Positions 1 through 64,000 of a DNA stretch of 64,000 nt are shown piece after piece. The stretch spans positions 372,001 through 436,000 of the forward strand of contig NZ_JAPJBQ010000002.1 in assembly GCF_026421305.1 (NCBI RefSeq), read 5' to 3'. Below the pieces are notes generated by a model. The model saw only the letters and a list, made by a program, of their open reading frames with translations. It was not told the origin of the DNA and searched no databases. Source of the stretch: Dyella silvae. Lineage in GTDB: Bacteria > Pseudomonadota > Gammaproteobacteria > Xanthomonadales > Rhodanobacteraceae. Within the stretch, counting starts at the first letter, position 1, and each line of letters starts with the position of its first letter. The translations under genes were made by a program, and so were the position numbers.

Positions 1-1
1 T

Positions 2-1006
2 TCGGTGATGCCTGACGACCCGCACCGTATGCCCTTCAAGGCGGTCGGCTACGCCACCTATAGCGACTTCTTCGCGATGTTCGACGTGCCGTTTCTGTAC
101 GGGAATGGTTGGGGTGGCGAACAGGACGATGCGCGCGCACCGGTGATCGTGATCAGCCGCGCGCTCAACCAGAAGTTGTTTGGCGGCAGCAACAGCGTGG
201 GGCGCCAGATTACGCTGGACGATCGCCAGTACCGCATCGTCGGCGTGACTGACACCTGGGATCCCAAGCCGCGTTTCTTCGACATTTTCAACGGCAACCT
301 CTATGCCGATCCGTCGCAGATCTATATCCCCTTTACCTATGCCATGACACAGCACATCGACACTTACGGCAGCAACAATTGTGGCAGCGACGGCAAGCGC
401 GGCGACAGCTGGGATAGCTGGCTGCAGGGCGAGTGTGTGTGGATCAGCCCGTGGGTAGAGCTGGACGATGCCGCGCAGGTGCAGGCTTACCGGCAGTTCC
501 TCGATGGCTATGCGCGCGAGCAGCGTGATGCCGGCCGCTTCAACTGGGCGCCCAACAACCGCCTTCGCGACGTGCGTGAGTGGCTCGACTTTCAGCATGC
601 CGTGCCGCCGGAGAGCCGCATCTCGCTCTCGCTTGCGCTGGGTTTCCTGGTGATCTGCCTTGTCAATACCATCGGTCTGCTGTTGGCGAAATTCATGCGT
701 CGTGCGCCCGAAATCGGTGTGCGCCGTGCGCTGGGCGCGTCGCGTGCGGACATCTATCGCCAGTTTCTGGCGGAAGCGGCCATGGTCGGTCTGGCCGGCG
801 GCGCTCTGGGTCTGGTGCTCACGGCGATGGGCATGTTGGGGCTTGGGCTGGTGTTTGAGCCGCAGATCGCGCGTCTGGCTCAGCTGGATGCATCGCTGGT
901 ACTGCTGACTCTGCTGGTGGCAATCGTGGCCACGGTGCTGGCAGCGTTCTATCCCACCTGGCGGGCGGCGCAAGTGCAGCCGGCCTGGCAGTTGAAGTCG
1001 AACTGA
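2..1006 (+). CDS. FtsX/MacB-type ABC transporter permease, class A (5' end outside window)
   Basis: The frame is open from the window edge, so the start lies upstream. Alignment with the class A paralogue at 2287-3591 suggests roughly 110 residues are missing. Visible parts are the end of the periplasmic MacB-like domain (including the motif LNQKLFGG) and the C-terminal FtsX domain with three hydrophobic segments and the signature IGVRRALGAS. The protein should be an inner-membrane subunit of a MacB-like mechanotransmission ABC system, not a channel. The next permease starts 15 bp downstream, so this is an operon. The matching ATPase and adaptor are not in the window and are presumably upstream. 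Confidence 0.9.
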   Translation, partial: SVMPDDPHRMPFKAVGYATYSDFFAMFDVPFLYGNGWGGEQDDARAPVIVISRALNQKLFGGSNSVGRQITLDDRQYRIVGVTDTWDPKPRFFDIFNGNLYADPSQIYIPFTYAMTQHIDTYGSNNCGSDGKRGDSWDSWLQGECVWISPWVELDDAAQVQAYRQFLDGYAREQRDAGRFNWAPNNRLRDVREWLDFQHAVPPESRISLSLALGFLVICLVNTIGLLLAKFMRRAPEIGVRRALGASRADIYRQFLAEAAMVGLAGGALGLVLTAMGMLGLGLVFEPQIARLAQLDASLVLLTLLVAIVATVLAAFYPTWRAAQVQPAWQLKSN

Positions 1007-1021
1007 GGGGAGGAACGAACT

Positions 1022-2251
1022 ATGCAGATCAAACCAATCCTCGCCGCACTTCGCCGTCACAAGGCAGGCACGCTACTGATTGCGATGCAGATCGCACTCA
1101 CGCTGGCCATCGTCTGCAACGCGCTGTTCATCATCCAGGAGCGCCTTGCCCACTTGTCCGAGCCCACGGGCATCGACGAGGCCAACATCTTCGTCGTCAA
1201 AAACGAATGGGTGGGGGCGCCGGATACCATCAAGGTCGATGCCATGATGCGCGAGGACTTGCAGGTGCTGCGGCAAGTACCTGGCGTGCAGGACGTGACG
1301 CCGAGCAATTCGTACCCCTTGCGCGGCAACGGCTGGGACGACGCCGTCAAGCTTAATCCGGAGCAGCTGCAGGACACCTCCGGGGCGACCATCTACTTCG
1401 CCGACGAACACTTCATCGACACGCTGGGCCTGAAACTCACCGCGGGGCGCAACTTCCGTGCGGAAGAAATTGGCCGTATGGATATGCGCTACAAGCTCGC
1501 GCCGCCGGTCGTCATCATCACCAAGGCGCTGGCGGACAAGTTGTTCCCGGATGGGAATGCGGTGGGCAAGACCATTTATCTGATTGGCGGCCCTGGCACC
1601 GTCGTGGGTGTGGTGGATCTGCTGCAGGCCCAGAGCGTCGACCGCTGGGCCTCGGGCTTTGCCTATCGATCGGTGATCATCCCCGAGCGGCTGGCCATGT
1701 CGCTGGGTTCGTTCTACATCGTGCGCACCAAGCCGGGGCAGCGGGATGCGGCCATGCGTGCGGCCTACACGGCGCTGTTTGCGCACAACCCGCGGCGCGT
1801 GATCAATGACGATGACGGCATGCTGAGCTTCACCGAGGTGCGATCGCGTGCTTACGAGCGCGACCGCGGCATGGCCATCCTGATGGGCGTGATCAGCGTC
1901 GTGCTGCTGGCGATTACGGCGGCGGGCATCGTGGGCCTGACCAGCTTCTGGGTGGGTCAGCGGCGCAAGCAGATTGGCGTGCGCCGTGCGTTGGGCGCCA
2001 CGCGCGATGACATCCTGCGCTACTTCATGACGGAGAACCTGCTGATCAGTTTCGGCGGTGTGCTGCTGGGCGCATTCCTGGCGATCGCGATCAACCTCTG
2101 GCTGGTGACGCGCTTTGAAATGCATCGGCTGTCGATGGTCTACCTGCTGATAGGCGTGGTGATTTTGCTGTTGTTGGGTCAGGGCGCGGTGCTGGCGCCG
2201 GCGATGCGCGCATCGCGAGTGCCGCCGGTCGAGGCTACGCGGTCGGTGTGA
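1022..2251 (+). CDS. FtsX/MacB-type ABC transporter permease, class B
   Basis: 409 residues: an N-terminal transmembrane helix after LRRHKAG, a periplasmic domain of about 230 residues, then three C-terminal helices containing the FtsX signature IGVRRALGAT. This topology (one helix, large periplasmic domain, three helices) is typical of MacB_PCD plus FtsX proteins. An AGGGGAGG-like ribosome binding site precedes the ATG. It resembles 3602-4825 far more than its immediate neighbours, so the four genes form two related pairs. The substrate cannot be told from sequence; MacB relatives act on antibiotics, peptides or lipoproteins. Confidence 0.9.
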   Translation: MQIKPILAALRRHKAGTLLIAMQIALTLAIVCNALFIIQERLAHLSEPTGIDEANIFVVKNEWVGAPDTIKVDAMMREDLQVLRQVPGVQDVTPSNSYPLRGNGWDDAVKLNPEQLQDTSGATIYFADEHFIDTLGLKLTAGRNFRAEEIGRMDMRYKLAPPVVIITKALADKLFPDGNAVGKTIYLIGGPGTVVGVVDLLQAQSVDRWASGFAYRSVIIPERLAMSLGSFYIVRTKPGQRDAAMRAAYTALFAHNPRRVINDDDGMLSFTEVRSRAYERDRGMAILMGVISVVLLAITAAGIVGLTSFWVGQRRKQIGVRRALGATRDDILRYFMTENLLISFGGVLLGAFLAIAINLWLVTRFEMHRLSMVYLLIGVVILLLLGQGAVLAPAMRASRVPPVEATRSV

Positions 2252-2286
2252 CCGCAGGTTATGCAACGTAAGAAGAGGGGAGACGT

Positions 2287-3591
2287 ATGCTGAGTTATTA
2301 CCTGGACCTCGCGTTGCGCAGCCTCAGGCGCAACAAGATGTTGACCGCGCTGATGGTGCTGGCTATTGCCCTGGGCATCGGCGCGAGCATGACCACGCTG
2401 ACCGTGCTGCATGTGTTGTCGGGCGATCCGTTGCCGGGCACCAGTGCGTCGCTGTTCTATCCGCAAGTGGATCCGCGGGAGCTGGATGGCTATGAACCGG
2501 GCAAGGAGCCACCTAGTCAGGTCACGTGGATCGATGGCATGAACCTGCTGCACGCCAAGCGCGCGGACCATCAGGCGCTGATGACGGGTGGGTCCGTGCC
2601 GTTGCAGCCGAACCAGTCGAACGTCGATCCCTTCTATAGCAATGCGCGTTACACCACCAACGAGTTCTTCCCCATGTTCCACGTGCCGTTTCTCTTTGGG
2701 CATGGCTGGAGCCAGTCGGAAGATGACGCCAAAGCGCGCGTGGTGGTGATTTCGCGCACGCTCAACGACAAATTGTTCGGCGGCAAGGACAGCACCGGGC
2801 AGACGTTGCGCATCAAGGACGTCGCTTTTCAGGTGATTGGCGTGCTCGACACCTGGCGGCCCAATCCACATTTCTACGACCTGTACATGGGGCGGTACTC
2901 GGCGTCGGAGGATGTGTTCGTTCCGCTGACCACCTCGCGTGATACCCGCCTGGAGCATGACGGTTCCACGGATTGCTGGGGCTCAGGCGGTGGCGACGAA
3001 GAGCACGCGGAAACCCAACCCTGCGTATGGCTGCAGTTCTGGGTGCAGTTGGATAGCGCCACCAAGGTCGCCGCCTACAAGGACTTCCTGACGCATTACT
3101 CGCAGGAACAGAAAGCGCTGGGCCGCTTTCAGCGGCCGGTGAATGTGCGCCTGCCCGTGCTCATGGAGTGGCTGGACATCAACAAGGTGGTGCCGGGCGA
3201 CGTGAAGCTGCAGACCTGGTTGGCGTTTGGCTTCCTGCTGGTGTGCCTGGTCAATACGGTGGGCCTGATGCTGGCGAAGTTCCTGCGCCGCGCTGGCGAA
3301 CTGGGTGTGCGCCGCGCACTGGGCGCCTCCAAGCGCGAGGTGTTTATCCAGTTGCTGGTCGAGTCGGGCGTGATCGGTCTGGCCGGTGGCATAGCTGGCT
3401 TGCTGTTGGCCGTTCTCGGCTTGTGGCTGGTACGTCTGCAGCCGTCGGACTACGCCTCACTCGCCCACCTTGATCTGAAGATGCTGCTGACCACGTTCTT
3501 GCTGGCGGTGGGCTCGACTCTGCTGGCGGGCTTGCTGCCCGCCTGGCGCGCCTGCCAGATCACCCCCGCGCTGCAACTGAAGAGCCAGTGA
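2287..3591 (+). CDS. FtsX/MacB-type ABC transporter permease, class A
   Basis: 434 residues with full class A architecture: an N-terminal helix in LMVLAIALGIGASM, a periplasmic domain of about 280 residues containing LNDKLFGG, and a C-terminal FtsX domain with LGVRRALGAS. It ends in LPAWRA...LQLKSQ, closely matching the end of the first gene in the window. The ATG follows an AAGAGGGGAG ribosome binding site. It lies 35 bp after the first class B gene and 10 bp before the second one, so the four permeases are probably co-transcribed. Function as an ABC membrane subunit is from family knowledge; substrate unknown. Confidence 0.92.
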   Translation: MLSYYLDLALRSLRRNKMLTALMVLAIALGIGASMTTLTVLHVLSGDPLPGTSASLFYPQVDPRELDGYEPGKEPPSQVTWIDGMNLLHAKRADHQALMTGGSVPLQPNQSNVDPFYSNARYTTNEFFPMFHVPFLFGHGWSQSEDDAKARVVVISRTLNDKLFGGKDSTGQTLRIKDVAFQVIGVLDTWRPNPHFYDLYMGRYSASEDVFVPLTTSRDTRLEHDGSTDCWGSGGGDEEHAETQPCVWLQFWVQLDSATKVAAYKDFLTHYSQEQKALGRFQRPVNVRLPVLMEWLDINKVVPGDVKLQTWLAFGFLLVCLVNTVGLMLAKFLRRAGELGVRRALGASKREVFIQLLVESGVIGLAGGIAGLLLAVLGLWLVRLQPSDYASLAHLDLKMLLTTFLLAVGSTLLAGLLPAWRACQITPALQLKSQ

Positions 3592-3601
3592 GGATTACGC
3601 C

Positions 3602-4825
3602 ATGGATATTCTTCCCATTCTTTCCACGCTGCGCCGCCACAAGATCACCGCATTTCTGGTGATCATCGAGATCGCGCTGACCTGCGCCATCGTGTGCAAC
3701 GCCGTGTTCATCATCAATCAGCGCCTGGATCGCATGAGCATGCAGAGCGGCATTGATGAGCACCATCTGGTGCATGTGCTGATGGCGGACATCGGGGTAA
3801 CCAAAGACCAGAAGGCACGTTCGCAGGAAGACCTTGCCACCTTGCGGCAAATTCCCGGTGTGGCCAGTGTCAGCTCGGTGATGCAGGTGCCGTTTGGCAA
3901 TTCGTCGTCAAACGCAGGCATCAAACTCGATCCCAAGCAGAATCAGCCGACGCTGAACGCCACGCTGTATTCCGGCGTGAATGTCGTGCGCACGCTGGGG
4001 CTGCAGTTGATGGCCGGTCGTGACCTGATGCCGGACGAGTACATCGATTTCGATGACGTCGTGCGCGCCGCGGCAGCCAAGGATGCCAAGTCGGTTCCTC
4101 ATGTGGTGGTCATCACGCAGGGCCTGGCGGAACGGCTGTGGCCGGGGCAGCAGGCACTGGGCAAACAGCTCTACATTTCGGACTGGCCGTTGACCGTGGT
4201 GGGCGTGGTCAAGGAACTGATTCGTCCGTACATCGAGAACGACGCCGAACGCAGCTACAGCATGATCCTGCCAATGCGCGAGTCGCGGGGTGAGTACATC
4301 ATCCGCACCAAGTCGCCGCAGGATCGCGACAGCGTGTTGACGGCGGCGGTGGCCAAGCTCAAAGAGATCAACTCGCATCGCGTCGTACTCAAGAAGCAGA
4401 CCCTGGACGAGATGCGCCACGACTTCTTCCAGAATGACCGTGCCATGACCGGCCTGCTGGTGGGCGTCTGCATTGCGCTGCTGGTGGTGACGGCGCTGGG
4501 CATCGTGGGCCTTGGTAGCTTCTGGGTGGCACAACGCCGCCGGCAGATCGGCGTGCGCCGTGCCCTGGGTGCCACGCGCAGCAATATCCTGCGTTACTTC
4601 CAGACCGAGAACTTCCTGCTGGCCACCATCGGCATCGTGCTCGGTATGGTGATGGCGTACGGCATCAACCTGCTGCTGATGCTGCATTACGAGCTGCCAC
4701 GCCTGCCGGTCATCTATTTCCCGGTGGGTGCCGTGCTGCTGTGGATCATCGGCCAGCTGGCGGTGCTCGGCCCGGCCATGCGCGCTGCGGCTGTGCCGCC
4801 GGTGGTGGCTACGCGGTCCGTGTAG
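3602..4825 (+). CDS. FtsX/MacB-type ABC transporter permease, class B
   Basis: 407 residues, paralogous along its whole length to 1022-2251: both begin with xILxxLRRHK and share IALT.AIVCNA in the first helix, and both end in P.V.ATRSV. One N-terminal helix, a periplasmic domain and three C-terminal helices with IGVRRALGAT. Last gene of the permease array; a GC-rich imperfect inverted repeat follows within the 93 bp gap before the DUF885 gene. It presumably pairs with the preceding class A protein to make a heterodimeric permease; this pairing is inference from gene order. Confidence 0.92.
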   Translation: MDILPILSTLRRHKITAFLVIIEIALTCAIVCNAVFIINQRLDRMSMQSGIDEHHLVHVLMADIGVTKDQKARSQEDLATLRQIPGVASVSSVMQVPFGNSSSNAGIKLDPKQNQPTLNATLYSGVNVVRTLGLQLMAGRDLMPDEYIDFDDVVRAAAAKDAKSVPHVVVITQGLAERLWPGQQALGKQLYISDWPLTVVGVVKELIRPYIENDAERSYSMILPMRESRGEYIIRTKSPQDRDSVLTAAVAKLKEINSHRVVLKKQTLDEMRHDFFQNDRAMTGLLVGVCIALLVVTALGIVGLGSFWVAQRRRQIGVRRALGATRSNILRYFQTENFLLATIGIVLGMVMAYGINLLLMLHYELPRLPVIYFPVGAVLLWIIGQLAVLGPAMRAAAVPPVVATRSV

Positions 4826-4918
4826 GCTTCGGGTAAGCCCAACCGTGCAGTTCGGCACGGGTTGCCAGGCGGGCGCGGGTGGAGAATAACTGTCCAATTC
4901 AACCGGAGGGATGGCTAC

Positions 4919-6724
4919 ATGAAGATCGGACCGCGCATGCTGTTGGCGAGCGTGATGATGTCGGCGGCTTGCGCCGCCTCGGTACAGGCCGCCACGGCGG
5001 ATGTTTCCACGCGTGTGAAGGCACTCAACGACCTGCTCGCCGAGCAGTGGCAACACACCCTGGAAACGCAGCCCGAATTCGCCACGATCCTCGGCGATCT
5101 GCGCTACAACGACCGCTGGACGGATGCATCGCCCGCCTATAACGACCGCGAGTACGCTGCGGACAAGGCGTTCTTGCAGCGCTTCAAGGCCATCGATACC
5201 ACCGGCTTCTCTGAAGAGGACAAGCTCAACCAGCAGCTGATGGTGCGCCGCCTCTCCGATGCCGTGGAGGAGCACGACCTGAAGATCGACGAGATGCCGC
5301 TGGAGCAGATGAGCGGTATCCATCTGCGCCTGGCCGGTTTCGTCAGCTCTATTCCGTTCGACAACACCAAGGAATACGACGACTACCTCGCGCGCCTGAA
5401 GTCAGTGCCGGTGCTGCTTGATCAGGCCACCGAAACCGCTCGGCTGGGTATGAAGGACGGCATGATGCCGCCGAAGTATCTGCTGGAAAAGGTGGTCACG
5501 CAGATCGACAGCATCGCCAAGCCGGCCGGCATGGACAGCCTGTTTGCCGAACCGCTGAAGCATTTCCCCAAGTCGGTGTCGGCGGCGGATCAGAAGCGCC
5601 TGCATGACGCGATTCTTGCCGCGATCGATCAGCAGGTGCGCCCGGCGTACAGCAAGCTCGGCCAGTTCGTGGCGAAAGATTATGCGCCGCATGGACGCAC
5701 CGAACCGGGTGTCTGGCAGTTGCCGAAGGGTGATGAGATCTACCGTCACCAGGTGGCGACGATGACCACCACCCATGAAACGCCCGAGCGCATTCACGAG
5801 ATTGGCCTCTCCGAAGTGAAGCGCATCGAAGACGAGATGACGGTGATCGCCAAGTCGCAGGGCTTCAAGGACCTGGCCAGCTTCCGCGCGTCGCTGAACA
5901 GCAACCCGAAGACGCACGCCACCTCGCGCGACGACATTCTCAACCGTTACCGCACCTACATCGCAGGCATGCAGCCGGAACTGCCCAAGCTGTTTGGCCT
6001 GCTGCCCAAGACCAAGGTGGAAGTGGTGCCGGTGGAGGCGTTCCGCGAGAAGGAAGCGGCTGCCGCCGAATATCAGCAGGGCACGCCGGATGGTTCGCGT
6101 CCGGGCAAGGTGTTCGTCAACACGAGTGATTTCGCCCATCGCAGCGTGCTGACCATCGAGTCCACCGCGTATCACGAAGGCGTCCCCGGCCATCACATGC
6201 AGATCGCCATTGCGCAGACTCTGCCGGGCCTGCCGCCGTTCCGTCAGCAGGCGGGCTACAACGCCTACATCGAGGGCTGGGCGCTGTACGCCGAGCGACT
6301 GGGCAAGGAAGTGGGCTTCTACAAGGACCCGCTGTCCGACTACGGCCGTCTCTCTGACGAACTGCTGCGTGCCGACCGCCTGGTGCTCGATACCGGCGTG
6401 CACTACAAGCACTGGACGCGCCAGCAGATGGTGGACTTCTTCCACGCACACTCCAGCGAGGACGAGCCGGACGTGCAGGCCGAAACCGACCGTTACATCA
6501 CCTGGCCGGGTCAGGCGCTGGCGTACAAGATGGGCCAGCTGAAGATTCTTGAGCTGCGCGAGCACGCCAAGAAGGAGCTGGGCAACCAGTTCGACATCCG
6601 CTCCTTCCACGATGAGATCCTCAACGGCGGCGCGCTGCCGCTGGATGTGCTGGAGACGCGCATCGATACCTGGATCGCCGCTGTGAAGGCCGGCAAGGCG
6701 CCGGCGCATCCGGCGAAGAGCTGA
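4919..6724 (+). CDS. Secreted DUF885 family protein (putative metallopeptidase)
   Basis: 601 residues from the ATG at 4919, chosen because ACCGGAGGG lies 10 bp upstream and a Sec signal peptide (MKIGPRMLLASVMM... cut after VQA) follows immediately; an in-frame start at 4862 would bury that signal. The DUF885 hallmark HEGVPGHH sits at residues 419-426, with E455-like acidic residues downstream in EGWALYAERLG. The HE..H arrangement suggests a zinc-dependent hydrolase, but no family member is assigned here with certainty. It should be periplasmic or surface-associated. Located between the permease array and the two-component genes; co-regulation is possible. Confidence 0.9.
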   Translation: MKIGPRMLLASVMMSAACAASVQAATADVSTRVKALNDLLAEQWQHTLETQPEFATILGDLRYNDRWTDASPAYNDREYAADKAFLQRFKAIDTTGFSEEDKLNQQLMVRRLSDAVEEHDLKIDEMPLEQMSGIHLRLAGFVSSIPFDNTKEYDDYLARLKSVPVLLDQATETARLGMKDGMMPPKYLLEKVVTQIDSIAKPAGMDSLFAEPLKHFPKSVSAADQKRLHDAILAAIDQQVRPAYSKLGQFVAKDYAPHGRTEPGVWQLPKGDEIYRHQVATMTTTHETPERIHEIGLSEVKRIEDEMTVIAKSQGFKDLASFRASLNSNPKTHATSRDDILNRYRTYIAGMQPELPKLFGLLPKTKVEVVPVEAFREKEAAAAEYQQGTPDGSRPGKVFVNTSDFAHRSVLTIESTAYHEGVPGHHMQIAIAQTLPGLPPFRQQAGYNAYIEGWALYAERLGKEVGFYKDPLSDYGRLSDELLRADRLVLDTGVHYKHWTRQQMVDFFHAHSSEDEPDVQAETDRYITWPGQALAYKMGQLKILELREHAKKELGNQFDIRSFHDEILNGGALPLDVLETRIDTWIAAVKAGKAPAHPAKS

Positions 6725-6734
6725 GGACATCCGC

Positions 6735-6764
6735 AGCCCTCCCCTGTGAAGACAGGGGAGGGCT
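6735..6764. terminator. Perfect 12-bp hairpin after the DUF885 gene
   Basis: AGCCCTCCCCTG and its exact reverse complement are separated by six bases, 10 bp after the stop codon. There is no long T run, so it may be a weak terminator, an mRNA-stabilising hairpin or a REP-like palindrome. Confidence 0.6.
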
Positions 6765-6780
6765 GAACCTCGCTCCAGCC

Positions 6781-6806
6781 GTCATCCAGCCTTGCGTGGG
6801 GATGAC
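6781..6806. repeat. REP-like palindrome GTCATCC...GGATGAC
   Basis: Seven-base inverted arms GTCATCC / GGATGAC enclose a 12-base spacer. The word GTCATCC recurs in the other intergenic palindromes of this window, for example near 11638 and 30405, so it is probably a degenerate member of that repeat family. Confidence 0.45.
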
Positions 6807-6840
6807 GATTTGCCTGACCGGCGAAAAATCGTGTCGAACA

Positions 6841-6856
6841 TGGCAACCTTTTGGCG
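6841..6856 (+). promoter_or_regulatory. Candidate sigma-54 (-24/-12) promoter
   Basis: TGGCAACCTTTTGGCG carries GG and GC with exactly ten bases between them and matches 8 of 11 informative positions of TGGCACG-N4-TTGCW. It would place transcription start about 25 bp before the ATG at 6893, giving a short leader for the sigma-54 activator gene. The second half (TTGGC) departs from consensus, so this is only a candidate. Confidence 0.35.
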
Positions 6857-6892
6857 TGGAGCTGCATCCACGTCTACATGTGCAAGCGACGA

Positions 6893-8230
<1,338 letters not shown>

Positions 8231-8299
8231 TTGCTGGCTCGCGGATTGCCGCCGGCGCCACGGGCTAGCATGATGTGGGTTGTGCCGATGGAGTCTGCC

Positions 8300-8611
8300 A
8301 TGCGCTATCGCCACCTGCTGCTGATAACCGCTTTGCTGTGCGCCAACGTGGCGGCCCAGCAGGCTGCCCCCAAGGCCGTGCAAGGCAGCGACCGTTGGGG
8401 TCCGGTACCCTCGCCGGCGTCGACCACAGCCGGCGCTTATCGGGATACCTTGAGTACTGCGGCGGCTGATGCGCAGCATTTCAATTTCAGTGACCAGCCC
8501 GGCAAGGACAAGGCGCCACCTGACCAGACGCCGATTCGCGTGATCATCAATAACGGACATGGACCGCACATCAATTGCGTGCCGATGGGAGTAAGCGGCG
8601 CGTGTCATTGA
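8300..8611 (+). CDS. Small secreted protein with His/Cys-rich C-terminus
   Basis: 103 residues from an ATG preceded by GGAGT. A clear signal peptide (RYRHLLLITALLCANVAA) is followed by a low-complexity, probably disordered stretch and a tail NGHGPHINCVPMGVSGACH containing three histidines and two cysteines. No known domain recognised. It lies between the response regulator and sensor kinase genes on the same strand, with gaps of 69 and 28 bp, so it should be co-expressed. The tail could bind metal or form a disulfide and might modulate the kinase in the periplasm; that role is inference. Confidence 0.7.
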   Translation: MRYRHLLLITALLCANVAAQQAAPKAVQGSDRWGPVPSPASTTAGAYRDTLSTAAADAQHFNFSDQPGKDKAPPDQTPIRVIINNGHGPHINCVPMGVSGACH

Positions 8612-8639
8612 TGCACACCGGTACAGGGGGAGAGAGGGG

Positions 8640-10022
8640 ATGCTGAGCGGCTTTCGTTCGCTCGAGTCGCGCATGGTGCTATTGCTCGGCTTTGCCGGCG
8701 TGGCGGGCGCACTCATTTTTGCCGGCGTAACGCAATGGCCGTTGCCGCAGATGCTGGTGTGGATGAAACACGACCTGGGCATCGACTTCGGCGCACCGAA
8801 GCGTTTCGACTTCTACGGCGGCATGCTCGTGTCGGTAGCCGTATTGCTGCCGCTGTCGATCTGGCTGGGGCACCGCGTGATGTCGCCCGTCACGCGCCTG
8901 CTGCGTGCGCTGGAAGGCGCCGTGGCCAGTTACCGCGACGGCGATTTCAGTTTCTCCATCGCGGCCACGCGCCGTGATGAGCTGGGCGAGTTGATCCGCA
9001 TGCACAACGCGCTCGGCCAGACCCTGCGCGAGCAACGCCAGAATCTGGCGCAACGCGAGTTGCTGCTCGATACGGTGGTGCAGAACACGCCGGTAGCCTT
9101 GGTACTTACCGACAACAGTGGCCGTGTCACCTATGCCAACATCGCCGCGCGTCACCTGTTCAACGACGGCCGCACGCTGCACGGCCTGAATTTCGTCGAG
9201 CTGCTCAGCGATAGCCCGGAGGCGCTGCGCCGCGCGGTGGAAGGCGGCGAGGATGCGTTGCTCACCGTGGAAATGGACGGTGGCGAGGAAACGTTCCACC
9301 TGTCGCAGCGCAGCTTCCGCCTGCAAGGCCGCCCGCATCGTTTGCAGCTGTTCCGCCGCATGACGCGCGAGCTGTCGCGACAGGAAGTGGCGACGTGGAA
9401 GCGCGTCATCCGCGTGATCAGTCACGAGTTGAACAATTCGCTGGCGCCCATCTCCTCGTTGGCGCACTCCGGTGCCGAGCTTGCGCGTCGCGGTGACACC
9501 ACGCGCTTGCCGGGCGTGTTTGCGACCATCGGCGAACGCGCCCGTCATCTGCACGGGTTTATCGCCGGCTATGCCAGTTTCGCCAAGCTGCCCGCGCCGC
9601 AACCGGTGGCGATCGCATGGCAACCATTCCTCGATAGCCTCGCGCTGCACTGCAAATTCCAGCTTACGAGCGCTATACCCGAGCAACCCGGCTGGTTCGA
9701 TGCAGCACAGATCGAACAGGTGCTGATCAACCTGGTGAAGAACGCACACGAATCGGGCAGTGCGGAAGACGGCGTGTCCATCGCGCTGATCGTGATCGGC
9801 CGCGACCTGCGCATCGAGGTGGCCGACCGTGGCCCGGGCATGAGCGAGACGGTGCTGGCGCAAGCGCTGTTGCCGTTCTATTCCACCAAGCGTTCGGGCA
9901 CCGGCCTCGGTCTGGCGTTGGCACGCGAGATCGTGGAAGCCCATGGCGGGCGCATTGCCCTGGCTAATCGGGAAGAGGGTGGCCTGCGGGTGTCTCTGCT
10001 ACTTCCACTGGGGCCCAGGTAA
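8640..10022 (+). CDS. NtrY-type membrane sensor histidine kinase
   Basis: 460 residues with a GGGGGAGAGAGGGG ribosome binding region. Two transmembrane segments (about 12-30 and 60-77) bracket only about 30 periplasmic residues; a HAMP-like linker (80-135) and a PAS-like domain (145-235) follow. H262 in [11 protein letters not shown] is the phospho-site of the NtrY-like class; the ATPase has N box [17 protein letters not shown] and [11 protein letters not shown]. It should phosphorylate the response regulator at 6893-8230. The tiny periplasmic loop implies that the signal is sensed in or near the membrane, or through a partner protein. Confidence 0.92.
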
Positions 10023-10090
10023 CCCATTGTCAGGCGGGCGCAAGCCTCGCCTATACTCCGGACATCGTTCAAGGATGTGAGGGTCAGGCA

Positions 10091-11044
10091 ATGGGACAGC
10101 TGTTTGCGTTGGTCGTGGTGGTGGTGGCGGTTATCGTGCTCGCCAAACTGGTGCGCATCGTGCCGCAAGGTTACGAATGGACAGTGGAGCGCTTCGGTCG
10201 CTATACGCGCACGCTCACCCCCGGTCTGCATTTTCTGGCGCCCTTCATCTACAACATCGGGCGCAAGATGAACATGATGGAACAAGTGCTGGATGTTCCA
10301 TCGCAGGACGTGATCACCAAGGACAACGCCGTGGTGCGTGTCGACGGCGTGGTGTTCTACCAGGTGCTCGATGCCGCCAAGGCCGCTTATGAAGTGGCCA
10401 ACCTCGAGCAGGCAGCACTGGCATTGGTGATGACGAACATCCGCACCGTGCTCGGCTCGATGGATCTCGACGAATCGTTGAGTCAGCGCGATGCCATCAA
10501 CGCCAAGCTGCTGACTGTCGTGGACGAAGCGACCCATCCCTGGGGCGTCAAGGTCAACCGCATCGAGATCAAGGACATTGCGCCGCCGCGCGATCTCGTT
10601 GACTCGATGGCACGCCAGATGAAGGCCGAGCGCGAAAAGCGCGCCAACATTCTTGAAGCGGAAGGTTTTCGCCAGGCAGCCGTGTTGAAGGCAGATGGCG
10701 AAAAGCAGTCGGCCATCCTTGAAGCCGAAGGCAAGAAAGAGGCTGCGTTCCGCGAAGCCGAAGCACGTATCCGCCTTGCCGAGGCCGAAGCGGAGGCGAC
10801 CAAGATGGTGTCCGAAGCTATCGCCAACGGTAACGTCAACGCGTTGAACTACTTCGTCGCCAACAAGTACGTCGAGGCGCTGAAGGAAATGGCTCATTCA
10901 CCCAACCAGAAAATGTTGCTGTTGCCGATTGAAGCTACCGGCATTCTGGGCTCGCTTGCCGGTATTGCTGAGCTGGCCAAGGAGTCATTGGGGCAGCAGC
11001 AAAGCGGTGGTACGGGTCGGCAAGCTCCACCCCCGGTGCGCTGA
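10091..11044 (+). CDS. SPFH/band-7 (stomatin-like) membrane protein, QmcA type
   Basis: 317 residues: an N-terminal hydrophobic anchor ([16 protein letters not shown]), an SPFH domain starting [20 protein letters not shown] and running to about 180, then a long alanine/glutamate-rich coiled coil (190-260) with repeated EAE...A words. The start follows GGATGTGAGGGTCAGGCA. Such proteins form large membrane-bound oligomers and protect or organise membrane proteins, often with FtsH or an NfeD partner. The NfeD gene follows after 13 bp, the classical operon arrangement, which strongly supports the call. Confidence 0.93.
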
Positions 11045-11057
11045 GCGGAGTCGCCTG

Positions 11058-11504
11058 ATGGAAGCCGTCGCGCTGCATTACTGGTGGTGGATTCTCGCGC
11101 TGGTGCTGATCGCCGTGGAGGTGATCCTGCCGGGCTACTTCATGTTGTGGATCGGCATTGCTGCCGGCGCCACGGGGCTGGTGGTGCTGGTTTTTCCTGG
11201 CCTGTCGACACTCGGGCAGGCGCTGGTGTTCGTGGTGTTGGCGTTTTTGTCCTGCGCTGCGTACTGGTACGGCCTGCGTCCGCGACTGATGCGTAATGAG
11301 CCGGGCGATGCGCGGCTGAACCGGCGTGGGGAGCAGAAGATCGGGCAGCGTTACGTGTTGGTGGAGGCCATCGTTAACGGGCGTGGCAAGGCCAAGGTGG
11401 GGGATAGCCAGTGGCTGGTTCGCGGACCGGATTTGCCGGTGGGGAGCATGGTGGAGGTGGTTGGGGTGGATGGGACGACGTTGTTGGTGAGGGCGGTGGA
11501 GTAG
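11058..11504 (+). CDS. NfeD-like membrane protein
   Basis: 148 residues. Three or so transmembrane segments in the first 80 residues (HYWWWILALVLIAVEVIL; GIAAGATGLVVLVF; LVFVVLAFLSC) are followed by a C-terminal OB-fold-like soluble domain (GQRYVLVEAIVNGRGKAKVG...GTTLLVRAVE). This is the short NfeD form without a protease domain, equivalent to YbbK in E. coli. The ATG at 11058 is chosen because it gives the expected N-terminus 13 bp after the SPFH gene; the longer open frame overlaps that gene. Confidence 0.88.
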   Translation: MEAVALHYWWWILALVLIAVEVILPGYFMLWIGIAAGATGLVVLVFPGLSTLGQALVFVVLAFLSCAAYWYGLRPRLMRNEPGDARLNRRGEQKIGQRYVLVEAIVNGRGKAKVGDSQWLVRGPDLPVGSMVEVVGVDGTTLLVRAVE

Positions 11505-11566
11505 GGGGTTTGTGCGCTTACTCGTCGTTCTGACGAATGTCGGACAAGCGTGAGGTACGCTTTTAG

Positions 11567-11625
11567 CTCCCTCTCCCCTCCGGGGAGAGGGTTGGGGTGA
11601 GGGGTGGGTGCTCGCGGTAACGTTT
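11567..11625 (+). repeat. REP-A copy 1
   Basis: A 59-bp module beginning CTCCCTCTCCCC and ending GCTCGCGGTAACGTTT, with a hairpin CTCTCCCC-TCC-GGGGAGAG. At least six copies occur in this window (also 12529, 21906, 22004, 29471, 49611), always between genes. It follows the nfeD stop by 62 bp. Confidence 0.85.
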
Positions 11626-11636
11626 ATTCCCCTCAC

Positions 11637-11700
11637 CGTCATCCCAGCGAAGGCTGGAAGCGCTTCACAACAGCCGAAGGCTGGTCATCCAGTGACTTTG
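11637..11700 (+). repeat. REP-B copy 1
   Basis: Begins CGTCATCCCAGCGAAGGCTG and contains GAAGCGCTTCACAACAGCC. The same sequence occurs in reverse orientation at about 30390-30465, next to the second repeat island. Confidence 0.75.
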
Positions 11701-11730
11701 CTCTTTCGCCGTAACTTAGCGATACCGCAC

Positions 11731-12482
11731 CCTGGCTCGCCTGCGGCGGGCTTCCGCCCTCCTGCCGGAGGCCGGGTCACTTCTCTTTGCGTGGCCAAAG
11801 AGAAGTAACCAAGAGAAAGGCCACCCCGATGGCGCGCCTTCCGGGCTGATAGCCCGGAAGGTACGCGGGCGGGTTACGGGGTTTTTCGACAGGGCTTCCT
11901 GCCCTGACGAAAAACTGGCCGGCATCCATGCCGGCCACCCTGCGGGCTATTCCTCCACCCGCCCGCCGCGCCATAGGGGCCCGGAGGTCAAGAGCGAAAG
12001 CCAGAGCCAGGGCGGCGCGCGACGCGCGCCAGAAGCCAAGTGCAGAGCGGAGGCCAAAGCCAAAGCCAAAGCCAAAGCCAAAGCCAAAGCCAAAGCCAAA
12101 GCCAAAGCCAAAGCCAAAGCCAAAGCCAAAGCCAAAGGGCATCGAGGCGTACGTGCGCGTGGAACATGGACACGGCTTCGCCAAGTGCGATGCGCAGCTT
12201 CGCTGCGCGAGCCTGACGCTCTTGATCTGAGGGGCCCCTGTGCGGCGGTGAGGGTTGGACGATCAGGCCCCGCAGGGGTGCCTGGCATGGATGCCAGGCA
12301 CTTTTCGTCAGGGCAGGAAGCCCTGTCGAAAAGCCCGGCCGACCCTCACGGACTTGCCGGGCTATCAGCCCGGCAAGCGCCAAGCGGGGTGCTCTTTCTT
12401 TTGGTTACTTTTCTTTGAGCAAGCAAAGAAAAGTGACCCGGCGATCGGCAGATCGTCGGAAGCCCGCCGCAGGCGAGCCAGG
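11731..12482. repeat. Composite inverted-repeat island, copy 1 (five-hairpin arms)
   Basis: Left arm 11731-12000 and right arm 12218-12482 are imperfect inverted copies of each other. Reading the right arm, hairpins occur in this order: TGCCTGGCAT-GG-ATGCCAGGCA (12279-12300); CAGGGC-AGGAA-GCCCTG inside a TTTTCG/CGAAAA extension (12302-12332); CTTGCCGGGCT-ATC-AGCCCGGCAAG (12353-12377); ACTTTTCTTTG-6nt-CAAAGAAAAGT (12407-12434); CGATC-GGCA-GATCG (12442-12455). The left arm has equivalents at 11917-11936, about 11884-11915, 11837-11861, 11779-11806 and 11758-11771. Stems differ between arms but stay complementary. The centre holds a hexanucleotide array. Open frames occur on both strands but look incidental. 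Confidence 0.9.
12053..12136 (+). repeat. Hexanucleotide array (GCCAAA)14
   Basis: Fourteen perfect copies of GCCAAA in the centre of repeat island 1. On the plus strand it reads as PKPKPK and on the minus strand as GFGFGF, LWLWLW or ALALAL depending on frame. The second island has a related but different array at the same place. Confidence 0.95.
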
Positions 12483-12528
12483 TCGCGAAAGCACCACATC
12501 AGCGCCAAAAAGCAAAGGCCAGAGATAG

Positions 12529-12588
12529 AAACGTTACCGCGAGCACCCACCCCTCACCCCAACCCTCTCCCCGGCGGGGAGAGGGAGC
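12529..12588 (-). repeat. REP-A copy 2 (inverted)
   Basis: Reverse-oriented copy of the 11567 module, with hairpin CTCTCCCC-GGC-GGGGAGAG-type sequence. With copy 1 it brackets the repeat island, so the whole island is a nested inverted structure. Confidence 0.85.
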
Positions 12589-12788
12589 CAAGAGCGCACT
12601 TCGTCCGCAACGAGCGCCAACAGACGTCGTGCATAAAAACGAGAAGACACACAAACCAAACCCAAACACCCGGCATCCACGCCGCTGACAATAGCCATCC
12701 AAATCAGTTCTACTACCCCCATGCACCTCGCCTCACACATCTCCCGCATCACGCCGCTCGCGGCCGCCACCTCGTGGACCGCAACGCG

Positions 12789-14063
12789 ATGACTCACCCC
12801 GCCATCGTCACCCCGTTGGTTTTGGCACCGCTGAACACGCGCATCGCGTTTCTGCTGGAGCTGGCGCGTCGCTTGCACCAGTACGGTACGGCGGCACCTC
12901 GCCTGGAAGGCGCCATTTTGGGGTCGGCGCAGCGCTTGGGCTTGCAGGCGGATGTGTGGTCCAGTCCTACGGCCATCATCATTTCCTTTACGGATCTCGC
13001 TCAGGGCGAGGACGAGGTGGCGCAGGTCACGCAGGTGATGCGGCTCGCGCCGGGCGACGTGAATCTGGCCCGGCTGTGTGAGGCAGATGCCATCGCCGAC
13101 AAGGTGATCGCGGGCGATATCGAGTTGCGAGAAGGGTTTCGCTTGCTGCGTGATCTGGGGCGTCCCGATACCCGTCGCGCGCAGGCGGGTGTGATTGCCA
13201 GCTACGGGTTGGCGGCCGCCAGCGTGGTGGCGTTGCTGTTGCACAGTTCGTGGGCGGATCTCATCACGGCGGCACTGATCGGTCTGATCATCGGCAGCAT
13301 TACCGTGCTGTCGGCGACGCGACCCCGGCTGGCGGTGGCCAGTGAGGCGATCAGTGCGCTGGTGGGGACGATCATTGCCATCGTGGTCAGCCAGTTTGTG
13401 GTGCCATTGGCGATCAAGTCGGTGATTCTGGCGGGCTTGATTGTGTTGATGCCGGGTATGGCGCTGACCACGGCGGTGCGTGAGATTTCCAGTCAGCATC
13501 TGGTGTCGGGCGTGGCACGCATGGGTGGTGCCATTGCGACGTTGATCAAACTGACTTTCGGTACGGTGGCGGCAACGCAGCTGTGCCATGCGTTTGGTGT
13601 TGAAGGGCGAGACTATGCACTGCCGCCGTTGCCCGCGTGGACGGATTATCCGGCGCTGATCGTCGGCGCCTTTGCTTTCGCCATTTCCTTCCGCGCCGCG
13701 CGGCGCGATTGGCTGGTGGTGATGGCGGCGGTGGTGCTGGGTTATCTGGCAACCCGCTGGGGTGGTGCGTTGGCAGGGAAAATTCCCGCGGCGCCGTTTG
13801 GCGTATTCCTTGGTGGACTTACGCTGGGCAGCCTGGCCAATCTTTATGCGCGCTTTGTGCATCGGCCGGGTGCGATCATTCGCGAGCCGGGCATTATCCT
13901 GCTGGTGCCGGGTAGTGTGGGATTCCGCAGCGTATCGTCTTTACTCGAACGCGATACCACGCTGGGACTGGATACCGGCATGCTGCTCATTACGCTGTTG
14001 ATTGCATTGGTGGCGGGATTGTTGTTTGGCGATTTGCTGGTCGCGCCGCGCCGCTCTCTTTGA
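12789..14063 (+). CDS. ThrE-family threonine/serine exporter
   Basis: 424 residues from ATG 12789; the frame is open far upstream through the repeat island, but ThrE homology begins at ALNTRIAFLLELARRLHQYG. The N-terminal half has the soluble start and helices of a DUF1212-type domain (for example DLAQGEDEVAQV and a DRHxxx-like region), then about ten hydrophobic segments, the last five forming a ThrE_2-type C-terminal domain. Predicted proton-coupled efflux of small hydroxylated amino acids across the inner membrane; the substrate is inferred from the family only. No convincing ribosome binding site precedes the ATG; GTG 12774 is an alternative. The terminator at 14081 ends the transcript. 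Confidence 0.85.
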   Translation: MTHPAIVTPLVLAPLNTRIAFLLELARRLHQYGTAAPRLEGAILGSAQRLGLQADVWSSPTAIIISFTDLAQGEDEVAQVTQVMRLAPGDVNLARLCEADAIADKVIAGDIELREGFRLLRDLGRPDTRRAQAGVIASYGLAAASVVALLLHSSWADLITAALIGLIIGSITVLSATRPRLAVASEAISALVGTIIAIVVSQFVVPLAIKSVILAGLIVLMPGMALTTAVREISSQHLVSGVARMGGAIATLIKLTFGTVAATQLCHAFGVEGRDYALPPLPAWTDYPALIVGAFAFAISFRAARRDWLVVMAAVVLGYLATRWGGALAGKIPAAPFGVFLGGLTLGSLANLYARFVHRPGAIIREPGIILLVPGSVGFRSVSSLLERDTTLGLDTGMLLITLLIALVAGLLFGDLLVAPRRSL

Positions 14064-14080
14064 ATCGGATATTGAAATGA

Positions 14081-14109
14081 AAAACGCCGGCGCATGGCCG
14101 GCGTTTTTT
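14081..14109. terminator. Bidirectional intrinsic terminator
   Basis: AAAACGCCGGC-GCATG-GCCGGCGTTTT, an 11-bp stem followed by TTTTTT on the plus strand and preceded by an A run, so it can work both ways. It lies between the converging exporter and H-NS genes. Confidence 0.9.
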
Positions 14110-14129
14110 ATTGGCAGAACGGATGGCGA

Positions 14130-14456
14130 TCAGATCGCCAGATCCTTTTCTTTTTTGCCGGCCTTCAGCGCATCGCTGAACCAGCGCGGGCGCTTGCCGC
14201 GGCCCGACCAGGTCTGCTCCGGGTCAGCCGGGTTGCGGTATTTCGGGGCTACCGTGCCGCCGCTGCGGCGGCCCTTGGTGGTACGCGCGTGGCCGAAAAT
14301 ATCCTCGAACGCATAACCTTCAGCTTTGATCAGCGCATGGATCTTTTCGCGCAGCTTGGCCACTTTTTCTTTGCGCAATTCGTTCTGGCGTTGCTGGGCT
14401 TTGTTGATCAGGTCGTTCAGCTGATTATGGTTGAGACTCTTGATGTCAACTGCCAT
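14130..14456 (-). CDS. H-NS family nucleoid-associated protein
   Basis: 108 residues from the ATG at 14456, which follows CCCGGGAG; the upstream in-frame extension has no homology. The N-terminal helical oligomerisation region (SLNHNQLNDLINKAQQRQNELRKEKVAKLREK) precedes the C-terminal DNA-binding domain with the canonical core YRNPADPEQTWSGRGKRPRW. It should bind AT-rich, often foreign DNA and silence it. Monocistronic; shares a terminator with the converging exporter gene. AT-rich, hns-type leader sequence lies upstream at 14460-14650, where a promoter is expected. Confidence 0.95.
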   Translation of the reverse strand: MAVDIKSLNHNQLNDLINKAQQRQNELRKEKVAKLREKIHALIKAEGYAFEDIFGHARTTKGRRSGGTVAPKYRNPADPEQTWSGRGKRPRWFSDALKAGKKEKDLAI

Positions 14457-14672
14457 ACGTGACTCCCGGGGGTAAGTGTGGCTGCATAAAGCGTGTGCCG
14501 CGACATTAGGCGGGACATCTTTAGGGGTTTTTGATTCTCGCTGATAGATACGCTTATTGCAAAACATTAAGAAGTATTAATGAAGATGCAAATGAATTAG
14601 TTGCAGCTGGGATTATTTCGCGCAATGCAGGGCCCACTCATGGGCTGAAGCTCGCATTCTGGCGTGCAAAAA

Positions 14673-14700
14673 GAAAACGGCCGCTATAGCGGCCGTTTTC
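14673..14700. terminator. Intrinsic terminator of proS
   Basis: GAAAACGGCCGCT-AT-AGCGGCCGTTTTC, a 13-bp perfect stem flanked by A and T tracts, 21 bp past the proS stop codon. Confidence 0.85.
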
Positions 14701-14721
14701 CGTCACCCATGACAATGCCGC

Positions 14722-16419
<1,698 letters not shown>

Positions 16420-16526
16420 GCGAACGGATCCGGCGGTGAAAGAGGCCGATTATAGCGATGCGTGGTGCCTGGGGGCCCGTACAAAATCCACGGGTTACCC
16501 ACCGTCGTGTCCGTATCGACCCCTTA

Positions 16527-16584
16527 CCGCCATCCCCGCTTGACCAGCCTTCGGCTGCTGAAACGCGCCTCGCAGGGATGGCGG
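16527..16584. repeat. REP-B-like palindrome
   Basis: CCGCCATCCC at the left and GGGATGGCGG at the right enclose TTGACCAGCCTTCGGCTGCTG, which matches the core of REP-B copies at 11650 and 30405. It lies between the proS start and the DUF4124 gene; nothing else is visible in the 205-bp gap. Confidence 0.7.
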
Positions 16585-16624
16585 CGGGGTGACGATGGGC
16601 TATGCAGCGATGTGGAACCCCGGC

Positions 16625-17056
16625 TCAGCCGCCCGGGCAGAACTGCCGGTACTGGGCTTCGGCCGTCGTGGTCTGCTGCTGGCGCTGGTCGGCGTCGATC
16701 AGCTTGTCCTGGCCGTCCTGTTGCATCACCACCGGGCCGCTGCCCTTGAGCGTGTCGATGTTGTGCTTTAGCGAGTCGCACAGTTTGGCGCGGTTTTCCG
16801 GCGTGTCCTGCACCGGCAGCGAGGACTGGGCCGGCTTGGCAGCGGTCTGGCTGGCGTTGCTGCTGGGCGAGGCGGGCTCCGGGGAGGCCAACGGCTCCAC
16901 TGCGCCAGAGGTGGTGACCTTGCTGTATTTGGTGCCCTGCGGCGGCGGGGCATCGGAGTAGTGCACCGTGCCCTTGGCATCGGTCCACTTATAAGCCTGG
17001 GCGGCGACCAGGGGCGCAGCGAGCAGCAGCGCGGTGGCAATCAACAGGCGACGCAT
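16625..17056 (-). CDS. DUF4124 domain-containing secreted protein
   Basis: 143 residues from ATG 17056 (GGAGTACACC upstream). A signal peptide (RRLLIATALLLAAPLVAAQA) is followed at once by the DUF4124 motif YKWTDAKGTVHYSDAPPP, then a serine/alanine-rich linker and a C-terminal helical part with DSLKHNIDTLKGSG and two cysteines (LCDS, FCPGG). Very common periplasmic family in this order; function unknown. The gene at 17164 is divergent, so the 107-bp gap must hold both promoters. Confidence 0.88.
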   Translation of the reverse strand: MRRLLIATALLLAAPLVAAQAYKWTDAKGTVHYSDAPPPQGTKYSKVTTSGAVEPLASPEPASPSSNASQTAAKPAQSSLPVQDTPENRAKLCDSLKHNIDTLKGSGPVVMQQDGQDKLIDADQRQQQTTTAEAQYRQFCPGG

Positions 17057-17163
17057 GGTGTACTCCGAGGCTTTTGACAGGGTGCGCATTTGTTAACACT
17101 GCCTTCGGCCGGACTCAAGCGGAGGATGGTTTACACTGCGCGTATTCCGTCACGGATTGATTC

Positions 17164-17934
17164 ATGAGCGACAGTACGCCCGTCCGGGCCCCTCGTCACC
17201 GGGGCATTTACCTGCTGCCGAACCTGTTTACCACCGGCGCGATGTTTGCGGGTTTCTACGCGATCGTGGCGAGCATCGGCGGGGATTACAGCTCGGCGGC
17301 CATTGCCGTGTTCGTGGCGGCCCTGCTGGACGGCATGGACGGCCGGGTCGCGCGTTTGACCAACACGCAGACCGAATTCGGCGTGCAGTACGACTCCCTT
17401 TCCGACCTGATCAGCTTTGGCCTGGCGCCGTCGCTGGTGATGTACACCTGGTCGCTGGCGGCGCTGCGCGACTATGGCCCGACCTGGGGCAAGATCGGCT
17501 GGGCTGCCGCCTTTATCTATGCCGCCTGCGCTGCCTTGCGCCTGGCCCGCTTCAACACCCAGGTCGGCGTGATCGACAAGCGGTATTTCCAGGGCCTGGC
17601 CAGTCCGGCGGCGGCGGCAGTGTGCATGTCGTTTGTCTGGAGCATGGACAAGTTCGGCATCCTGGGCGCCGAGCTGTGTTTCATCACACCGGTGATCGCG
17701 GTGGTGGTGGGCCTGCTGATGGTCAGCCGCTTCCGCTACTACAGCTTCAAGTCGTTGCCGATGGGAGACCGCGTGCCGTTCCTGTGGGTGCTGATCGGCG
17801 TGCTGGTGCTGATACCGTTCTTTATTGATCCGCCGCGCGTGCTGTTTGTGGTGTTCACGTTGTATCTCTTGTCCGGCCCGGTGATGACCCTGTGGGGTCG
17901 CGCCACGCATCGCCGCCGCCGGGGTGTGGCCTGA
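17164..17934 (+). CDS. pssA: CDP-diacylglycerol-serine O-phosphatidyltransferase
   Basis: 256 residues, polytopic. The CDP-alcohol phosphotransferase motif D-G-x2-A-R-x8-G-x3-D-x3-D is seen as DGMDGRVARL...EFGVQYDSLSD near residue 57. The start RGIYLLPNLFTTGAMFAGFYAI is typical of the integral-membrane (B. subtilis-like) PssA. It makes phosphatidylserine, precursor of phosphatidylethanolamine. Its stop codon overlaps the ATG of the next gene (TGATG), so the two are translationally coupled. Confidence 0.95.
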   Translation: MSDSTPVRAPRHRGIYLLPNLFTTGAMFAGFYAIVASIGGDYSSAAIAVFVAALLDGMDGRVARLTNTQTEFGVQYDSLSDLISFGLAPSLVMYTWSLAALRDYGPTWGKIGWAAAFIYAACAALRLARFNTQVGVIDKRYFQGLASPAAAAVCMSFVWSMDKFGILGAELCFITPVIAVVVGLLMVSRFRYYSFKSLPMGDRVPFLWVLIGVLVLIPFFIDPPRVLFVVFTLYLLSGPVMTLWGRATHRRRRGVA

Positions 17935-18416
17935 TGGCCGCTGCCCACGCTCCCATGGCCCACCGCGAACGCGTGTTGCGCGCGCTGGGCGTGACGCCGT
18001 GGGTGCGCCGTGTGGCTGCGTCAGCCAGTGTGGTCGCTGAGGAGCTGGTGCCCGAAGCCGTGGGCGCCATGGTCGCGGGCGAGTGTGTGGTATTGCTGCC
18101 TGCAGGCTGCTCGCCGCGAGAACTGGATCTGGTTGGCCGCGCGTTGTTGAGCTTTGGCCCGGCCGTGGCGCGAGCTCCGCGCATCGAAGTCGCAGACGGC
18201 AAGTTGCCTGCTACACCCGAGGCGCGTGCCTATCTGGTATTCGGCGAAGCGCAGGCGCATGCGCTGGGCCGTGAGTTGCCCGCTGCGGCGCTCAGCAAGG
18301 CGCACATCGTGTTGGCTGACGAGCCGTCCAGTGTGCTGGGCTCGGCGGTAAGCAAGCGTCGCCTCTGGAATGCGCTGCGTAGCCTGCGGCGCGCCTTGGC
18401 GCAGCCAACGGAGTGA
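17934..18416 (+). CDS. Putative HolD-like DNA polymerase III psi subunit
   Basis: 160 residues, starting at the ATG overlapping the pssA stop. Not an obvious match to any strong family, but it sits directly before rimI, where E. coli has holD. Its N-terminus reads RVLRALGVTPWVRR, comparable with the LQQLGITQWSLRR peptide by which psi binds the clamp loader; its C-terminus KRRLWNALRSLRRAL resembles the final helix of HolD. The middle carries hydrophobic strands (ECVVLLPAGC; ARAYLVFGEA). Six bp separate it from rimI. Assignment is from synteny plus weak motif likeness. Confidence 0.5.
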   Translation: MAAAHAPMAHRERVLRALGVTPWVRRVAASASVVAEELVPEAVGAMVAGECVVLLPAGCSPRELDLVGRALLSFGPAVARAPRIEVADGKLPATPEARAYLVFGEAQAHALGRELPAAALSKAHIVLADEPSSVLGSAVSKRRLWNALRSLRRALAQPTE

Positions 18417-18422
18417 CCGCTT

Positions 18423-18899
18423 ATGGTCGCCGTAGCCCGCCCTCATGCTGAGATCCGTGCCATGCGGCGTGATGACCTTCCGGCCGTGGCGGCCATGGAG
18501 GCGGCGTCTTATGACTTTCCGTGGACCCAGGGCATCTTCGGCGACTGCCTGAAAGCAGGCCATCCGTGCTGGGTGATGTGGGTGGAAGGTGTCATGGCCG
18601 GCTACGGCGTGCTGTCCGTTGCTGCCGGCGAGGCGCATGTGCTCAACGTGTGTGTCGGGCCTGCTCATCGCGGGTTGGGGCTGGGGCGAGTGCTGCTGCG
18701 GCGCCTGCTGGATATTGCGCGCTGGAACGGCGCAGGGCGTGTGTTTCTGGAAGTGCGTCCGTCGAATCCGGTGGCGCAGAATCTATACCGGTCGATCGGC
18801 TTCGAGGAGATTGGCCGCCGGCCGAGGTATTACCCGGCCAAGGATGGGCGGGAGGACGCCATTGTGATGGCGTTCGACCTTGTCGAGAGGAGTGAGTGA
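18423..18899 (+). CDS. rimI: Ribosomal protein S18-alanine N-acetyltransferase
   Basis: 158 residues, GNAT fold. The acetyl-CoA loop is seen as VGPAHRGLGLGRVLLRRLLD, with the RimI-specific ending NPVAQNLYRSIGFEEIGRRPRYYPA...EDAIVMAFDL. It acetylates the N-terminal alanine of ribosomal protein S18. Third gene of the pssA operon. The last codons (ERSE-stop) lie inside a REP-D repeat that begins at about 18887, so the C-terminus may have been rewritten by that repeat. Confidence 0.93.
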   Translation: MVAVARPHAEIRAMRRDDLPAVAAMEAASYDFPWTQGIFGDCLKAGHPCWVMWVEGVMAGYGVLSVAAGEAHVLNVCVGPAHRGLGLGRVLLRRLLDIARWNGAGRVFLEVRPSNPVAQNLYRSIGFEEIGRRPRYYPAKDGREDAIVMAFDLVERSE

Positions 18900-18960
18900 A
18901 GAGAAGTGAGAAACGAGAGAGAGCAGGCCGCTTTTCTCTCACTTCTCACTCCTCTTCACT
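18887..18960. repeat. REP-D copy 1
   Basis: Inverted arms of the type AGTGAAGAGAAGTGAGAA and TTCTCTCACTTCTCACTCC. It lies between the convergent rimI and valS genes and includes the rimI stop codon. Two further copies at 23151 and 60017. Confidence 0.8.
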
Positions 18961-18972
18961 ATTTTCTCCCGC

Positions 18973-21801
18973 TTAGCCCAGCTTCTGCGACTGCTCGCGA
19001 AGCGCCGTGAGCTGCATGCTCCAATCGGTGATGCGCTGACGCTCCTGCGCCACGACTTCCGCCGGTGCATTCGCCACGAAGTTGGCGTTGCCCAGCTTGC
19101 CTTCGCACTTCTTGATCTCGCTTTCGATGCGGGCAATTTCCTTGCTCAGGCGGGTCTTTTCCGCACCCAGATCGATCAGTCCTTCGAGCGGAATCAGCAC
19201 GCGCATCGAACCCACCACGGCGGCGGCAGCGGCAGGTTCGTTGGCGCCGGATTCGATCCATTGGGGTGCATCGACGCGTGCAAGGAAGCTGATCTGCGCG
19301 GCGAACTTGGCAGCACGCGCGCGATCGGTGGCGTCGCCGTCGGCGAGCAGCAACGGAATGGTCTTGCCCGGCGCGATGTTCATTTCCGCGCGGATGCGGC
19401 GGATGCCGCTGAGCACGTTCTTGAACCATTCGATCTCGGCGGTCGCCGCGTCGTCCGCGGTGATGTCGTCAGCACGCGGCCACGGGCGCTGCATCAGCAC
19501 GTCGCCGGTGAGGCCGAGCTTCGGCGCAACGGACTGCCAGATTTCCTCGCTGATGAACGGCACGATGGGGTGTAGCGCACGCAGCACGGTTTCCAGCACC
19601 ACCACCAGCGTATGGCGGGTGGAAGCGGCGGCTGCAGCGTCGTCGCCATTCAACGCGGGCTTGGAAAGCTCCAGGAACCAGTCGCAGAACTCGTTCCAGG
19701 TGAACTCGTACAGCTCCTGCGCCAGCAGATCGAAGCGATAGCTGGCGAAATGCTGTTCCACGTCGGCCAGCGTCTGCTTGAGGCGCGTGAGAATCCAGCG
19801 CTCGGCCTCAGTCACCGGCGCGCCGTTCGGCGCGGGCAGCGGGCCTTCCGGCAGGTTCATCAGCACGAAGCGGGCGGCATTCCACAGCTTGTTGCAGAAC
19901 GCCTTGTAGCCTTCGGCACGCTTGATGTCGAAGTTGATGGTGCGGCTGTAGCTGGCCAGCGCGGCGAAGGTGAAGCGCAACGCGTCGGTGCCGATGGCGG
20001 GAATGCCGCTCGGGTAATCCTTGCGAATACGCTTCTCCACCTTCTCGCGGACCTGCGGAATCAGCAGCGACTTGGTGGACTTTTCCACCAGCGGCTCCAG
20101 CGCAATGCCGTCGATGAGGTCGAGCGGGTCCAGCGTATTGCCCTTGGATTTGGACATCTTCTGGCCTTCCGCATCACGCACGATGGCGTTGATGTAGACC
20201 TCGCGGAAGGGCACGCGACCGGTGAAATACTTGGTCGCCATCACCATGCGGGCGACCCAGAAGAAGATGATGTCGAAGCCGGTGACCAGCACTGCGCTGG
20301 GCAGGAAGATCTGGTCGTGCTGCCAGTCGGCCACGATCTCGCCGCGCTCGTTTTTCACCGGGCCCTGCATCGGCCAGCCCATGGTGGAAAACGGCCACAG
20401 CGCCGAACTGAACCAGGTATCGAGCACGTCGTGATCCTGCGACAGCGCGCCGACCGGCTTGATGGTGGCATGCGCCAGTGCATCGGCCTCGTCTTCGCCG
20501 ACGAAGATGTTGCCCGCCTCGTCGTACCACGCCGGAATGCGATGGCCCCACCACAGCTGGCGGCTGATGCACCAGTCCTGGATGTTGTCCAGCCACTGCG
20601 TGTAAGTGGTGCTCCAGTTGTCCGGCACGAACTTGATGTCGCCGCCGCGCACGGCGTCCAGCGCCGGCTCGGTGATGGCCTTGCGGCCGCCCGGACGTCC
20701 ATCCGCCTGCACGTCGGTGGTGAGGTCGAGGAACCACTGATCGGTGAGCATCGGCTCGATCACCGCATCCGATCGCTGGCTCACCGGCACCTGCAGCTTA
20801 TGCGGCTTGGTTTCGACCAGCAGGCCTTCCGCTTCCAGATCCGCCAGCACGGCCTTGCGCGCTTCATAACGATCCATGCCGCGATACTTCTCAGGCGCGT
20901 TCTCGTTGACCTTGGCGTCCAGCGTGAAAATGTTGATCGGCGCCAGGTTGTGACGCTGGCCAATAGCGTAGTCGTTGAAGTCGTGCGCCGGGGTGATCTT
21001 GACGAAGCCGGTGCCGAACTCGCGGTCGACGTAGTCGTCGGCAATCACCGGAATCTCGCGCCCGCTCAGCGGCAGACGCAGCATCTTGCCGATCAGGCGG
21101 GCATGGCGCTCGTCTTCCGGATGCACCGCCACGGCAACGTCGCCCAGCATGGTTTCCGGACGCGTGGTAGCGACCACGACGCTGTCGGTGCCATCGACCG
21201 TGAGGTAGCGGATCGACCACAGATGGCCATCACGCTCGACGTTGTTCACTTCGAGATCGGAGACGGCCGTGCCGAGCAGCGGATCCCAGTTCACCAGACG
21301 GTTGCCGCGATAGATCAAGCCGGCGCGGTACCACTCCACGAACACCTTGCGCACGGCTTCCGAGAGACCGTCGTCCATGGTGAAGCGTTCGCGCGACCAG
21401 TCAGCGGCAGCACCGATGCGGCGCATCTGGTTGGTGATGGTGGAGCCTGACTCCTCCTTCCAGCGCCACACGCGTTCGATAAAGGCTTCGCGGCCCAGGT
21501 CATGGCGGGTCTGGTCGACGGCGGCCAGCTGGTTCTCCACGATCTTCTGGGTAGCGATACCTGCGTGGTCCGTGCCCACCTGCCACAGCGTGTTCATGCC
21601 GCGCATGCGCTGGTAGCGGATCAGCATGTCCATCACGGTCTGCTGGAAGGCATGGCCCATGTGCAGCGTGCCGGTGACGTTCGGCGGGGGCAGCAGGATG
21701 CAGTACGGCTCGCCTTGACCGGAGGGTTTGAAATCGCCGCTGGCTTCCCAGCGGGCATACCACTTCGACTCGATCTGGCTGGGCTCGAAACTCTTGTCCA
21801 T
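18973..21801 (-). CDS. valS: Valyl-tRNA synthetase
   Basis: 942 residues from ATG 21801, where family homology begins ([19 protein letters not shown]); the open frame continues 74 codons upstream but only through repeat DNA. Class I signatures: HIGH-type [13 protein letters not shown] and [12 protein letters not shown]. The editing domain (CP1) lies between about 190 and 340, the anticodon-binding domain between 640 and 790, and a C-terminal coiled-coil arm ends at [14 protein letters not shown]. Charges tRNA-Val and clears mischarged Thr. Length matches E. coli ValS (951). A long antisense open frame at 19612-21450 is a codon-bias shadow. Confidence 0.97.
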
Positions 21802-21905
21802 CGGGGGCTCGTCAGTGCGCGCCGGGCTGGGCGCGGGGGGAATTGTTATGGAAGGGTCGATTGTACGGGCGGGGGGCGTGGGGTGCCAAAAGAGCCGCTC
21901 ATTTG

Positions 21906-22053
21906 CTCCCTCTCCCCTCCGGGGAGAGGGTTGGGGTGAGGGGGCGGGGCTTGCCTCGGTATACCGTGCAAAAAGGGAGAGGATTTTCGGTAGGTAGCGC
22001 TCTCGCGAGCACCCGCCCCTCACCCCAGCCCTCTCCCCGGAGGGGAGAGGGAG
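21906..22053. repeat. REP-A inverted pair between hemE and valS
   Basis: A plus copy (about 21906-21953) and a minus copy (about 22004-22053) face each other across 50 bp. Each has the CTCTCCCC-TCC-GGGGAGAG hairpin. Together they could fold into one larger structure in the hemE-valS intergenic transcript. Confidence 0.85.
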
Positions 22054-22067
22054 TTAAACAGGTTGCT

Positions 22068-23135
22068 TCAGCCCCGCAGCTGGCGCCCGTAAGCGTGGAC
22101 TTCGTCCACCAGCACCTTCACGTGCTCCGGGTTGACCTCGGGCGTGATGCCGTGGCCCAGGTTGAATACGTGGCCGGGGTGGTTGCCGTAGCTGTCGAGC
22201 ACGCGGCGCACTTCGTGGCGGATGACGTCCGGGCCGGCCAGCAGAATGGAGGGGTCGAGGTTGCCCTGCAGGGCAACCCGGCCTGCCACGGCCTGACGGG
22301 CGGCGGCCAAGTCGACGGTCCAGTCCACGCCCAGCGCCGCACAGCCGGTGTCGGCCATGGTGGCCAGGTGCTGGCCGGCGCCCTTGGAGAACAGGATCAC
22401 CGGCAGCTCGCGGCTAGCCGGGTGAGCCTTGAGAGCGTCCACCACCTGGGCCATGTAGCGCAGGGAGAACTCGCGGTAGGGAGCCGGGCCGAGCATGCCG
22501 CCCCAGGTGTCGAACACCATCAGCGCCTGGGCGCCGGCGGTGGCCTGGGCGATCAGATAGGCCGCCACCGACTGCGCCAGGGTTTCCAGCAGCTGGTGGG
22601 CGAGCACGGGCTCGTTCCAGCACATAGCCTTGAGATGGCCGAAGTCGCGGGAGCCATGGCCTTCCACCATGTAGCAGGCCAGTGTCCAGGGGCTGCCGGA
22701 AAAGCCGATCAGCGGCACGCGGCCATGCAGTTCTTTGCGGATCAGGCGCACCGCATCCATGACGTAGCGCAGCTCACCTTCCATGTCCGGCACGCCGAGC
22801 TTGTCGATGTCGGCCTTGGTGCGCACAGGGTGGGCGAACTGCGGGCCTTCGCCGTGGGCAAAGCTCAGCCCCAGGCCCATCGCATCGGGAATGGTGAGGA
22901 TGTCGGAGAACAGGATCGCCGCATCCAGTTCGAAGCGTTCCAGCGGCTGCAGGGTTACTTCGCAAGCCAGTTCCGGGCTCTGCGCCAGCGCCATGAAGCT
23001 GCCGGCGCGGGCGCGGGTGGCGCGGTATTCCGGCAGGTAGCGGCCGGCCTGGCGCATGACCCAGACGGGCGTGGTGTCGGTGGCTTCGCGGCGCAGCGCG
23101 CGCAGGAAACGGTCGTTTTGAAGCGCTTCGGTCAT
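22068..23135 (-). CDS. hemE: Uroporphyrinogen decarboxylase
   Basis: 355 residues from ATG 23135 (CAGGA upstream); the in-frame extension runs into repeat DNA. The family N-terminal signature [16 protein letters not shown] is intact, with the second signature [16 protein letters not shown] near 150 and the C-terminal [16 protein letters not shown]. It converts uroporphyrinogen III to coproporphyrinogen III in haem synthesis. Length equals the family norm (354 in E. coli). The stop is 14 bp from a REP-A pair. Confidence 0.97.
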
Positions 23136-23150
23136 GACAAATCCTGAAAG

Positions 23151-23250
23151 CGAGGAGTGAGTTAAGAGGAGTGAGAGGTGAGAGAGAGCAAAGGGCGCCT
23201 CGCCAATACATGCCTTTCTCTCACTTCTCGCTCCTCTCCACTCACTCCTC
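23151..23250. repeat. REP-D copy 2
   Basis: GCGAGGAGTGAGTTAAGAGG on the left and CTTCTCGCTCCTCTCCACTC on the right form an imperfect palindrome with a 40-bp middle. Lies between hemE and the WGR gene and reaches the WGR stop codon. Confidence 0.8.
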
Positions 23251-23509
23251 AAGAACCATAAGGGCCATCCATGCCCTGGCTGAACATCACGCGGAAGCCG
23301 CGTTTCAGCTGCGCGTCGCGAGCCTTCTCGAAGGCGGCGATGGCGTCGTCGCGTTCAAGAAACTGATCGCGCTTAAGCGTGGCCTTGCCGCCCTGCACGC
23401 CAGATTCGCGATAAAGCGTCCAGCCGCCCAGCAGATCCTGCTCCAGTGCGATCTGGACATAGCGCGGTGCCTCGGTGTTGGCGGGCATGGCTTGCAGGTA
23501 TAGGCGCAT
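23249..23509 (-). CDS. Single-domain WGR protein
   Basis: 86 residues. The sequence [27 protein letters not shown]...[25 protein letters not shown] matches the WGR fold, in which the W-G-R position reads GWTLYRESG with an arginine retained. WGR domains bind nucleic acid ends in PARPs and are found as stand-alone bacterial proteins of unknown role. Same strand as hemE and downstream of the aroKB pair by 182 bp, which hold a REP-C pair. The last codons abut the REP-D repeat. Confidence 0.75.
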
Positions 23510-23608
23510 GGAGTTCAGTGTCGAAGGAAGAGGGCACGATGCCGCAGAACCCGCATTCTAGAAGGCTTGGCCCCCCAGGGGCGAGTGCGGCGATGCGTCG
23601 CGTGGCGT

Positions 23609-23673
23609 GGTCGCGCACACGTGCACTCCTGCAAAAGAGCGCTCGCCCCGTAGGAGCGCACATGTGCGCGACC
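23609..23673. repeat. REP-C pair
   Basis: GGTCGCGCACACGTGCACTC at the left and CGTAGGAGCGCACATGTGCG at the right: two palindromic units in inverted order. Related to the pair at 29969-30049. Similar TAGGAGCGC palindromes are widespread in Pseudomonas and Xanthomonadales as REP sequences. Confidence 0.8.
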
Positions 23674-23691
23674 ACCGACGAAGCGGGTCTG

Positions 23692-24792
23692 TCAGTGAGT
23701 AGCGGCCTCCAGCACCGCCATCACGTCCGCTTCATTCACGCCACTGACGATCTCCGCGCGGCCGATGCCTCGCCACAGAATCAGCCGCAGTGTGCCGGCC
23801 AGGTTCTTCTTGTCCAGTCGCATCAGGGCGAGCAACTGCTCGGGGTCCATGCCGCCCGGGATCGCTGTCGGAAGCCCCACCGCGTCGAGAAGCCGATGCA
23901 GCCGCCCGGTATCGGCCGCGTTGCTCATGCCCAGGCGCTCGGACAGTTGCGCGGCCAGCAGCATGCCGATAGCCACGCCCTCACCATGCAGCAGCACTTT
24001 GTACTTGCCTGCGGTTTCCAGTGCATGGCCGAAGGTATGGCCGAGATTGAGCAAGGCACGCTCGCCCAGTTCGGTTTCATCGCGTGCAACGACGCCGGCC
24101 TTGTACTGCACCTTGCGCGCGATGGCCTCGATCAGCGGCGCCGTCTCGCGTGCGTTCAACGCATCGGCGTTCTGCTCCATCCAGGCGAAGACGGCGGGAT
24201 CGCCAATCGCCGCTCCTTTCACCACTTCGGCGAGCCCCGCCCGATATTCGCGCTGGGGCAGGGTGGTCAGCGTGTCGGTGTCGGCCACCACGGCGCGCGG
24301 CTGGTGGAAGGCGCCCACCAGGTTCTTGCCCGCGGGCAGATTCACGCCGGTTTTGCCGCCAACGGAGGAGTCCACCATCGACAGCAAGGTGGTGGGCATC
24401 TGGATGAAGTCGATGCCGCGCATCCAGCACGCCGCCGTGAAACCGGCGAGATCGCCCACGACCCCGCCACCCAGTGCCACCACGCAGGCATCGCGCGTGG
24501 CGCCCAGTTGGGCGAGTGCGTCCAGCGCGAGTCCGACATTGGCGAAGGTCTTGTGTGCTTCACCGTCGCCGAGCAGGAAGGACGACCACTGCAAACCATC
24601 GAGACCTTCAGCGATGCGTTCCATATACAGCGGCGCCACCGTCGTGTTGCTGATCACCAGCGCATGCCGGCCGCGCAGCGAGGCGCGCCAGCGGGCGTGA
24701 TCGGCAAGCAGACCGGGGCCGATCCACACGGGATAGCCGCGCTGGCCCAGAGTGACGTCGATGATGCGGGGCGGGGTAGGCGTGGTAGTCAT
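23692..24792 (-). CDS. aroB: 3-dehydroquinate synthase
   Basis: 366 residues, family length. NAD-binding region [43 protein letters not shown], active-site block [29 protein letters not shown] and metal-binding [11 protein letters not shown] are all intact. Second step of the shikimate pathway. Its start overlaps the aroK stop by four bases (ATGA), so the two enzymes are translationally coupled as in E. coli. Confidence 0.97.
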
Positions 24793-25328
24793 GCGGCCTG
24801 TTGGCGTTGCCAGTGTTGGTCGATCAACAGAATGCTGCGCGCAGCGGCAGCGTGAACCTGCTCATGGGCACCAGGAATCACCAGGTCGGCGATGTCCCGA
24901 TACAGCGGCGTGCGTTGCTGGGCCATCGAGGTGAGTCGTTCCGCACGATCGCCGCTGGCGAGCAGGGGGCGCTGGCGGTCTTGCGCCAGTCGTTCCATTT
25001 GCTGCTCCAGCGTGGCCTGCAGCCACATCACAAATCCGCGTTCGGCCAGCAAGCGCCGGTTGGCCGGATCGAGCACCGCGCCGGCCCCGGTGGCCAGCAC
25101 GACGCCGCTACGGCGGCTGCATTCGTCCAGTAGCTGGCTCTCGCGTTGACGAAAGCCCGCCTCACCCTCGATCTCGAATACCGTACTCACCGGCACGCCA
25201 CATACCCGTTCGATCTCCTGGTCGAGATCGACGAAGTTCAGCCCATAATGCTCGGCCAGCCGACGCCCGATGGACGTCTTGCCGGCACCGGTCGGGCCAA
25301 CGATGAACAGGTTGCACGATGGATTCAT
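24789..25328 (-). CDS. aroK: Shikimate kinase
   Basis: 179 residues. P-loop [16 protein letters not shown], shikimate-binding DLDQEIE, and GTGAGAV (Walker-like) followed by [14 protein letters not shown] are present, with the lid region [15 protein letters not shown]. Phosphorylates shikimate at the 3-hydroxyl. First gene of aroKB; a divergent gene starts 58 bp away. Confidence 0.95.
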
Positions 25329-25386
25329 GGGTTAATGCTAACAGGCGCAAATGCGCGGGGCGTCGCTACATGGCAGGAACAGCGGC

Positions 25387-26226
25387 GTGAGCGCGCGCGT
25401 GTTGATTGCCGGATGTGGTGACGTGGGCCTGCGCGTGGCGCAGCGTTTACGCGCGCGTGGCGATACGGTGTGGGCATTACGGCGCAGCATGGCCAGGCCC
25501 GACGACGGCGGCATCCAGTGGCTGCAAGGCGACCTGACCCGGCCGGCGTCTCTTCGCGAGCTACCTGCGGGTATCACCCATCTGGTGTATCTGCCCACGC
25601 CGGATGCGCGTGATGCAGCGGCCTATCGTGCGGTGTTCGTCGATGGCTTGCGGCACCTGTTTGATGCGCTCGATGCCGGCGCCTTGCAGCGCGTGCTGCT
25701 GGTTTCTTCCAGCGCCGTTTATGGCGAGCACGGCGATGCCTGGGTTAACGAGGAGACGCCGCCCGATCCACCCGGCTTCAACGGCGCCACCCTGTTGGAG
25801 GCTGAGCACTGGCTGCTCGCACAACCGGTGTCGTCGGTGGTGTTGCGTCTGGCGGGTCTTTACGGCCCCGGCCGCCTGCAGTTGATCGAGCGCTTGCGAG
25901 CGGCCACCGTGCGTGTGCCGCGCGAGACGGCGCATTGGGCCAATCGCATACACGTCGACGACGCGGCGGCGGCCATCGTGCATCTGTTGTCGCTGGCCCA
26001 TCCGATGTCGCTTTATCTTGGCGTAGATGACACGCCGCTGCCGTTACACGTGTTGTACGACCAGCTTGCCTCGCTGGCAGGTGCCCCCATGCCCGACGAA
26101 GGTGCTTCGCCACCTGGTGTGGGGAGTAAGCGCCTGAGCAATGCGCGGTTGCGCGCCAGCGGTTTTGCCCCGCAATGGCCCGATGCGCGCGACGGCTATG
26201 CGGCGCTGTTACAGCGCGGCGTGTGA
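25387..26226 (+). CDS. NAD-dependent epimerase/dehydratase-like (atypical SDR) protein
   Basis: 279 residues from GTG 25387, preceded by AGGAACAGCGGC; ATG 25351 would add 12 residues. Rossmann motif VLIAGCGDVGLRVAQRLRARG, then strand-helix repeats, VSSSAVYGEH as the SDR active-site serine region, and LAGLYGPGR. These match the YeeZ-like short epimerase family, in which the catalytic Tyr-Lys pair is often degenerate; here YG occurs but no clear YxxxK. Substrate unknown. Divergent from aroKB. Confidence 0.82.
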   Translation: MSARVLIAGCGDVGLRVAQRLRARGDTVWALRRSMARPDDGGIQWLQGDLTRPASLRELPAGITHLVYLPTPDARDAAAYRAVFVDGLRHLFDALDAGALQRVLLVSSSAVYGEHGDAWVNEETPPDPPGFNGATLLEAEHWLLAQPVSSVVLRLAGLYGPGRLQLIERLRAATVRVPRETAHWANRIHVDDAAAAIVHLLSLAHPMSLYLGVDDTPLPLHVLYDQLASLAGAPMPDEGASPPGVGSKRLSNARLRASGFAPQWPDARDGYAALLQRGV

Positions 26227-26291
26227 ATCAGGCGAGGCGCCAGTAGCACGGCCATTCAAGTTCGACATGCGTTCACTCAAGGAGAAACTCC

Positions 26292-26636
26292 ATGCCAAGC
26301 AACCTCCCGCTCCACATGGTCAGCACCAGCAACGAACTGCCCGGTTACCGCATCGTTCGCCCGATGGGCATCGTACGTGGCATCACGGTGCGTTCGCGCA
26401 GCGTGATCGGCAATCTCGGCGCGGCGCTGCAGACATTGGTGGGCGGCAATATCTCGATCTACACCGAGCTGTGCGAACACGCGCGTGAAGAAGCTTTCGA
26501 GCTGATGCTTCGGCATGCCGCCGAGCGCGGTGCCAACGCGGTGATCGCCATGCGATACGACGCCAACGATGTGGCGGAGGGTGTGACCGAAGTGCTCGCC
26601 TACGGTACCGCCGTGCTGGTCGAGCCGCACGCCTGA
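26292..26636 (+). CDS. YbjQ family (UPF0145) protein
   Basis: 114 residues preceded by AAGGAGAAACTCC. Conserved words GYRIVRPMGIVRGITVRSRS, CEHAREEAFELMLRHAAERGANAVIAMRYD and the C-terminal VLAYGTAVLVE match the UPF0145/DUF74 family, small pentameric cytoplasmic proteins of unknown function. Follows the epimerase gene by 65 bp. Confidence 0.9.
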   Translation: MPSNLPLHMVSTSNELPGYRIVRPMGIVRGITVRSRSVIGNLGAALQTLVGGNISIYTELCEHAREEAFELMLRHAAERGANAVIAMRYDANDVAEGVTEVLAYGTAVLVEPHA

Positions 26637-26648
26637 TGTCGCAACCTT

Positions 26649-27479
26649 TTAGCTGTGATTGAGAGCAATCACGTGACGGTCGTTGTCGTACTCGACGGTG
26701 GTGTCGGCCTGCTCGGGCAGCGTGGCCAGTGCGTGCCGGCTAAGACGTTCGTAATGGGCAAGGAAACGCACCATGGCAGCGGCATCCATGGCCAGCGGCG
26801 CGTGGCGAGCCAGGAGTTCTTCCTCCTGCTCGCTGCGCCATTTGCGCACGATGTCCCATCCAGGCGCTTGCAGCACGATCAATGCGTCCAGCTTGCGCCA
26901 TAGTGGCTGATAGCCGCGCAGCTGCTTGTTGACCCAGTGGCGCCAGACGCCCTCAGGGTCTTCATCCTGCTCAAGGCTGTTGACCGGTTCGTCCAGCGCG
27001 GAAAGCAGTTGAGGACGCAGACCCAGCGCCCAGCCTTCCAGAATCACCAGCTTCGGCGGCCTCGCAACGCGCGGCCACTTTGACGGCGCAATGCGCGTGT
27101 CATGGCCTTTGTCGAAACGCGGATAACTGACCGGCAGCTTCTCCGACGCCTGCGGCAAGGCAGCCAGCACCGACATCAACAGCTCGATCTCGTGCGTGCC
27201 GGGCACGCCCCGGGTGCGCAGCAGGGGATGGATCTGGTGCGCCAATACGTCGCGCTCGCTGCGCGAGTAATAGAAATCATCGAGCGAAAGCACCTCGGTC
27301 GGCCAGCCGCGTGTTTCAGCCTGGGCCTTCATTTCCCGGGCCAAAGTGCTCTTGCCGCTACCTTGCAGGCCCGACAGGCCAAGCAGGTATGGGCGGCGTG
27401 AACGGGCTATGCGACCGGCGTACTGGTCGAGCAGGTGCCCGGCCAAGGTCGAATTCTGCGTGCTAGCATCTGGCGACAT
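26649..27479 (-). CDS. P-loop kinase, D-glycerate 3-kinase (Tda10/GlyK) type
   Basis: 276 residues from ATG 27479. Walker A GLQGSGKST near residue 36, Walker-B-like LSLDDFYYS (DDFY is typical of this kinase family), and WALGLRP with the motif EGWALG. The family includes plant glycerate 3-kinase and yeast Tda10, which phosphorylate D-glycerate or a related small molecule. Ends next to the converging ybjQ-type gene, and is divergent from pdxH by 40 bp. Precise substrate is inferred. Confidence 0.82.
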   Translation of the reverse strand: MSPDASTQNSTLAGHLLDQYAGRIARSRRPYLLGLSGLQGSGKSTLAREMKAQAETRGWPTEVLSLDDFYYSRSERDVLAHQIHPLLRTRGVPGTHEIELLMSVLAALPQASEKLPVSYPRFDKGHDTRIAPSKWPRVARPPKLVILEGWALGLRPQLLSALDEPVNSLEQDEDPEGVWRHWVNKQLRGYQPLWRKLDALIVLQAPGWDIVRKWRSEQEEELLARHAPLAMDAAAMVRFLAHYERLSRHALATLPEQADTTVEYDNDRHVIALNHS

Positions 27480-27519
27480 CCCGCCATGATGGCGCGCGAC
27501 GGCCACGATTCAAGACCCC

Positions 27520-28107
27520 ATGCTGAAACAAGAGATTCTTGACACTTTCCTGCAACTTCTGGACGAAGCCGGGACGAGCGGCGAGCCCGAACCCTCGGCG
27601 ATGAATCTGGCGACGGTCGATTCGGCCGGGCGCGTGAGTTCGCGCATTGTGCTGCTGAAGGGGGCCGACGAACGTGGCTTCCGCTTCTACACCAATTATC
27701 AGAGTGACAAAGGCGCGCAGCTCGACGCGCATGCCCAGGTCGCCCTGTGCTTCCACTGGAAGCAACTGCGCGAAGCCGTGCAAGTACGGGTGGAAGGCGT
27801 GGCACGCAAGCTGCAGGTGGAGGAGTCGGACGCGTACTTTGCCAGCCGTCCCCGTACCAGCCAGATCGGCGCCTGGGCTTCGTTGCAGTCGCAGACCTTG
27901 CCCGATCGCGATACCTTCGAGCAACGCTTTGCGCGTTACGAGCACGAGTTTGAGGGTCGTGACGTACCGCGGCCTCCCCATTGGGGCGGCTTCGTGGTCG
28001 AGCCGGATATGGTGGAGTTCTGGTACGGCGCGGAATATCGCCTGCACGAGCGCGTACGCTGGAGCCGACACGGCCAGACCTGGACCAGCCGGCTGCTTTA
28101 TCCTTAA
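27520..28107 (+). CDS. pdxH: Pyridoxamine 5'-phosphate oxidase
   Basis: 195 residues, slightly shorter than E. coli (218) owing to a reduced N-terminus. FMN-binding strands AMNLATVDSAGRVSSRIVLLKGADERGFRFYTNY, then SRPRTSQIGAWAS and the signature P.HWGGFVVEPDMVEFW. It ends RLLYP in place of the usual R.L.P. Oxidises pyridoxine or pyridoxamine phosphate to PLP using FMN. Confidence 0.95.
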   Translation: MLKQEILDTFLQLLDEAGTSGEPEPSAMNLATVDSAGRVSSRIVLLKGADERGFRFYTNYQSDKGAQLDAHAQVALCFHWKQLREAVQVRVEGVARKLQVEESDAYFASRPRTSQIGAWASLQSQTLPDRDTFEQRFARYEHEFEGRDVPRPPHWGGFVVEPDMVEFWYGAEYRLHERVRWSRHGQTWTSRLLYP

Positions 28108-28135
28108 ACCATCACCTTTTTGGGAGGCATGAAGC

Positions 28136-28573
28136 ATGCGTGCAGCGCCCGCCGATCACGTCGCCCAAAATGGCTTTGTCGTACACACCCGCGGCCGCGG
28201 CTTCACCGAGATCACCGACAAGGTGGGTGAAGTGGTGGCCGCCAGCGGCGTGCACACGGGCATGGCCAACATTTTCAGCCTGCACACCAGCTGCTCGTTG
28301 CTGATCAGTGAGAACGCCGACCCCACCGTGCGAGACGATCTGGAGCGCTGGCTGGCTCGCGCGGTACCCGACGGCGACGCCATCTTTCGCCACGATGAGG
28401 AAGGCCCTGACGACATGCCGGCCCACGTGCGCGCGATCCTCACGGGCGTCAGCCTGGTGGTGCCGGTGCATGCAGGGCGGGTGCAACTGGGCACATGGCA
28501 GGGCATTTTTCTATGGGAACACCGGCTCGATCCGCATCAGCGCAAGATCACGGTGACCGTGCTAGGACATTGA
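28136..28573 (+). CDS. YjbQ family (UPF0047) protein
   Basis: 145 residues. The conserved blocks GFTEITDKV, FSLHTSCSLLISENADPTVRDDLERWL, EEGPDDMPAHVRAIL and LGTWQGIFLWEHR match YjbQ proteins, which can show weak thiamine-phosphate synthase activity. Histidines in HTS and H in MPAH are probable metal ligands. GGGAGG lies upstream. Followed after 4 bp by the BtuF-like gene, and both follow pdxH, so a cofactor-related operon is plausible. Confidence 0.9.
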   Translation: MRAAPADHVAQNGFVVHTRGRGFTEITDKVGEVVAASGVHTGMANIFSLHTSCSLLISENADPTVRDDLERWLARAVPDGDAIFRHDEEGPDDMPAHVRAILTGVSLVVPVHAGRVQLGTWQGIFLWEHRLDPHQRKITVTVLGH

Positions 28574-28577
28574 AGGC

Positions 28578-29402
28578 GTGACCGAACAACGCAGCTCCAC
28601 TGACCATTACCCTCAGCGTATCGTCTGCCTCACCGAAGAGCCTACCGAAGTGCTGTACGCGCTCGGTGAAGAGCATCGCATCGTCGGCATTTCAGGTTTC
28701 ACTGTGCGCCCGCCAAGGGCACGCAAGGAAAAGCCTAAGGTCTCGGCATTCACCAGTGCGAAGATCGATGAGATTCTGAAATTGCAGCCGGATTTCGTCA
28801 TCGGCTTCTCCGATATCCAGGCGGATATTGCGCGGGAGCTGATCAAGGCTGGCGTGGAAGTGTGGATCAGCAACCATCGCAGCGTGGACGGCATCCTTGC
28901 GTATATCCGCCGTCTCGGCGCCATGGTGGGCGCGGCCGACAAGGCGGAAGCCTATGCGCAGAAGGCTGAGCAGCACATCGCTCAGATCCAGGCTGCCGCG
29001 GCGAAATTTGATCGGCGCCCGAAGGTGTATTTCGAGGAGTGGGACGAGCCGCTGATCGTAGGCATCCGCTGGGTCGCGGAGTTGGTGCGCATCGCTGGCG
29101 GTGAGGATGTGTTTCCGCAGATGTCGGGCGAGTCGCTGGCCAAGCACCGCATTCTGGAAGATGCGGGCGAGGTGGTGCGTGCTGCACCGGACATCATTCT
29201 TGGTTCGTGGTGCGGGAAGCGCTTTCGTCCGGAGCGGGTCGCGGCGCGTGTGGGTTGGGATGCGATTCCTGCCGTGCGCAGCGGCGATCTTTATGAGATC
29301 AAGTCGCCGATCATTTTGCAGCCGGGGCCGGCGGCGTTGTTCGACGGACTCGAGGCGATGCATGCGATTTTTGCGGAGTGGGATGAGAAGCAGCGTGGGT
29401 GA
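28578..29402 (+). CDS. BtuF-like periplasmic-binding-fold protein lacking a signal peptide
   Basis: 274 residues from GTG 28578. Peripla_BP_2 fold: IVCLTEEPTEVLYALGEEHRIVGIS, LQPDFVIGFSD, the long connecting helix with SVDGILAYIRRLG, and C-terminal AAPDIILGSWCGKRFRP. This is the cobalamin/ferric-siderophore binding class (BtuF, FhuD), but no signal peptide or lipobox is visible, so the product would stay in the cytoplasm. The Trp/Tyr needed for cobalamin binding cannot be judged. No BtuC/D is adjacent. Close to a vitamin-cofactor gene pair. Confidence 0.8.
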   Translation: MTEQRSSTDHYPQRIVCLTEEPTEVLYALGEEHRIVGISGFTVRPPRARKEKPKVSAFTSAKIDEILKLQPDFVIGFSDIQADIARELIKAGVEVWISNHRSVDGILAYIRRLGAMVGAADKAEAYAQKAEQHIAQIQAAAAKFDRRPKVYFEEWDEPLIVGIRWVAELVRIAGGEDVFPQMSGESLAKHRILEDAGEVVRAAPDIILGSWCGKRFRPERVAARVGWDAIPAVRSGDLYEIKSPIILQPGPAALFDGLEAMHAIFAEWDEKQRG

Positions 29403-29470
29403 TTGTTGTTCTTGCCACGCTGTTGGGTGAGTGATCGCGATGTAGGCAGGTTGTGCGAGGCGCGCTTCTA

Positions 29471-29529
29471 CTCCCTCTCCCCTCCGGGGAGAGGGTTGGG
29501 GTGAGGGGCGGGTGCTCGCGGTGGCGTTT
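29471..29529 (+). repeat. REP-A copy at left of island 2
   Basis: CTCCCTCTCCCC to GTGGCGTTT, same module as 11567-11625. It is followed directly by the left arm of the second island. Confidence 0.85.
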
Positions 29530-29843
29530 CTATCCCTCACCTTTGTTCTTTCGCCCTTATTGACGGTGCGGCGACCTGGCTCGCCTGCGGCGGGCTTCCG
29601 AACCGCTGCCGCGGTCCGGGTCACTTCTCTTTGCGTGGCCAAAGAGAAGTAACCAAGAGAAAGGCCACCCCGATGGCGCGCCTTCCGGGCTGATAGCCCG
29701 GAAGGTACGCGGGCGGGTTACGGGGTTTTTCGACAGGGCTTCCTGCCCTGACGAAAAACTGGCCGGCATCCCTGCCGGCCACCCTGCGGGCTATTCCTCC
29801 ACCCGCCCGCCGCGCCATAGGGGCCCGGAGGTCAAGAGCGAAA

Positions 29844-29909
<66 letters not shown>

Positions 29910-29968
29910 GCGGCGCGCGGCGCACACCAGAAGCGGCACCCGTGGTTTCCCTACACCTATGGTTCCCT

Positions 29969-30049
29969 TGTAGGAGCGCACTTGTGCGCGGCCGCAGCGT
30001 TTCGTCGTTGCCGCTCCGTCGGCTGGTCGCGCACAAGTGCGCTCCTACA
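29969..30049. repeat. REP-C inverted pair inside island 2
   Basis: TGTAGGAGCGCACTTGTGCG at the left and its inverted partner CGCACAAGTGCGCTCCTACA at the right, separated by about 30 bp. Appears to be an insertion of one repeat type into the centre of another. Confidence 0.85.
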
Positions 30050-30389
30050 GAAAAGACGCGTGACGAATGGCGATGCGATGTGCCGCGCCAGCGGCACGAG
30101 CCTTTGCGCTTTTGATCTGTGGGGCCCCTGTGCGGCGGTGAGGGTTGGACGATCAGGCCCGCAGGGGGATCGGCATGGATGCCGATCCCTTTTCGTCAGG
30201 GCAGGAAGCCCTGTCGAAAAGCCCGGCCAACCCTCACGGACTTGCCGGGCTACCAGCCCGGCAAGCGCCAAGCGGGGTGCCTTTTCTCTTGGTTACTTCT
30301 CTTTGGGCAAGCAAAGAGAAGTGACCCGGCCTCCGGCAGGAGGTCGGAAGCCCGCCGCAGGCGAGCCAGGTCGCGGGAACGGCCACAAG

Positions 30390-30465
30390 AGCGAAAGGCA
30401 CTGGATGACCAGCCTTCGGCTGTTGTGAAGCGCTTCCTGCCTTCGCAGGGACGAAGATGCCCAGT
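30390..30465 (-). repeat. REP-B copy (inverted)
   Basis: Contains CACTGGATGACCAGCCTTCG and TTGTGAAGCGCTTCCTGCC, the reverse of the 11637-11700 copy. It closes the second island on the right side. Confidence 0.75.
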
Positions 30466-30728
30466 GCGGATGGTGGAAAATAATCGGTAAATCAGTCGAT
30501 TACATCGGCACACCTAAAGCCCTATACGGAATACGGACACAGGTACGGAAACATTCTTTGCAATCCCGGCCGTAGCTCGAAATGAATCATTGCGAACTGC
30601 GGCGCACAGACAAGGTGCTTGCGTTCGCCCCTTCACGGCGCGACCACCGGTGCGGGCCAACTCACACGCGACTGCGTGGCATCCCGATGAGTGGATCCAT
30701 GTTCGTCGCCGCTTGCGCTGGCTGCAAG

Positions 30729-30965
30729 TCAGAGGGTTCTCGCAATGGCCGTGGCAATGGCCTTGGCCATCCCATGCGCCAGCTCCTGCGTTACCTGGGC
30801 ATCAGTGTCCCCATATCGCTCTGGCATGGCATCGGCGTCCCTTGGAAGGCTGTAGATCGCCCAAGCGCCAACCCAGCCCTCGACTCCCGGCAGGCTCACT
30901 TGCGCCGCCGTGATGCACACCAAAAACCGACTAACGATGAGTTTCTCTTGAGTGACAGAAGCCAT
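30729..30965 (-). CDS. Hypothetical protein (uncertain)
   Basis: 78 residues from ATG 30965; the open frame continues to 31103. The sequence looks protein-like (TQEKLIVSRFLVCITAAQVS; YGDTDAQVTQELAHGMAKA) but no ribosome binding site is clear and no family is recognised. Antisense frames overlap it. It is divergent from the next gene and lies in a region with signs of decay, so it may be a remnant. Confidence 0.35.
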   Translation of the reverse strand: MASVTQEKLIVSRFLVCITAAQVSLPGVEGWVGAWAIYSLPRDADAMPERYGDTDAQVTQELAHGMAKAIATAIARTL

Positions 30966-31092
30966 GCGTGAGCGACCAATTTTGTTGTCTGGCCCAATGG
31001 TCCGCGCTGGTCTCGAAGGGTGCAAGGCGTGGCCATCCTTCATCTGTTCCAGCGAATCGGGCAGTGAGACACCATGGGCGTAGGCTGGCGCC

Positions 31093-31449
31093 ATGAGTCT
31101 CATATGGGTCTGCCCGCCACCAGGTGATGGGAATGTCGTTCTCGCTCAAAGCGCGAGCGGTCACGTCACCCTTGCCACCATCCGTAAGGTTGGCGACGAG
31201 TGGGAGTTCACGTTCGAGCGCGGCGCGCGCAACCCGGGACCTCACAGGGCACTGCACCTGGAGTGGGCAAAGAAGCAGGTCAAGGGTTACTTGCTGCCCC
31301 GCATGAAGCGGCTGGTGCGCGAGGACGAGATACCGCAATTCTGTGGTTACCCGGCGTATGAGAGGCCGTCCATACGAGTTGATGCCAATGGACTTCCTTT
31401 CGTTACGCCGCCTGTGTCGAAGCGACCGGCGCGGCTCAGGTATCGCTGA
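31093..31449 (+). CDS. Hypothetical protein
   Basis: 118 residues. Begins MSLIWVCPPPGDGNVVLAQS and continues with a plausible beta-rich part (GHVTLATIRKVGDEWEFTFE) and a basic helix (EWAKKQVKGYLLPRMKRL). No family recognised; the ribosome binding site is weak. The opposite strand holds a long open frame with low-complexity content that is probably a shadow. Confidence 0.45.
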   Translation: MSLIWVCPPPGDGNVVLAQSASGHVTLATIRKVGDEWEFTFERGARNPGPHRALHLEWAKKQVKGYLLPRMKRLVREDEIPQFCGYPAYERPSIRVDANGLPFVTPPVSKRPARLRYR

Positions 31450-31549
31450 TTGATAAGGCGGTGAGATGGTGCGACTGGCCGCGCGCGCCGCGAGTTGGCA
31501 TGCGTCATACTTTTGCGACGTTTCCACCTTGCACTGGCAGGAGTCGCCC

Positions 31550-31834
31550 ATGGCATCGTCAGGCCCGCAAACGAAGCAGTATCGGGATATCGAGATTCGG
31601 TTTGGATATGACATCGTCACCGACCTCCACTATGCCCATTTCACGTTACCCCCGGCGAAGTTAGGTACGTCTGAGTTTCAGCAGAATGTCCCGACGGGAA
31701 TGGCGGACCCAGTCCCCCAGAATCCATCTCCGGTAAGAGCGTCCACTGAGGCAGATGTCCTCCGTAAGGCACGCGCAGCTATCGACGCCCATCTGGCGGC
31801 CGACGGGGGCCATTCGGGGACGCGGGGTGGATGA
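31550..31834 (+). CDS. Hypothetical small protein
   Basis: 94 residues from ATG 31550, with GCAGGAGTCGCCC as a good ribosome binding site; the same frame is open from 31466. Contains QYRDIEIRFGYDIVTDLHYAHFTLPPA and a helical C-terminus (TEADVLRKARAAIDAHLA). Not recognised. Lies in the accessory region just before an SRAP gene remnant. Confidence 0.5.
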   Translation: MASSGPQTKQYRDIEIRFGYDIVTDLHYAHFTLPPAKLGTSEFQQNVPTGMADPVPQNPSPVRASTEADVLRKARAAIDAHLAADGGHSGTRGG

Positions 31835-31891
31835 AGGCTTATCGGGAGCGGTGAAGGCTTCCGGCGATCCCCAAAGGTTAGCCTCTGGAAC

Positions 31892-32116
31892 ATGTCACCG
31901 GGGGCCGATCACGGTACCGACCTGTTTTCGTTCGCGGCCATCACGGACGAACCGCTGCCGGAAGTCGCGGCGGCTGGCCATGATCGCTGCATCATTCCGA
32001 TTAAAAACGAATGCCTTGATGCCTGGCTAAGCCCCGACCCCAACAACCTCGCAGCCATGTACGCCATTTTGGATGATCGACCGCGCCCGTACTACGAACA
32101 CCGATTAGCCGCCTAA
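31892..32116 (+). pseudogene. SOS response-associated peptidase (SRAP/YedK) remnant, C-terminal part
   Basis: The 74-residue frame reads SFAAITDEPLPEVAAAGHDR, then CIIPIKNECLDAWLSPDP and AILDDRPRPYYEHRLAA, matching the last third of SRAP (HMCES/YedK) proteins, including the His of the HDR element. The catalytic N-terminal Cys2 domain is absent: upstream sequence does not continue the homology in any frame. An ATG at 31892 exists, but the product cannot carry out DNA-protein crosslinking at abasic sites. Probably debris left by rearrangement of the accessory region. Confidence 0.7.
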
Positions 32117-32146
32117 TAGACCTCTACTCGCAGGAGTGCGCTCAAC

Positions 32147-33526
32147 ATGCAGGCATGGAAAGAGAAGTTCGAAGAGGTTGCTCACAAGTGGATCTGCGAT
32201 GGCTACTCATCAGATGTTCGGTTTGTGGCGAGAAAGCAAAATCATTCCGGCAAATTTGAAATCCTTTGCGCCTCGGTGGGTTTCATGCCGTTGCCCCTTG
32301 ATACGCACAAGGAAAGCAGTTTTCAGGTCAACATCGGGGACTACTTCATAGGACAGATCGTCCGCAATGGCGTCACCCAAGACGAGTTGTATGCAATCTT
32401 GAATTCCGCCCTCTCTGGCGAGGTGCAGGCATACGGAATTCAGATGGAGCTGCACGACCGGGAGAACGCATTCGTCTCGGGTGGTTCGCAAGACAACGAA
32501 TGGTTTCAGCTGCTCTCTGCTCGCACGACTTCGCGCTGGAAGGACGACAACCTCCTTCACAAAATCTACGCGCACGATGACGGACTGAGGCGATGCCCGG
32601 TCCCGTTTGATGGAGCAAGTGACCTAATGAACTGGCTTGGATTTCAACACTATCTGAATCAGAACAGCCCCCCAGTGATAGAAATCCATGTTGCCAGCCC
32701 AGTCGACATCTCACTTTCGGATACGAAGCTTGCAGGCGGAAAGCTCAACGTTCAGTTGATTGCACATCCAATGCTCGACACCGACTCAGTGCGCTTGGCC
32801 CTACGCGTGACGCCAGACAAAGGGGTTTCATTGCGTAAGCAACTTGCCAACAAGGTGCGTTGGGGACGTACTAAGAACGGTCGAAGGATTGGAAGAGCCA
32901 CAGTTGCGATGCATTCAGCGGAGGGCGCGCTCCTAATGCTAAGCGTCGACGACAAATACGTTCGACGACACTGGTGGGTTGATCCATCGGCATCGCGAAA
33001 CGAAAGATATCTGGCAGTTCAGCAGTTCGACCCCGAACTAAAAAGAATCAAGCACGGACTTCTTGAAACCGGAGAATCCCAAAAATTCGAATTGGCCGTC
33101 GCGGCATTACTGTACCTGCTTGGCTTCAATCCATGCGTTCAACTAGAAACACAGTCCCCGGATATCGTCGTGATCACGCCTGGCGGTCAGATTGCAATTG
33201 TCGAATGCACCCTAAGAACAGCTGACGTTGCAACAAAGGTCGGCAAGCTCGTTGACCGTCGCGAACAGCTAGCTCGAATATGGGCGGCTACACGAAGAGG
33301 TGCATCCGTACTGTCTATCCTTGTCTGCCAGACTGACCGAAGTCAGGTGAGCGCTACGGATGTTGAGCTTGCCCAGAGCGGCGTCTTACTGATTACGCGG
33401 CAATGGCTATCGAACACACTCATCACACTACGTTCCCCCAACGATCCTGACTTGTTGTATCAGAGCGCAAAGCAACGATTGAGTGACCTGATCAAAGCCA
33501 CAAATACACCCAGGCAAAAGAATTAG
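32147..33526 (+). CDS. Uncharacterised protein with C-terminal PD-(D/E)XK-like nuclease domain
   Basis: 459 residues; CAGGAG lies ten bases before the ATG. The first 300 residues match nothing known to me. The last 150 look like a restriction-endonuclease fold: helix ESQKFELAVAALLYLLGF (310-327), then D339 in SPDIVV, E353 in IAIVECT and a downstream helix with K364/K367. The usual lysine of ExK is threonine here, so activity is uncertain; the nearby lysines could substitute. Base composition is visibly less GC-rich than the core genes. A lone effector, nuclease or defence gene is plausible. Confidence 0.6.
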   Translation: MQAWKEKFEEVAHKWICDGYSSDVRFVARKQNHSGKFEILCASVGFMPLPLDTHKESSFQVNIGDYFIGQIVRNGVTQDELYAILNSALSGEVQAYGIQMELHDRENAFVSGGSQDNEWFQLLSARTTSRWKDDNLLHKIYAHDDGLRRCPVPFDGASDLMNWLGFQHYLNQNSPPVIEIHVASPVDISLSDTKLAGGKLNVQLIAHPMLDTDSVRLALRVTPDKGVSLRKQLANKVRWGRTKNGRRIGRATVAMHSAEGALLMLSVDDKYVRRHWWVDPSASRNERYLAVQQFDPELKRIKHGLLETGESQKFELAVAALLYLLGFNPCVQLETQSPDIVVITPGGQIAIVECTLRTADVATKVGKLVDRREQLARIWAATRRGASVLSILVCQTDRSQVSATDVELAQSGVLLITRQWLSNTLITLRSPNDPDLLYQSAKQRLSDLIKATNTPRQKN

Positions 33527-33730
33527 GAACCTAATTCCCGGTGGGAGACGGCAGTTCGTCTCGTGCCAGCCGATCCCAACTTGCCAGGTCGGCAGCACTC
33601 CATTCTCACTACGGATCAGCTGACCCTGCGCCAAGCCGCGAGTCACCTGGCGTTTGTCGCACCCTTCCCTTCGGGCTAATTCGTGCAAGGTTATGGATTC
33701 GACACTGGGGCTGGATACCTTAGTTGCCAT
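33428..33730 (-). CDS. Small HTH-like protein (paralogue of 43242-43502)
   Basis: 100 residues from ATG 33730; upstream in-frame codons to 33868 show no homology. The core SITLHELARREGCDKRQVTR...GQLIRSENGVLPTWQVGIGWH is shared with the protein at 43242 (ITVKELARREACEPVQIRR...GNLVRDDDGWLDASQVGHGW). The pattern looks like a MerR/excisionase-type DNA-binding helix pair. Its last 99 bp overlap the end of the converging nuclease-like gene. DNA binding is inferred. Confidence 0.55.
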   Translation of the reverse strand: MATKVSSPSVESITLHELARREGCDKRQVTRGLAQGQLIRSENGVLPTWQVGIGWHETNCRLPPGIRFLILLPGCICGFDQVTQSLLCALIQQVRIVGGT

Positions 33731-34008
33731 GCGAACTGTGAGTTCGAACCGTTCCAAAAAAGGGGGGAAATTCCAGAATGCGGGAACAGTGTTAGAAACG
33801 TGCAGCTGGCGTGAAAACGCGGCGCGAATGTCCCGCGTCACGCTAAGGCGTAGGAAGGACCCAAGCATCTAGCAATGTTTGCACGCCTGTGACAATTCGC
33901 CGCTATTAGCGTCTTGCCCCCCTACAAGGGTGGGTAACAGAACGCCCAATGGGCGTACAAATTTGACTTCACACCCGGCGCCGTTGCCTGGGATGAGAGG
34001 TTCATGCA

Positions 34009-34752
34009 ATGAGAAAGATGGTTTTCCGGCGCACGATGGGCGTCTTGGTCCTAGGGTTGGCCGCCATGGGCGCGCATGCGGGCACGGTGAATTGCACCAC
34101 CGCCGCGAGCTATGCGGAAAAATTCATTTGTTCGGATGCGCATGCGGCCGCGTTCGATGCCAATTATGCTGAGCACTTTGCGTTGCTAAAAAGCCACGCG
34201 GCCGACCCGGCCGCCTTTGAGGCAAAAGAGCGCGCGGCGGTGGCGGATCGTAACGCACGCTGCCAAACATCCGCGTGTGTGCTGGATTGGTATATCAGGC
34301 GCAATGGCACGATGGTGGCGGAAGCCTACCCACCCCAAATCCCGCCGCCTCCCGCGCTCGGCACCGCGTCACGCTGGCAAGCATTACCGGGAACCACGCG
34401 AGGCTTTTATGCGCCACCCGACTACGCGGGCGCGCACGCTGCATTGCTGGCACTGCCGGGCACGGCCCCGGGTGCGGTGGTGGTGGGCGTTATGCACATG
34501 GGCGCTCCCTCATGTATGGAAGTCGCCCCGGACGCGGTGAAGGATTTACCTGACGATAAGCTGATCGTGAACGCTGCAACGTATGCATTTAAGGCATCGT
34601 GCATGGGCCGCGATGAAATCTTGGCGCCGGCTGGCGCGGCGGATCGGGAAGGGATGATGCGCGCCGCCCGCACGGGTCGCGTGATGGTCGGTAATGTCAC
34701 CTTTACCACGGTCGGCTTTGACGCCATCGCCACCGCATTGCGGCGGCCGTGA
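34009..34752 (+). CDS. Secreted protein with LprI-like N-terminal cysteine domain
   Basis: 247 residues with a signal peptide (VFRRTMGVLVLGLAAMGAHA). The next 75 residues have the LprI/DUF1311 pattern: C..AASYAEKFIC, A..FDANY, AVADRNARCQTSACVLDWYIRR. The remainder, with GAVVVGVMHMGAPSCMEVAPDAV and VVNAATYAFKASCM, is unassigned and contains two further cysteines. LprI-like proteins are periplasmic lysozyme-inhibitor relatives. The final codons overlap the start of an HTH gene. Lies in the accessory region. Confidence 0.7.
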   Translation: MRKMVFRRTMGVLVLGLAAMGAHAGTVNCTTAASYAEKFICSDAHAAAFDANYAEHFALLKSHAADPAAFEAKERAAVADRNARCQTSACVLDWYIRRNGTMVAEAYPPQIPPPPALGTASRWQALPGTTRGFYAPPDYAGAHAALLALPGTAPGAVVVGVMHMGAPSCMEVAPDAVKDLPDDKLIVNAATYAFKASCMGRDEILAPAGAADREGMMRAARTGRVMVGNVTFTTVGFDAIATALRRP

Positions 34753-34961
34753 GCGCACACACGTACACCCCGGGAAGCCCTGCCGCCGATGCCGTCCGCG
34801 TCACCCGTGAGGGCGTGGGCTTGACGCAAGCGGAAGCGGCCGCCGTGGTCTACGTCAACCTGCGAACGTGGCAAAAATGGGAAGGCGGCGAGCGCACCAT
34901 GTTGCCGGCCGTCTGGGAATTGTTCTTGCTCAAAACGGGCGATCTGACGTTGACGCTATGA
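34749..34961 (+). CDS. Small XRE-type helix-turn-helix protein
   Basis: 70 residues from GTG 34749, sharing four bases with the preceding stop codon (GTGA). TREGVGLTQAEAAAVVYVNLRTWQKWEGGERTM is a classic Cro/CI-type helix-turn-helix, followed by LPAVWELFLLKTGDL. It probably regulates the operon or its neighbours. Translational coupling to a secreted protein gene is unusual. Confidence 0.75.
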   Translation: MSAHTYTPGSPAADAVRVTREGVGLTQAEAAAVVYVNLRTWQKWEGGERTMLPAVWELFLLKTGDLTLTL

Positions 34962-35042
34962 CTCATCAACTATCGAAAGAATACGCATGAATATGATTAC
35001 TCGCTTACCATCTTTCTGCGAAAACCACGACAGGGGGACAAT

Positions 35043-35843
35043 ATGAAGTGGCTACTTGTTATTGCGGCCGCGCTTTGCATGGCGGGCTGCACGAATGGTT
35101 ACGAAAAGTTCTACCGCCCGAACCCAGCCGCAAGTTCAGCCGTAGTAGCCGCCCATCGGGCCAGCCCACCGCCAGCCCAACCAATACTTGACCATACTGG
35201 TTTAGTTGGTGACGCGCTGGTAAAAGCCTATGGGGCGCAAGGCTATGTGGTCCTGGGCTATTCGTCCTTTAACGCCGGTGGGAGTCAATCCGATGCCGGC
35301 GCGTTGGCTCAAGGGCGCGCAGTGGGGGCTGACTTAGTGGTCATTGCCAATCCTGCCTACACGGGCACGCAATCCGCTGTCATTCCAGTAGTGACACCCA
35401 CATCTTCGACTTCGTACAGCAGCGGCACAGCGACTGCCTACGGCACGGGTGGCTCTGCTACAGCGTTCGACAACAGCACAACAACGACGTACGGCACACA
35501 GACCAATTACATCCCCATGCACGTTGACCGCTACGATTTTCTAGCGGTCTATTTGGTGAAGTTCAAAGTCCGGCTTGGCGCTCAAGTCGTCGATTTGTCC
35601 CCGGAGCAACGGCAGGAACTGCAATCGAACCACGGTGTGGCAGTGGTCGGCGTGGTGAATGGCAGTCCTGCTTTTGATGCCGACATTCTGGTCGGAGATT
35701 TGATCATCACGATGGACGGCAGGCCCATTGGCGGCAGCGCCGACTACGCAGCCTTGCTCGATCAAAAGGCGGGGCGGCGCGTTGCCCTCACCATTAATCG
35801 GCATGGCAGTATCTTTGCCAAAGAAGTCACGTTGAATCCGTAA
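35043..35843 (+). CDS. Lipoprotein with C-terminal PDZ domain
   Basis: 266 residues. Lipobox MAGC at 14-17 ends the signal MKWLLVIAAALCMAGC. The middle contains a Ser/Thr/Gly-rich linker (SSTSYSSGTATAYGTGGSA). The PDZ domain at about 200-260 has GVVNGSPAFDADILVGDLIITMDGRPIGG. No protease domain, so it is probably an envelope adaptor. AGGGGGACAAT precedes the ATG. Accessory region, function unknown. Confidence 0.78.
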   Translation: MKWLLVIAAALCMAGCTNGYEKFYRPNPAASSAVVAAHRASPPPAQPILDHTGLVGDALVKAYGAQGYVVLGYSSFNAGGSQSDAGALAQGRAVGADLVVIANPAYTGTQSAVIPVVTPTSSTSYSSGTATAYGTGGSATAFDNSTTTTYGTQTNYIPMHVDRYDFLAVYLVKFKVRLGAQVVDLSPEQRQELQSNHGVAVVGVVNGSPAFDADILVGDLIITMDGRPIGGSADYAALLDQKAGRRVALTINRHGSIFAKEVTLNP

Positions 35844-36242
35844 CTCAAAGCCAGCGCAAAAGAGCCAGCCGGCGGCGGTGCTGAATGACAACCGCCACTG
35901 GCCCATCCAATGAAACGCCCAGGAACCCACACCGACGCGCGGGGAGGGGGAGAAGCGCGCCTACTTGGACGAGGAAGCGCATGCCGATGTGCTCGCGAAC
36001 TTCACGATCGACAACCCCCTTAGGCGCGATGCGCGCTGCCCACTACTCACAGGGGCAACTGACTGGAGCAGATCCGGAACTGCAAATAGTGAACCTTCAA
36101 ATGGTGGTTCATCGCCATTTGGATCGCTTTCGCATTGAGCAGACTTCATCTTCTTTTGCCCCAGCCAACCTTTCTTGGAGTTTGTCGGGTGGGCAAGGGC
36201 GATGAGGCGATTCACATCTTTCGTTTAGGGAAACGCAAGAGA
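35844..36242. other. Non-coding or decayed stretch
   Basis: About 400 bp with no supported gene. A frame near 35945-36020 reads EKRAYLDEEAHADVLANFTI, which looks protein-like but leads quickly to low-complexity sequence and a stop. No repeat or hairpin stands out. Confidence 0.4.
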
Positions 36243-36710
36243 TCAGGAGGTCCTTCCTGACTTGGTGTGTATTTCGCAGGCGACTCCATCTTTCACAACC
36301 ACCGCCGAAATGGCCTTCGCCGAATTGGACGCCAAGGCCGTACATTGGGCCCACTCAGACATAAGTTCAGGCGAGCCAGGCAAGAGGTCCACGGATCGCA
36401 GTTCCTGCAGAATCTGCCCAATGTCTGTCTGTCCCTTTCGAAACCGCGCATCAAGAAAATGCACGACGGCAGAATAAGCCTGATCCATTGCTAAGCCAGT
36501 GGCAGCCCCCGATGGACTACAGTCCGCAAAAGTTTGATCCACCACCGCCTTCCAGTCTTCTTCAATTGCGGCATCGAGTGGCACGCCATCGATCAGTGCC
36601 ATGCTGCCCAAAAGCGAAGGAAGATCATCCCAGCCCAGCTGCTCATGCAAATTGGCGAGAAAAGTCACCATCGCCTTAAATGCAAGTTGCTCGTCCAATA
36701 ACAGCCTCAT
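36243..36710 (-). CDS. Putative Rhs immunity protein with duplicated domain
   Basis: 155 residues, starting 24 bp after the Rhs toxin stop on the same strand, the usual place for its immunity gene. The N-terminal half contains EQLAFKAMVTFLANLHEQL, WDDLPSLLGSM and EDWKAVV; the C-terminal half repeats the pattern as DQAYSAVVHFLDARFR, TDIGQILQELR and SEWAQC. The AFxAMxxFL...DDLxxLLGxM pattern is that of small contact-dependent-inhibition/Rhs immunity proteins, here apparently present twice. Cytoplasmic; its target should be the toxin tail of the Rhs protein. Confidence 0.7.
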   Translation of the reverse strand: MRLLLDEQLAFKAMVTFLANLHEQLGWDDLPSLLGSMALIDGVPLDAAIEEDWKAVVDQTFADCSPSGAATGLAMDQAYSAVVHFLDARFRKGQTDIGQILQELRSVDLLPGSPELMSEWAQCTALASNSAKAISAVVVKDGVACEIHTKSGRTS

Positions 36711-36734
36711 AACTGAAAGCCTTGTGAGTTCATT

Positions 36735-38747
36735 TCATCGACCTGGTCTTAAGCCTACACCAGGCACAAAGGTCCAAGGATGCGCATTTACGCCACCATT
36801 TTGAATGACGCCACCACGCGTGGTAACCCAAACTTGGGAGCCATCCGTCTGAGATTGCGTATATATGGAGTTTCCGTAGGCATCTGTTCCACGCAAATAG
36901 TCGAGATTATTTGCCGTTGATTCCAAAAGCTCCTGGTTCGCAGGCGTGTCCTCAGCTAGGTGCCCGGAAGCGCTTCTAAAGATGTGTTGACGTTGCCCTG
37001 CATTGGAAGGGAGAGAGTTAGTTCTTGGGCATGACTCCCAGCGCGACTCTCTGTCTACTTCGGACTCAAGAGGCGCCCTTACCAAGTTAAAACCGATCCT
37101 GGGAAACAGCACCTCCATTTCGTCGAAGCGACCTTCCTCTGTCTCCTCCTCCAATCCGTAAGGATCGACGTGGCTCAGCGGATTCCCGCCAACATAGGCA
37201 TACGTATTGATGCCGCCGCTTAGCCCAATCGGATCGCTCTCGATGTAGCGTCCAAGGCTAGGGCTGTAGTCCCGGAACCCGTTATTCCACAGCTCCGATT
37301 CCGCATCGTAGTACTGACCCGGGTATCCGAGATTGAGGGGCACGACGTTGTCCTGCACCACCGTCCGATCGAACGCATAGTTGCGTGCCCGCCACACCAC
37401 CGTGCGACTGGCATCGGTCACCGCCTCGGGTCGGCCCACTTGATCATCGTGAATCGCCTGTAGCTGGCCGCCAACCGTGCGCCCGATGAGACGACCGTTC
37501 AACCACACGTAGTCGTTCCACCCGCTGCCTGAATTTTCGGCTAGCAGCGGACCGCTCGCGTCCGGTGCGAAAAACGTCGACACGCCGTTCACTGACTTAC
37601 GCAGGCGTTGCCCTTCGGGGCTCACGTAGTATGTCGCACTGCCTGCGCTTGCCAGTCGATTGAATACGTCGTAAGTAAAGGTCGATACCCCTGCGACCGT
37701 GGTCAGGTTGCCGCGCGCGTCATAGCCATAACCGACATTGCTCGCGCCAGAGAGCTGGGTGACCTGATTGTTGCTGCCATTGGCCGTTACCGTGGTCCAC
37801 GCACCATTAAGCATTTGGCTCTGGCGGTTACCATTGGCGTCGTAGGAGAAGCTCTCATTGTCCGCTCCAGCCGAATACGCGGAGGTCAGACGCGACATGG
37901 CGTCGTAGCCGAAGCTCTGGCTCATTTGATTGTCGACACCATTAGCGATGCCGACCACGCGATTGGCGGTGTCATAGCTGACCCCTAGGCTCTGCACGCC
38001 AGGCACGCTGATGCCCGTTAGCCGTCCATCGGTGTCGTAACTCAGGCTATTGGTGAGTCCGTTGCTCGACGTCCATTGCGCCATGGCTGCATCGCCTGGC
38101 TGGTAGAAGATGTTGGTGGCGACATTGGAAAGGACGCCCCCTATTTTCATCTGCACGGCGGATATGACACCGTGGGTGTAGAGGTAATGCGCTTCGTTGC
38201 CGTCGGGGTACACCACCACCGTCGTGTGACCCAAGGCGTCATAGCTGTAGCCGAGCCAGTACCCGGTGCCACCGACCGAGAGCGAACGTCCGGTCACCCA
38301 ACCTTCCGGCGAGTAGACGTAGGAGATGGTACTGGTGAAATCAACGACGCTACACAGTCGCCCTACACCATTGGTGCAGTTGTCATAGGTAAACGTTTGC
38401 CAGATGCCGGCCGAATTGACACTGGTCCGACGCCCGATCCCGTCATACCCATAGCCCACCTGATTGCCGCCCGCGCGCGTCATGGTGGCCAGACGGCCAT
38501 AGGCATCGTAGCTATAGGTCGTCGTTCCCGTATCGGGGCTCACCTGCTGCCACTTCTGACCCAGACCATCGTAGGTGGAGGACGTCACCAGTCCACGCGG
38601 GTCCGTGACCTTGACCACATGATCACCCGCGTCATAGCTGAACTGGGTGACGGCTTGCCCATAAGCCGGCAGAGCCATGACTACAGGCAGACCTACCAAG
38701 AGTCCGCATGCCAGCACAACACGTTGAGTGATTCGGGAGCGAGCCAT
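36735..38747 (-). CDS. Sec-exported Rhs protein with C-terminal toxin domain
   Basis: 670 residues from ATG 38747, which follows GGAAGAC and gives a clear signal peptide (RITQRVVLACGLLVG...LPAYGQA); ATG 38795 is also in frame. About a dozen YD repeats (for example YDGLGQKWQQV, YDAYGRLATMTRAGG) lead to the RHS core ending LGRYIESDPIGLSGG and AYVGGNPLSHVDPYGL. The remaining 138 residues are a variable toxin tail with QRQHIFRSASGHL, GTDAYGNSIYTQ and QVWVTTRGGVIQNGGVN; H and R residues suggest a ribonuclease, but it is unassigned. Release and export route unknown. Confidence 0.88.
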   Translation of the reverse strand: MARSRITQRVVLACGLLVGLPVVMALPAYGQAVTQFSYDAGDHVVKVTDPRGLVTSSTYDGLGQKWQQVSPDTGTTTYSYDAYGRLATMTRAGGNQVGYGYDGIGRRTSVNSAGIWQTFTYDNCTNGVGRLCSVVDFTSTISYVYSPEGWVTGRSLSVGGTGYWLGYSYDALGHTTVVVYPDGNEAHYLYTHGVISAVQMKIGGVLSNVATNIFYQPGDAAMAQWTSSNGLTNSLSYDTDGRLTGISVPGVQSLGVSYDTANRVVGIANGVDNQMSQSFGYDAMSRLTSAYSAGADNESFSYDANGNRQSQMLNGAWTTVTANGSNNQVTQLSGASNVGYGYDARGNLTTVAGVSTFTYDVFNRLASAGSATYYVSPEGQRLRKSVNGVSTFFAPDASGPLLAENSGSGWNDYVWLNGRLIGRTVGGQLQAIHDDQVGRPEAVTDASRTVVWRARNYAFDRTVVQDNVVPLNLGYPGQYYDAESELWNNGFRDYSPSLGRYIESDPIGLSGGINTYAYVGGNPLSHVDPYGLEEETEEGRFDEMEVLFPRIGFNLVRAPLESEVDRESRWESCPRTNSLPSNAGQRQHIFRSASGHLAEDTPANQELLESTANNLDYLRGTDAYGNSIYTQSQTDGSQVWVTTRGGVIQNGGVNAHPWTFVPGVGLRPGR

Positions 38748-38947
38748 GTCTTCCATCGAGCTGAACTTCCTTAGAGCGCGACGCAGCAGCGTCACCGAGG
38801 GTCATTACAGGTGGGCTGCGTCACGGTAGTGCCATGCATCCATGCCAGCAGCAGGAGCCCTAACCACACCGAATGTCCTGCGCGCATGTTCCATTCCATG
38901 AACAAGCGCGACTCGATGGGGTACCCATGCCAGCCGCGTGACACTGA

Positions 38948-39310
38948 CTATTGGGGAGCGGACGGAGATACCGCGATGAGGTAGGGCCGTCCAACGGGGT
39001 CGCACTGGGTGCTACTTACCACGACAGTAACCGTCAACTTGTTCGCCAGAGCCGTTAGCGCCGCCGCCAGAAAGGTCCGATTGCCCCCGGCGCCCGCCGG
39101 AGAGTTGTAGATGCCGTCTGTGATAGGACACTTCGCCGGATTGACCTGGGGTTGATCGAGAGTCACGCCGACCGCATCGTCGCCCCACCCCGAGTTCACC
39201 TCGGTAATGTGTGCCGGGTAGATGATGGCCTGCGCCATCGCACCCACTGGCAATAATGTCGACACGACAATGAGTGATGCCAAGGCGACCGATTTGATGC
39301 GATCCAACAT
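38948..39310 (-). CDS. Small secreted protein between the two Rhs genes
   Basis: 120 residues from ATG 39310 (AGGAGAATCGC upstream). Signal peptide LASLIVVSTLLPVGAMAQA, then NSGWGDDAVGVTLDQPQVNPAKCPITDGIY and QCDPVGRPYLIAVS, with two cysteines likely to bond. Family not named here. Because it is co-directional with both Rhs genes it may assist folding, display or anchoring of Rhs; that is inference. Confidence 0.72.
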   Translation of the reverse strand: MLDRIKSVALASLIVVSTLLPVGAMAQAIIYPAHITEVNSGWGDDAVGVTLDQPQVNPAKCPITDGIYNSPAGAGGNRTFLAAALTALANKLTVTVVVSSTQCDPVGRPYLIAVSPSAPQ

Positions 39311-39440
39311 GCGATTCTCCTGGTTAAGCTTGCAAAGGTTGAGCGCCGCCCATTCGGCGACTGGGTACTGATCGAGGCCACGAAGGGCACGGTGGTTCGA
39401 CGGCTGTTGACGAGCGCCTCGCCTTGTCTGCTGAGACGGG

Positions 39441-42038
39441 TTACGCACCGCTCGTAATCATTAGAAGGATGGCGGGCAGCTCCGGGTTGGGGCCATTGAT
39501 GACATACACACCGGCTGGACTCCATCCGCTGCAGCCCGTCGTGTCGCAGGCGGCCACTCGGTAATGGTAGGTTCCCCTCGCCTTGCCGCCAGCCGACCAG
39601 CTAATAGCCGATCCACTCTGCACGGTGACCCAGCTACCGTCGTTGACCTGCTCTTGCAGGATGTACGTCGTGGCATAAGGCACGCTGTTCCAGCTCACCG
39701 TGTAAGGCTTGCTCGCGCTACCGACGGGCAACCACGTATAGCTCGGCAGGTTGATGCCGGACACCGTCGCCGGGATCGGTGGGCTTGCGCCGCCGCTCTC
39801 GGTTTGCTGGGTCACACGATCGAGGGCGTCGTACTGAGAGACGACGGTGTGGCCCATGGCATTGGTTGTGGAGAGCACGTTGCCATTGCCATCGTAGGCG
39901 TAGGTCAGCGTCTGCCCATGCTGCCCAATCTTTTGATAGATCCGCCCCAACGAGTCGTACTGGAAGGCATTGACGAGCCCAACAGTGCCTCCCCGCGACA
40001 CGGTGTGCTGCTGTACGTCACCGTTAGCGTCGTAGTTGAAACTCTCGGTGGAGGTTCCATCCTTGTCGTTATGCGTAATGCTCGATACCCACATACGCGC
40101 ATCACGGCTCCAGGTAGTATTTTGGCCGTCGGGGCCCCAGAGCGATGCAAGTAAACCAAAGCCATCGTAGCCATAGGTCCAGGTCGCTGCTGCGCCGTTG
40201 GGGTAGGTGGTTTTGGTGCCAATACGACCGCGCGCATCGTACGTGTAGCTCGTCACGTCGCCATTAGGTCCTACGACACGACCGGGCTGACCGAGTGCGT
40301 TGTAGTAGCTATAGGCCGTTGTCTGCCCCAAGCCGTTAGACAACGAGGCAAGATTGCCAAGGGCGTCGTAGGTGTAGGTGTCGGTATCGGTCCCATTCGG
40401 CGAAGGGCGCGTGACCGTCATGGTCTGCACCATGCCGTTGCCGTATAGCGTGTAGTTGTACGTTGTGGTCAGCGTTTGGTTGGCGCTGCCGTTGCCCGAA
40501 AGATTTGTGACGGCTACCGAGGCGAGGCGGTTTTGAGCGTTGTAGGTGTAGGTGGTTTTCTGCCACCCGCGCACCGTAACGCTCAGAGGGCGATTGAGCG
40601 TCGCGTTGGGGTCCCACACATAATCAGTGGTTCGCGCCTCGGGTGCACCATAGGCCGCCGTCTCCGTTTGAAGCTGACCATTGGCGGCGTAGGTGTACGC
40701 ATGGGTGTTGCCGTTGTTGTCGATCTCAGCCGCCAGGTGGTTGTTGGTGTCATAGGTACGGCCACTGAGCGTCGCACCGCAGGTTTGCATGGCACTACCA
40801 CTGACTTGGATTAGATTGCCGCTGGCGTTGAACGTCTGGACTGATTGGTAGCCCAGAGGATTGGTGATCGTGGCCGAAAGATTTCCGGAGCTTTCTTTGT
40901 AGTAGGCCACCGTGGTCTGTTGCGACCCGCCCGTGAGGTACGTTCCCGTGGCCCAACCATAGAAGCTCTGCGGGTTCGTGCTATACGTGGTGTAGGCGTA
41001 GGGCACACCATTGTAATCCACCTCGGAGAGGGCGAAGTTCCGGGGCGACGTGAGCGTCAGGTACTTGAACGAGACCGTCGTCGTGGGTGAGCCGGGGTAC
41101 GTGATCGACGACAGCGTCGCGTTTGGTCCTAGTTGAATCGTGTAGACATTGCCGGCCGGGTCGGTCACCACCGTGGAGCCACTGCTGCGCTGGACGGTGA
41201 ACGACTGCCCGTTCGTGTGGGTGACCGTCATCACCGTTCCCGCCCATTCGTTACCACTAATCGTCCAGCCGACGCCCGACGCGTTCTTGATCGACAACAG
41301 GTGGCCGGTCGAGGAATACACCTGAACGGTCGCGTCCTCGTCGTAGACGGTGTAATTGCCCGTTGACGCATCCTGCGAATAGGTCGCTACACCACTCCCT
41401 TTCGCATAGGGTGACGCGTTGTGACCCCAGACGACGGTGGAGCCATCCGGGCGAAACAACGTGATTTGGCTGCACACCCCGTAGCTTGGGAACGTCCAAC
41501 AGGACAGATCCAAGAAGTAAGCGAAGTTGTCGCTCCAATGGTCAGCGCTCGCCATGTTCGATGGGTTCGCGCTGTTGTAGTAGAGGATGTAGCGCAGCCC
41601 CATCTCACCGGGCAGCGAAAAGAGCGGGTATGTCTCGATTTTCGTGCCTGTCGCGGGAAGGATTGGGTCGCCCACCGGGCAGGTGACGCCAGGGTTTTGC
41701 GCCCCGAGGTTGGACGGCGTGTTGTTGGGATTCGCAGGTGTGTACCCCTGGCCCAAAAAGCCATTTCCCGTTGGCGTGAGAAATACGCCCGACAAATTTG
41801 GCATGGGGACCGTTGGAGGGACTTCGACCGTGACCGTGCCCCCTTCCTTGGAAATATCTGCCCTGACATTCACCGATGGATCAGTATTTACGGACTTGCC
41901 ATCCTTCGTCTCGCTGGATCCACTACTACCATCTTGGGCGTGGGCGTGCGCAGCGCACAGCAGCGCAACCACCAACAGTGTCATTCGCAGCTTGGAAACA
42001 AAGTGCATAAAACATCCATGATGTAAAGAGAAGCGCAT
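39441..42038 (-). CDS. Large secreted Rhs/YD-repeat protein with fibronectin-III-like end
   Basis: 865 residues from ATG 42038, preceded by GGAGAAG; ATG 42008 is in frame. A signal peptide ends AAHAHAQ. After a serine-rich region come an N-terminal Rhs domain (PVGDPILPATGTKIETYPLF...MGLRYILYYN) and many YD repeats (YDALGNLASLSNGLG; YDARGRIGTKTTYPNG). No DPIGL core and no toxin tail are present. The final 110 residues look like a fibronectin type III domain (YTVSWNSVPYATTYILQEQV...YHYRVAACDTTGCSGWS). Probably the shell half of a split Rhs system. Confidence 0.87.
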   Translation of the reverse strand: MRFSLHHGCFMHFVSKLRMTLLVVALLCAAHAHAQDGSSGSSETKDGKSVNTDPSVNVRADISKEGGTVTVEVPPTVPMPNLSGVFLTPTGNGFLGQGYTPANPNNTPSNLGAQNPGVTCPVGDPILPATGTKIETYPLFSLPGEMGLRYILYYNSANPSNMASADHWSDNFAYFLDLSCWTFPSYGVCSQITLFRPDGSTVVWGHNASPYAKGSGVATYSQDASTGNYTVYDEDATVQVYSSTGHLLSIKNASGVGWTISGNEWAGTVMTVTHTNGQSFTVQRSSGSTVVTDPAGNVYTIQLGPNATLSSITYPGSPTTTVSFKYLTLTSPRNFALSEVDYNGVPYAYTTYSTNPQSFYGWATGTYLTGGSQQTTVAYYKESSGNLSATITNPLGYQSVQTFNASGNLIQVSGSAMQTCGATLSGRTYDTNNHLAAEIDNNGNTHAYTYAANGQLQTETAAYGAPEARTTDYVWDPNATLNRPLSVTVRGWQKTTYTYNAQNRLASVAVTNLSGNGSANQTLTTTYNYTLYGNGMVQTMTVTRPSPNGTDTDTYTYDALGNLASLSNGLGQTTAYSYYNALGQPGRVVGPNGDVTSYTYDARGRIGTKTTYPNGAAATWTYGYDGFGLLASLWGPDGQNTTWSRDARMWVSSITHNDKDGTSTESFNYDANGDVQQHTVSRGGTVGLVNAFQYDSLGRIYQKIGQHGQTLTYAYDGNGNVLSTTNAMGHTVVSQYDALDRVTQQTESGGASPPIPATVSGINLPSYTWLPVGSASKPYTVSWNSVPYATTYILQEQVNDGSWVTVQSGSAISWSAGGKARGTYHYRVAACDTTGCSGWSPAGVYVINGPNPELPAILLMITSGA

Positions 42039-42584
42039 GCATGCTTCTCCACCGGCAACACACCAAGGCTGCGACACGATCGCAGCCCACGCTTAATTTC
42101 TTTGGCGATACTCGGTGTACAGCACAGCCCGGCAAAAGGACATGCCCGGCTGCACTGTTTCCCCAGAAACACCATCACGCCGACCGACCCTTCCAAAGGG
42201 GCGAGAAGGTACCGGCAACAGCGATGGTGGCGCGAGCCTAGTTAGCCGATGATGTGGCGCACCATCGGACGAATCCTAAAAGTCGGACTCGATAGGCTCC
42301 GCGTAACGGAGCGTAACGTTACGCTACTCGTTGAGTCTGTTCAATCGATGACATTTGTGCATCGTTGTTGTGCCTTGCCGTTGGCTTGCCGAAAGCCTGC
42401 CAAACGCGCAAGGCACGACTCGGACGAATCCGATAGCCACGCTCCATCGCGGCAGGTACCAAGCTGCATGTCCGCCATGACATGGATCATCATGGGCCCG
42501 CAGTGACCCGCGCGGCGGCTTAGGAAGGCGCTCTCCGCCTCCTTCGAGAAAGTGAAGTCGTCGGGAATCTTTTAGTGACGAAAA
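42039..42584. other. Intergenic region upstream of the Rhs operon
   Basis: Roughly 550 bp with no supported gene. It should contain the Rhs operon promoter. The only distinctive element is the palindrome at 42310-42325 described separately. Confidence 0.45.
42301..42325. promoter_or_regulatory. Palindrome with direct repeat, possible operator
   Basis: AGCGTAACGTTACGCT is a perfect 16-bp palindrome; GCGTAACG also occurs as a direct repeat just before it. Such arrays often bind dimeric regulators. About 260 bp upstream of the Rhs gene start. Confidence 0.35.
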
Positions 42585-42612
42585 GAGGCGGGTCGCTTAG
42601 GCGATCCGCCTC
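42585..42612 (-). terminator. Intrinsic terminator
   Basis: GAGGCGGGTCGC / GCGATCCGCCTC with a four-base loop, followed on the minus strand by TTTT. It lies 63 bp after the stop codon of the gene at 42675-43199, and marks the downstream end of the integrative element operon. Confidence 0.75.
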
Positions 42613-42674
42613 TCTTTTGCACGCGTGCGCAACGACTACGAATCGTATCGTCGTCGCGCACTGCAGGTCGTTCG

Positions 42675-43199
42675 TCAGTCGATGGGGCGCAAATGCTCCC
42701 AACCCTTGACCGCCTTCGTGATGCGTTCGCTTCTTACGAATCCCCCCGTCTTGGTCGGGCGCAGATGCTTCCAATCGACAGCCGCCTTGGTATCGATCGC
42801 TTTCACTGCGCGGAGGCGCTGACGTGCGCGTGCCAGCACGCTCATCGCTTGAACGAGCACTCGCGCTTGATTTGCATAGATGTCCGCCGCAGGAAGCACC
42901 GGCACTCCCTGGCTCGGGTTCGTCACAGTGGCCGACCGAAAGACCATCGACGCCTCGCCAAGCAGACGATCAATATCGGGACATAGATCGGCCAGCACCG
43001 GCTGCCGCTCGGCCATGTGACGAAGTTGCTGCCTCAACGCCTCCAAGGCATCCATGCCGATGCGCGCCAGCTTGGGCGACATGCCACCCGACGTGCTGGC
43101 ATCTTGCAACATCGTATGCAAAGCATGGATCACCCCATGGGCGTCATCCAGAAGCATGGCGACCCGTTCAGAGGACATGGGGAAAGCGATGACAGACAT
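42675..43199 (-). CDS. Uncharacterised element-borne protein
   Basis: 174 residues, preceded by AAGGAGTGTTGCC. Helical N-terminal two thirds (LLDDAHGVIHALHTML; LEALRQQLRHMAERQPVL; ARVLVQAMSVLARARQRL) and a basic C-terminus in which DWKHLRPTKTGG is followed by GWEHLRPID. No family recognised. Followed by a terminator; it is the last gene of the element on this strand. Confidence 0.7.
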   Translation of the reverse strand: MSVIAFPMSSERVAMLLDDAHGVIHALHTMLQDASTSGGMSPKLARIGMDALEALRQQLRHMAERQPVLADLCPDIDRLLGEASMVFRSATVTNPSQGVPVLPAADIYANQARVLVQAMSVLARARQRLRAVKAIDTKAAVDWKHLRPTKTGGFVRSERITKAVKGWEHLRPID

Positions 43200-43241
43200 G
43201 GCAACACTCCTTCCGAATGTGTGATGGCGTCCTGTGCGCAG

Positions 43242-43502
43242 CTAGCAACGTCCGCGCGGCGCCATGGGTGGACGATGGCCCTTATCGAAACGGAACATCG
43301 TGGCCTTTGTACCCCCGGCATTGTTCCCCCGCTTCTCGCGCGTGCGCCGGTCGATGGTTCGCCATCCGTGACCTACTTGCGACGCGTCAAGCCATCCATC
43401 GTCATCGCGTACGAGATTTCCGCATGTCACGGTGCGGCGGATTTGCACCGGTTCGCACGCTTCCCGCCGCGCCAATTCCTTGACAGTGATGCGCTCAGCC
43501 AT
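43242..43502 (-). CDS. Small HTH-like protein (paralogue of 33428-33730)
   Basis: 86 residues beginning MAERITVKELARREACEPVQ; the alignment with the protein at 33428 covers the first 55 residues and the upstream DNA (GCGCGAAC...GGACCC) is also similar. Probably a DNA-binding regulator. The C-terminal 30 residues are unlike the paralogue. Confidence 0.55.
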   Translation of the reverse strand: MAERITVKELARREACEPVQIRRTVTCGNLVRDDDGWLDASQVGHGWRTIDRRTREKRGNNAGGTKATMFRFDKGHRPPMAPRGRC

Positions 43503-43712
43503 GGCTGGACACTTTAAAAAAAGTGATAGCTAGGCGAAAACTGGGGCGCGAACCTCCCTCACGTAGCGCCTTCACACCAGGACCCTTTAGGACTTGCGAC
43601 TTGGACGAATAATTCTCGCCCTTTCGGGCATTCCGATCACTGCCGCGTTCTCAAAGCGCACCAGTGACAACGCAGCAGGTGGCCCCTCGGACCACCTGCA
43701 CCGGCACAGCGG

Positions 43713-44444
43713 CTAAGGTATGACATGGGCAGCGCGCAACAGTTGGATGATCTCATCAACGAGCGCCGCATCCTGTGCCTTACCGGTGTCGTGGTGCGAC
43801 GTAAGCCACGGCACCGGCGGGCGCCACGGCTGACCGTTAAAGCAGTACCAAAACTTCTGAGGGATGCCGTAGTCGCAGCCGCGCGTCTTTTTCAGCAAGT
43901 GCAAACCCTCGCAGTGCGCTTCGTCGATGGGATCACCGGCCACGCGCGACAGGATCAGTCGCACGCGGTCGGCGGCAGCGGCCTGTACCACATGGGACTC
44001 CAAGGCCTCGATGGCGTCGATATAGTGCTTCATGCCAGCGGCCCCGAGTTCGCTCAGCCAGCTCATAACGATCTGGTGTCGCTTCGTGATCGTCGCCGCC
44101 TTACTCGCCTCCAACTCGACGCGCTTCGCGTCCAGCAGCGCGATGGCGAGTTCGGCAGCCGTGCCATCCTCGCGGGCCGCGCGGCTGGCCGTTTGCAACG
44201 CTTGAAGCTGGCTATCGAGCTCGGCCAAGTCGGCCTGCGTGCCAGCAACGAACGCATTTGCCTTAGTCTCGGCACGCGCGCGAGTGATGGCTTCCAGCTC
44301 CCCATTGAGGCGCTCGGCCTCGACAACGGCGGACTCGGCGCGCGTGCGGTCAGCGGCCAGCTTGTCGAGGTCGTCGGTGATCGTGGCCAATGCGTCGCCA
44401 AGGGTGGCGACGTCGGTAGGCAGTTCCATGATTTTGGTTTTCAT
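43713..44444 (-). CDS. Uncharacterised coiled-coil protein of the integrative element
   Basis: 243 residues. A long coiled coil (about 15-130, with ALATITDDLDKLAADRT and ELDSQLQALQTASRAAR) precedes a compact C-terminal part containing ILSRVAGDPIDEAHCEGLHLL and GIPQKFWYCFNGQPWRPP. Its start overlaps the stop of the next upstream gene by four bases (ATGA). No family recognised; the operon context suggests a role with the primase. Confidence 0.72.
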   Translation of the reverse strand: MKTKIMELPTDVATLGDALATITDDLDKLAADRTRAESAVVEAERLNGELEAITRARAETKANAFVAGTQADLAELDSQLQALQTASRAAREDGTAAELAIALLDAKRVELEASKAATITKRHQIVMSWLSELGAAGMKHYIDAIEALESHVVQAAAADRVRLILSRVAGDPIDEAHCEGLHLLKKTRGCDYGIPQKFWYCFNGQPWRPPVPWLTSHHDTGKAQDAALVDEIIQLLRAAHVIP

Positions 44445-45154
44445 GCGTGTGTTCCCTTTTCGGTAGGAGTGGGGTTGCCAACACGTTCAAACGCTGCGCA
44501 GCCGTGACGCTGCATGGGGTAATACGCGCCATGCCCGCAGGCGCAGTGACCGATACCGGCTGGTGGATTGATGGCATCGGCATGGAAATGGGCGCACGCG
44601 CTGCACTGAACCTTCGGACGGGGGATATAGCCACCCGCCCTGCGGATCAGGCACCACGGACAACCCAGTGCTTGTGGCCAGTCGTTGACCACGGGCAGGC
44701 AGGCGGCGATGGACGGATGCACGAACACCGGCCCGCAGTGGTAGCAGTGGATCGCAGCTGTGTGGCCCGGCGGCACCTTGCCTGCCTGCCGCGTCACGGT
44801 GTCATCCAACATGTCCAGGTAGGTGACAAGCTGGGCGTCTGTGCACCCTTCGCAGGCGGCGACATCCAGATCATGCAGACGGTGAATGTATGCAGGGTTG
44901 ATGCCGTAGCGATCAGCCAGTGCCAGCAGGTGCGCACGCAGTGCCGTACCCGTCTGCGGTGCGATGGCGTCGCGCATAGCGGCCTCATAGCCGCCACCAC
45001 TCAGCAACGCCCGCAGTTCGGCCTTATGCTCGATCAGATCGGGGCGCAGCGCTTCGATGGTGCGCAAGTTGCCGTCGAGCACCAACTTGTCGCCGGACAG
45101 AGACACCGTAATGCGAGCATGCGCGAGCTCACGCAGAAGGGCGAACATATTCAT
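44441..45154 (-). CDS. Protein with TubC-like docking domain and zinc-binding cysteines
   Basis: 237 residues. The N-terminus LLRELAHARITVSLSGDKLVLDG...HKAELRALL looks like the TubC N-terminal docking domain often seen on mobile-element primases and accessory proteins. The C-terminal 100 residues hold many cysteine/histidine pairs (HCYHCG, CPWCLIRR, VQCSACAHFH, HCACGHG), suggesting two zinc ribbons. Overlaps both neighbours by four bases, so it is part of a coupled operon with the primase. Role inferred only. Confidence 0.72.
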   Translation of the reverse strand: MNMFALLRELAHARITVSLSGDKLVLDGNLRTIEALRPDLIEHKAELRALLSGGGYEAAMRDAIAPQTGTALRAHLLALADRYGINPAYIHRLHDLDVAACEGCTDAQLVTYLDMLDDTVTRQAGKVPPGHTAAIHCYHCGPVFVHPSIAACLPVVNDWPQALGCPWCLIRRAGGYIPRPKVQCSACAHFHADAINPPAGIGHCACGHGAYYPMQRHGCAAFERVGNPTPTEKGTHA

Positions 45155-47328
45155 AGTTCCACCCGGCCGCAGGCGTCGGGTCGCTCGGATGCGGCCTCAC
45201 TATCTCTTTCATGCCCCTTTTCGGGCTTTTCATCCGCCACACCGCAACAATCGTTGTGTACCAACGGTTTTTGGCCGTTTTCGATATGCAACACGCCGTT
45301 TTGCGTTGCGGACAGAAAGCGCCCGGAAGTCGCGCCGTTATGCGATTGTTGCGATGTTGCGGATCGTTCCCCGTTTTCGACAGGAGCAAGGTAGTAGGCG
45401 AACACCTCCTCGAATTGATCCAGTTCATAACCCTTGGGTGTCTTGTCACCGATGCGGATGCCCTTGGGACGCACACCGAACTCGGACAACTTGCGCGCGA
45501 GCTGACGGACGGTCATGGGCTTGCCCCGGTTCCAGAGGCACCACGGTGCCTCTGGATCAGCATTCAGCAGCTCCATGAGACGGGCACTCTGGACCTTGCT
45601 GACGTTTTCGTGCGCGAACACCGCCTTGATGTCTTGCAACAACTCCACCCCGATGGTGGGCGCATCTTCCTCGATGCCGTACAACTCTTGGGCGGCCAGC
45701 TCGGCCTTGTCTGCCCAGTCATCGCCCGCCAGTTGGGCAATCATTTGGAGCGGCTCCCAACAGTCTTGCGCGCGGTCGTGCAGGCCGGGCACCGGACGCG
45801 GATGCAGGTGCTTGAGCTCGTACAGGGCTACTTCGGCCCACGCCGCCAGCTTGCTACGCTCTTCCTCCCACAGTTCCGGGGAGGATTGGCGCAAGCGCGG
45901 GCGCTTCTCGCCGGGCAGTGCACGACGCATCCGCAGCGGCACCGAGCGGTCCTCGATGGTGTCGGCCAGTTTGCCGATACCACAGAGGACTTTCGGGCTC
46001 CACGTACGAAAGCGGGTGGGCTTGTGGTCGTCGCCCTCGGTACGGATCACAAAAGCCGTCTCGCGATAGAGGCCCGAGTTGATCAGGCCGCGCGCCTCGT
46101 CGTTGTCACGCAGGAACGAATCCGCCTCGTCCATCAACAAGGTGGGCTGCCATTTCTCCACCGCGCGGAACAAGGCGGCGGGGGTGATGTTGCTGGCAGC
46201 CAGCGCACGACATACCAGCCGGGCCAATACCATCAGCAAGGTGGTCTTGCCGCACCGCTTTACCGGCGAGTGGATATGCGCCAGCGGCGACACCTCGAAC
46301 GCATCGAACACCCAGGAGTACATGACGAACAGCGCCGCCGCCAGCACACCGGCCGGATCAAGGACCACGAAGCGGTGAATCACCGCGACGAGATGCGCCA
46401 ACAGATCCGCCGTGGACACGGGCGCCGTCCATGGCACCACCACGGGGAACATGGCCGCGTTCATCGCCTCGTCGTCATCCACTTCTTCGGTGAGCTTGTC
46501 GAGTCGGCCCACGCGCACCTTTTGCTGCTTGGCCGCCTCGCGGATGCGCACGTAGGAGGCTTCGCTCACGGCGCGGGCCTTGGCGATGGCAGCAAGCACG
46601 TCCGGCTCGAACAACGCGCCGGGATCGTCGCGCGTGTGCTCTAACGCTTTACGGACGATGAGCGGAAGCACGTCCGGCTCGGCGCTTTGGCCGGGTTCTG
46701 GCTTCGGCTTCACTCGCGGAAGCGCCAGCACATCGGCACCCGTGGCACCCGGATGGCGCCCCACCCATTGCTCGATGTCATCCTTGCCCGCCATGCCAGC
46801 GACAACCACGTCGATCACCGACACGCTGGCCGCGACGCCCACCAACGCGGCGCACAGGTCGTCGCTGCAACCCGTACCTACAGGGTCGGCGTCGGGAAAG
46901 ATCACCACCTCGAAACCTTGCAACGGCGACAGGTCCGTACCGCCTACGCTCGATGCACCGCCGCAGGTGGTGGCGGTCAAACCCAGCCCGCGCGCAATGT
47001 CGGCGCATTTCTCGCCTTCGCACAGCACCACCGGCCCGCTGGTGGACCGCAACAATTCCGGCAACCGATATAGTGGTCTACCAGGCGTTGGTGCGGGCGG
47101 CTTGCCGAGCTTGACCTTGCCCTTGGTCGTCTGGAATGCCGGGCGGTAATCCTTCTCACCATTGGCCAGCCGAGCGCGCAGTTGGTGATGGTCGATGGAC
47201 CCATCAGCGTTCTCATACACCCAATGGCCCGTGATTTTTTCGGGAAGGGGACGACCTTGCTGACGAGCGCTCCATTGCCACTGGCGCAACGCTTCACGTT
47301 CGACGAAGGCCATCTCGTCGGGGGTCAT
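45151..47328 (-). CDS. DUF3631-type primase/helicase with TOPRIM domain
   Basis: 725 residues from ATG 47328, which overlaps the upstream stop (ATGA); longer starts run into the CHC2 gene. TOPRIM region: VVLCEGEKCADIARGLGLTA with FPDADPVG as its acidic pair. The C-terminal half is the DUF3631/ATPase module: VKRCGKTTLLMVLARL replaces a P-loop, LLMDEADSFLRDNDEARG is Walker B. It is the replication protein of integrative elements and phage satellites. The zinc finger is encoded separately by the preceding gene. No capsid or portal genes accompany it. Confidence 0.85.
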   Translation of the reverse strand: MTPDEMAFVEREALRQWQWSARQQGRPLPEKITGHWVYENADGSIDHHQLRARLANGEKDYRPAFQTTKGKVKLGKPPAPTPGRPLYRLPELLRSTSGPVVLCEGEKCADIARGLGLTATTCGGASSVGGTDLSPLQGFEVVIFPDADPVGTGCSDDLCAALVGVAASVSVIDVVVAGMAGKDDIEQWVGRHPGATGADVLALPRVKPKPEPGQSAEPDVLPLIVRKALEHTRDDPGALFEPDVLAAIAKARAVSEASYVRIREAAKQQKVRVGRLDKLTEEVDDDEAMNAAMFPVVVPWTAPVSTADLLAHLVAVIHRFVVLDPAGVLAAALFVMYSWVFDAFEVSPLAHIHSPVKRCGKTTLLMVLARLVCRALAASNITPAALFRAVEKWQPTLLMDEADSFLRDNDEARGLINSGLYRETAFVIRTEGDDHKPTRFRTWSPKVLCGIGKLADTIEDRSVPLRMRRALPGEKRPRLRQSSPELWEEERSKLAAWAEVALYELKHLHPRPVPGLHDRAQDCWEPLQMIAQLAGDDWADKAELAAQELYGIEEDAPTIGVELLQDIKAVFAHENVSKVQSARLMELLNADPEAPWCLWNRGKPMTVRQLARKLSEFGVRPKGIRIGDKTPKGYELDQFEEVFAYYLAPVENGERSATSQQSHNGATSGRFLSATQNGVLHIENGQKPLVHNDCCGVADEKPEKGHERDSEAASERPDACGRVEL

Positions 47329-47624
47329 GAGCGCGTACTCATCAAGTCGCGAACCGCACGGGCGAACGACAGGCCAGTGAGCGTCATGTGGAACTGAATC
47401 AGATCGCCGTGCTCGCCACAGCCGTGGCATTTAAACAAGCCGCGCCCATCCAACTGCACCGACAGACTGGGAGCGCGGTCAGTGTGAAACGGGCAGCACC
47501 CGGAGGCGTTGCCTGATGCGTTAGGGGGACTGAGTTTTTCGACGTGGCGGTGGTAATAGTCGCCAGCGTGAGGCAACCGTTTGCGCCAGTTGCGCGGCAA
47601 GGTAGAAGGAGTAGATTTCGCCAT
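47325..47624 (-). CDS. CHC2-type zinc-finger primase subunit
   Basis: 99 residues. CCPFHTDRAPSLSVQLDGRG then FKCHGCGEHGDLIQF form the CHC2 primase zinc finger (C-x2-H...C-x2-C). In DnaG this is fused to TOPRIM; here it is its own protein translated in an overlap with the primase/helicase gene. Binds template DNA and helps primer start choice. A GGAGCGAAAGC-like site precedes the ATG. Confidence 0.87.
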   Translation of the reverse strand: MAKSTPSTLPRNWRKRLPHAGDYYHRHVEKLSPPNASGNASGCCPFHTDRAPSLSVQLDGRGLFKCHGCGEHGDLIQFHMTLTGLSFARAVRDLMSTRS

Positions 47625-47684
47625 GATGCTTTCGCTCCTGTGGGGGAGTGACTCAGACGGCGTCCGTGCCGATATGGCCGGACG

Positions 47685-47834
47685 CTATTTTTTTTGCAGG
47701 GTGCGGCGGGCCAGTTTCTTGGTGATCAGGTTCACCATGGCCACCGCCACCATCAGTTCGGTCCACGCCAAACCTGCCATGCCCGCCACGGAGAGCGGGG
47801 CCGTCTTCACATACGAAATGGCGTTAGAAGTCAT
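47685..47834 (-). CDS. Predicted 49-residue protein with hydrophobic core
   Basis: Too short for standard calling, but GGGAGGCGTCTCGAT is a strong ribosome binding site before ATG 47834 and the frame is intact to TAG 47685. It starts MTSNAISYVKTAPLSVAGMA, has a hydrophobic stretch LAWTELMVAVAMVNLI and ends in lysine/arginine-rich residues, so it resembles a membrane-associated or small phage-type peptide. It lies between AlpA-like and CHC2 genes on the same strand. Confidence 0.6.
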   Translation of the reverse strand: MTSNAISYVKTAPLSVAGMAGLAWTELMVAVAMVNLITKKLARRTLQKK

Positions 47835-47921
47835 ATCGAGACGCCTCCCTAGTCAGGGTGACCTCAGGCACAAAAACGCCCGCAGCGAACGTCGCGGGTG
47901 CGCTTAAGCGTCGTAAGACGG

Positions 47922-48170
47922 CTAGTCGGAAATCGCCATGGGGTTGGTGCCGGTCAGGCGGCGGCGTGCGGACGCTTCGCGCAGCTTGCGTGCGACATAG
48001 CGCTGGCATTCCTCTTCGGTCACCATGATTTTGCCGCCGTCCTTGAACGCGAGAATCTCGCCCGCGTCGATCAGTTCGCGCAGCTTCGTCTTGCCCAGGT
48101 GGAGGCGAGTCATCGCGCCGCGCAGATCATGCACAAGGGGCGCGACGTAGGGGGCGTTTACAGCATTCAT
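47922..48170 (-). CDS. AlpA/excisionase-like helix-turn-helix protein
   Basis: 82 residues: RLHLGKTKLRELIDAGEILAFKDGGKIMVTEEECQRYVARKL is the winged helix (HTH_17) fold of excisionases and AlpA regulators. It is read with the downstream replication genes and lies next to the integrase. It could direct excision or activate the operon. Confidence 0.83.
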   Translation of the reverse strand: MNAVNAPYVAPLVHDLRGAMTRLHLGKTKLRELIDAGEILAFKDGGKIMVTEEECQRYVARKLREASARRRLTGTNPMAISD

Positions 48171-48312
48171 TGCGTGTCTCCCGGTGAGATGTGGTTTGCT
48201 TCGGGTGACACGTAATCTATACCTGAAAATCGGCGCGGTCGTCGCGTCGATTTGTGCACTTTTGGGGCAATTTATCTGCGTTAGAAAATGGCGTTAGAAA
48301 ACTAACGCCTGG

Positions 48313-49446
48313 CTACAGCGCCAGCCGCGCCAACGCCTCCGTCGCGGCGTGTTCCAACAGGTGGCCGTAGGTCTTTTCGATCATCGCCACCGACGTTCCC
48401 GCGATGCGCGCCACCGTCAGCAACGGCACGCCCGCCAGCAGCAAGTCGGTGATCGTGGAATGACGGAAGCTGTACGCGCAGGTTCGCGGCGCTAGCCCCA
48501 ATCCCACGCGTGCGTCGCGAATGGCTTCGCCCCACGCCTGCCGGGCCCACGGCTGGCCATCAGGCTGCGTGAACAGCAGCGCATGAGGCGCCTTGCCTTT
48601 GGCCTGTGCCAGAAACCAGTCGCGCGTCGCGTCCGGCAGCTTCACAAAACGACCCTTGCCGTTCTTGTCCTTGCCAACATGCAGTTGCCCCGTGTGGGGC
48701 TCGATCTTGTCCGCCGTGAACGCCGCAATGGCGCCGGGACGCATGGGTATGTAACCCATCGCCGTCACCAGCGGGCGCATCGGTTCGGGGAGCGCGGCAA
48801 TCAGGGCTTTGCGTTGGTCAGGGGGCAGGTAGGGCGGTGTGTTCGACACCGCGTGTAGGCGTTTCATGTCGGACCAGTGTTGCGCCGTTTCTGCGGACGC
48901 CGCGCCTTCGCTCTTGGCGTGATTCAGCGCAGCGACCAGCGTTGAAACGATGCGGTTCTTGCTGGCATCGCCCATGGGCGTACCGTCGCCCTTGACCAAT
49001 CCGGCGCGCCACGTCTTGAGGTGGCTGCGCCGAAACTTGATGAGGACCACGCGTGCGAGCGGCGTGCCGTAGAGGTGGCGAATAAAGCGCAACTCGCATT
49101 CGCGGGCCATGCTGTCGCCCTTTTCTTGGCGGCGCTCAGTCACGTACGCCTCGCAGGCGTCCTTAACTGTCTTGATGTCCTTGGACACGCGGCCCGCCAG
49201 CACGCGCTTACCCCAGCCCCGCGCGTCGGCACACGCGTCGTCGTAGATCTTGAACGCGGCATTCCCGAGTGATTCGGTGCGTTGCTTCTTTTCGCTGGCG
49301 TCGTACTGCCGCGCAATCCAATAGCCAGCGTCCTTGGTGCAGCGAAACCCGATGTAGAGGCCCGGGTCAAGACGTGGCCCCCAGTAGGGCTCGCGCCGGG
49401 GCACCAATTTCGCGCGCGTGCTGACCAAGTGGATCGCGTGGGCCAT
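48313..49446 (-). CDS. int: Tyrosine recombinase integrase
   Basis: 377 residues from ATG 49446. SAM-like core-binding region (about 65-165), catalytic domain with Arg in MGYIPMRPGAIAAF, KDKNGKGRFVKLP, and the C-terminal box CAYSFRHSTITDLLLAGV...VARIAGTSVAMIEKTYGHL, holding R, H and the Tyr nucleophile. It has a non-standard N-terminal arm-binding part. Marks the right end of the element; no tRNA gene is adjacent. A 7-bp palindrome abuts its ribosome binding site. Confidence 0.9.
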   Translation of the reverse strand: MAHAIHLVSTRAKLVPRREPYWGPRLDPGLYIGFRCTKDAGYWIARQYDASEKKQRTESLGNAAFKIYDDACADARGWGKRVLAGRVSKDIKTVKDACEAYVTERRQEKGDSMARECELRFIRHLYGTPLARVVLIKFRRSHLKTWRAGLVKGDGTPMGDASKNRIVSTLVAALNHAKSEGAASAETAQHWSDMKRLHAVSNTPPYLPPDQRKALIAALPEPMRPLVTAMGYIPMRPGAIAAFTADKIEPHTGQLHVGKDKNGKGRFVKLPDATRDWFLAQAKGKAPHALLFTQPDGQPWARQAWGEAIRDARVGLGLAPRTCAYSFRHSTITDLLLAGVPLLTVARIAGTSVAMIEKTYGHLLEHAATEALARLAL

Positions 49447-49455
49447 GGCAACGCT

Positions 49456-49474
49456 CCGTACTGAAAAAGTACGG
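49456..49474. promoter_or_regulatory. Palindrome in the integrase leader
   Basis: CCGTACT-GAAAA-AGTACGG, a perfect 7-bp stem ending at the GGAG ribosome binding site of the integrase. It could be an operator or an mRNA hairpin limiting integrase translation. Confidence 0.5.
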
Positions 49475-49610
49475 AAAGTCTATTGCGATTCACCTCGATC
49501 CACAATGAGCACAATTATCGAGAAATTATAGACTTAGATAGACCGAAACAACCCGAAATAGACCGCAAACCGTCCTTCGCAGGGATGACGGTGAGGGGAA
49601 TCAACCGTGC

Positions 49611-49661
49611 CGCGAGCACCCACCCCTCACCCCAACCCTCTCCCCAAAGGGGAGAGGGAGC
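49611..49661 (-). repeat. REP-A copy at right side of the accessory region
   Basis: CGCGAGCACCCACCCCTCAC through GGAGAGGGAGC, with hairpin CTCTCCCC-AAA-GGGGAGAG. Reverse orientation relative to 11567. Lies next to the M13 peptidase stop codon. The left flank (49572-49600) matches part of REP-B. Confidence 0.83.
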
Positions 49662-49671
49662 TAGGCATCGA

Positions 49672-51723
49672 TCACCAGATCTTTACCCGCTGACTCTCAG
49701 GCCGCCACATCGGCTGCCCTTCCTTCACACCAAACGCCTCATAAAACTCCGGCACATTCGAAAGCGGCCCGATAACGCGCCACTTCGCCGGCGCATGCAC
49801 ATCGGCCAGCAGCGCCGTGCGCAGCCGTGCCTCGCGCTCCTGCGACAGCCAGCTCAGCGCGTAACCGAGGAAGAAACGTTGCATCGGCGTATAGCCGGCA
49901 ATCTTCTCACCCTTCCGATACTGCTCAGTCTTCTTGAACGCATCCAGGCCAATCATGATGCCGCCGAAGTCGGCGATGTTTTCGCCCAGGCTGGCTTCGC
50001 CGTTGATGTGCAGACCCGGCAGCGGTTCGTAACCATTGAACTGCTTCACCATGACATTGGCGCGTTGCTGGAAGCGCTCCGCGTCCTGCTTTGTCCACCA
50101 GTCCTTCAGATTGCCCTTGGCATCGAACTGGCGGCCTTCGTCATCGAACCCGTGAGTAATCTCGTGACCGATGGTCGACGCAGCGACATAGCCATACACC
50201 ACCGCGTCGTCGATCTCGGCGTCGCTGAAGCCAGGGATGATGAACTGCGCCGCAGGCAACACGATCTCGTTGTTGGACGGGTTGTAGTAGGCGTTGTACG
50301 TCTGGGGCGTCATTTCCCATTCGTTGCGATCGACCGGCTTGCCGAACTTCGACACCATGTCGTTGAAGGTCCAGCGCTGCGCATTCATCATGTTCTGCGC
50401 GAACGACTCGCGTCCGATGGTGAGCGCGGAGTAGTCCTTCCACTTGTCGGGATAACCCACTTTCTTGGTGATGGCCGCCAGTTTTTCGTGCGCCTTGGTC
50501 TTGGTCGTATCGCTCATCCAATCGAGCTTGTCGATACGTTCGCTGTACGCCGTGCGCACGGCCTCGACCATGGCGTTGTAGCGCTGCTTGCTGGCCTCGG
50601 AGAAGTAATCCTTCACATAGATGCGGCCCAGAATCATGCCAAGCGCCTGGTTCTCGGCACGTAGCACGCGCTTCCAGCGTGGCTTCTGTTCGGCCTGCCC
50701 GGACAGCGTGCGGCCGTAGAAATCGAACTGCTCGTTGTCGAAATTCTGGCTCAGCGTGCCGGCGTAGGCATCAGCCAGATGGACGCGCATGTAGTCGCGC
50801 AACACCGGTACCGGCGTCTTGGCCAGCAGGGCCTGCAGTCCGCCGAAGAATTCGGGCTGGCCCACGATCACCGTGGGTGCGTTGACCTTCCAGCCGGTCA
50901 GTCGCGTGTTCCAGGCGATGGCGGGGGTGTACTTGGCGGTCAGCTCTGCTGGCGCCATCTTGTTGTAGTTCTTTTCAGGGTCGCGCAGATCTGCCAGCGG
51001 TCGCGACACCTTGGCCAGCGCCGTCTCGAAGGCCATGACCTGCTTTGCGCTGGCTTGCGCGGCGGCATCGTCAGAGCCGAGCAGGCGGAACATGCGATGC
51101 AGGTGTTCGACATAGGCCGTGCGGGCCTTGGCGACGCCTTGTTCGGTGTTGAAGTAGTAATCCCGTTCGGGCAGGCCGAGGCCACCCTGTACGAGGTGTA
51201 CTGCCATGGCGTCGCTCTGCTTTTCGTCCTGCGCCACGGCGAAGTCAAAGAAGACATCCACGCCCAGCGGCTGCAGTGCAAATGCCTCGTCGAGGGCAGA
51301 GTTCACATCGTGCACGGCGTCGATGCGCGCCAGCTCATCCTTCAGCGGCGTCAGACCAAGCCGGTCAGCCAGTGACTGATCCATGGCGGTGGTCCAGAAG
51401 TCGCCGACCTTTTGTTCGTCACTGCCGTGTGCAGCATCCTTTTTTGCGGCAGCAGCTTCGCTGATCGTGCGCAGTTTTCCGTAGAGCTCATCCTGCACGA
51501 CCTGGCCAATGCCCCAGGCCGATTCCTGGGCCGGAATCGGGTGGCTCTTGAGCCAGGCGCCGTTGGCGAAGTCGAAGAAGTCGACGCCCGGGTCGATCGA
51601 GGTATCCACATTGCCGGCCACGACGTCTGGCTTGGTGGCGGAGGCGGCAAAGGCAGTACCCATGCAAGCCGCCAGACTGGCTGCAAGCAGGCATCGGCGC
51701 AGCAGGTGCGAGGTCGCGTTCAT
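49672..51723 (-). CDS. M13 family zinc metallopeptidase (PepO/neprilysin type)
   Basis: 683 residues. Signal peptide SHLLRRCLLAASLAACMGTAFA. Catalytic HEITH at 520-524 (GHEITHGFDDEGRQFD), third ligand region GENIADFGGIM near 580, and the family C-terminus PMWRPESQRVKIW. N-terminal M13_N domain begins ASIDPGVDFFDFANGAWLK. Periplasmic or secreted oligopeptidase. Monocistronic; a REP-A copy follows. Confidence 0.95.
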   Translation of the reverse strand: MNATSHLLRRCLLAASLAACMGTAFAASATKPDVVAGNVDTSIDPGVDFFDFANGAWLKSHPIPAQESAWGIGQVVQDELYGKLRTISEAAAAKKDAAHGSDEQKVGDFWTTAMDQSLADRLGLTPLKDELARIDAVHDVNSALDEAFALQPLGVDVFFDFAVAQDEKQSDAMAVHLVQGGLGLPERDYYFNTEQGVAKARTAYVEHLHRMFRLLGSDDAAAQASAKQVMAFETALAKVSRPLADLRDPEKNYNKMAPAELTAKYTPAIAWNTRLTGWKVNAPTVIVGQPEFFGGLQALLAKTPVPVLRDYMRVHLADAYAGTLSQNFDNEQFDFYGRTLSGQAEQKPRWKRVLRAENQALGMILGRIYVKDYFSEASKQRYNAMVEAVRTAYSERIDKLDWMSDTTKTKAHEKLAAITKKVGYPDKWKDYSALTIGRESFAQNMMNAQRWTFNDMVSKFGKPVDRNEWEMTPQTYNAYYNPSNNEIVLPAAQFIIPGFSDAEIDDAVVYGYVAASTIGHEITHGFDDEGRQFDAKGNLKDWWTKQDAERFQQRANVMVKQFNGYEPLPGLHINGEASLGENIADFGGIMIGLDAFKKTEQYRKGEKIAGYTPMQRFFLGYALSWLSQEREARLRTALLADVHAPAKWRVIGPLSNVPEFYEAFGVKEGQPMWRPESQRVKIW

Positions 51724-51760
51724 GCGAAGAGATTCCTTAGGGACGAGAGGCGCGTTGGGC

Positions 51761-52336
51761 TCAGAGGCCCAACGCGAGCTTGGCGCCGATATCGGCGAGC
51801 GGTGACACCACCAGGATGCGGACGAGGATCAGCACGATCATCACGGCCCACGGTGCGAAATCCAGGCCACCAGCGACCAGCTTGCCGCGCAAGGGACGCA
51901 GCAAGGGATCCACCAGACTGCCGGCCAGGCGGTAGACGGGGTGGTACTGCTCGACCTGGAACAGGCTCATCAGCGACCAGATGAAGATCAGCACCACATA
52001 GAACATCGCGATGAAGTCGAGCACGTCCGCAATCGAAAGGACGAGCAGACCCAGCACATGCGGAAACAGCCCCAGCAGCGCAAACAACACCACGCGCTTG
52101 AGCAGCATCAGCAACCACACCACGATCAGCGCGGCGATATTGATGCGGCGCCAGTTGGGTAGCAGGCGCCTGACCGGCGCCAGGATCGGATTGGTGGTGC
52201 GGTAGACGAACTGGCTCAGCGGGTTGTGAAAGTCCGCGCGGCTGGCTTCGGCGAGCAGGCGCAGCACGAACAGCGCCGCGGCGGCGCCAAAGGCCAGCTC
52301 GATGAGGAAGGAGAGGGCGTTAACGAGATAGTTCAC
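51761..52336 (-). CDS. YggT family membrane protein
   Basis: 191 residues with two copies of the YggT unit: hydrophobic helices plus DFHNPLSQFVYRTTNPILAPVRRLLP and VYRLAGSLVDPLLRPLRGKL. Four to five membrane segments. YggT proteins are needed for osmotic tolerance or division in some bacteria. Follows proC by 26 bp, the usual position. Confidence 0.93.
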   Translation of the reverse strand: MNYLVNALSFLIELAFGAAAALFVLRLLAEASRADFHNPLSQFVYRTTNPILAPVRRLLPNWRRINIAALIVVWLLMLLKRVVLFALLGLFPHVLGLLVLSIADVLDFIAMFYVVLIFIWSLMSLFQVEQYHPVYRLAGSLVDPLLRPLRGKLVAGGLDFAPWAVMIVLILVRILVVSPLADIGAKLALGL

Positions 52337-52362
52337 GATAGGGGACGCTCGGTGCGGTGGAG

Positions 52363-53181
52363 TTAACTATCCAGTTCGGCGGCCAGTTCGCCACCGCGTC
52401 GCGTGGCAGCGGCCACGGCACGGGCAACAACCTGGCGGAAGTGATCAGCGGCAAAACTCTCAAGCGCCGCCTGCGTGGTGCCGTTCGGCGACGTCACGCG
52501 TTGACGCAGCACAGCGGGGTCTTCGCCGCTTTCGGTCAGCATGCGTCCGGCGCCAAGGCAGGTCTGCGCTGCCAGCGCACGCGCGGTTTCGCGCGGCATG
52601 CCTTGCGCAAAGGCGGCGTCCTCCAGCGCTTCAACCAGGGCGAAGAAGTAGGCGGGACTGGAGCCGGAGATAGCGGTGACGGTATCCATGAGCGATTCGT
52701 CGTCGATCCAGCGCGTCAGGCCCACCGCATCGAGAATGTGTTGTGCCTGCGCCCGCTGCTCGGGACTGACCCGGCGGTTGGCGCACAGCCCGGTGGCGCC
52801 GGCGCCAATCAGGGCGGGCGTATTGGGCATGCAGCGCACGATGGGCAGCGTATGGCCAAACCAGCGTTCGAGCTGATCGATACGCACGCCCGCCGCAATG
52901 GAGATGAGCATCGGCCGCTTGCGGGCCAGCGTGTCCTGCAGCTCGCTATGGATGGCGGGCATGATTTGAGGCTTTACCGCAAGCACCAGCACATCGGCAT
53001 CGGCGGCCGCCAGGCGATTCTCGGCATAGCAGGCCACGCCAAAGTCGCGGCCCAGCTCCTGGCGGGCTTCGGCGCGGGGCTCGGCCACGCTGAGGGCGTT
53101 GGCGGTGACGCCGGTCTTGAGCAGGCCGCCGATCAGGCTGCGCGCCATGTTGCCACCGCCGATGAAAGCGATACGTGTCAT
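52363..53181 (-). CDS. proC: Pyrroline-5-carboxylate reductase
   Basis: 272 residues. NADPH-binding Rossmann motif IAFIGGGNMARSLIGGLLKTG, DVLVLAVKPQIM, and the signature SGSSPAYFFALVEALEDAA are present, with length as in E. coli (269). Final step of proline synthesis. In an operon with yggT; the common yggS neighbour is absent from this locus. Confidence 0.96.
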   Translation of the reverse strand: MTRIAFIGGGNMARSLIGGLLKTGVTANALSVAEPRAEARQELGRDFGVACYAENRLAAADADVLVLAVKPQIMPAIHSELQDTLARKRPMLISIAAGVRIDQLERWFGHTLPIVRCMPNTPALIGAGATGLCANRRVSPEQRAQAQHILDAVGLTRWIDDESLMDTVTAISGSSPAYFFALVEALEDAAFAQGMPRETARALAAQTCLGAGRMLTESGEDPAVLRQRVTSPNGTTQAALESFAADHFRQVVARAVAAATRRGGELAAELDS

Positions 53182-53511
53182 GAAAACTCCTTGCTGATCG
53201 CCGCGTACCTTACCGGACCCGGCTGCGCCCGTCCCGTGGCGGAAGTTCGGGGCGGCGCGGGCGCCCGGCCGTCACCTTCCCGTCAGGCGTGCGCGAACAC
53301 GCCCCAGTGCGCAGTTTGGGTGTACGGCCAAAGGAAAGACTGGTGGCCTGGGCCATGGCGCGGGTAGTATCGAGCCGCTGCATGGGGAACCAGGTCGGGA
53401 CCATTCGGAAGGCATGGGCGCCTGGGCGCCCTGCGGCTGTGTCCGGGGGAAAATCGACCGTTCGCCCAGAGCAGCGTGCCATCCAGATGATTGGGTTGAG
53501 GGGAACGCCAG
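53182..53511. other. Divergent promoter region between proC and pilT
   Basis: 330 bp with no gene supported; it must hold promoters for both genes. No repeat or strong palindrome seen. Confidence 0.5.
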
Positions 53512-54549
53512 ATGGATATCGCCGAACTGCTTGCCTTCTCGGTGAAGAACAAGGCCTCGGACTTGCACTTGTCCGCCGGCCTGCCGCCGATGATCCGCGT
53601 GGACGGCGACGTTCGCCGCATCAATATCCCCGCGCTCGAGCACAAGCAGGTTCACTCGCTGATCTACGACATCATGTCGGACAAGCAGCGCCGCGACTAC
53701 GAAGAATTCCTTGAGGTCGACTTCTCGTTCGAGATTCCCGGCCTGGCGCGCTTCCGCGTCAACTCGTTCAACCAGAACCGCGGTGCCGGTGCGGTGTTCC
53801 GTACCATTCCTTCCGAAGTGCTCACGCTGGAAGATCTCGCTGCGCCGGCGGTGTTCCGTGACCTGATCGAGCAGCCGCAGGGGTTGATCCTGGTGACCGG
53901 GCCGACCGGTTCGGGCAAGTCGACCACGCTGGCGGCCATGGTCGACCACATCAACAAGAACGAATACGGCCACATCCTCACCATCGAGGACCCGATCGAA
54001 TTCGTGCACACCTCGCAGAAGTGTCTGGTCAATCAGCGCGAAGTGCATCGCGATACCCATGGCTTCAACGAGGCGCTGCGTTCCGCGCTGCGTGAAGACC
54101 CGGACTACGTGCTCGTCGGCGAGTTGCGCGACCTTGAAACCATCCGTCTGGCGCTGACCGCTGCGGAAACCGGACACCTGGTGTTCGGCACCCTGCACAC
54201 CAGTTCGGCCGCCAAGACCATCGACCGTATCATCGACGTGTTCCCCGCCGGCGAAAAGCCGATGGTGCGCTCGATGCTGTCCGAATCGCTGCGTGCGGTG
54301 ATTTCGCAGTCACTGCTGAAGAAGGTGGGCGGCGGGCGTATCGCGGCGCACGAAATCATGGTCGGCATCCCCGCCATCCGTAACCTGATCCGCGAGGACA
54401 AGGTGGCGCAGATGTATTCGTCCATCCAGACCGGTCAGCAGTACGGTATGCAAACGTTGGACCAGAACCTGCAAGACCTGGTGAAGCGCGGCCTGGTGAC
54501 TCGTCAGCAGGCGCTGGGCTATGCGCGTAACAAGGACATATTCAAGTAA
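53512..54549 (+). CDS. pilT: Type IV pilus retraction ATPase PilT
   Basis: 345 residues. PAS-like N-terminal domain (ASDLHLSAGLPPMIRVDGDV), Walker A GPTGSGKSTTLAAM, Asp box EDPIEFVH, Walker B DYVLVGELRDLET, His box and the C-terminal AIRNLIRE motif needed for retraction. Powers pilus retraction as a cytoplasmic hexamer. A TTGAGGGGAACGCC site precedes the ATG. pilU follows after 39 bp. Confidence 0.97.
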   Translation: MDIAELLAFSVKNKASDLHLSAGLPPMIRVDGDVRRINIPALEHKQVHSLIYDIMSDKQRRDYEEFLEVDFSFEIPGLARFRVNSFNQNRGAGAVFRTIPSEVLTLEDLAAPAVFRDLIEQPQGLILVTGPTGSGKSTTLAAMVDHINKNEYGHILTIEDPIEFVHTSQKCLVNQREVHRDTHGFNEALRSALREDPDYVLVGELRDLETIRLALTAAETGHLVFGTLHTSSAAKTIDRIIDVFPAGEKPMVRSMLSESLRAVISQSLLKKVGGGRIAAHEIMVGIPAIRNLIREDKVAQMYSSIQTGQQYGMQTLDQNLQDLVKRGLVTRQQALGYARNKDIFK

Positions 54550-54588
54550 GTGGTACATAGTTGGTGTTGAATCCCGGAGGTCCGTGCC

Positions 54589-55758
54589 ATGAGTGATTTC
54601 GATTTCACCTCGTTCCTGAAACTGATGGTGCACAAGAAGGCATCGGACCTGTTCATCACGGCCGGTGTCGCACCGTCCATGAAAGTGCAGGGACGCATCG
54701 TGCCGATCACGCAGAGCCCACTGTCCGCGCAGCAGTCGCGCGACATGGTGCTCAACGTGATGACGCCTTCGCAGCGCGAGGAGTTTGAAAAAACCCACGA
54801 ATGCCAGTTCGCCATTTCGGCGCAGGGCGTGGGCCGCTTCCGTGTGTCGTGCTTCTACCAGCGCAACTGCGTGGGCATGGTGCTTCGTCGCATCGAGTCG
54901 AAAATTCCCACCATCGAAGAGCTCAGCCTGCCACCGGTCATCAAGCAACTGGCGATGACCAAGCGCGGCATCATCATTTTCGTGGGTGGTACCGGTACCG
55001 GTAAATCGACCTCGCTGGCATCGATGATTGGTTACCGCAACGCCAATTCGACGGGCCACATCATCACCATCGAGGACCCGATCGAATACGTGCATAAGCA
55101 CGAGGGCTGCATCATCACGCAGCGCGAGCTGGGTATCGATACCGACAGCTGGGACAACGCGCTGAAGAACACGCTGCGTCAGGCGCCCGACGTCATCATG
55201 ATCGGCGAAGTGCGTACGCGCGAAACGATGGAACACGCGATCAACTTCTCCGAAACCGGTCACCTGTGCTTGTGCACGCTGCATGCGAACAACGCCAATC
55301 AGGCGATGGACCGCATCCTGCACTTCTTCCCTGAAGATCGGCGCTCGCAGTTGTTCATGGACTTGTCGCTCAACCTCAAGGGCGTCGTGGCGCAGCAGCT
55401 GATCCCCACGCCTGATGGCAAGGCGCGCCGCGTGGCGGTAGAAGTGCTGCTGGGCACGCCGCTGGTACAGGACTACATCCGCCAGGGCGAGATCCATAAG
55501 CTCAAGGAAGTGATGAAGGAATCCACCAACCTGGGTATGAAGACGTTCGACCAGAGCCTGGTCGAGCTCTATCACGCGGGTGAGATCTCCTACGAAGACG
55601 CCTTGCGCCACGCCGACAGCTCCAACGAAGTGCGCCTGCGCATCAAGCTTGCTCAGGGTGGCGACGCGCACACGCTGTCGCAGGGCCTGGATGGCGTGGA
55701 GCTGGAAGACACGCGTGATTCGCAGAACTTTGGCGGTGGTGGTTTGCTGCGCCGCTGA
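54589..55758 (+). CDS. pilU: Type IV pilus retraction ATPase PilU
   Basis: 389 residues, a PilT paralogue with FLKLMVHKKASDLFITAGVAP at the start, Walker A GGTGTGKSTSLASM, Asp box EDPIEYVHKHEGC, Walker B DVIMIGEVRTRETM and RILHFFPEDRRSQLFMD. The C-terminus (from about 345) is PilU-specific. It supports PilT-dependent retraction. A terminator follows. Confidence 0.96.
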   Translation: MSDFDFTSFLKLMVHKKASDLFITAGVAPSMKVQGRIVPITQSPLSAQQSRDMVLNVMTPSQREEFEKTHECQFAISAQGVGRFRVSCFYQRNCVGMVLRRIESKIPTIEELSLPPVIKQLAMTKRGIIIFVGGTGTGKSTSLASMIGYRNANSTGHIITIEDPIEYVHKHEGCIITQRELGIDTDSWDNALKNTLRQAPDVIMIGEVRTRETMEHAINFSETGHLCLCTLHANNANQAMDRILHFFPEDRRSQLFMDLSLNLKGVVAQQLIPTPDGKARRVAVEVLLGTPLVQDYIRQGEIHKLKEVMKESTNLGMKTFDQSLVELYHAGEISYEDALRHADSSNEVRLRIKLAQGGDAHTLSQGLDGVELEDTRDSQNFGGGGLLRR

Positions 55759-55782
55759 CCGTTTCAAGTCATCGAGGTCCAG

Positions 55783-55811
55783 GAAGGAGCCCTACGGGCT
55801 CCTTCTTTTTT
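55783..55811 (+). terminator. Intrinsic terminator after pilU
   Basis: GAAGGAGCCC-TAC-GGGCTCCTTC followed by TTTTTT, 25 bp downstream of the pilU stop. Confidence 0.93.
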
Positions 55812-55973
55812 TGCGCTGGCGGGACATCACGAAAGCCTCAGGGCGCCGCAGAAAGGAGACCACCTGGGCCTGGTGAGGTAGTGATTCTGCTGGCCTGGAC
55901 GCCTGGCCTGAACATCGTGCGCCAGCAGAGTCGCGCCACGCTGACCATCGGATCGCCGGCGACACGGCATAAA

Positions 55974-56001
55974 AAAACGGGGCGCCATGGCGCCCCGTTT
56001 T
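55974..56001. terminator. Intrinsic terminator of the lipoprotein gene
   Basis: AAAACGGGGCGCC-AT-GGCGCCCCGTTTT, a 13-bp stem. On the minus strand it is followed by a T run, 28 bp beyond the stop at 56029. Confidence 0.9.
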
Positions 56002-56028
56002 CACGACTGACAAAGGCAGGTCGCTGGA

Positions 56029-57792
56029 TTACTTCAACTCGGTCTGGTTGCTGATCACCAGGCCCTTGCTATCCATGCGGATATCGCCACCGATCGATTT
56101 GATACGTGCTGCCTGGGCCTGCATTGACTCAAACTGCGCCTTGGAACGCTCGGCGGCGGCCTTCGCGGTGGCTTGTGCATCCGGATCGTTGGCATCGGCC
56201 GAGGCGGTGAGCTCGGCAATATGCTCGGCCTTCTGCGCCATGGCCTTCACCCAGGCCTGGTACATGTCGCCGTTGAGGCTCAGGCGGCCGAGGCGGCCGG
56301 CATCGCCGCTGGCGGCAGAGAGCATGTCGCCCAGCTTGGCGTCTTCACCCGTACCAACGGCAAGGGCCAGTGCCTTGGGGCCCATGGCAGCCCATACCGG
56401 TGTGCCGAGCGGGGCGGTGAACTCCGGCGGCATGGCGACCGGCTTGCCGTCCGCGGCGAGCTTGAACTGCTGAAGGCCCGGCATGACCGTCTGGGCCATC
56501 GCCAGCAGGCCGGCCGGATTGGACGTGCCGATGACAACGCGGCCGCTGAACTTGGGCATGCTGTCGTTGTTGCCGGGTTCGAAGCTATCCAGCGCCACGC
56601 GTGCGCCAAGCAGATCGCCCACCGGCGGTACGGCAGCCTGCTGCGCCATCAGGCCGATCTTGGCAAAGGTGTCATTGAGTTCCACCAGCGACGGGCAGGT
56701 GAATGGCTTGGCGGCGACGGCTTCTGCCTGAGCCGCCCAGAAGGTACGGAGCTGTGCGACGGGCAGGGCGAGGCTGATGTCGAACGGCGCGGTGCCAGAG
56801 GCGCCAAGGCCCGGCAGCTCCACCTTCAGGCCGGTGAAGGCCTTGGTGATGTCATCGGCCAGCGACACGTCCCAGCGGATGTCCTGGTGCTTCTGGTCGA
56901 GCTTGGTGTAGCCGAAGCTCAGCGCCGGCACGCGCGCGGCGATGCGGGTGGCTTCGCCTTCGCAGCTCGGCGAGACCTTCAGCTGGTTTTCCACCGGCTC
57001 GCCGGTCTTGGCCGATTCGCTTTCCGCGCGGGCCTTGATCAGTGCGTTGAACAGCGGGTCCTTGCCGCCGGCAGCGAGCGGCAGCAGGCGGGCGAGGTCC
57101 ACCTGGCCGATGGCCCACGGCTGGTAATCCTTGTCCTTGGCCAGCTTGTCCAGGCGGCCATCGTCCTGCAGGTTCTTTGCCGGGCGATCCAGACCCAGAG
57201 CAAGACGCAGCGTGGCCTCGGGCGCGTCAGCGGGCAACAAGGCCGCGACCGCCTGCTTACCCACCACCGCCATCACCACCTGCAAGCCGGCGTCGGCGGA
57301 GACATGCTTGCGATAATTCAGGCCACCCAGGGTCGCGGTATCGAACGGCTTGCCGTAAGCGGCTTCCAGCCGGCCCACGAATGCGTCGAACGCCTTGGGG
57401 TCCACCAGTTCGAAACGTACGACCGGCGACAGGCCGAGACCGTAGAACGCTGAGCGGCCCTTGATGTTGAGGCCGGCATTCTGCGCGAACGACTCAATGG
57501 TCTTGCCGTCGAGCTCGGCGATGATGGCCTTGAGCAGGCGCGACGCATCCGGATCCTTCTCCGCCATGTCGTCGGCGGTGGAGCGCAGCTGGACAATCTC
57601 GCTCGGAAGCTGGGCATCAGCCTGAGCCAGCAGGGCCTTGCGCGTGTCGTCATCGAGCACGTCGAGGTTGGCTACTACGTAAGGCGTATCCGCCGGCACA
57701 AAGGCGAGGGGCGCGTCCTTGTCCTTGTGATGGCATGCAGCCAGCAGCAGGCCGGCAAAACCCAGCGCGGCAATGCGCGTCGTCGATCGCAT
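56029..57792 (-). CDS. Large periplasmic lipoprotein of unknown function
   Basis: 587 residues, lipobox LLAAC at about 16-20 (RIAALGFAGLLLAACHHKD). The N-terminus FVPADTPYVVANLDVLDDDTR resembles the DUF3352-type fold that precedes repeated structural domains. It has two internal cysteines (SPSCEGEAT, FTCPSLVEL) and a helical C-terminal tail rich in alanine and lysine (AKAAAERSKAQFESMQAQAAR). No catalytic motif seen. Monocistronic. Confidence 0.75.
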   Translation of the reverse strand: MRSTTRIAALGFAGLLLAACHHKDKDAPLAFVPADTPYVVANLDVLDDDTRKALLAQADAQLPSEIVQLRSTADDMAEKDPDASRLLKAIIAELDGKTIESFAQNAGLNIKGRSAFYGLGLSPVVRFELVDPKAFDAFVGRLEAAYGKPFDTATLGGLNYRKHVSADAGLQVVMAVVGKQAVAALLPADAPEATLRLALGLDRPAKNLQDDGRLDKLAKDKDYQPWAIGQVDLARLLPLAAGGKDPLFNALIKARAESESAKTGEPVENQLKVSPSCEGEATRIAARVPALSFGYTKLDQKHQDIRWDVSLADDITKAFTGLKVELPGLGASGTAPFDISLALPVAQLRTFWAAQAEAVAAKPFTCPSLVELNDTFAKIGLMAQQAAVPPVGDLLGARVALDSFEPGNNDSMPKFSGRVVIGTSNPAGLLAMAQTVMPGLQQFKLAADGKPVAMPPEFTAPLGTPVWAAMGPKALALAVGTGEDAKLGDMLSAASGDAGRLGRLSLNGDMYQAWVKAMAQKAEHIAELTASADANDPDAQATAKAAAERSKAQFESMQAQAARIKSIGGDIRMDSKGLVISNQTELK

Positions 57793-57923
57793 GTCTATTC
57801 CCTTAAAAATGGTGAGGTGATATCTCGCCGCACATTATGCCTGCATTTCGTGACATATCGCGGCGCGCCACGGCTGTTCGGGCCGCGGCGTGGCACAGAG
57901 GTGACGCCGAAAAGTCTCGCTAC

Positions 57924-57967
57924 TCCCTCACCGGCATCCCCGCGAGAGCGGGGATGCCGGTGAGGGA
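57924..57967. repeat. 20-bp perfect palindrome (REP-like)
   Basis: TCCCTCACCGGCATCCCCGC then loop GAGA then its exact complement. It lies 42 bp beyond the pyrB stop and has no T run, so it is more a REP/structure element than a terminator. The GCATCCCC core relates to the GTCATCCC repeats elsewhere. Confidence 0.8.
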
Positions 57968-58008
57968 GGGTAGGAGTTCGAGGTCATCCGGAGATGTTGG
58001 AGCGGCTC

Positions 58009-58935
58009 TTAGCGGCCGAGTACTTCCGCCAGCACGGCCATGCGCACGAACACGCCATTGCCGACTTGTTCCAGGATGCGCGACTGCGGACCGTCGGCCA
58101 CTTCCGAAGCGATCTCGATACCCCGGTTGAGCGGTCCCGGGTGCATCACCAGGGCGCCCTTGGCGGCGCGCTGCAGGCGGCGGTTGTCCAGGCCATAGCG
58201 GGTGAAGTAAGCCGCCTCGTCGGGCAGGTCGGTGGCGGCCATGCGTTCTTTCTGCAGGCGCAGCATGATCACGACGTCGGCGCCTTCAATGGCCGCGTCG
58301 AAGTCGTCGGTGATCACGCACTGAGGGAATTCGTCGGCCTCAGGCATCAATCCGCTGGGCGAGCAAAGGCGAACCTCCTTCGCGCCAAGCGCGGTCAGCG
58401 CGTGCACGTCCGAGCGCGCCACGCGTGAGTGCTTGACGTCGCCGCAGATCACCACGGTGAGCTTGCTGAAATCGGGACGATGCTGACGGATGGTCAATAC
58501 GTCGAGCAGGCCCTGGGTCGGGTGCGCGCGATTGCCATCGCCGGCGTTGATCACCGACACGCCACTCATGGCATGGCGTACCAGTTCTTCCGGTGTGCCC
58601 GACTGCTTGTGGCGCACCACGATGGCGTCCAGATGCATTGCCTCCAGCGTGTGCAGCGTGTCGAACAACGCCTCGCCCTTGGCGGTGGAAGAGAAGCCGA
58701 TGTCGAAGTTGATGACATCGGCGCCAAGACGGCGCGCCGCCAGTTCGAACGAGGTGCGCGTGCGCGTGGAGGGCTCGAAGAACAGGTTGAGGATGGTACG
58801 GCCCGACAGCGTGTCCAGCTTGCGCGTGCCATGGGCGCAACCGTCGCGCATGATCTCCGCGCGGTCGAGCAAGCGCTCGATGGTTTCGCGAGGGAGATGT
58901 TCGAGCGTGGTGAGGTGGCGCAGGCGTGGGCTCAT
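58009..58935 (-). CDS. pyrB: Aspartate carbamoyltransferase catalytic subunit
   Basis: 308 residues. Carbamoyl-phosphate motif FFEPSTRTRTSFELAARRLG, then GDGNRAHPTQGLLDVLTI and VMHPGPLNRGIEI. Commits carbamoyl phosphate and aspartate to pyrimidine synthesis. No pyrI follows, so this is the class without an adjacent regulatory chain. Downstream of yqgE-ruvX, 24 bp from ruvX. Confidence 0.97.
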   Translation of the reverse strand: MSPRLRHLTTLEHLPRETIERLLDRAEIMRDGCAHGTRKLDTLSGRTILNLFFEPSTRTRTSFELAARRLGADVINFDIGFSSTAKGEALFDTLHTLEAMHLDAIVVRHKQSGTPEELVRHAMSGVSVINAGDGNRAHPTQGLLDVLTIRQHRPDFSKLTVVICGDVKHSRVARSDVHALTALGAKEVRLCSPSGLMPEADEFPQCVITDDFDAAIEGADVVIMLRLQKERMAATDLPDEAAYFTRYGLDNRRLQRAAKGALVMHPGPLNRGIEIASEVADGPQSRILEQVGNGVFVRMAVLAEVLGR

Positions 58936-58959
58936 GGCGGGCGGCGGTCCGTAGGGAGG

Positions 58960-59394
58960 TCAGTATCCGGTGGTTTCTGCCGAGGCCAGCCATCGTTCGA
59001 GGATGACGGCAGCGGCTTCAGCGTCGATCGTGGCGGCGTCGCGCTTCTTCTTCAGTCCGGCGGCGCGCGCGCTGGCGAAGCGCTGCGCGGCCTCCTGCGA
59101 ACTGTAGCGCTCGTCGGTAAGTTCGGAGGGGAGGTTGTAGCGTTGGGCGACTTTGTCGGCGAAGCGGCGGGCGCGCTTGCTGGCTGGCTGCTCTTCGCCG
59201 TCGAGGGTCAGCGGCAGGCCGATCACCAGCGTGTCCGGCTGCCACTCCTTGTGCAGGGCATCCAGCCGGGACCAGTCGGGATCGCCATCGCGAACGGCAA
59301 TGGCTGCAAGGCCGCGCGCGCTGCCGGTCAAACGATTGCCGACAGCAACGCCGATCAGCTTGCTGCCGACATCGAAACCGAACACACAGCTCAT
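58960..59394 (-). CDS. ruvX: RuvX/YqgF Holliday junction resolvase family nuclease
   Basis: 144 residues, RNase H fold: FGFDVGSKLIGVAVGNR, LVIGLPLTLDGEE, ELTDERYSS and ATIDAEAAAVILERWL carry the expected acidic residues. Family members process pre-16S rRNA or resolve junctions. ATGA overlap with yqgE. Confidence 0.95.
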   Translation of the reverse strand: MSCVFGFDVGSKLIGVAVGNRLTGSARGLAAIAVRDGDPDWSRLDALHKEWQPDTLVIGLPLTLDGEEQPASKRARRFADKVAQRYNLPSELTDERYSSQEAAQRFASARAAGLKKKRDAATIDAEAAAVILERWLASAETTGY

Positions 59395-59963
59395 GCGTGC
59401 CCTGCGTAGCCGGGCAATTGCAGCGGATCGACGCCGACCAGACCGGCCGCGGCGCTCCAGCGCTCCTCCAGCGGGGTGTGGAATACCACCCGCTCGCTGG
59501 CCTCAACCGTAAGCCAGGTGTTGTCCTTGAGCTCCTGCTCGAGCTGGCCGGCGCTCCATCCCGCATAGCCCAGCGCCATCACGGCGAGGCGCGGACCCTC
59601 GCCATGAGCCATGGCGATCAGGATGTCGCGCGAGGTGGTCACTGACCACTCGGCGTTGATGCGGTAGCTGGATTCCCAGTGGCCAGGTTCGCGATGCAGT
59701 ACGAAGCCGCGCTCCTGTTGCACGGGGCCACCGATGAGCACGGGGGCGTCAGCCAGTTCCAGGTCGTTGCATTCCAGCTTCATCTGGGCGAGTACGTCGC
59801 CCAATCGGTACTCGGAGAGCTGATTGACCAGCAGGCCGACCGCACCATCTTCATCGTGCTGGCAGATGAAGGCCACGCTGCGCGAAAACGGCGGCTCCGC
59901 CAGGCTGGGCATGGCGATCAGAAAGTGACCGGCGAGAGATGACGGGGGACTGGGAGCTGTCAT
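59391..59963 (-). CDS. YqgE/AlgH family protein
   Basis: 190 residues. AGHFLIAMPSLAEPPFSRSVAFICQHDEDGAVGLLVNQ and the closing FFTP-like motif VVFHTPLEERWSAAAGLVG match the family. Function unknown (AlgH links to alginate regulation in Pseudomonas). First gene of the yqgE-ruvX-pyrB operon; the four-base overlap with ruvX is typical. Confidence 0.94.
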   Translation of the reverse strand: MTAPSPPSSLAGHFLIAMPSLAEPPFSRSVAFICQHDEDGAVGLLVNQLSEYRLGDVLAQMKLECNDLELADAPVLIGGPVQQERGFVLHREPGHWESSYRINAEWSVTTSRDILIAMAHGEGPRLAVMALGYAGWSAGQLEQELKDNTWLTVEASERVVFHTPLEERWSAAAGLVGVDPLQLPGYAGHA

Positions 59964-60016
59964 GGCGCCATTGTATGCCCACTGGGGGAACGGATGGGCC
60001 CAAAAGGGAGCTAAAA

Positions 60017-60090
60017 AGAGGCGTGAGGCGTGAGAGAAGAGCGGTAGCTCTCTCTACTTTTCTCACTTCTCGTCACTCACTCCTCGCTTT
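60017..60090. repeat. REP-D copy 3
   Basis: GAGGCGTGAGGCGTGAGAGA and TCTCACTTCTCGTCACTCAC surround a short centre. Lies between yqgE and tonB, and overlaps no gene. Confidence 0.8.
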
Positions 60091-60093
60091 TTC

Positions 60094-60957
60094 CTACCGG
60101 CTGCGCAGGATGTCATTGGGCATGAATTGCCACGTACGCGTGATATTCAGCTCGTCGATATGCTCCTTATCGACGGGCAACGCCGGGAACGGTGCGGCCA
60201 GACGCACGATGCGCTGAGCGGCGGCGTCCAGCAGCGGCTGGCCCGAGCTTTGCACCACTTCGATGCCCTTCACGGAGCCATCGCGGTTGAGGGTCACCGT
60301 CATGAGCACATCGCCATGCAGGCCGCGACGGCGTGCTTCGTTGGGGTAATTGAGGTTGCCCACACGCTCGACGCGATCCACCCAGCCGCGCATATACGCC
60401 GCGTAGGCGTACTCTTTGGTGTTGGACGAGATGAATTTCTTCTTCGGCCGCTTGGCGTATTGCTGGCTCTGGCTGCGCACCTCGGCGGCAAGCTGGGCCA
60501 TCTCCTGCTTGCGCTTGATTTCGTCGGCCGACGGGAGGTCCTGCGGGGTCTGCTCCAGCTTGGCGCTGTCCGTGTTGACGCTGTAATGGCTGTTGCCGGT
60601 GGTGGTGAGCAGCTTGTCGTCGGTCGCTTCCTGTGGGCGCGGCGCGCCGGCTTCTACCGGCTGAGGGGCTACCCCATGCGTGGGCCGGGGCAGGGCGCCT
60701 GACACCGGCTGCGAGGGGCGGGCGGCCTTGTCGCTTTCACCGCCGCCGCTGTTGCTGGCCTGGGCCAGAAAGTCCGCCTTGTCGGGCGACTCGCGGTTGG
60801 CCACGTCCACCAGGGTGATGTCTAGCGTGGGCAGGCTGGGCCTGGACTTCACGTAGGTGAAGCCAATGCCAAGGATCAGCACGCCGTGCAGCAACAGCGA
60901 GAAAAGCATCGTGGCGCCGATCATGTCGGCGCCGGTGCGGACAGCAGGTTGGCTCAC
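60094..60957 (-). CDS. tonB: TonB energy-transducing protein
   Basis: 287 residues. One N-terminal membrane helix (ATMLFSLLLHGVLILGIGF), a long Pro/Ala/Gln-rich periplasmic linker, and a C-terminal TonB domain with YPNEARRRGLHGDVLMTVTLNRDGSVKGIEVVQSSG. Transmits proton-motive force from ExbBD to outer-membrane receptors. Overlaps the gshB stop by four bases, as in Pseudomonas. Confidence 0.94.
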   Translation of the reverse strand: MSQPAVRTGADMIGATMLFSLLLHGVLILGIGFTYVKSRPSLPTLDITLVDVANRESPDKADFLAQASNSGGGESDKAARPSQPVSGALPRPTHGVAPQPVEAGAPRPQEATDDKLLTTTGNSHYSVNTDSAKLEQTPQDLPSADEIKRKQEMAQLAAEVRSQSQQYAKRPKKKFISSNTKEYAYAAYMRGWVDRVERVGNLNYPNEARRRGLHGDVLMTVTLNRDGSVKGIEVVQSSGQPLLDAAAQRIVRLAAPFPALPVDKEHIDELNITRTWQFMPNDILRSR

Positions 60958-61931
60958 GCAGCGCGGTTTCCGGTTCGGTTCTGCTCGACGACGTCGAACA
61001 ATTGGCCGGCAATATTAAGCCCGAATTGGGCGTCCAGTTCGCGCGCACACGTCGGCGATGTGACGTTGATCTCGGTGAGGTAATCGCCGATCACGTCCAG
61101 GCCCACGAACAGCAGGCCGCGCCGGCGCAGTTCGGGCGCCACCTGCGACACGATCCAGCGGTCCCGGTCGCTCAGCGGCACACCCACGCCACGGCCGCCG
61201 GCGGCCAGGTTGCCGCGGAAATCGCTGCCCTGCGGGATGCGTGCCAGGGCGTACGGCACCGGTTCGCCGTCCACCACCAGGATGCGCTTGTCGCCCGAGC
61301 TGATCTCGGGGATGAACTTCTGGGCCATGGTGAAGTGCTTGTGCTCCCCGTGCGGCCCCGCCGCGATCAGGGTTTCCAGCATGGAGTTGAGGTTGCTGTC
61401 CCCCGCCTTGACCCGGAAGATGCCGCGCCCGCCCATGCCATCCAGCGGCTTGAGCACCACCTCGCCATGAGTCGCCACGAAGGCGCGCAGATCGGCCGCG
61501 TCCCGGGTCACCAGGGTGGGGGCCATGCACTGGGGGAAATGCATGGCGAACAGCTTTTCGTTGCAGTCGCGCAGCGCCTGCGGGCGGTTGACCACGGTGA
61601 CGCCGGCCCGCTCAGCCAGCTCCGCCACCATGGTGTCGTAGATGAACTGGGCGTCGACCGGAGGGTCTTTGCGCATCAGCACCACGTCCATCTCGCGCAG
61701 GTCGCGCCATTGCGGCTCTCCCAGCGTGTACCAGCCGGAGGCGTCTTCGCGCACGGAGAGCGGTGCCAGCCGGGCCCAGGGCTCGCCACTGCGGGCGGCC
61801 AGGTCGCCCTGTTCCATGTAGAACAGGCTGTGGCCACGCCGCTGGGCCTCCAGCAGCAGGGCAAACGTGGTGTCTTTGGCGATCTTGATCGAGCCGATCG
61901 GGTCCATCAGCACGGCGACCGAGAGGGTCAT
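60954..61931 (-). CDS. gshB: Glutathione synthetase
   Basis: 325 residues from ATG 61931, seven bases after GGAG; two earlier in-frame ATGs have no suitable spacing. Begins TLSVAVLMDPIGSIKIAKDTTFALL, with ATP-grasp parts LKPLDGMGGRGIFR and the metal-binding EINVTSPTCARELD. Ligates glycine to gamma-glutamylcysteine. Divergent from the pilG operon. Confidence 0.96.
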   Translation of the reverse strand: MTLSVAVLMDPIGSIKIAKDTTFALLLEAQRRGHSLFYMEQGDLAARSGEPWARLAPLSVREDASGWYTLGEPQWRDLREMDVVLMRKDPPVDAQFIYDTMVAELAERAGVTVVNRPQALRDCNEKLFAMHFPQCMAPTLVTRDAADLRAFVATHGEVVLKPLDGMGGRGIFRVKAGDSNLNSMLETLIAAGPHGEHKHFTMAQKFIPEISSGDKRILVVDGEPVPYALARIPQGSDFRGNLAAGGRGVGVPLSDRDRWIVSQVAPELRRRGLLFVGLDVIGDYLTEINVTSPTCARELDAQFGLNIAGQLFDVVEQNRTGNRAA

Positions 61932-62369
61932 CGTCATTCTCCGGTAGTAGAGCTTCTTCACGATCTGGTCCTGGCACTGGGCCGGACAAGAGCGTGTTTG
62001 TACGGACCAGTGTCACGGGTGGCACCGGCTTCGGGGAGCGTGGAGTGTATGTCGATCGAGGGTCGGCGCACCGCCTTCCCTGGCAAGAGGCGGCCCAGAG
62101 ATGGCGTTTACACAGGCATTGCCGGTCGGCCCCACGATCGGATTCACAACAGGGCAAACCACTCAATTCAATGACGTAGGACTCTTAACGTGAGATTCCA
62201 GCTTGACGTTAGAGCGGGCAGGCGGTAAACAGCAACGCACGAGTGCCTGCCGGCTGAATGGTTGCCGTACGTCGTATCGACAATACGGATTTTCTCCATA
62301 TGGGACCGCTAGCCCAGAGTTAGTGGTCGCATGATTTCCTGAGCCTGGGGCGGGTCGCAGGGGGGTGTT
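61932..62369. other. Divergent control region of gshB and pilGHIJ
   Basis: About 440 bp without a gene. It must contain both promoters. A GGTGGCACCGGC word is not a convincing sigma-54 site. No repeat seen. Confidence 0.5.
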
Positions 62370-62771
62370 GTGAACTTGAACATAAGTGGAAATGGCCTGG
62401 CCGGCCTCAAGGTCATGGTTATCGACGACTCGAAAACCATTCGTCGAACCGCCGAAACCCTGCTGAAGAAAGAGGGTTGCGACGTGCTCACGGCGGTGGA
62501 CGGTTTCGAGGCGCTCGCCAAGATCTCCGACCAGAAGCCCGCGATCATCTTCGTCGACATCATGATGCCGCGCCTCGACGGCTATCAGACCTGCGCGCTG
62601 ATCAAGAACAATCCGCAGTTCCGCGGAACGCCCGTGATCATGCTGAGCTCGAAAGATGGTCTGTTCGACAAGGCACGCGGCCGCATCGTCGGCGCCGAAC
62701 AATATTTGACCAAGCCGTTCACACGAGATGAGCTGCTTGGCGCTATCCATAGACATGTCTGCACGGTGTAA
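62370..62771 (+). CDS. pilG: Twitching motility response regulator PilG
   Basis: 133 residues, single receiver domain from GTG 62370. VMVIDDSKTIRRTAETLL, phospho-acceptor in IIFVDIMMPRLDGYQT, TKPF lysine motif. Part of the pil-chp chemosensory system controlling pilus extension. AGGGGGGTG precedes the start. Confidence 0.95.
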   Translation: MNLNISGNGLAGLKVMVIDDSKTIRRTAETLLKKEGCDVLTAVDGFEALAKISDQKPAIIFVDIMMPRLDGYQTCALIKNNPQFRGTPVIMLSSKDGLFDKARGRIVGAEQYLTKPFTRDELLGAIHRHVCTV

Positions 62772-62801
62772 GGCCGGCGACTACAGGGTCTAGGGGGACC
62801 T

Positions 62802-63173
62802 GTGGCCAATATTCTGATAATTGACGATTCACCGACCGACGTGCGCGTGTTCACCACGCTGCTGGAGCGTGCGGGTTACAAGGTCGACTCGGTTGGCAAC
62901 GCCGAGGACGGCATCGAACGCGTGCGCGCTGCGAAGCCGGACCTGGTCATCATGGACGTCATCATGCCCGGCATGAATGGCTTTCAGGCCACGCGTACGC
63001 TTACGCGCGACCCGGAAACGTCGAACGTTCCCATCGTGATGATTACCACCAAGTCGATGGAAACCGATCGAGTGTGGGGCCTCCGTCAGGGGGCGCGCGC
63101 GTTTATCACCAAGCCGGTCAACGAAAAAGACCTGCTGGCCTGCATCAACGATCTGCTTCCCAGCGCTGCATGA
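62802..63173 (+). CDS. pilH: Twitching motility response regulator PilH
   Basis: 123 residues from GTG 62802, which follows TAGGGGGACC. NILIIDDSPTDVRVFTTLLER, phospho-site in LVIMDVIMPGMNGFQATR, and FITKPVNEKDLLACINDLLPS. Second output regulator of the pil-chp system. Confidence 0.95.
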   Translation: MANILIIDDSPTDVRVFTTLLERAGYKVDSVGNAEDGIERVRAAKPDLVIMDVIMPGMNGFQATRTLTRDPETSNVPIVMITTKSMETDRVWGLRQGARAFITKPVNEKDLLACINDLLPSAA

Positions 63174-63180
63174 GGCCAGA

Positions 63181-63720
63181 ATGAGCCAGACCGCCTCGCT
63201 CACGCCCTTCGAACTCCTTGCGCATTACGAGCGGCTGTCGCTGGCTCACGCCTCCGGTACGCCGGAGAAGCTGGAGGCCCCTGGCCTCTGGCGCGGCATT
63301 GGTTTTCGCGCCGGCAGTCGTCTGTTCGTCAGCGGCATCGACGAGATCAGCGAATTGCTTGCCGTACCCTCGCTGACGCCGGTGCCTGGCACCCAGGCAT
63401 GGCTGCTGGGCGTGGCGAACGTGCGCGGCAACCTGGTGCCGGTGATCGATCTGGCCCGCTTCCTGTTTGGTGATCGCACGCAGTCCACTGAACGTACGCG
63501 CCTGCTGGTAGTACGTCAGGGCGGCGGTAGCGTGGCGCTGATGGTGGACGAGGTCTTCGGTCAGCGCACGGTGGATACCGAGCAGCGCCGCAATGCCGAG
63601 CAAGAGGACGATCCGCGCCTGACGCGCTTCGTCGAGGATCGCGTAGGCGAGCCGCAGCTGGCCATGTTCAACATGGGCAAGCTGGTGCGTGCGCCGGACT
63701 TCCGTCAGGCTGCAGCCTGA
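63181..63720 (+). CDS. pilI: CheW-like twitching motility protein PilI
   Basis: 179 residues, CheW fold: GFRAGSRLFVSGIDEISELLAVPS, WLLGVANVRGNLVPVIDLARFL, RLLVVRQGGGSVALMVDEVFG. Couples the PilJ receptor to the histidine kinase ChpA. Starts 7 bp after pilH. Confidence 0.93.
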   Translation: MSQTASLTPFELLAHYERLSLAHASGTPEKLEAPGLWRGIGFRAGSRLFVSGIDEISELLAVPSLTPVPGTQAWLLGVANVRGNLVPVIDLARFLFGDRTQSTERTRLLVVRQGGGSVALMVDEVFGQRTVDTEQRRNAEQEDDPRLTRFVEDRVGEPQLAMFNMGKLVRAPDFRQAAA

Positions 63721-63837
63721 CGAGCAACAGATTGGACGACAAGTAGGGCCGGTGCCGTTCGAGGCCGGAATCAGGGCGATGATCCGAAGCCTTTGCCGGC
63801 AACAGCGGCGGGGGTGTAGACGGGCGAGGTGAACGAA

Positions 63838-64000
63838 ATGAGCACTACAGGGGGCGTGGGCAAAGAGCGAGGCTATACAAGCCTCATCATTGCACTGGTC
63901 ATCGCGTTCGGTTTTACGGGTGTGGACTTCATCATGCTCACGCTGCGGGGTCGTGAAGACTCCCAGGCCGTGGGTCTGACGACCCAGATTCAGGTGTTGT
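63838..64000 (+). CDS. pilJ: Methyl-accepting chemotaxis protein PilJ (3' end outside window)
   Basis: The first 54 codons are present. ATG 63838 follows GAGGTGAACGAA. MSTTGGVGKERGYTSLIIAL leads into a transmembrane helix, as expected for PilJ. Identity rests mainly on gene order after pilGHI. Confidence 0.85.
   Translation, partial: MSTTGGVGKERGYTSLIIALVIAFGFTGVDFIMLTLRGREDSQAVGLTTQIQVL

Follow-up and report, generated by a model that had tools for sequence, protein, structure and literature searches.

Two islands of inverted repeats in the window, the 64,000-nucleotide stretch of Dyella silvae DNA that we analysed, are built from arms that recur in many other genomes. From comparison of these copies, we favor on balance the reading that each arm is a conserved RNA of ~250 nt that is read outward, contains a triplex H-type pseudoknot, and carries loops hypothesized to bind CsrA/RsmA.

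Two islands are built from inverted copies of a five-hairpin unit

Island 1 (positions 11731 to 12482) consists of an A-type unit on the minus strand and a B-type unit on the plus strand around a variable middle. Island 2 (29575 to 30370) likewise has two inverted units and a variable middle, and neither island as a whole has a strand. A first-pass annotation, made from the letters of the window, had described both islands as pairs of inverted arms with five hairpins in each arm. We found the islands and arms where it had placed them and located the hairpins base by base. The five hairpins per arm held, but two long-range helices, P1 and P2, had been overlooked. The complete unit, of ~250 nt, has the closing helices P1 and P2 followed by hairpins H5, H4, H3, H2, and H1.

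In unit B of island 1 (B1; 12225 to 12482), the outward strand, which is the presumed RNA strand, is the plus strand. The 5′ strands of P1 (12240 to 12247) and P2 (12248 to 12258) are followed by H5 (12279 to 12300), whose loop CAUGGAUG is of the form A(N)GGA, and by H4 (12302 to 12332), which has AGGA in its loop. The 3′ strand of P2 (12339 to 12349), H3 or the AGCCCGG hairpin (12353 to 12377), and the 3′ strand of P1 (12378 to 12385) come next. Downstream lie the 5′ strand of S1 (12387 to 12394), whose predicted partner is the H2 loop in a pseudoknot; a putative third strand, TTTCTTTT (12395 to 12402), parallel to the purine arm of H2; and H2 or the ACTT hairpin (12403 to 12438), with a 6-bp bottom (GGTTAC/GTGACC), an 8-bp part assigned to the triplex, and a loop. 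H1 (12439 to 12458), with a GATC stem and a GGCA loop, ends the series. For unit A of island 1 (A1; 11731 to 12010), the outward strand is the minus strand, which carries H5 (11916 to 11937), H4 (11882 to 11914), H3 (11837 to 11860), the putative third strand TTTCTCTT (11811 to 11818), H2 (11775 to 11810), and H1 (11754 to 11774; CTCC/GGAG).

The same parts are present in island 2. Its unit B (30128 to 30367, plus strand) has H5 at 30166 to 30189, H4 at 30190 to 30220, H3 at 30241 to 30265, the third strand at 30283 to 30290, H2 at 30291 to 30326, and H1 at 30327 to 30346. Its unit A (29578 to 29820, minus strand) has H5 at 29760 to 29781, H4 at 29726 to 29758, H3 at 29681 to 29704, the third strand at 29655 to 29662, H2 at 29619 to 29654, and H1 at 29598 to 29618. 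All the stem variants listed by the first-pass annotation are present, namely, TGCCTGGCAT, GGATCGGCAT, and TGGCCGGCAT in the first stem (H5) and CTCC/GGAG (in two arms), GATC/GATC, and ACCGC/GCGGT around GGCA in H1. We also recovered the two compensated pairs that it had reported between A and B arms in the AGCCCGG hairpin and the one in the ACTT hairpin.

The inverted arms of the islands stand, with the correction that the repeating unit appears to be the arm rather than the island, since regions with a single BLAST-detected arm also occur (for example, L029, L031, and L036). There are two main arm subtypes, A and B, which are ~80% alike, and full islands have A on one side and an inverted B on the other. 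We observed a second kind of island (L025 to L028, L030, L032 to L034, and L037), in which one full unit is combined with a different right half of ~300 bp; only the H2-H1 end is common to both halves, and by eye the right half looks structured.

Other repeats accompany the islands. Island 1 is enclosed by an inverted pair of another repeat (11552 to 11625 and 12529 to 12602; CCCTCTCCCC...GGGGAGAGGG, 93% complementary), and between this outer pair and the island lie GTCATCC-type hairpins, so that different repeat families form successive shells. Short tandem GGCTTT/AAAGCC repeats and variants, in varying number, occur at positions 12057 to 12137 and on the 5′ sides of units in other genera; lying just upstream of the 5′ ends of units, they are probably products of slippage. 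A REP-like palindrome, TGTAGGAGCGCACTTGTGCGC, is located in the middle of island 2 (29969 to 30049), in a genome with no match to a Y1/RAYT transposase.

Covariation supports a conserved fold

We aligned 68 full units, taken from 150 units of which 102 were non-redundant. The consensus fold has 59 pairs, and 50 of these show at least one double compensatory change among the 68 full units, which come from the order. Column pairs were scored with a G-test corrected for column background, and the null was generated by re-evolving the columns independently on a FastTree tree; this tree was built from the same alignment, and the script is a home-made version of the R-scape idea, not R-scape. Tested in this way, 43 of the 31,626 column pairs in the 68 units covaried at an E value of ≤0.05. 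By hand count, 23 of the 43 are Watson-Crick partners in P1, P2, H5, H4, H3, H2, and H1; 10 link the third strand to both arms of H2; 7 are neighbors within tracts; and the other 3 are 62-159, 183-189, and 151-156. Alignment columns 62 and 159, beside P2, show strong non-Watson-Crick covariation (C-C in 37 units and A-A in 27) and possibly represent a noncanonical junction contact or a marker of subtype.

The first-pass annotation had argued for selection on structure and not on protein. Covariation over many copies, checked with our own script in place of R-scape, backs this argument; an open reading frame (ORF) inside the island was kept in 2 of the 40 D. silvae regions (104 and 96 amino acids; GC3-filtered call). 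The annotation had offered structured RNA and hairpin DNA as alternatives, of which RNA is favored by the excess of G-U pairs and by the strand bias of the loops, and hairpin DNA is less favored. Across 55 structural pairs read on the outward strand, from the island middle to its ends, there were 146 G-U cells versus 29 A-C cells, which indicates that the outward strand is the folding strand. We conclude that the arms very probably share a conserved structured RNA fold, for which the compensatory changes provide good support.

Loops of H5 and H4 resemble CsrA/RsmA sites

The consensus for CsrA/RsmA is ACANGGANGU. The loops of H5 and H4 resemble such sites: A(N)GGA is present in the H5 loop of 66 of the 68 units and in the H4 loop of all 68, and the stems around it vary freely. 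The motif occurs almost only on the strand that G-U pairs favor, with 298 occurrences outward versus 31 inward over whole units. In the order, we searched the 210 bases upstream of the outer module (the segment with H2) for hairpins of 6 bp with A(N)GGA in the loop. At least one was found in 88 of 127 regions and at least two in 72, versus 1 of 127 on the inward strand and 0.67% in shuffled sequences. Outside the order, 10 of 24 regions had such a hairpin and 7 had at least two (inward strand, 0 of 24; shuffles, 0.42%), while the strict hairpin was absent from the 210 bases searched in 14 of the 24. With Thalassocella and Methylocaldum loci added, the count was 12 of 27.

A CsrA gene was found in 31 of 32 unit-bearing genomes and in 19 of 22 unit-free genomes that we examined; CsrA is nearly universal, and hence its presence proves little. 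One genome (G509) has two module matches and no detectable CsrA. We hypothesize that the A(N)GGA loops of H5 and H4 may bind a CsrA/RsmA dimer.

The units are numerous and widespread

With island 1 as the query, we obtained 138 matches in the D. silvae genome (4.45 Mb in 22 contigs). These were grouped by eye into 40 regions, some of which lie at contig ends, so that split islands may have been counted twice; in most of the ~40 regions, two units stand back to back. With arm B as the query, 35 of 61 genomes gave matches, D. silvae included and all 20 of the genus among them. R1, a covariance model of the outer module made from 28 sequences of D. silvae and its relatives, matched 208 of 398 genomes and 52 of 98 genera in the order and 94 of 369 genomes and 76 of 272 genera in the class. 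At the level of the phylum, 70 of 398 genomes matched, and the matches beyond the class, all in one family and weak (E values of 2e-7 to 1e-3), were set aside. Among 60 genomes picked for having matches, the number per genome ranged from 1 to 138, a count that overstates the number of modules because one hairpin may be read on both strands. Carriers among the matches listed include many Dyella species, Lysobacter soli, Rudaea, Dokdonella, Methylocaldum, and a Thalassocella metagenome-assembled genome (MAG), and there are module matches in ten genomes of a genus labeled g56. Arm B gave three short matches to plasmid records, all confined to H2, and no match in phages, and a plasmid or phage element was rejected.

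The arms might instead be giant REP/BIME- or MITE-like mobile DNA, whose hairpins and triplex form in single-stranded or supercoiled DNA for transposition or replication and whose RNA is irrelevant. The high copy number in D. silvae is what such a repeat would produce. So is the pairing of inverted arms whose ends resemble the module: among 117 loci in the order (full-length matches, some overlapping), 54 had the orientation −+, 4 had +−, 54 were single, and 5 had other arrangements. Orthologous sites in congeners also differ in occupancy. Among 20 genomes of the genus, module matches were found past the gene end in the fetched stretch at the island 1 site in 7 and at the island 2 site in 10, with some loci at either site cut at contig ends; one locus (L172) keeps both flanking genes, by eye, and has no island. 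Some Y1 transposase is present in most unit-rich genomes (13 of 17).

Against mobility, no transposase-sized ORF is kept within the 40 D. silvae regions, no target duplication was recognized by eye (one empty site compared, none clean), and both the GGA loops and the G-U pairs are asymmetric between strands. Y1 transposase is present in 10 of 13 unit-free genomes as well, and is thus not associated with the units. The four unit-rich genomes in which Y1 (PF01797, RAYT family) was not found are D. silvae itself, G209, G363, and G111, and on this ground we rejected REP/RAYT mobilization as a requirement. Furthermore, the inverted pair at L149 (1481 to 2660) encloses a reading frame that by eye is coq7-like and not a mobile gene, indicating that unit pairs can flank an ordinary gene. 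Taken together, we consider mobile DNA an unlikely explanation of the arms. In a genome of the same family (G035), Y1 transposase gave 18 matches, many of which score identically, and the stricter filters left no module match.

Units lie between genes

Gene context was derived from a crude GC3-based ORF call, by which 18 of 95 module midpoints fall inside a predicted ORF; we take these to be mostly spurious ORFs within GC-rich repeats. Among the 30 D. silvae regions with both neighbors called, 15 lie between convergent genes, 14 between tandem genes, and 1 between divergent genes. When 13 of these loci were put through a stricter gene call, 10 came out as tandem, 1 as convergent, and 1 as divergent. 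At 79 loci in other genomes of the order, we counted 22 convergent, 49 tandem, and 8 divergent pairs, and 56 other gene pairs there comprised 5, 45, and 6, respectively. These counts indicate some excess between convergent genes and show that avoidance of divergent genes is not general.

The D. silvae counts under the first call, and the larger convergent share elsewhere in the order (22 of 79 versus 5 of 56), would suit 3′-end elements, bidirectional terminators, or insulators, i.e., structures that stop or protect transcripts between convergent genes without a protein partner. The five T residues that follow H5 of unit A on its outward strand would suit them as well. However, the loci under the stricter call are mostly tandem, divergent pairs are not avoided elsewhere (8 of 79 versus 6 of 56), and the T tract is engaged in pairing within H4 and lacks conservation across genera. 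Moreover, such a role would require neither a triplex nor conserved GGA loops, and we regard it as improbable. Intrinsic termination as the main role was rejected after we found 4 terminator-like sites versus 1.9 in shuffled sequences. A consensus scan of positions 11400 to 12800 found no sigma-70-like promoter.

A putative third strand changes together with both arms of H2

The reading that we prefer, a structured RNA read outward, includes a module of three strands. The ACTT hairpin had been seen in the first-pass annotation, but its place in this three-segment structure had been overlooked. An 8-nt pyrimidine tract upstream of H2 changes together with both arms of H2. The combinations of third strand and purine arm include TTTCTCTT/AAAGAGAA, TTTCTTTT/AAAGAAAA, TTCTCTTT/AAGAGAAA, TTCTTCTT/AAGAAGAA, and, at one locus only, TTTCCTTT/AAAGGAAA. 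In a pyrimidine-motif triplex, the third strand runs parallel to the purine arm and forms T.A-T and C+.G-C triples. The tract obeys this Hoogsteen rule in the parallel register both within the order and outside it. In 133 modules, the mean agreement was 0.933 at parallel register 0 and 0.38 to 0.54 at shifts of 1 to 3.

To count matches per module, we started from 283 rows, dropped 99 (<58 nt; hairpin-only or wrong-strand), and rejected 17 of the other 184, leaving 145 distinct modules. In a register parse, 93 of these agreed at 8 of 8 positions, 125 at ≥7, and 19 at ≤5; a minority of matches (for example, L130 and L133) have no good third strand. An early register parser favored GG and shifted GGGTAC modules by one base, and the main count was made with a preference-free parser. 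With several registers allowed, this parser gave 8 of 8 in 59 of 109 distinct modules of the order, versus a mean of 10.8 and a maximum of 23 with shuffled partners. Loci outside the order were collected only after the parallel rule had been formulated. Restricted to the 18 loci from genomes classed as the same class, they gave 8 of 8 in 14 of 22 distinct modules (shuffled mean, 4.0; maximum, 9), and with the Thalassocella and Methylocaldum loci added, 18 of 28 (shuffled mean, 7.2; maximum, 12). These figures replace those of an earlier class set that held six MAG loci of unplaced order (L265, L274, L280, L303, L306, and L311), with 24 of 35 modules at 8 of 8 and GGA hairpins in 16 of 32.

We also applied the tree-based test to 108 distinct terminal modules, leaving out those with arms of <8 bases. 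The 18 best of 1128 column pairs were all predicted ones, and some of them join the third strand to the purine arm or to the 5′ arm. T4-R4 and T4-A5 exceeded every null score, and pairs of T6, T3, and T5 had E values of ≤0.07. In S1, where the H2 loop pairs with the bases that immediately precede the tract, double changes occur in 4 of 5 pairs, 80.7% of cells are paired, and the pair up4-l3 exceeded the null in the same 108 modules. Both stems of an H-type pseudoknot, H2 and S1, are therefore supported by covariation. The linkers between S1 and H2 are very short (1 to 3 nt), which makes simultaneous formation of the whole of S1 geometrically tight, and S1 may hence form only in part. The fitting register leaves six base pairs of H2 below the triplex part; the tract would run down the major groove and cross these last 6 bp in one step. 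From the agreement and the covariation, we strongly infer that the pyrimidine tract (L1) occupies the major groove of H2, forming T.A-T and C+.G-C triples within an H-type pseudoknot.

Alternatively, the third segment could be no triplex strand but the partner of the purine arm in a Watson-Crick hairpin, by switching or strand exchange, or the tract, being mirror-symmetric, could form H-DNA in duplex DNA. In favor of this, the near mirror symmetry of the tracts allows antiparallel pairing to fit 0.825 of positions in the best register. We nevertheless consider it very improbable, given that the parallel rule fits better (0.933), that antiparallel pairing accounts for 8 of 8 in only 17 of the 109 modules of the order and 1 of the 22 outside it, that the asymmetric variants TCTCTTTT/AGAGAAAA, TTTTCTTT/AAAAGAAA, and CTCTCTTT/GAGAGAAA keep to the parallel rule, and that in H-DNA the complementary third arm of H2 and the S1 pairing would be needless. 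The two rules are not separated at ≥7 of 8 matches in the order (parallel, 74 of 109; antiparallel, 72 of 109), and outside it the counts at this level are 19 and 17 of 22. A pure Watson-Crick switch, which scores below the parallel rule, though not zero, was set aside; antiparallel pairing also scores well, and for this reason the Watson-Crick alternative is only partly countered.

Two kinds of insertion were seen in H2. Five of the rejected rows (L105, L111, L114, L115, and L145) carry one extra base precisely where the 6-bp bottom adjoins the triplex part, the position at which the third strand would end. The other is an insert of ~68 nt, made of small hairpins, which separates the 5′ arm of H2 from the S1 strand and has an identical position in subtypes and species that are unrelated (L011, L034, L046, L138, L110, L162, L170, and L200); by eye, its GGA loops are on the opposite strand.

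A possible class of large noncoding RNA

The reading of the arms as triplex-bearing RNA would have the following mechanism. The unit would be transcribed outward, from the middle of the island, and would fold through P1 and P2, presenting an RsmA dimer with two or three hairpins of the GGA type. ENE triplexes resist 3′ exonucleases, and by analogy the triplex pseudoknot end of the unit may do the same. The many copies would then constitute a distributed RsmA-binding pool, or they would make the transcripts, or transcript ends, that carry them responsive to RsmA. As a tentative generalization, in which our confidence falls short of even, the units may represent an unrecognized class of large noncoding RNA in bacteria, with tens of copies in many a genome and carriers in many gammaproteobacterial families, with an eight-layer major-groove triplex pseudoknot end and CsrA/RsmA-type hairpins, serving as a distributed RsmA-binding population with triplex-protected 3′ ends.

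If this is true, a conserved structured RNA has gone unnoticed among the "intergenic repeats" of 94 or more of the 369 gammaproteobacterial genomes sampled. It would also amount to a set of natural variants of an RNA triple helix, in which sequence alone suffices to identify the base triples, and it could provide a genome-wide pool of RsmA/CsrA binding sites in, for example, the Lysobacterales, for which few RsmA-antagonizing RNAs are known to us. The role of large bacterial repeats and the use of triplexes outside riboswitches would become directly testable.

Comparison with known families

A search of Rfam (release 15), which the first-pass annotation had suggested, gave no match at gathering score in the window or in 20 loci of relatives. 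The TwoAYGGAY RNA (RF01731, clan CL00106) scored 32.7 bits against a cutoff of 43 (E value, 0.09) in L111 only, of 6 loci. Like the unit, it has two neighboring hairpins with GGA loops, and these aligned to H5 and H4 of L111; unlike the unit, the aligned part contains neither the P1/P2 junction nor the triplex module. To our knowledge, TwoAYGGAY does not occur as high-copy inverted pairs. The label CL00106, which we take to be that of a clan of CsrA-type binders, is also borne by RsmY. RNAs of the CsrB/RsmX/Y/Z type sequester CsrA/RsmA, have several GGA hairpins, and are encoded at one or a few loci per genome. The unit resembles these sponges in having several GGA hairpins on one strand but differs in number, with ~40 islands per genome here.

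TwoAYGGAY is reported from the human gut, gammaproteobacteria, and Clostridiales (PMC2864571). RsmU of Xanthomonas is described as a 77/117-nt RNA in the 3′ UTR of comEA (PMC7694677), unlike the 250-nt unit, and homology between the two was set aside. REP/BIME elements (PMC3733652) measure 20 to 40 bp; they are, like the unit, intergenic palindromic repeats that often form inverted pairs, whereas the unit has ~250 nt, a conserved RNA-like junction structure, and no Y1/RAYT found in its own genome. A weak alignment of Pseudomon-groES (RF01721) covers H5 to H3 of unit B (E value, 0.0018; 28.8 versus 50 bits), but the middle of the alignment does not pair. Pseudomon-groES, CC2171, SorX, and others were all rejected as lying under threshold. 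Neither a description of the repeat nor its exact H2 strings were found in the open-access literature searched.

In the telomerase RNA pseudoknot, the SAM-II and preQ1-II riboswitches, and the MALAT1 ENE, a pyrimidine strand occupies the major groove of an A-U-rich stem. The proposed arrangement of the unit is alike in placing a pyrimidine strand in the major groove of a pseudoknot or triplex, and its H-type pseudoknot would work in the same way as the triple helix of telomerase RNA. It differs from all of these in sequence and context, in having no riboswitch aptamer and eight predicted layers, and in being a dispersed intergenic repeat. Parts of the unit thus resemble known things, namely, GGA hairpins, triplex pseudoknots, and intergenic repeats, and their combination matches none of the families tested.
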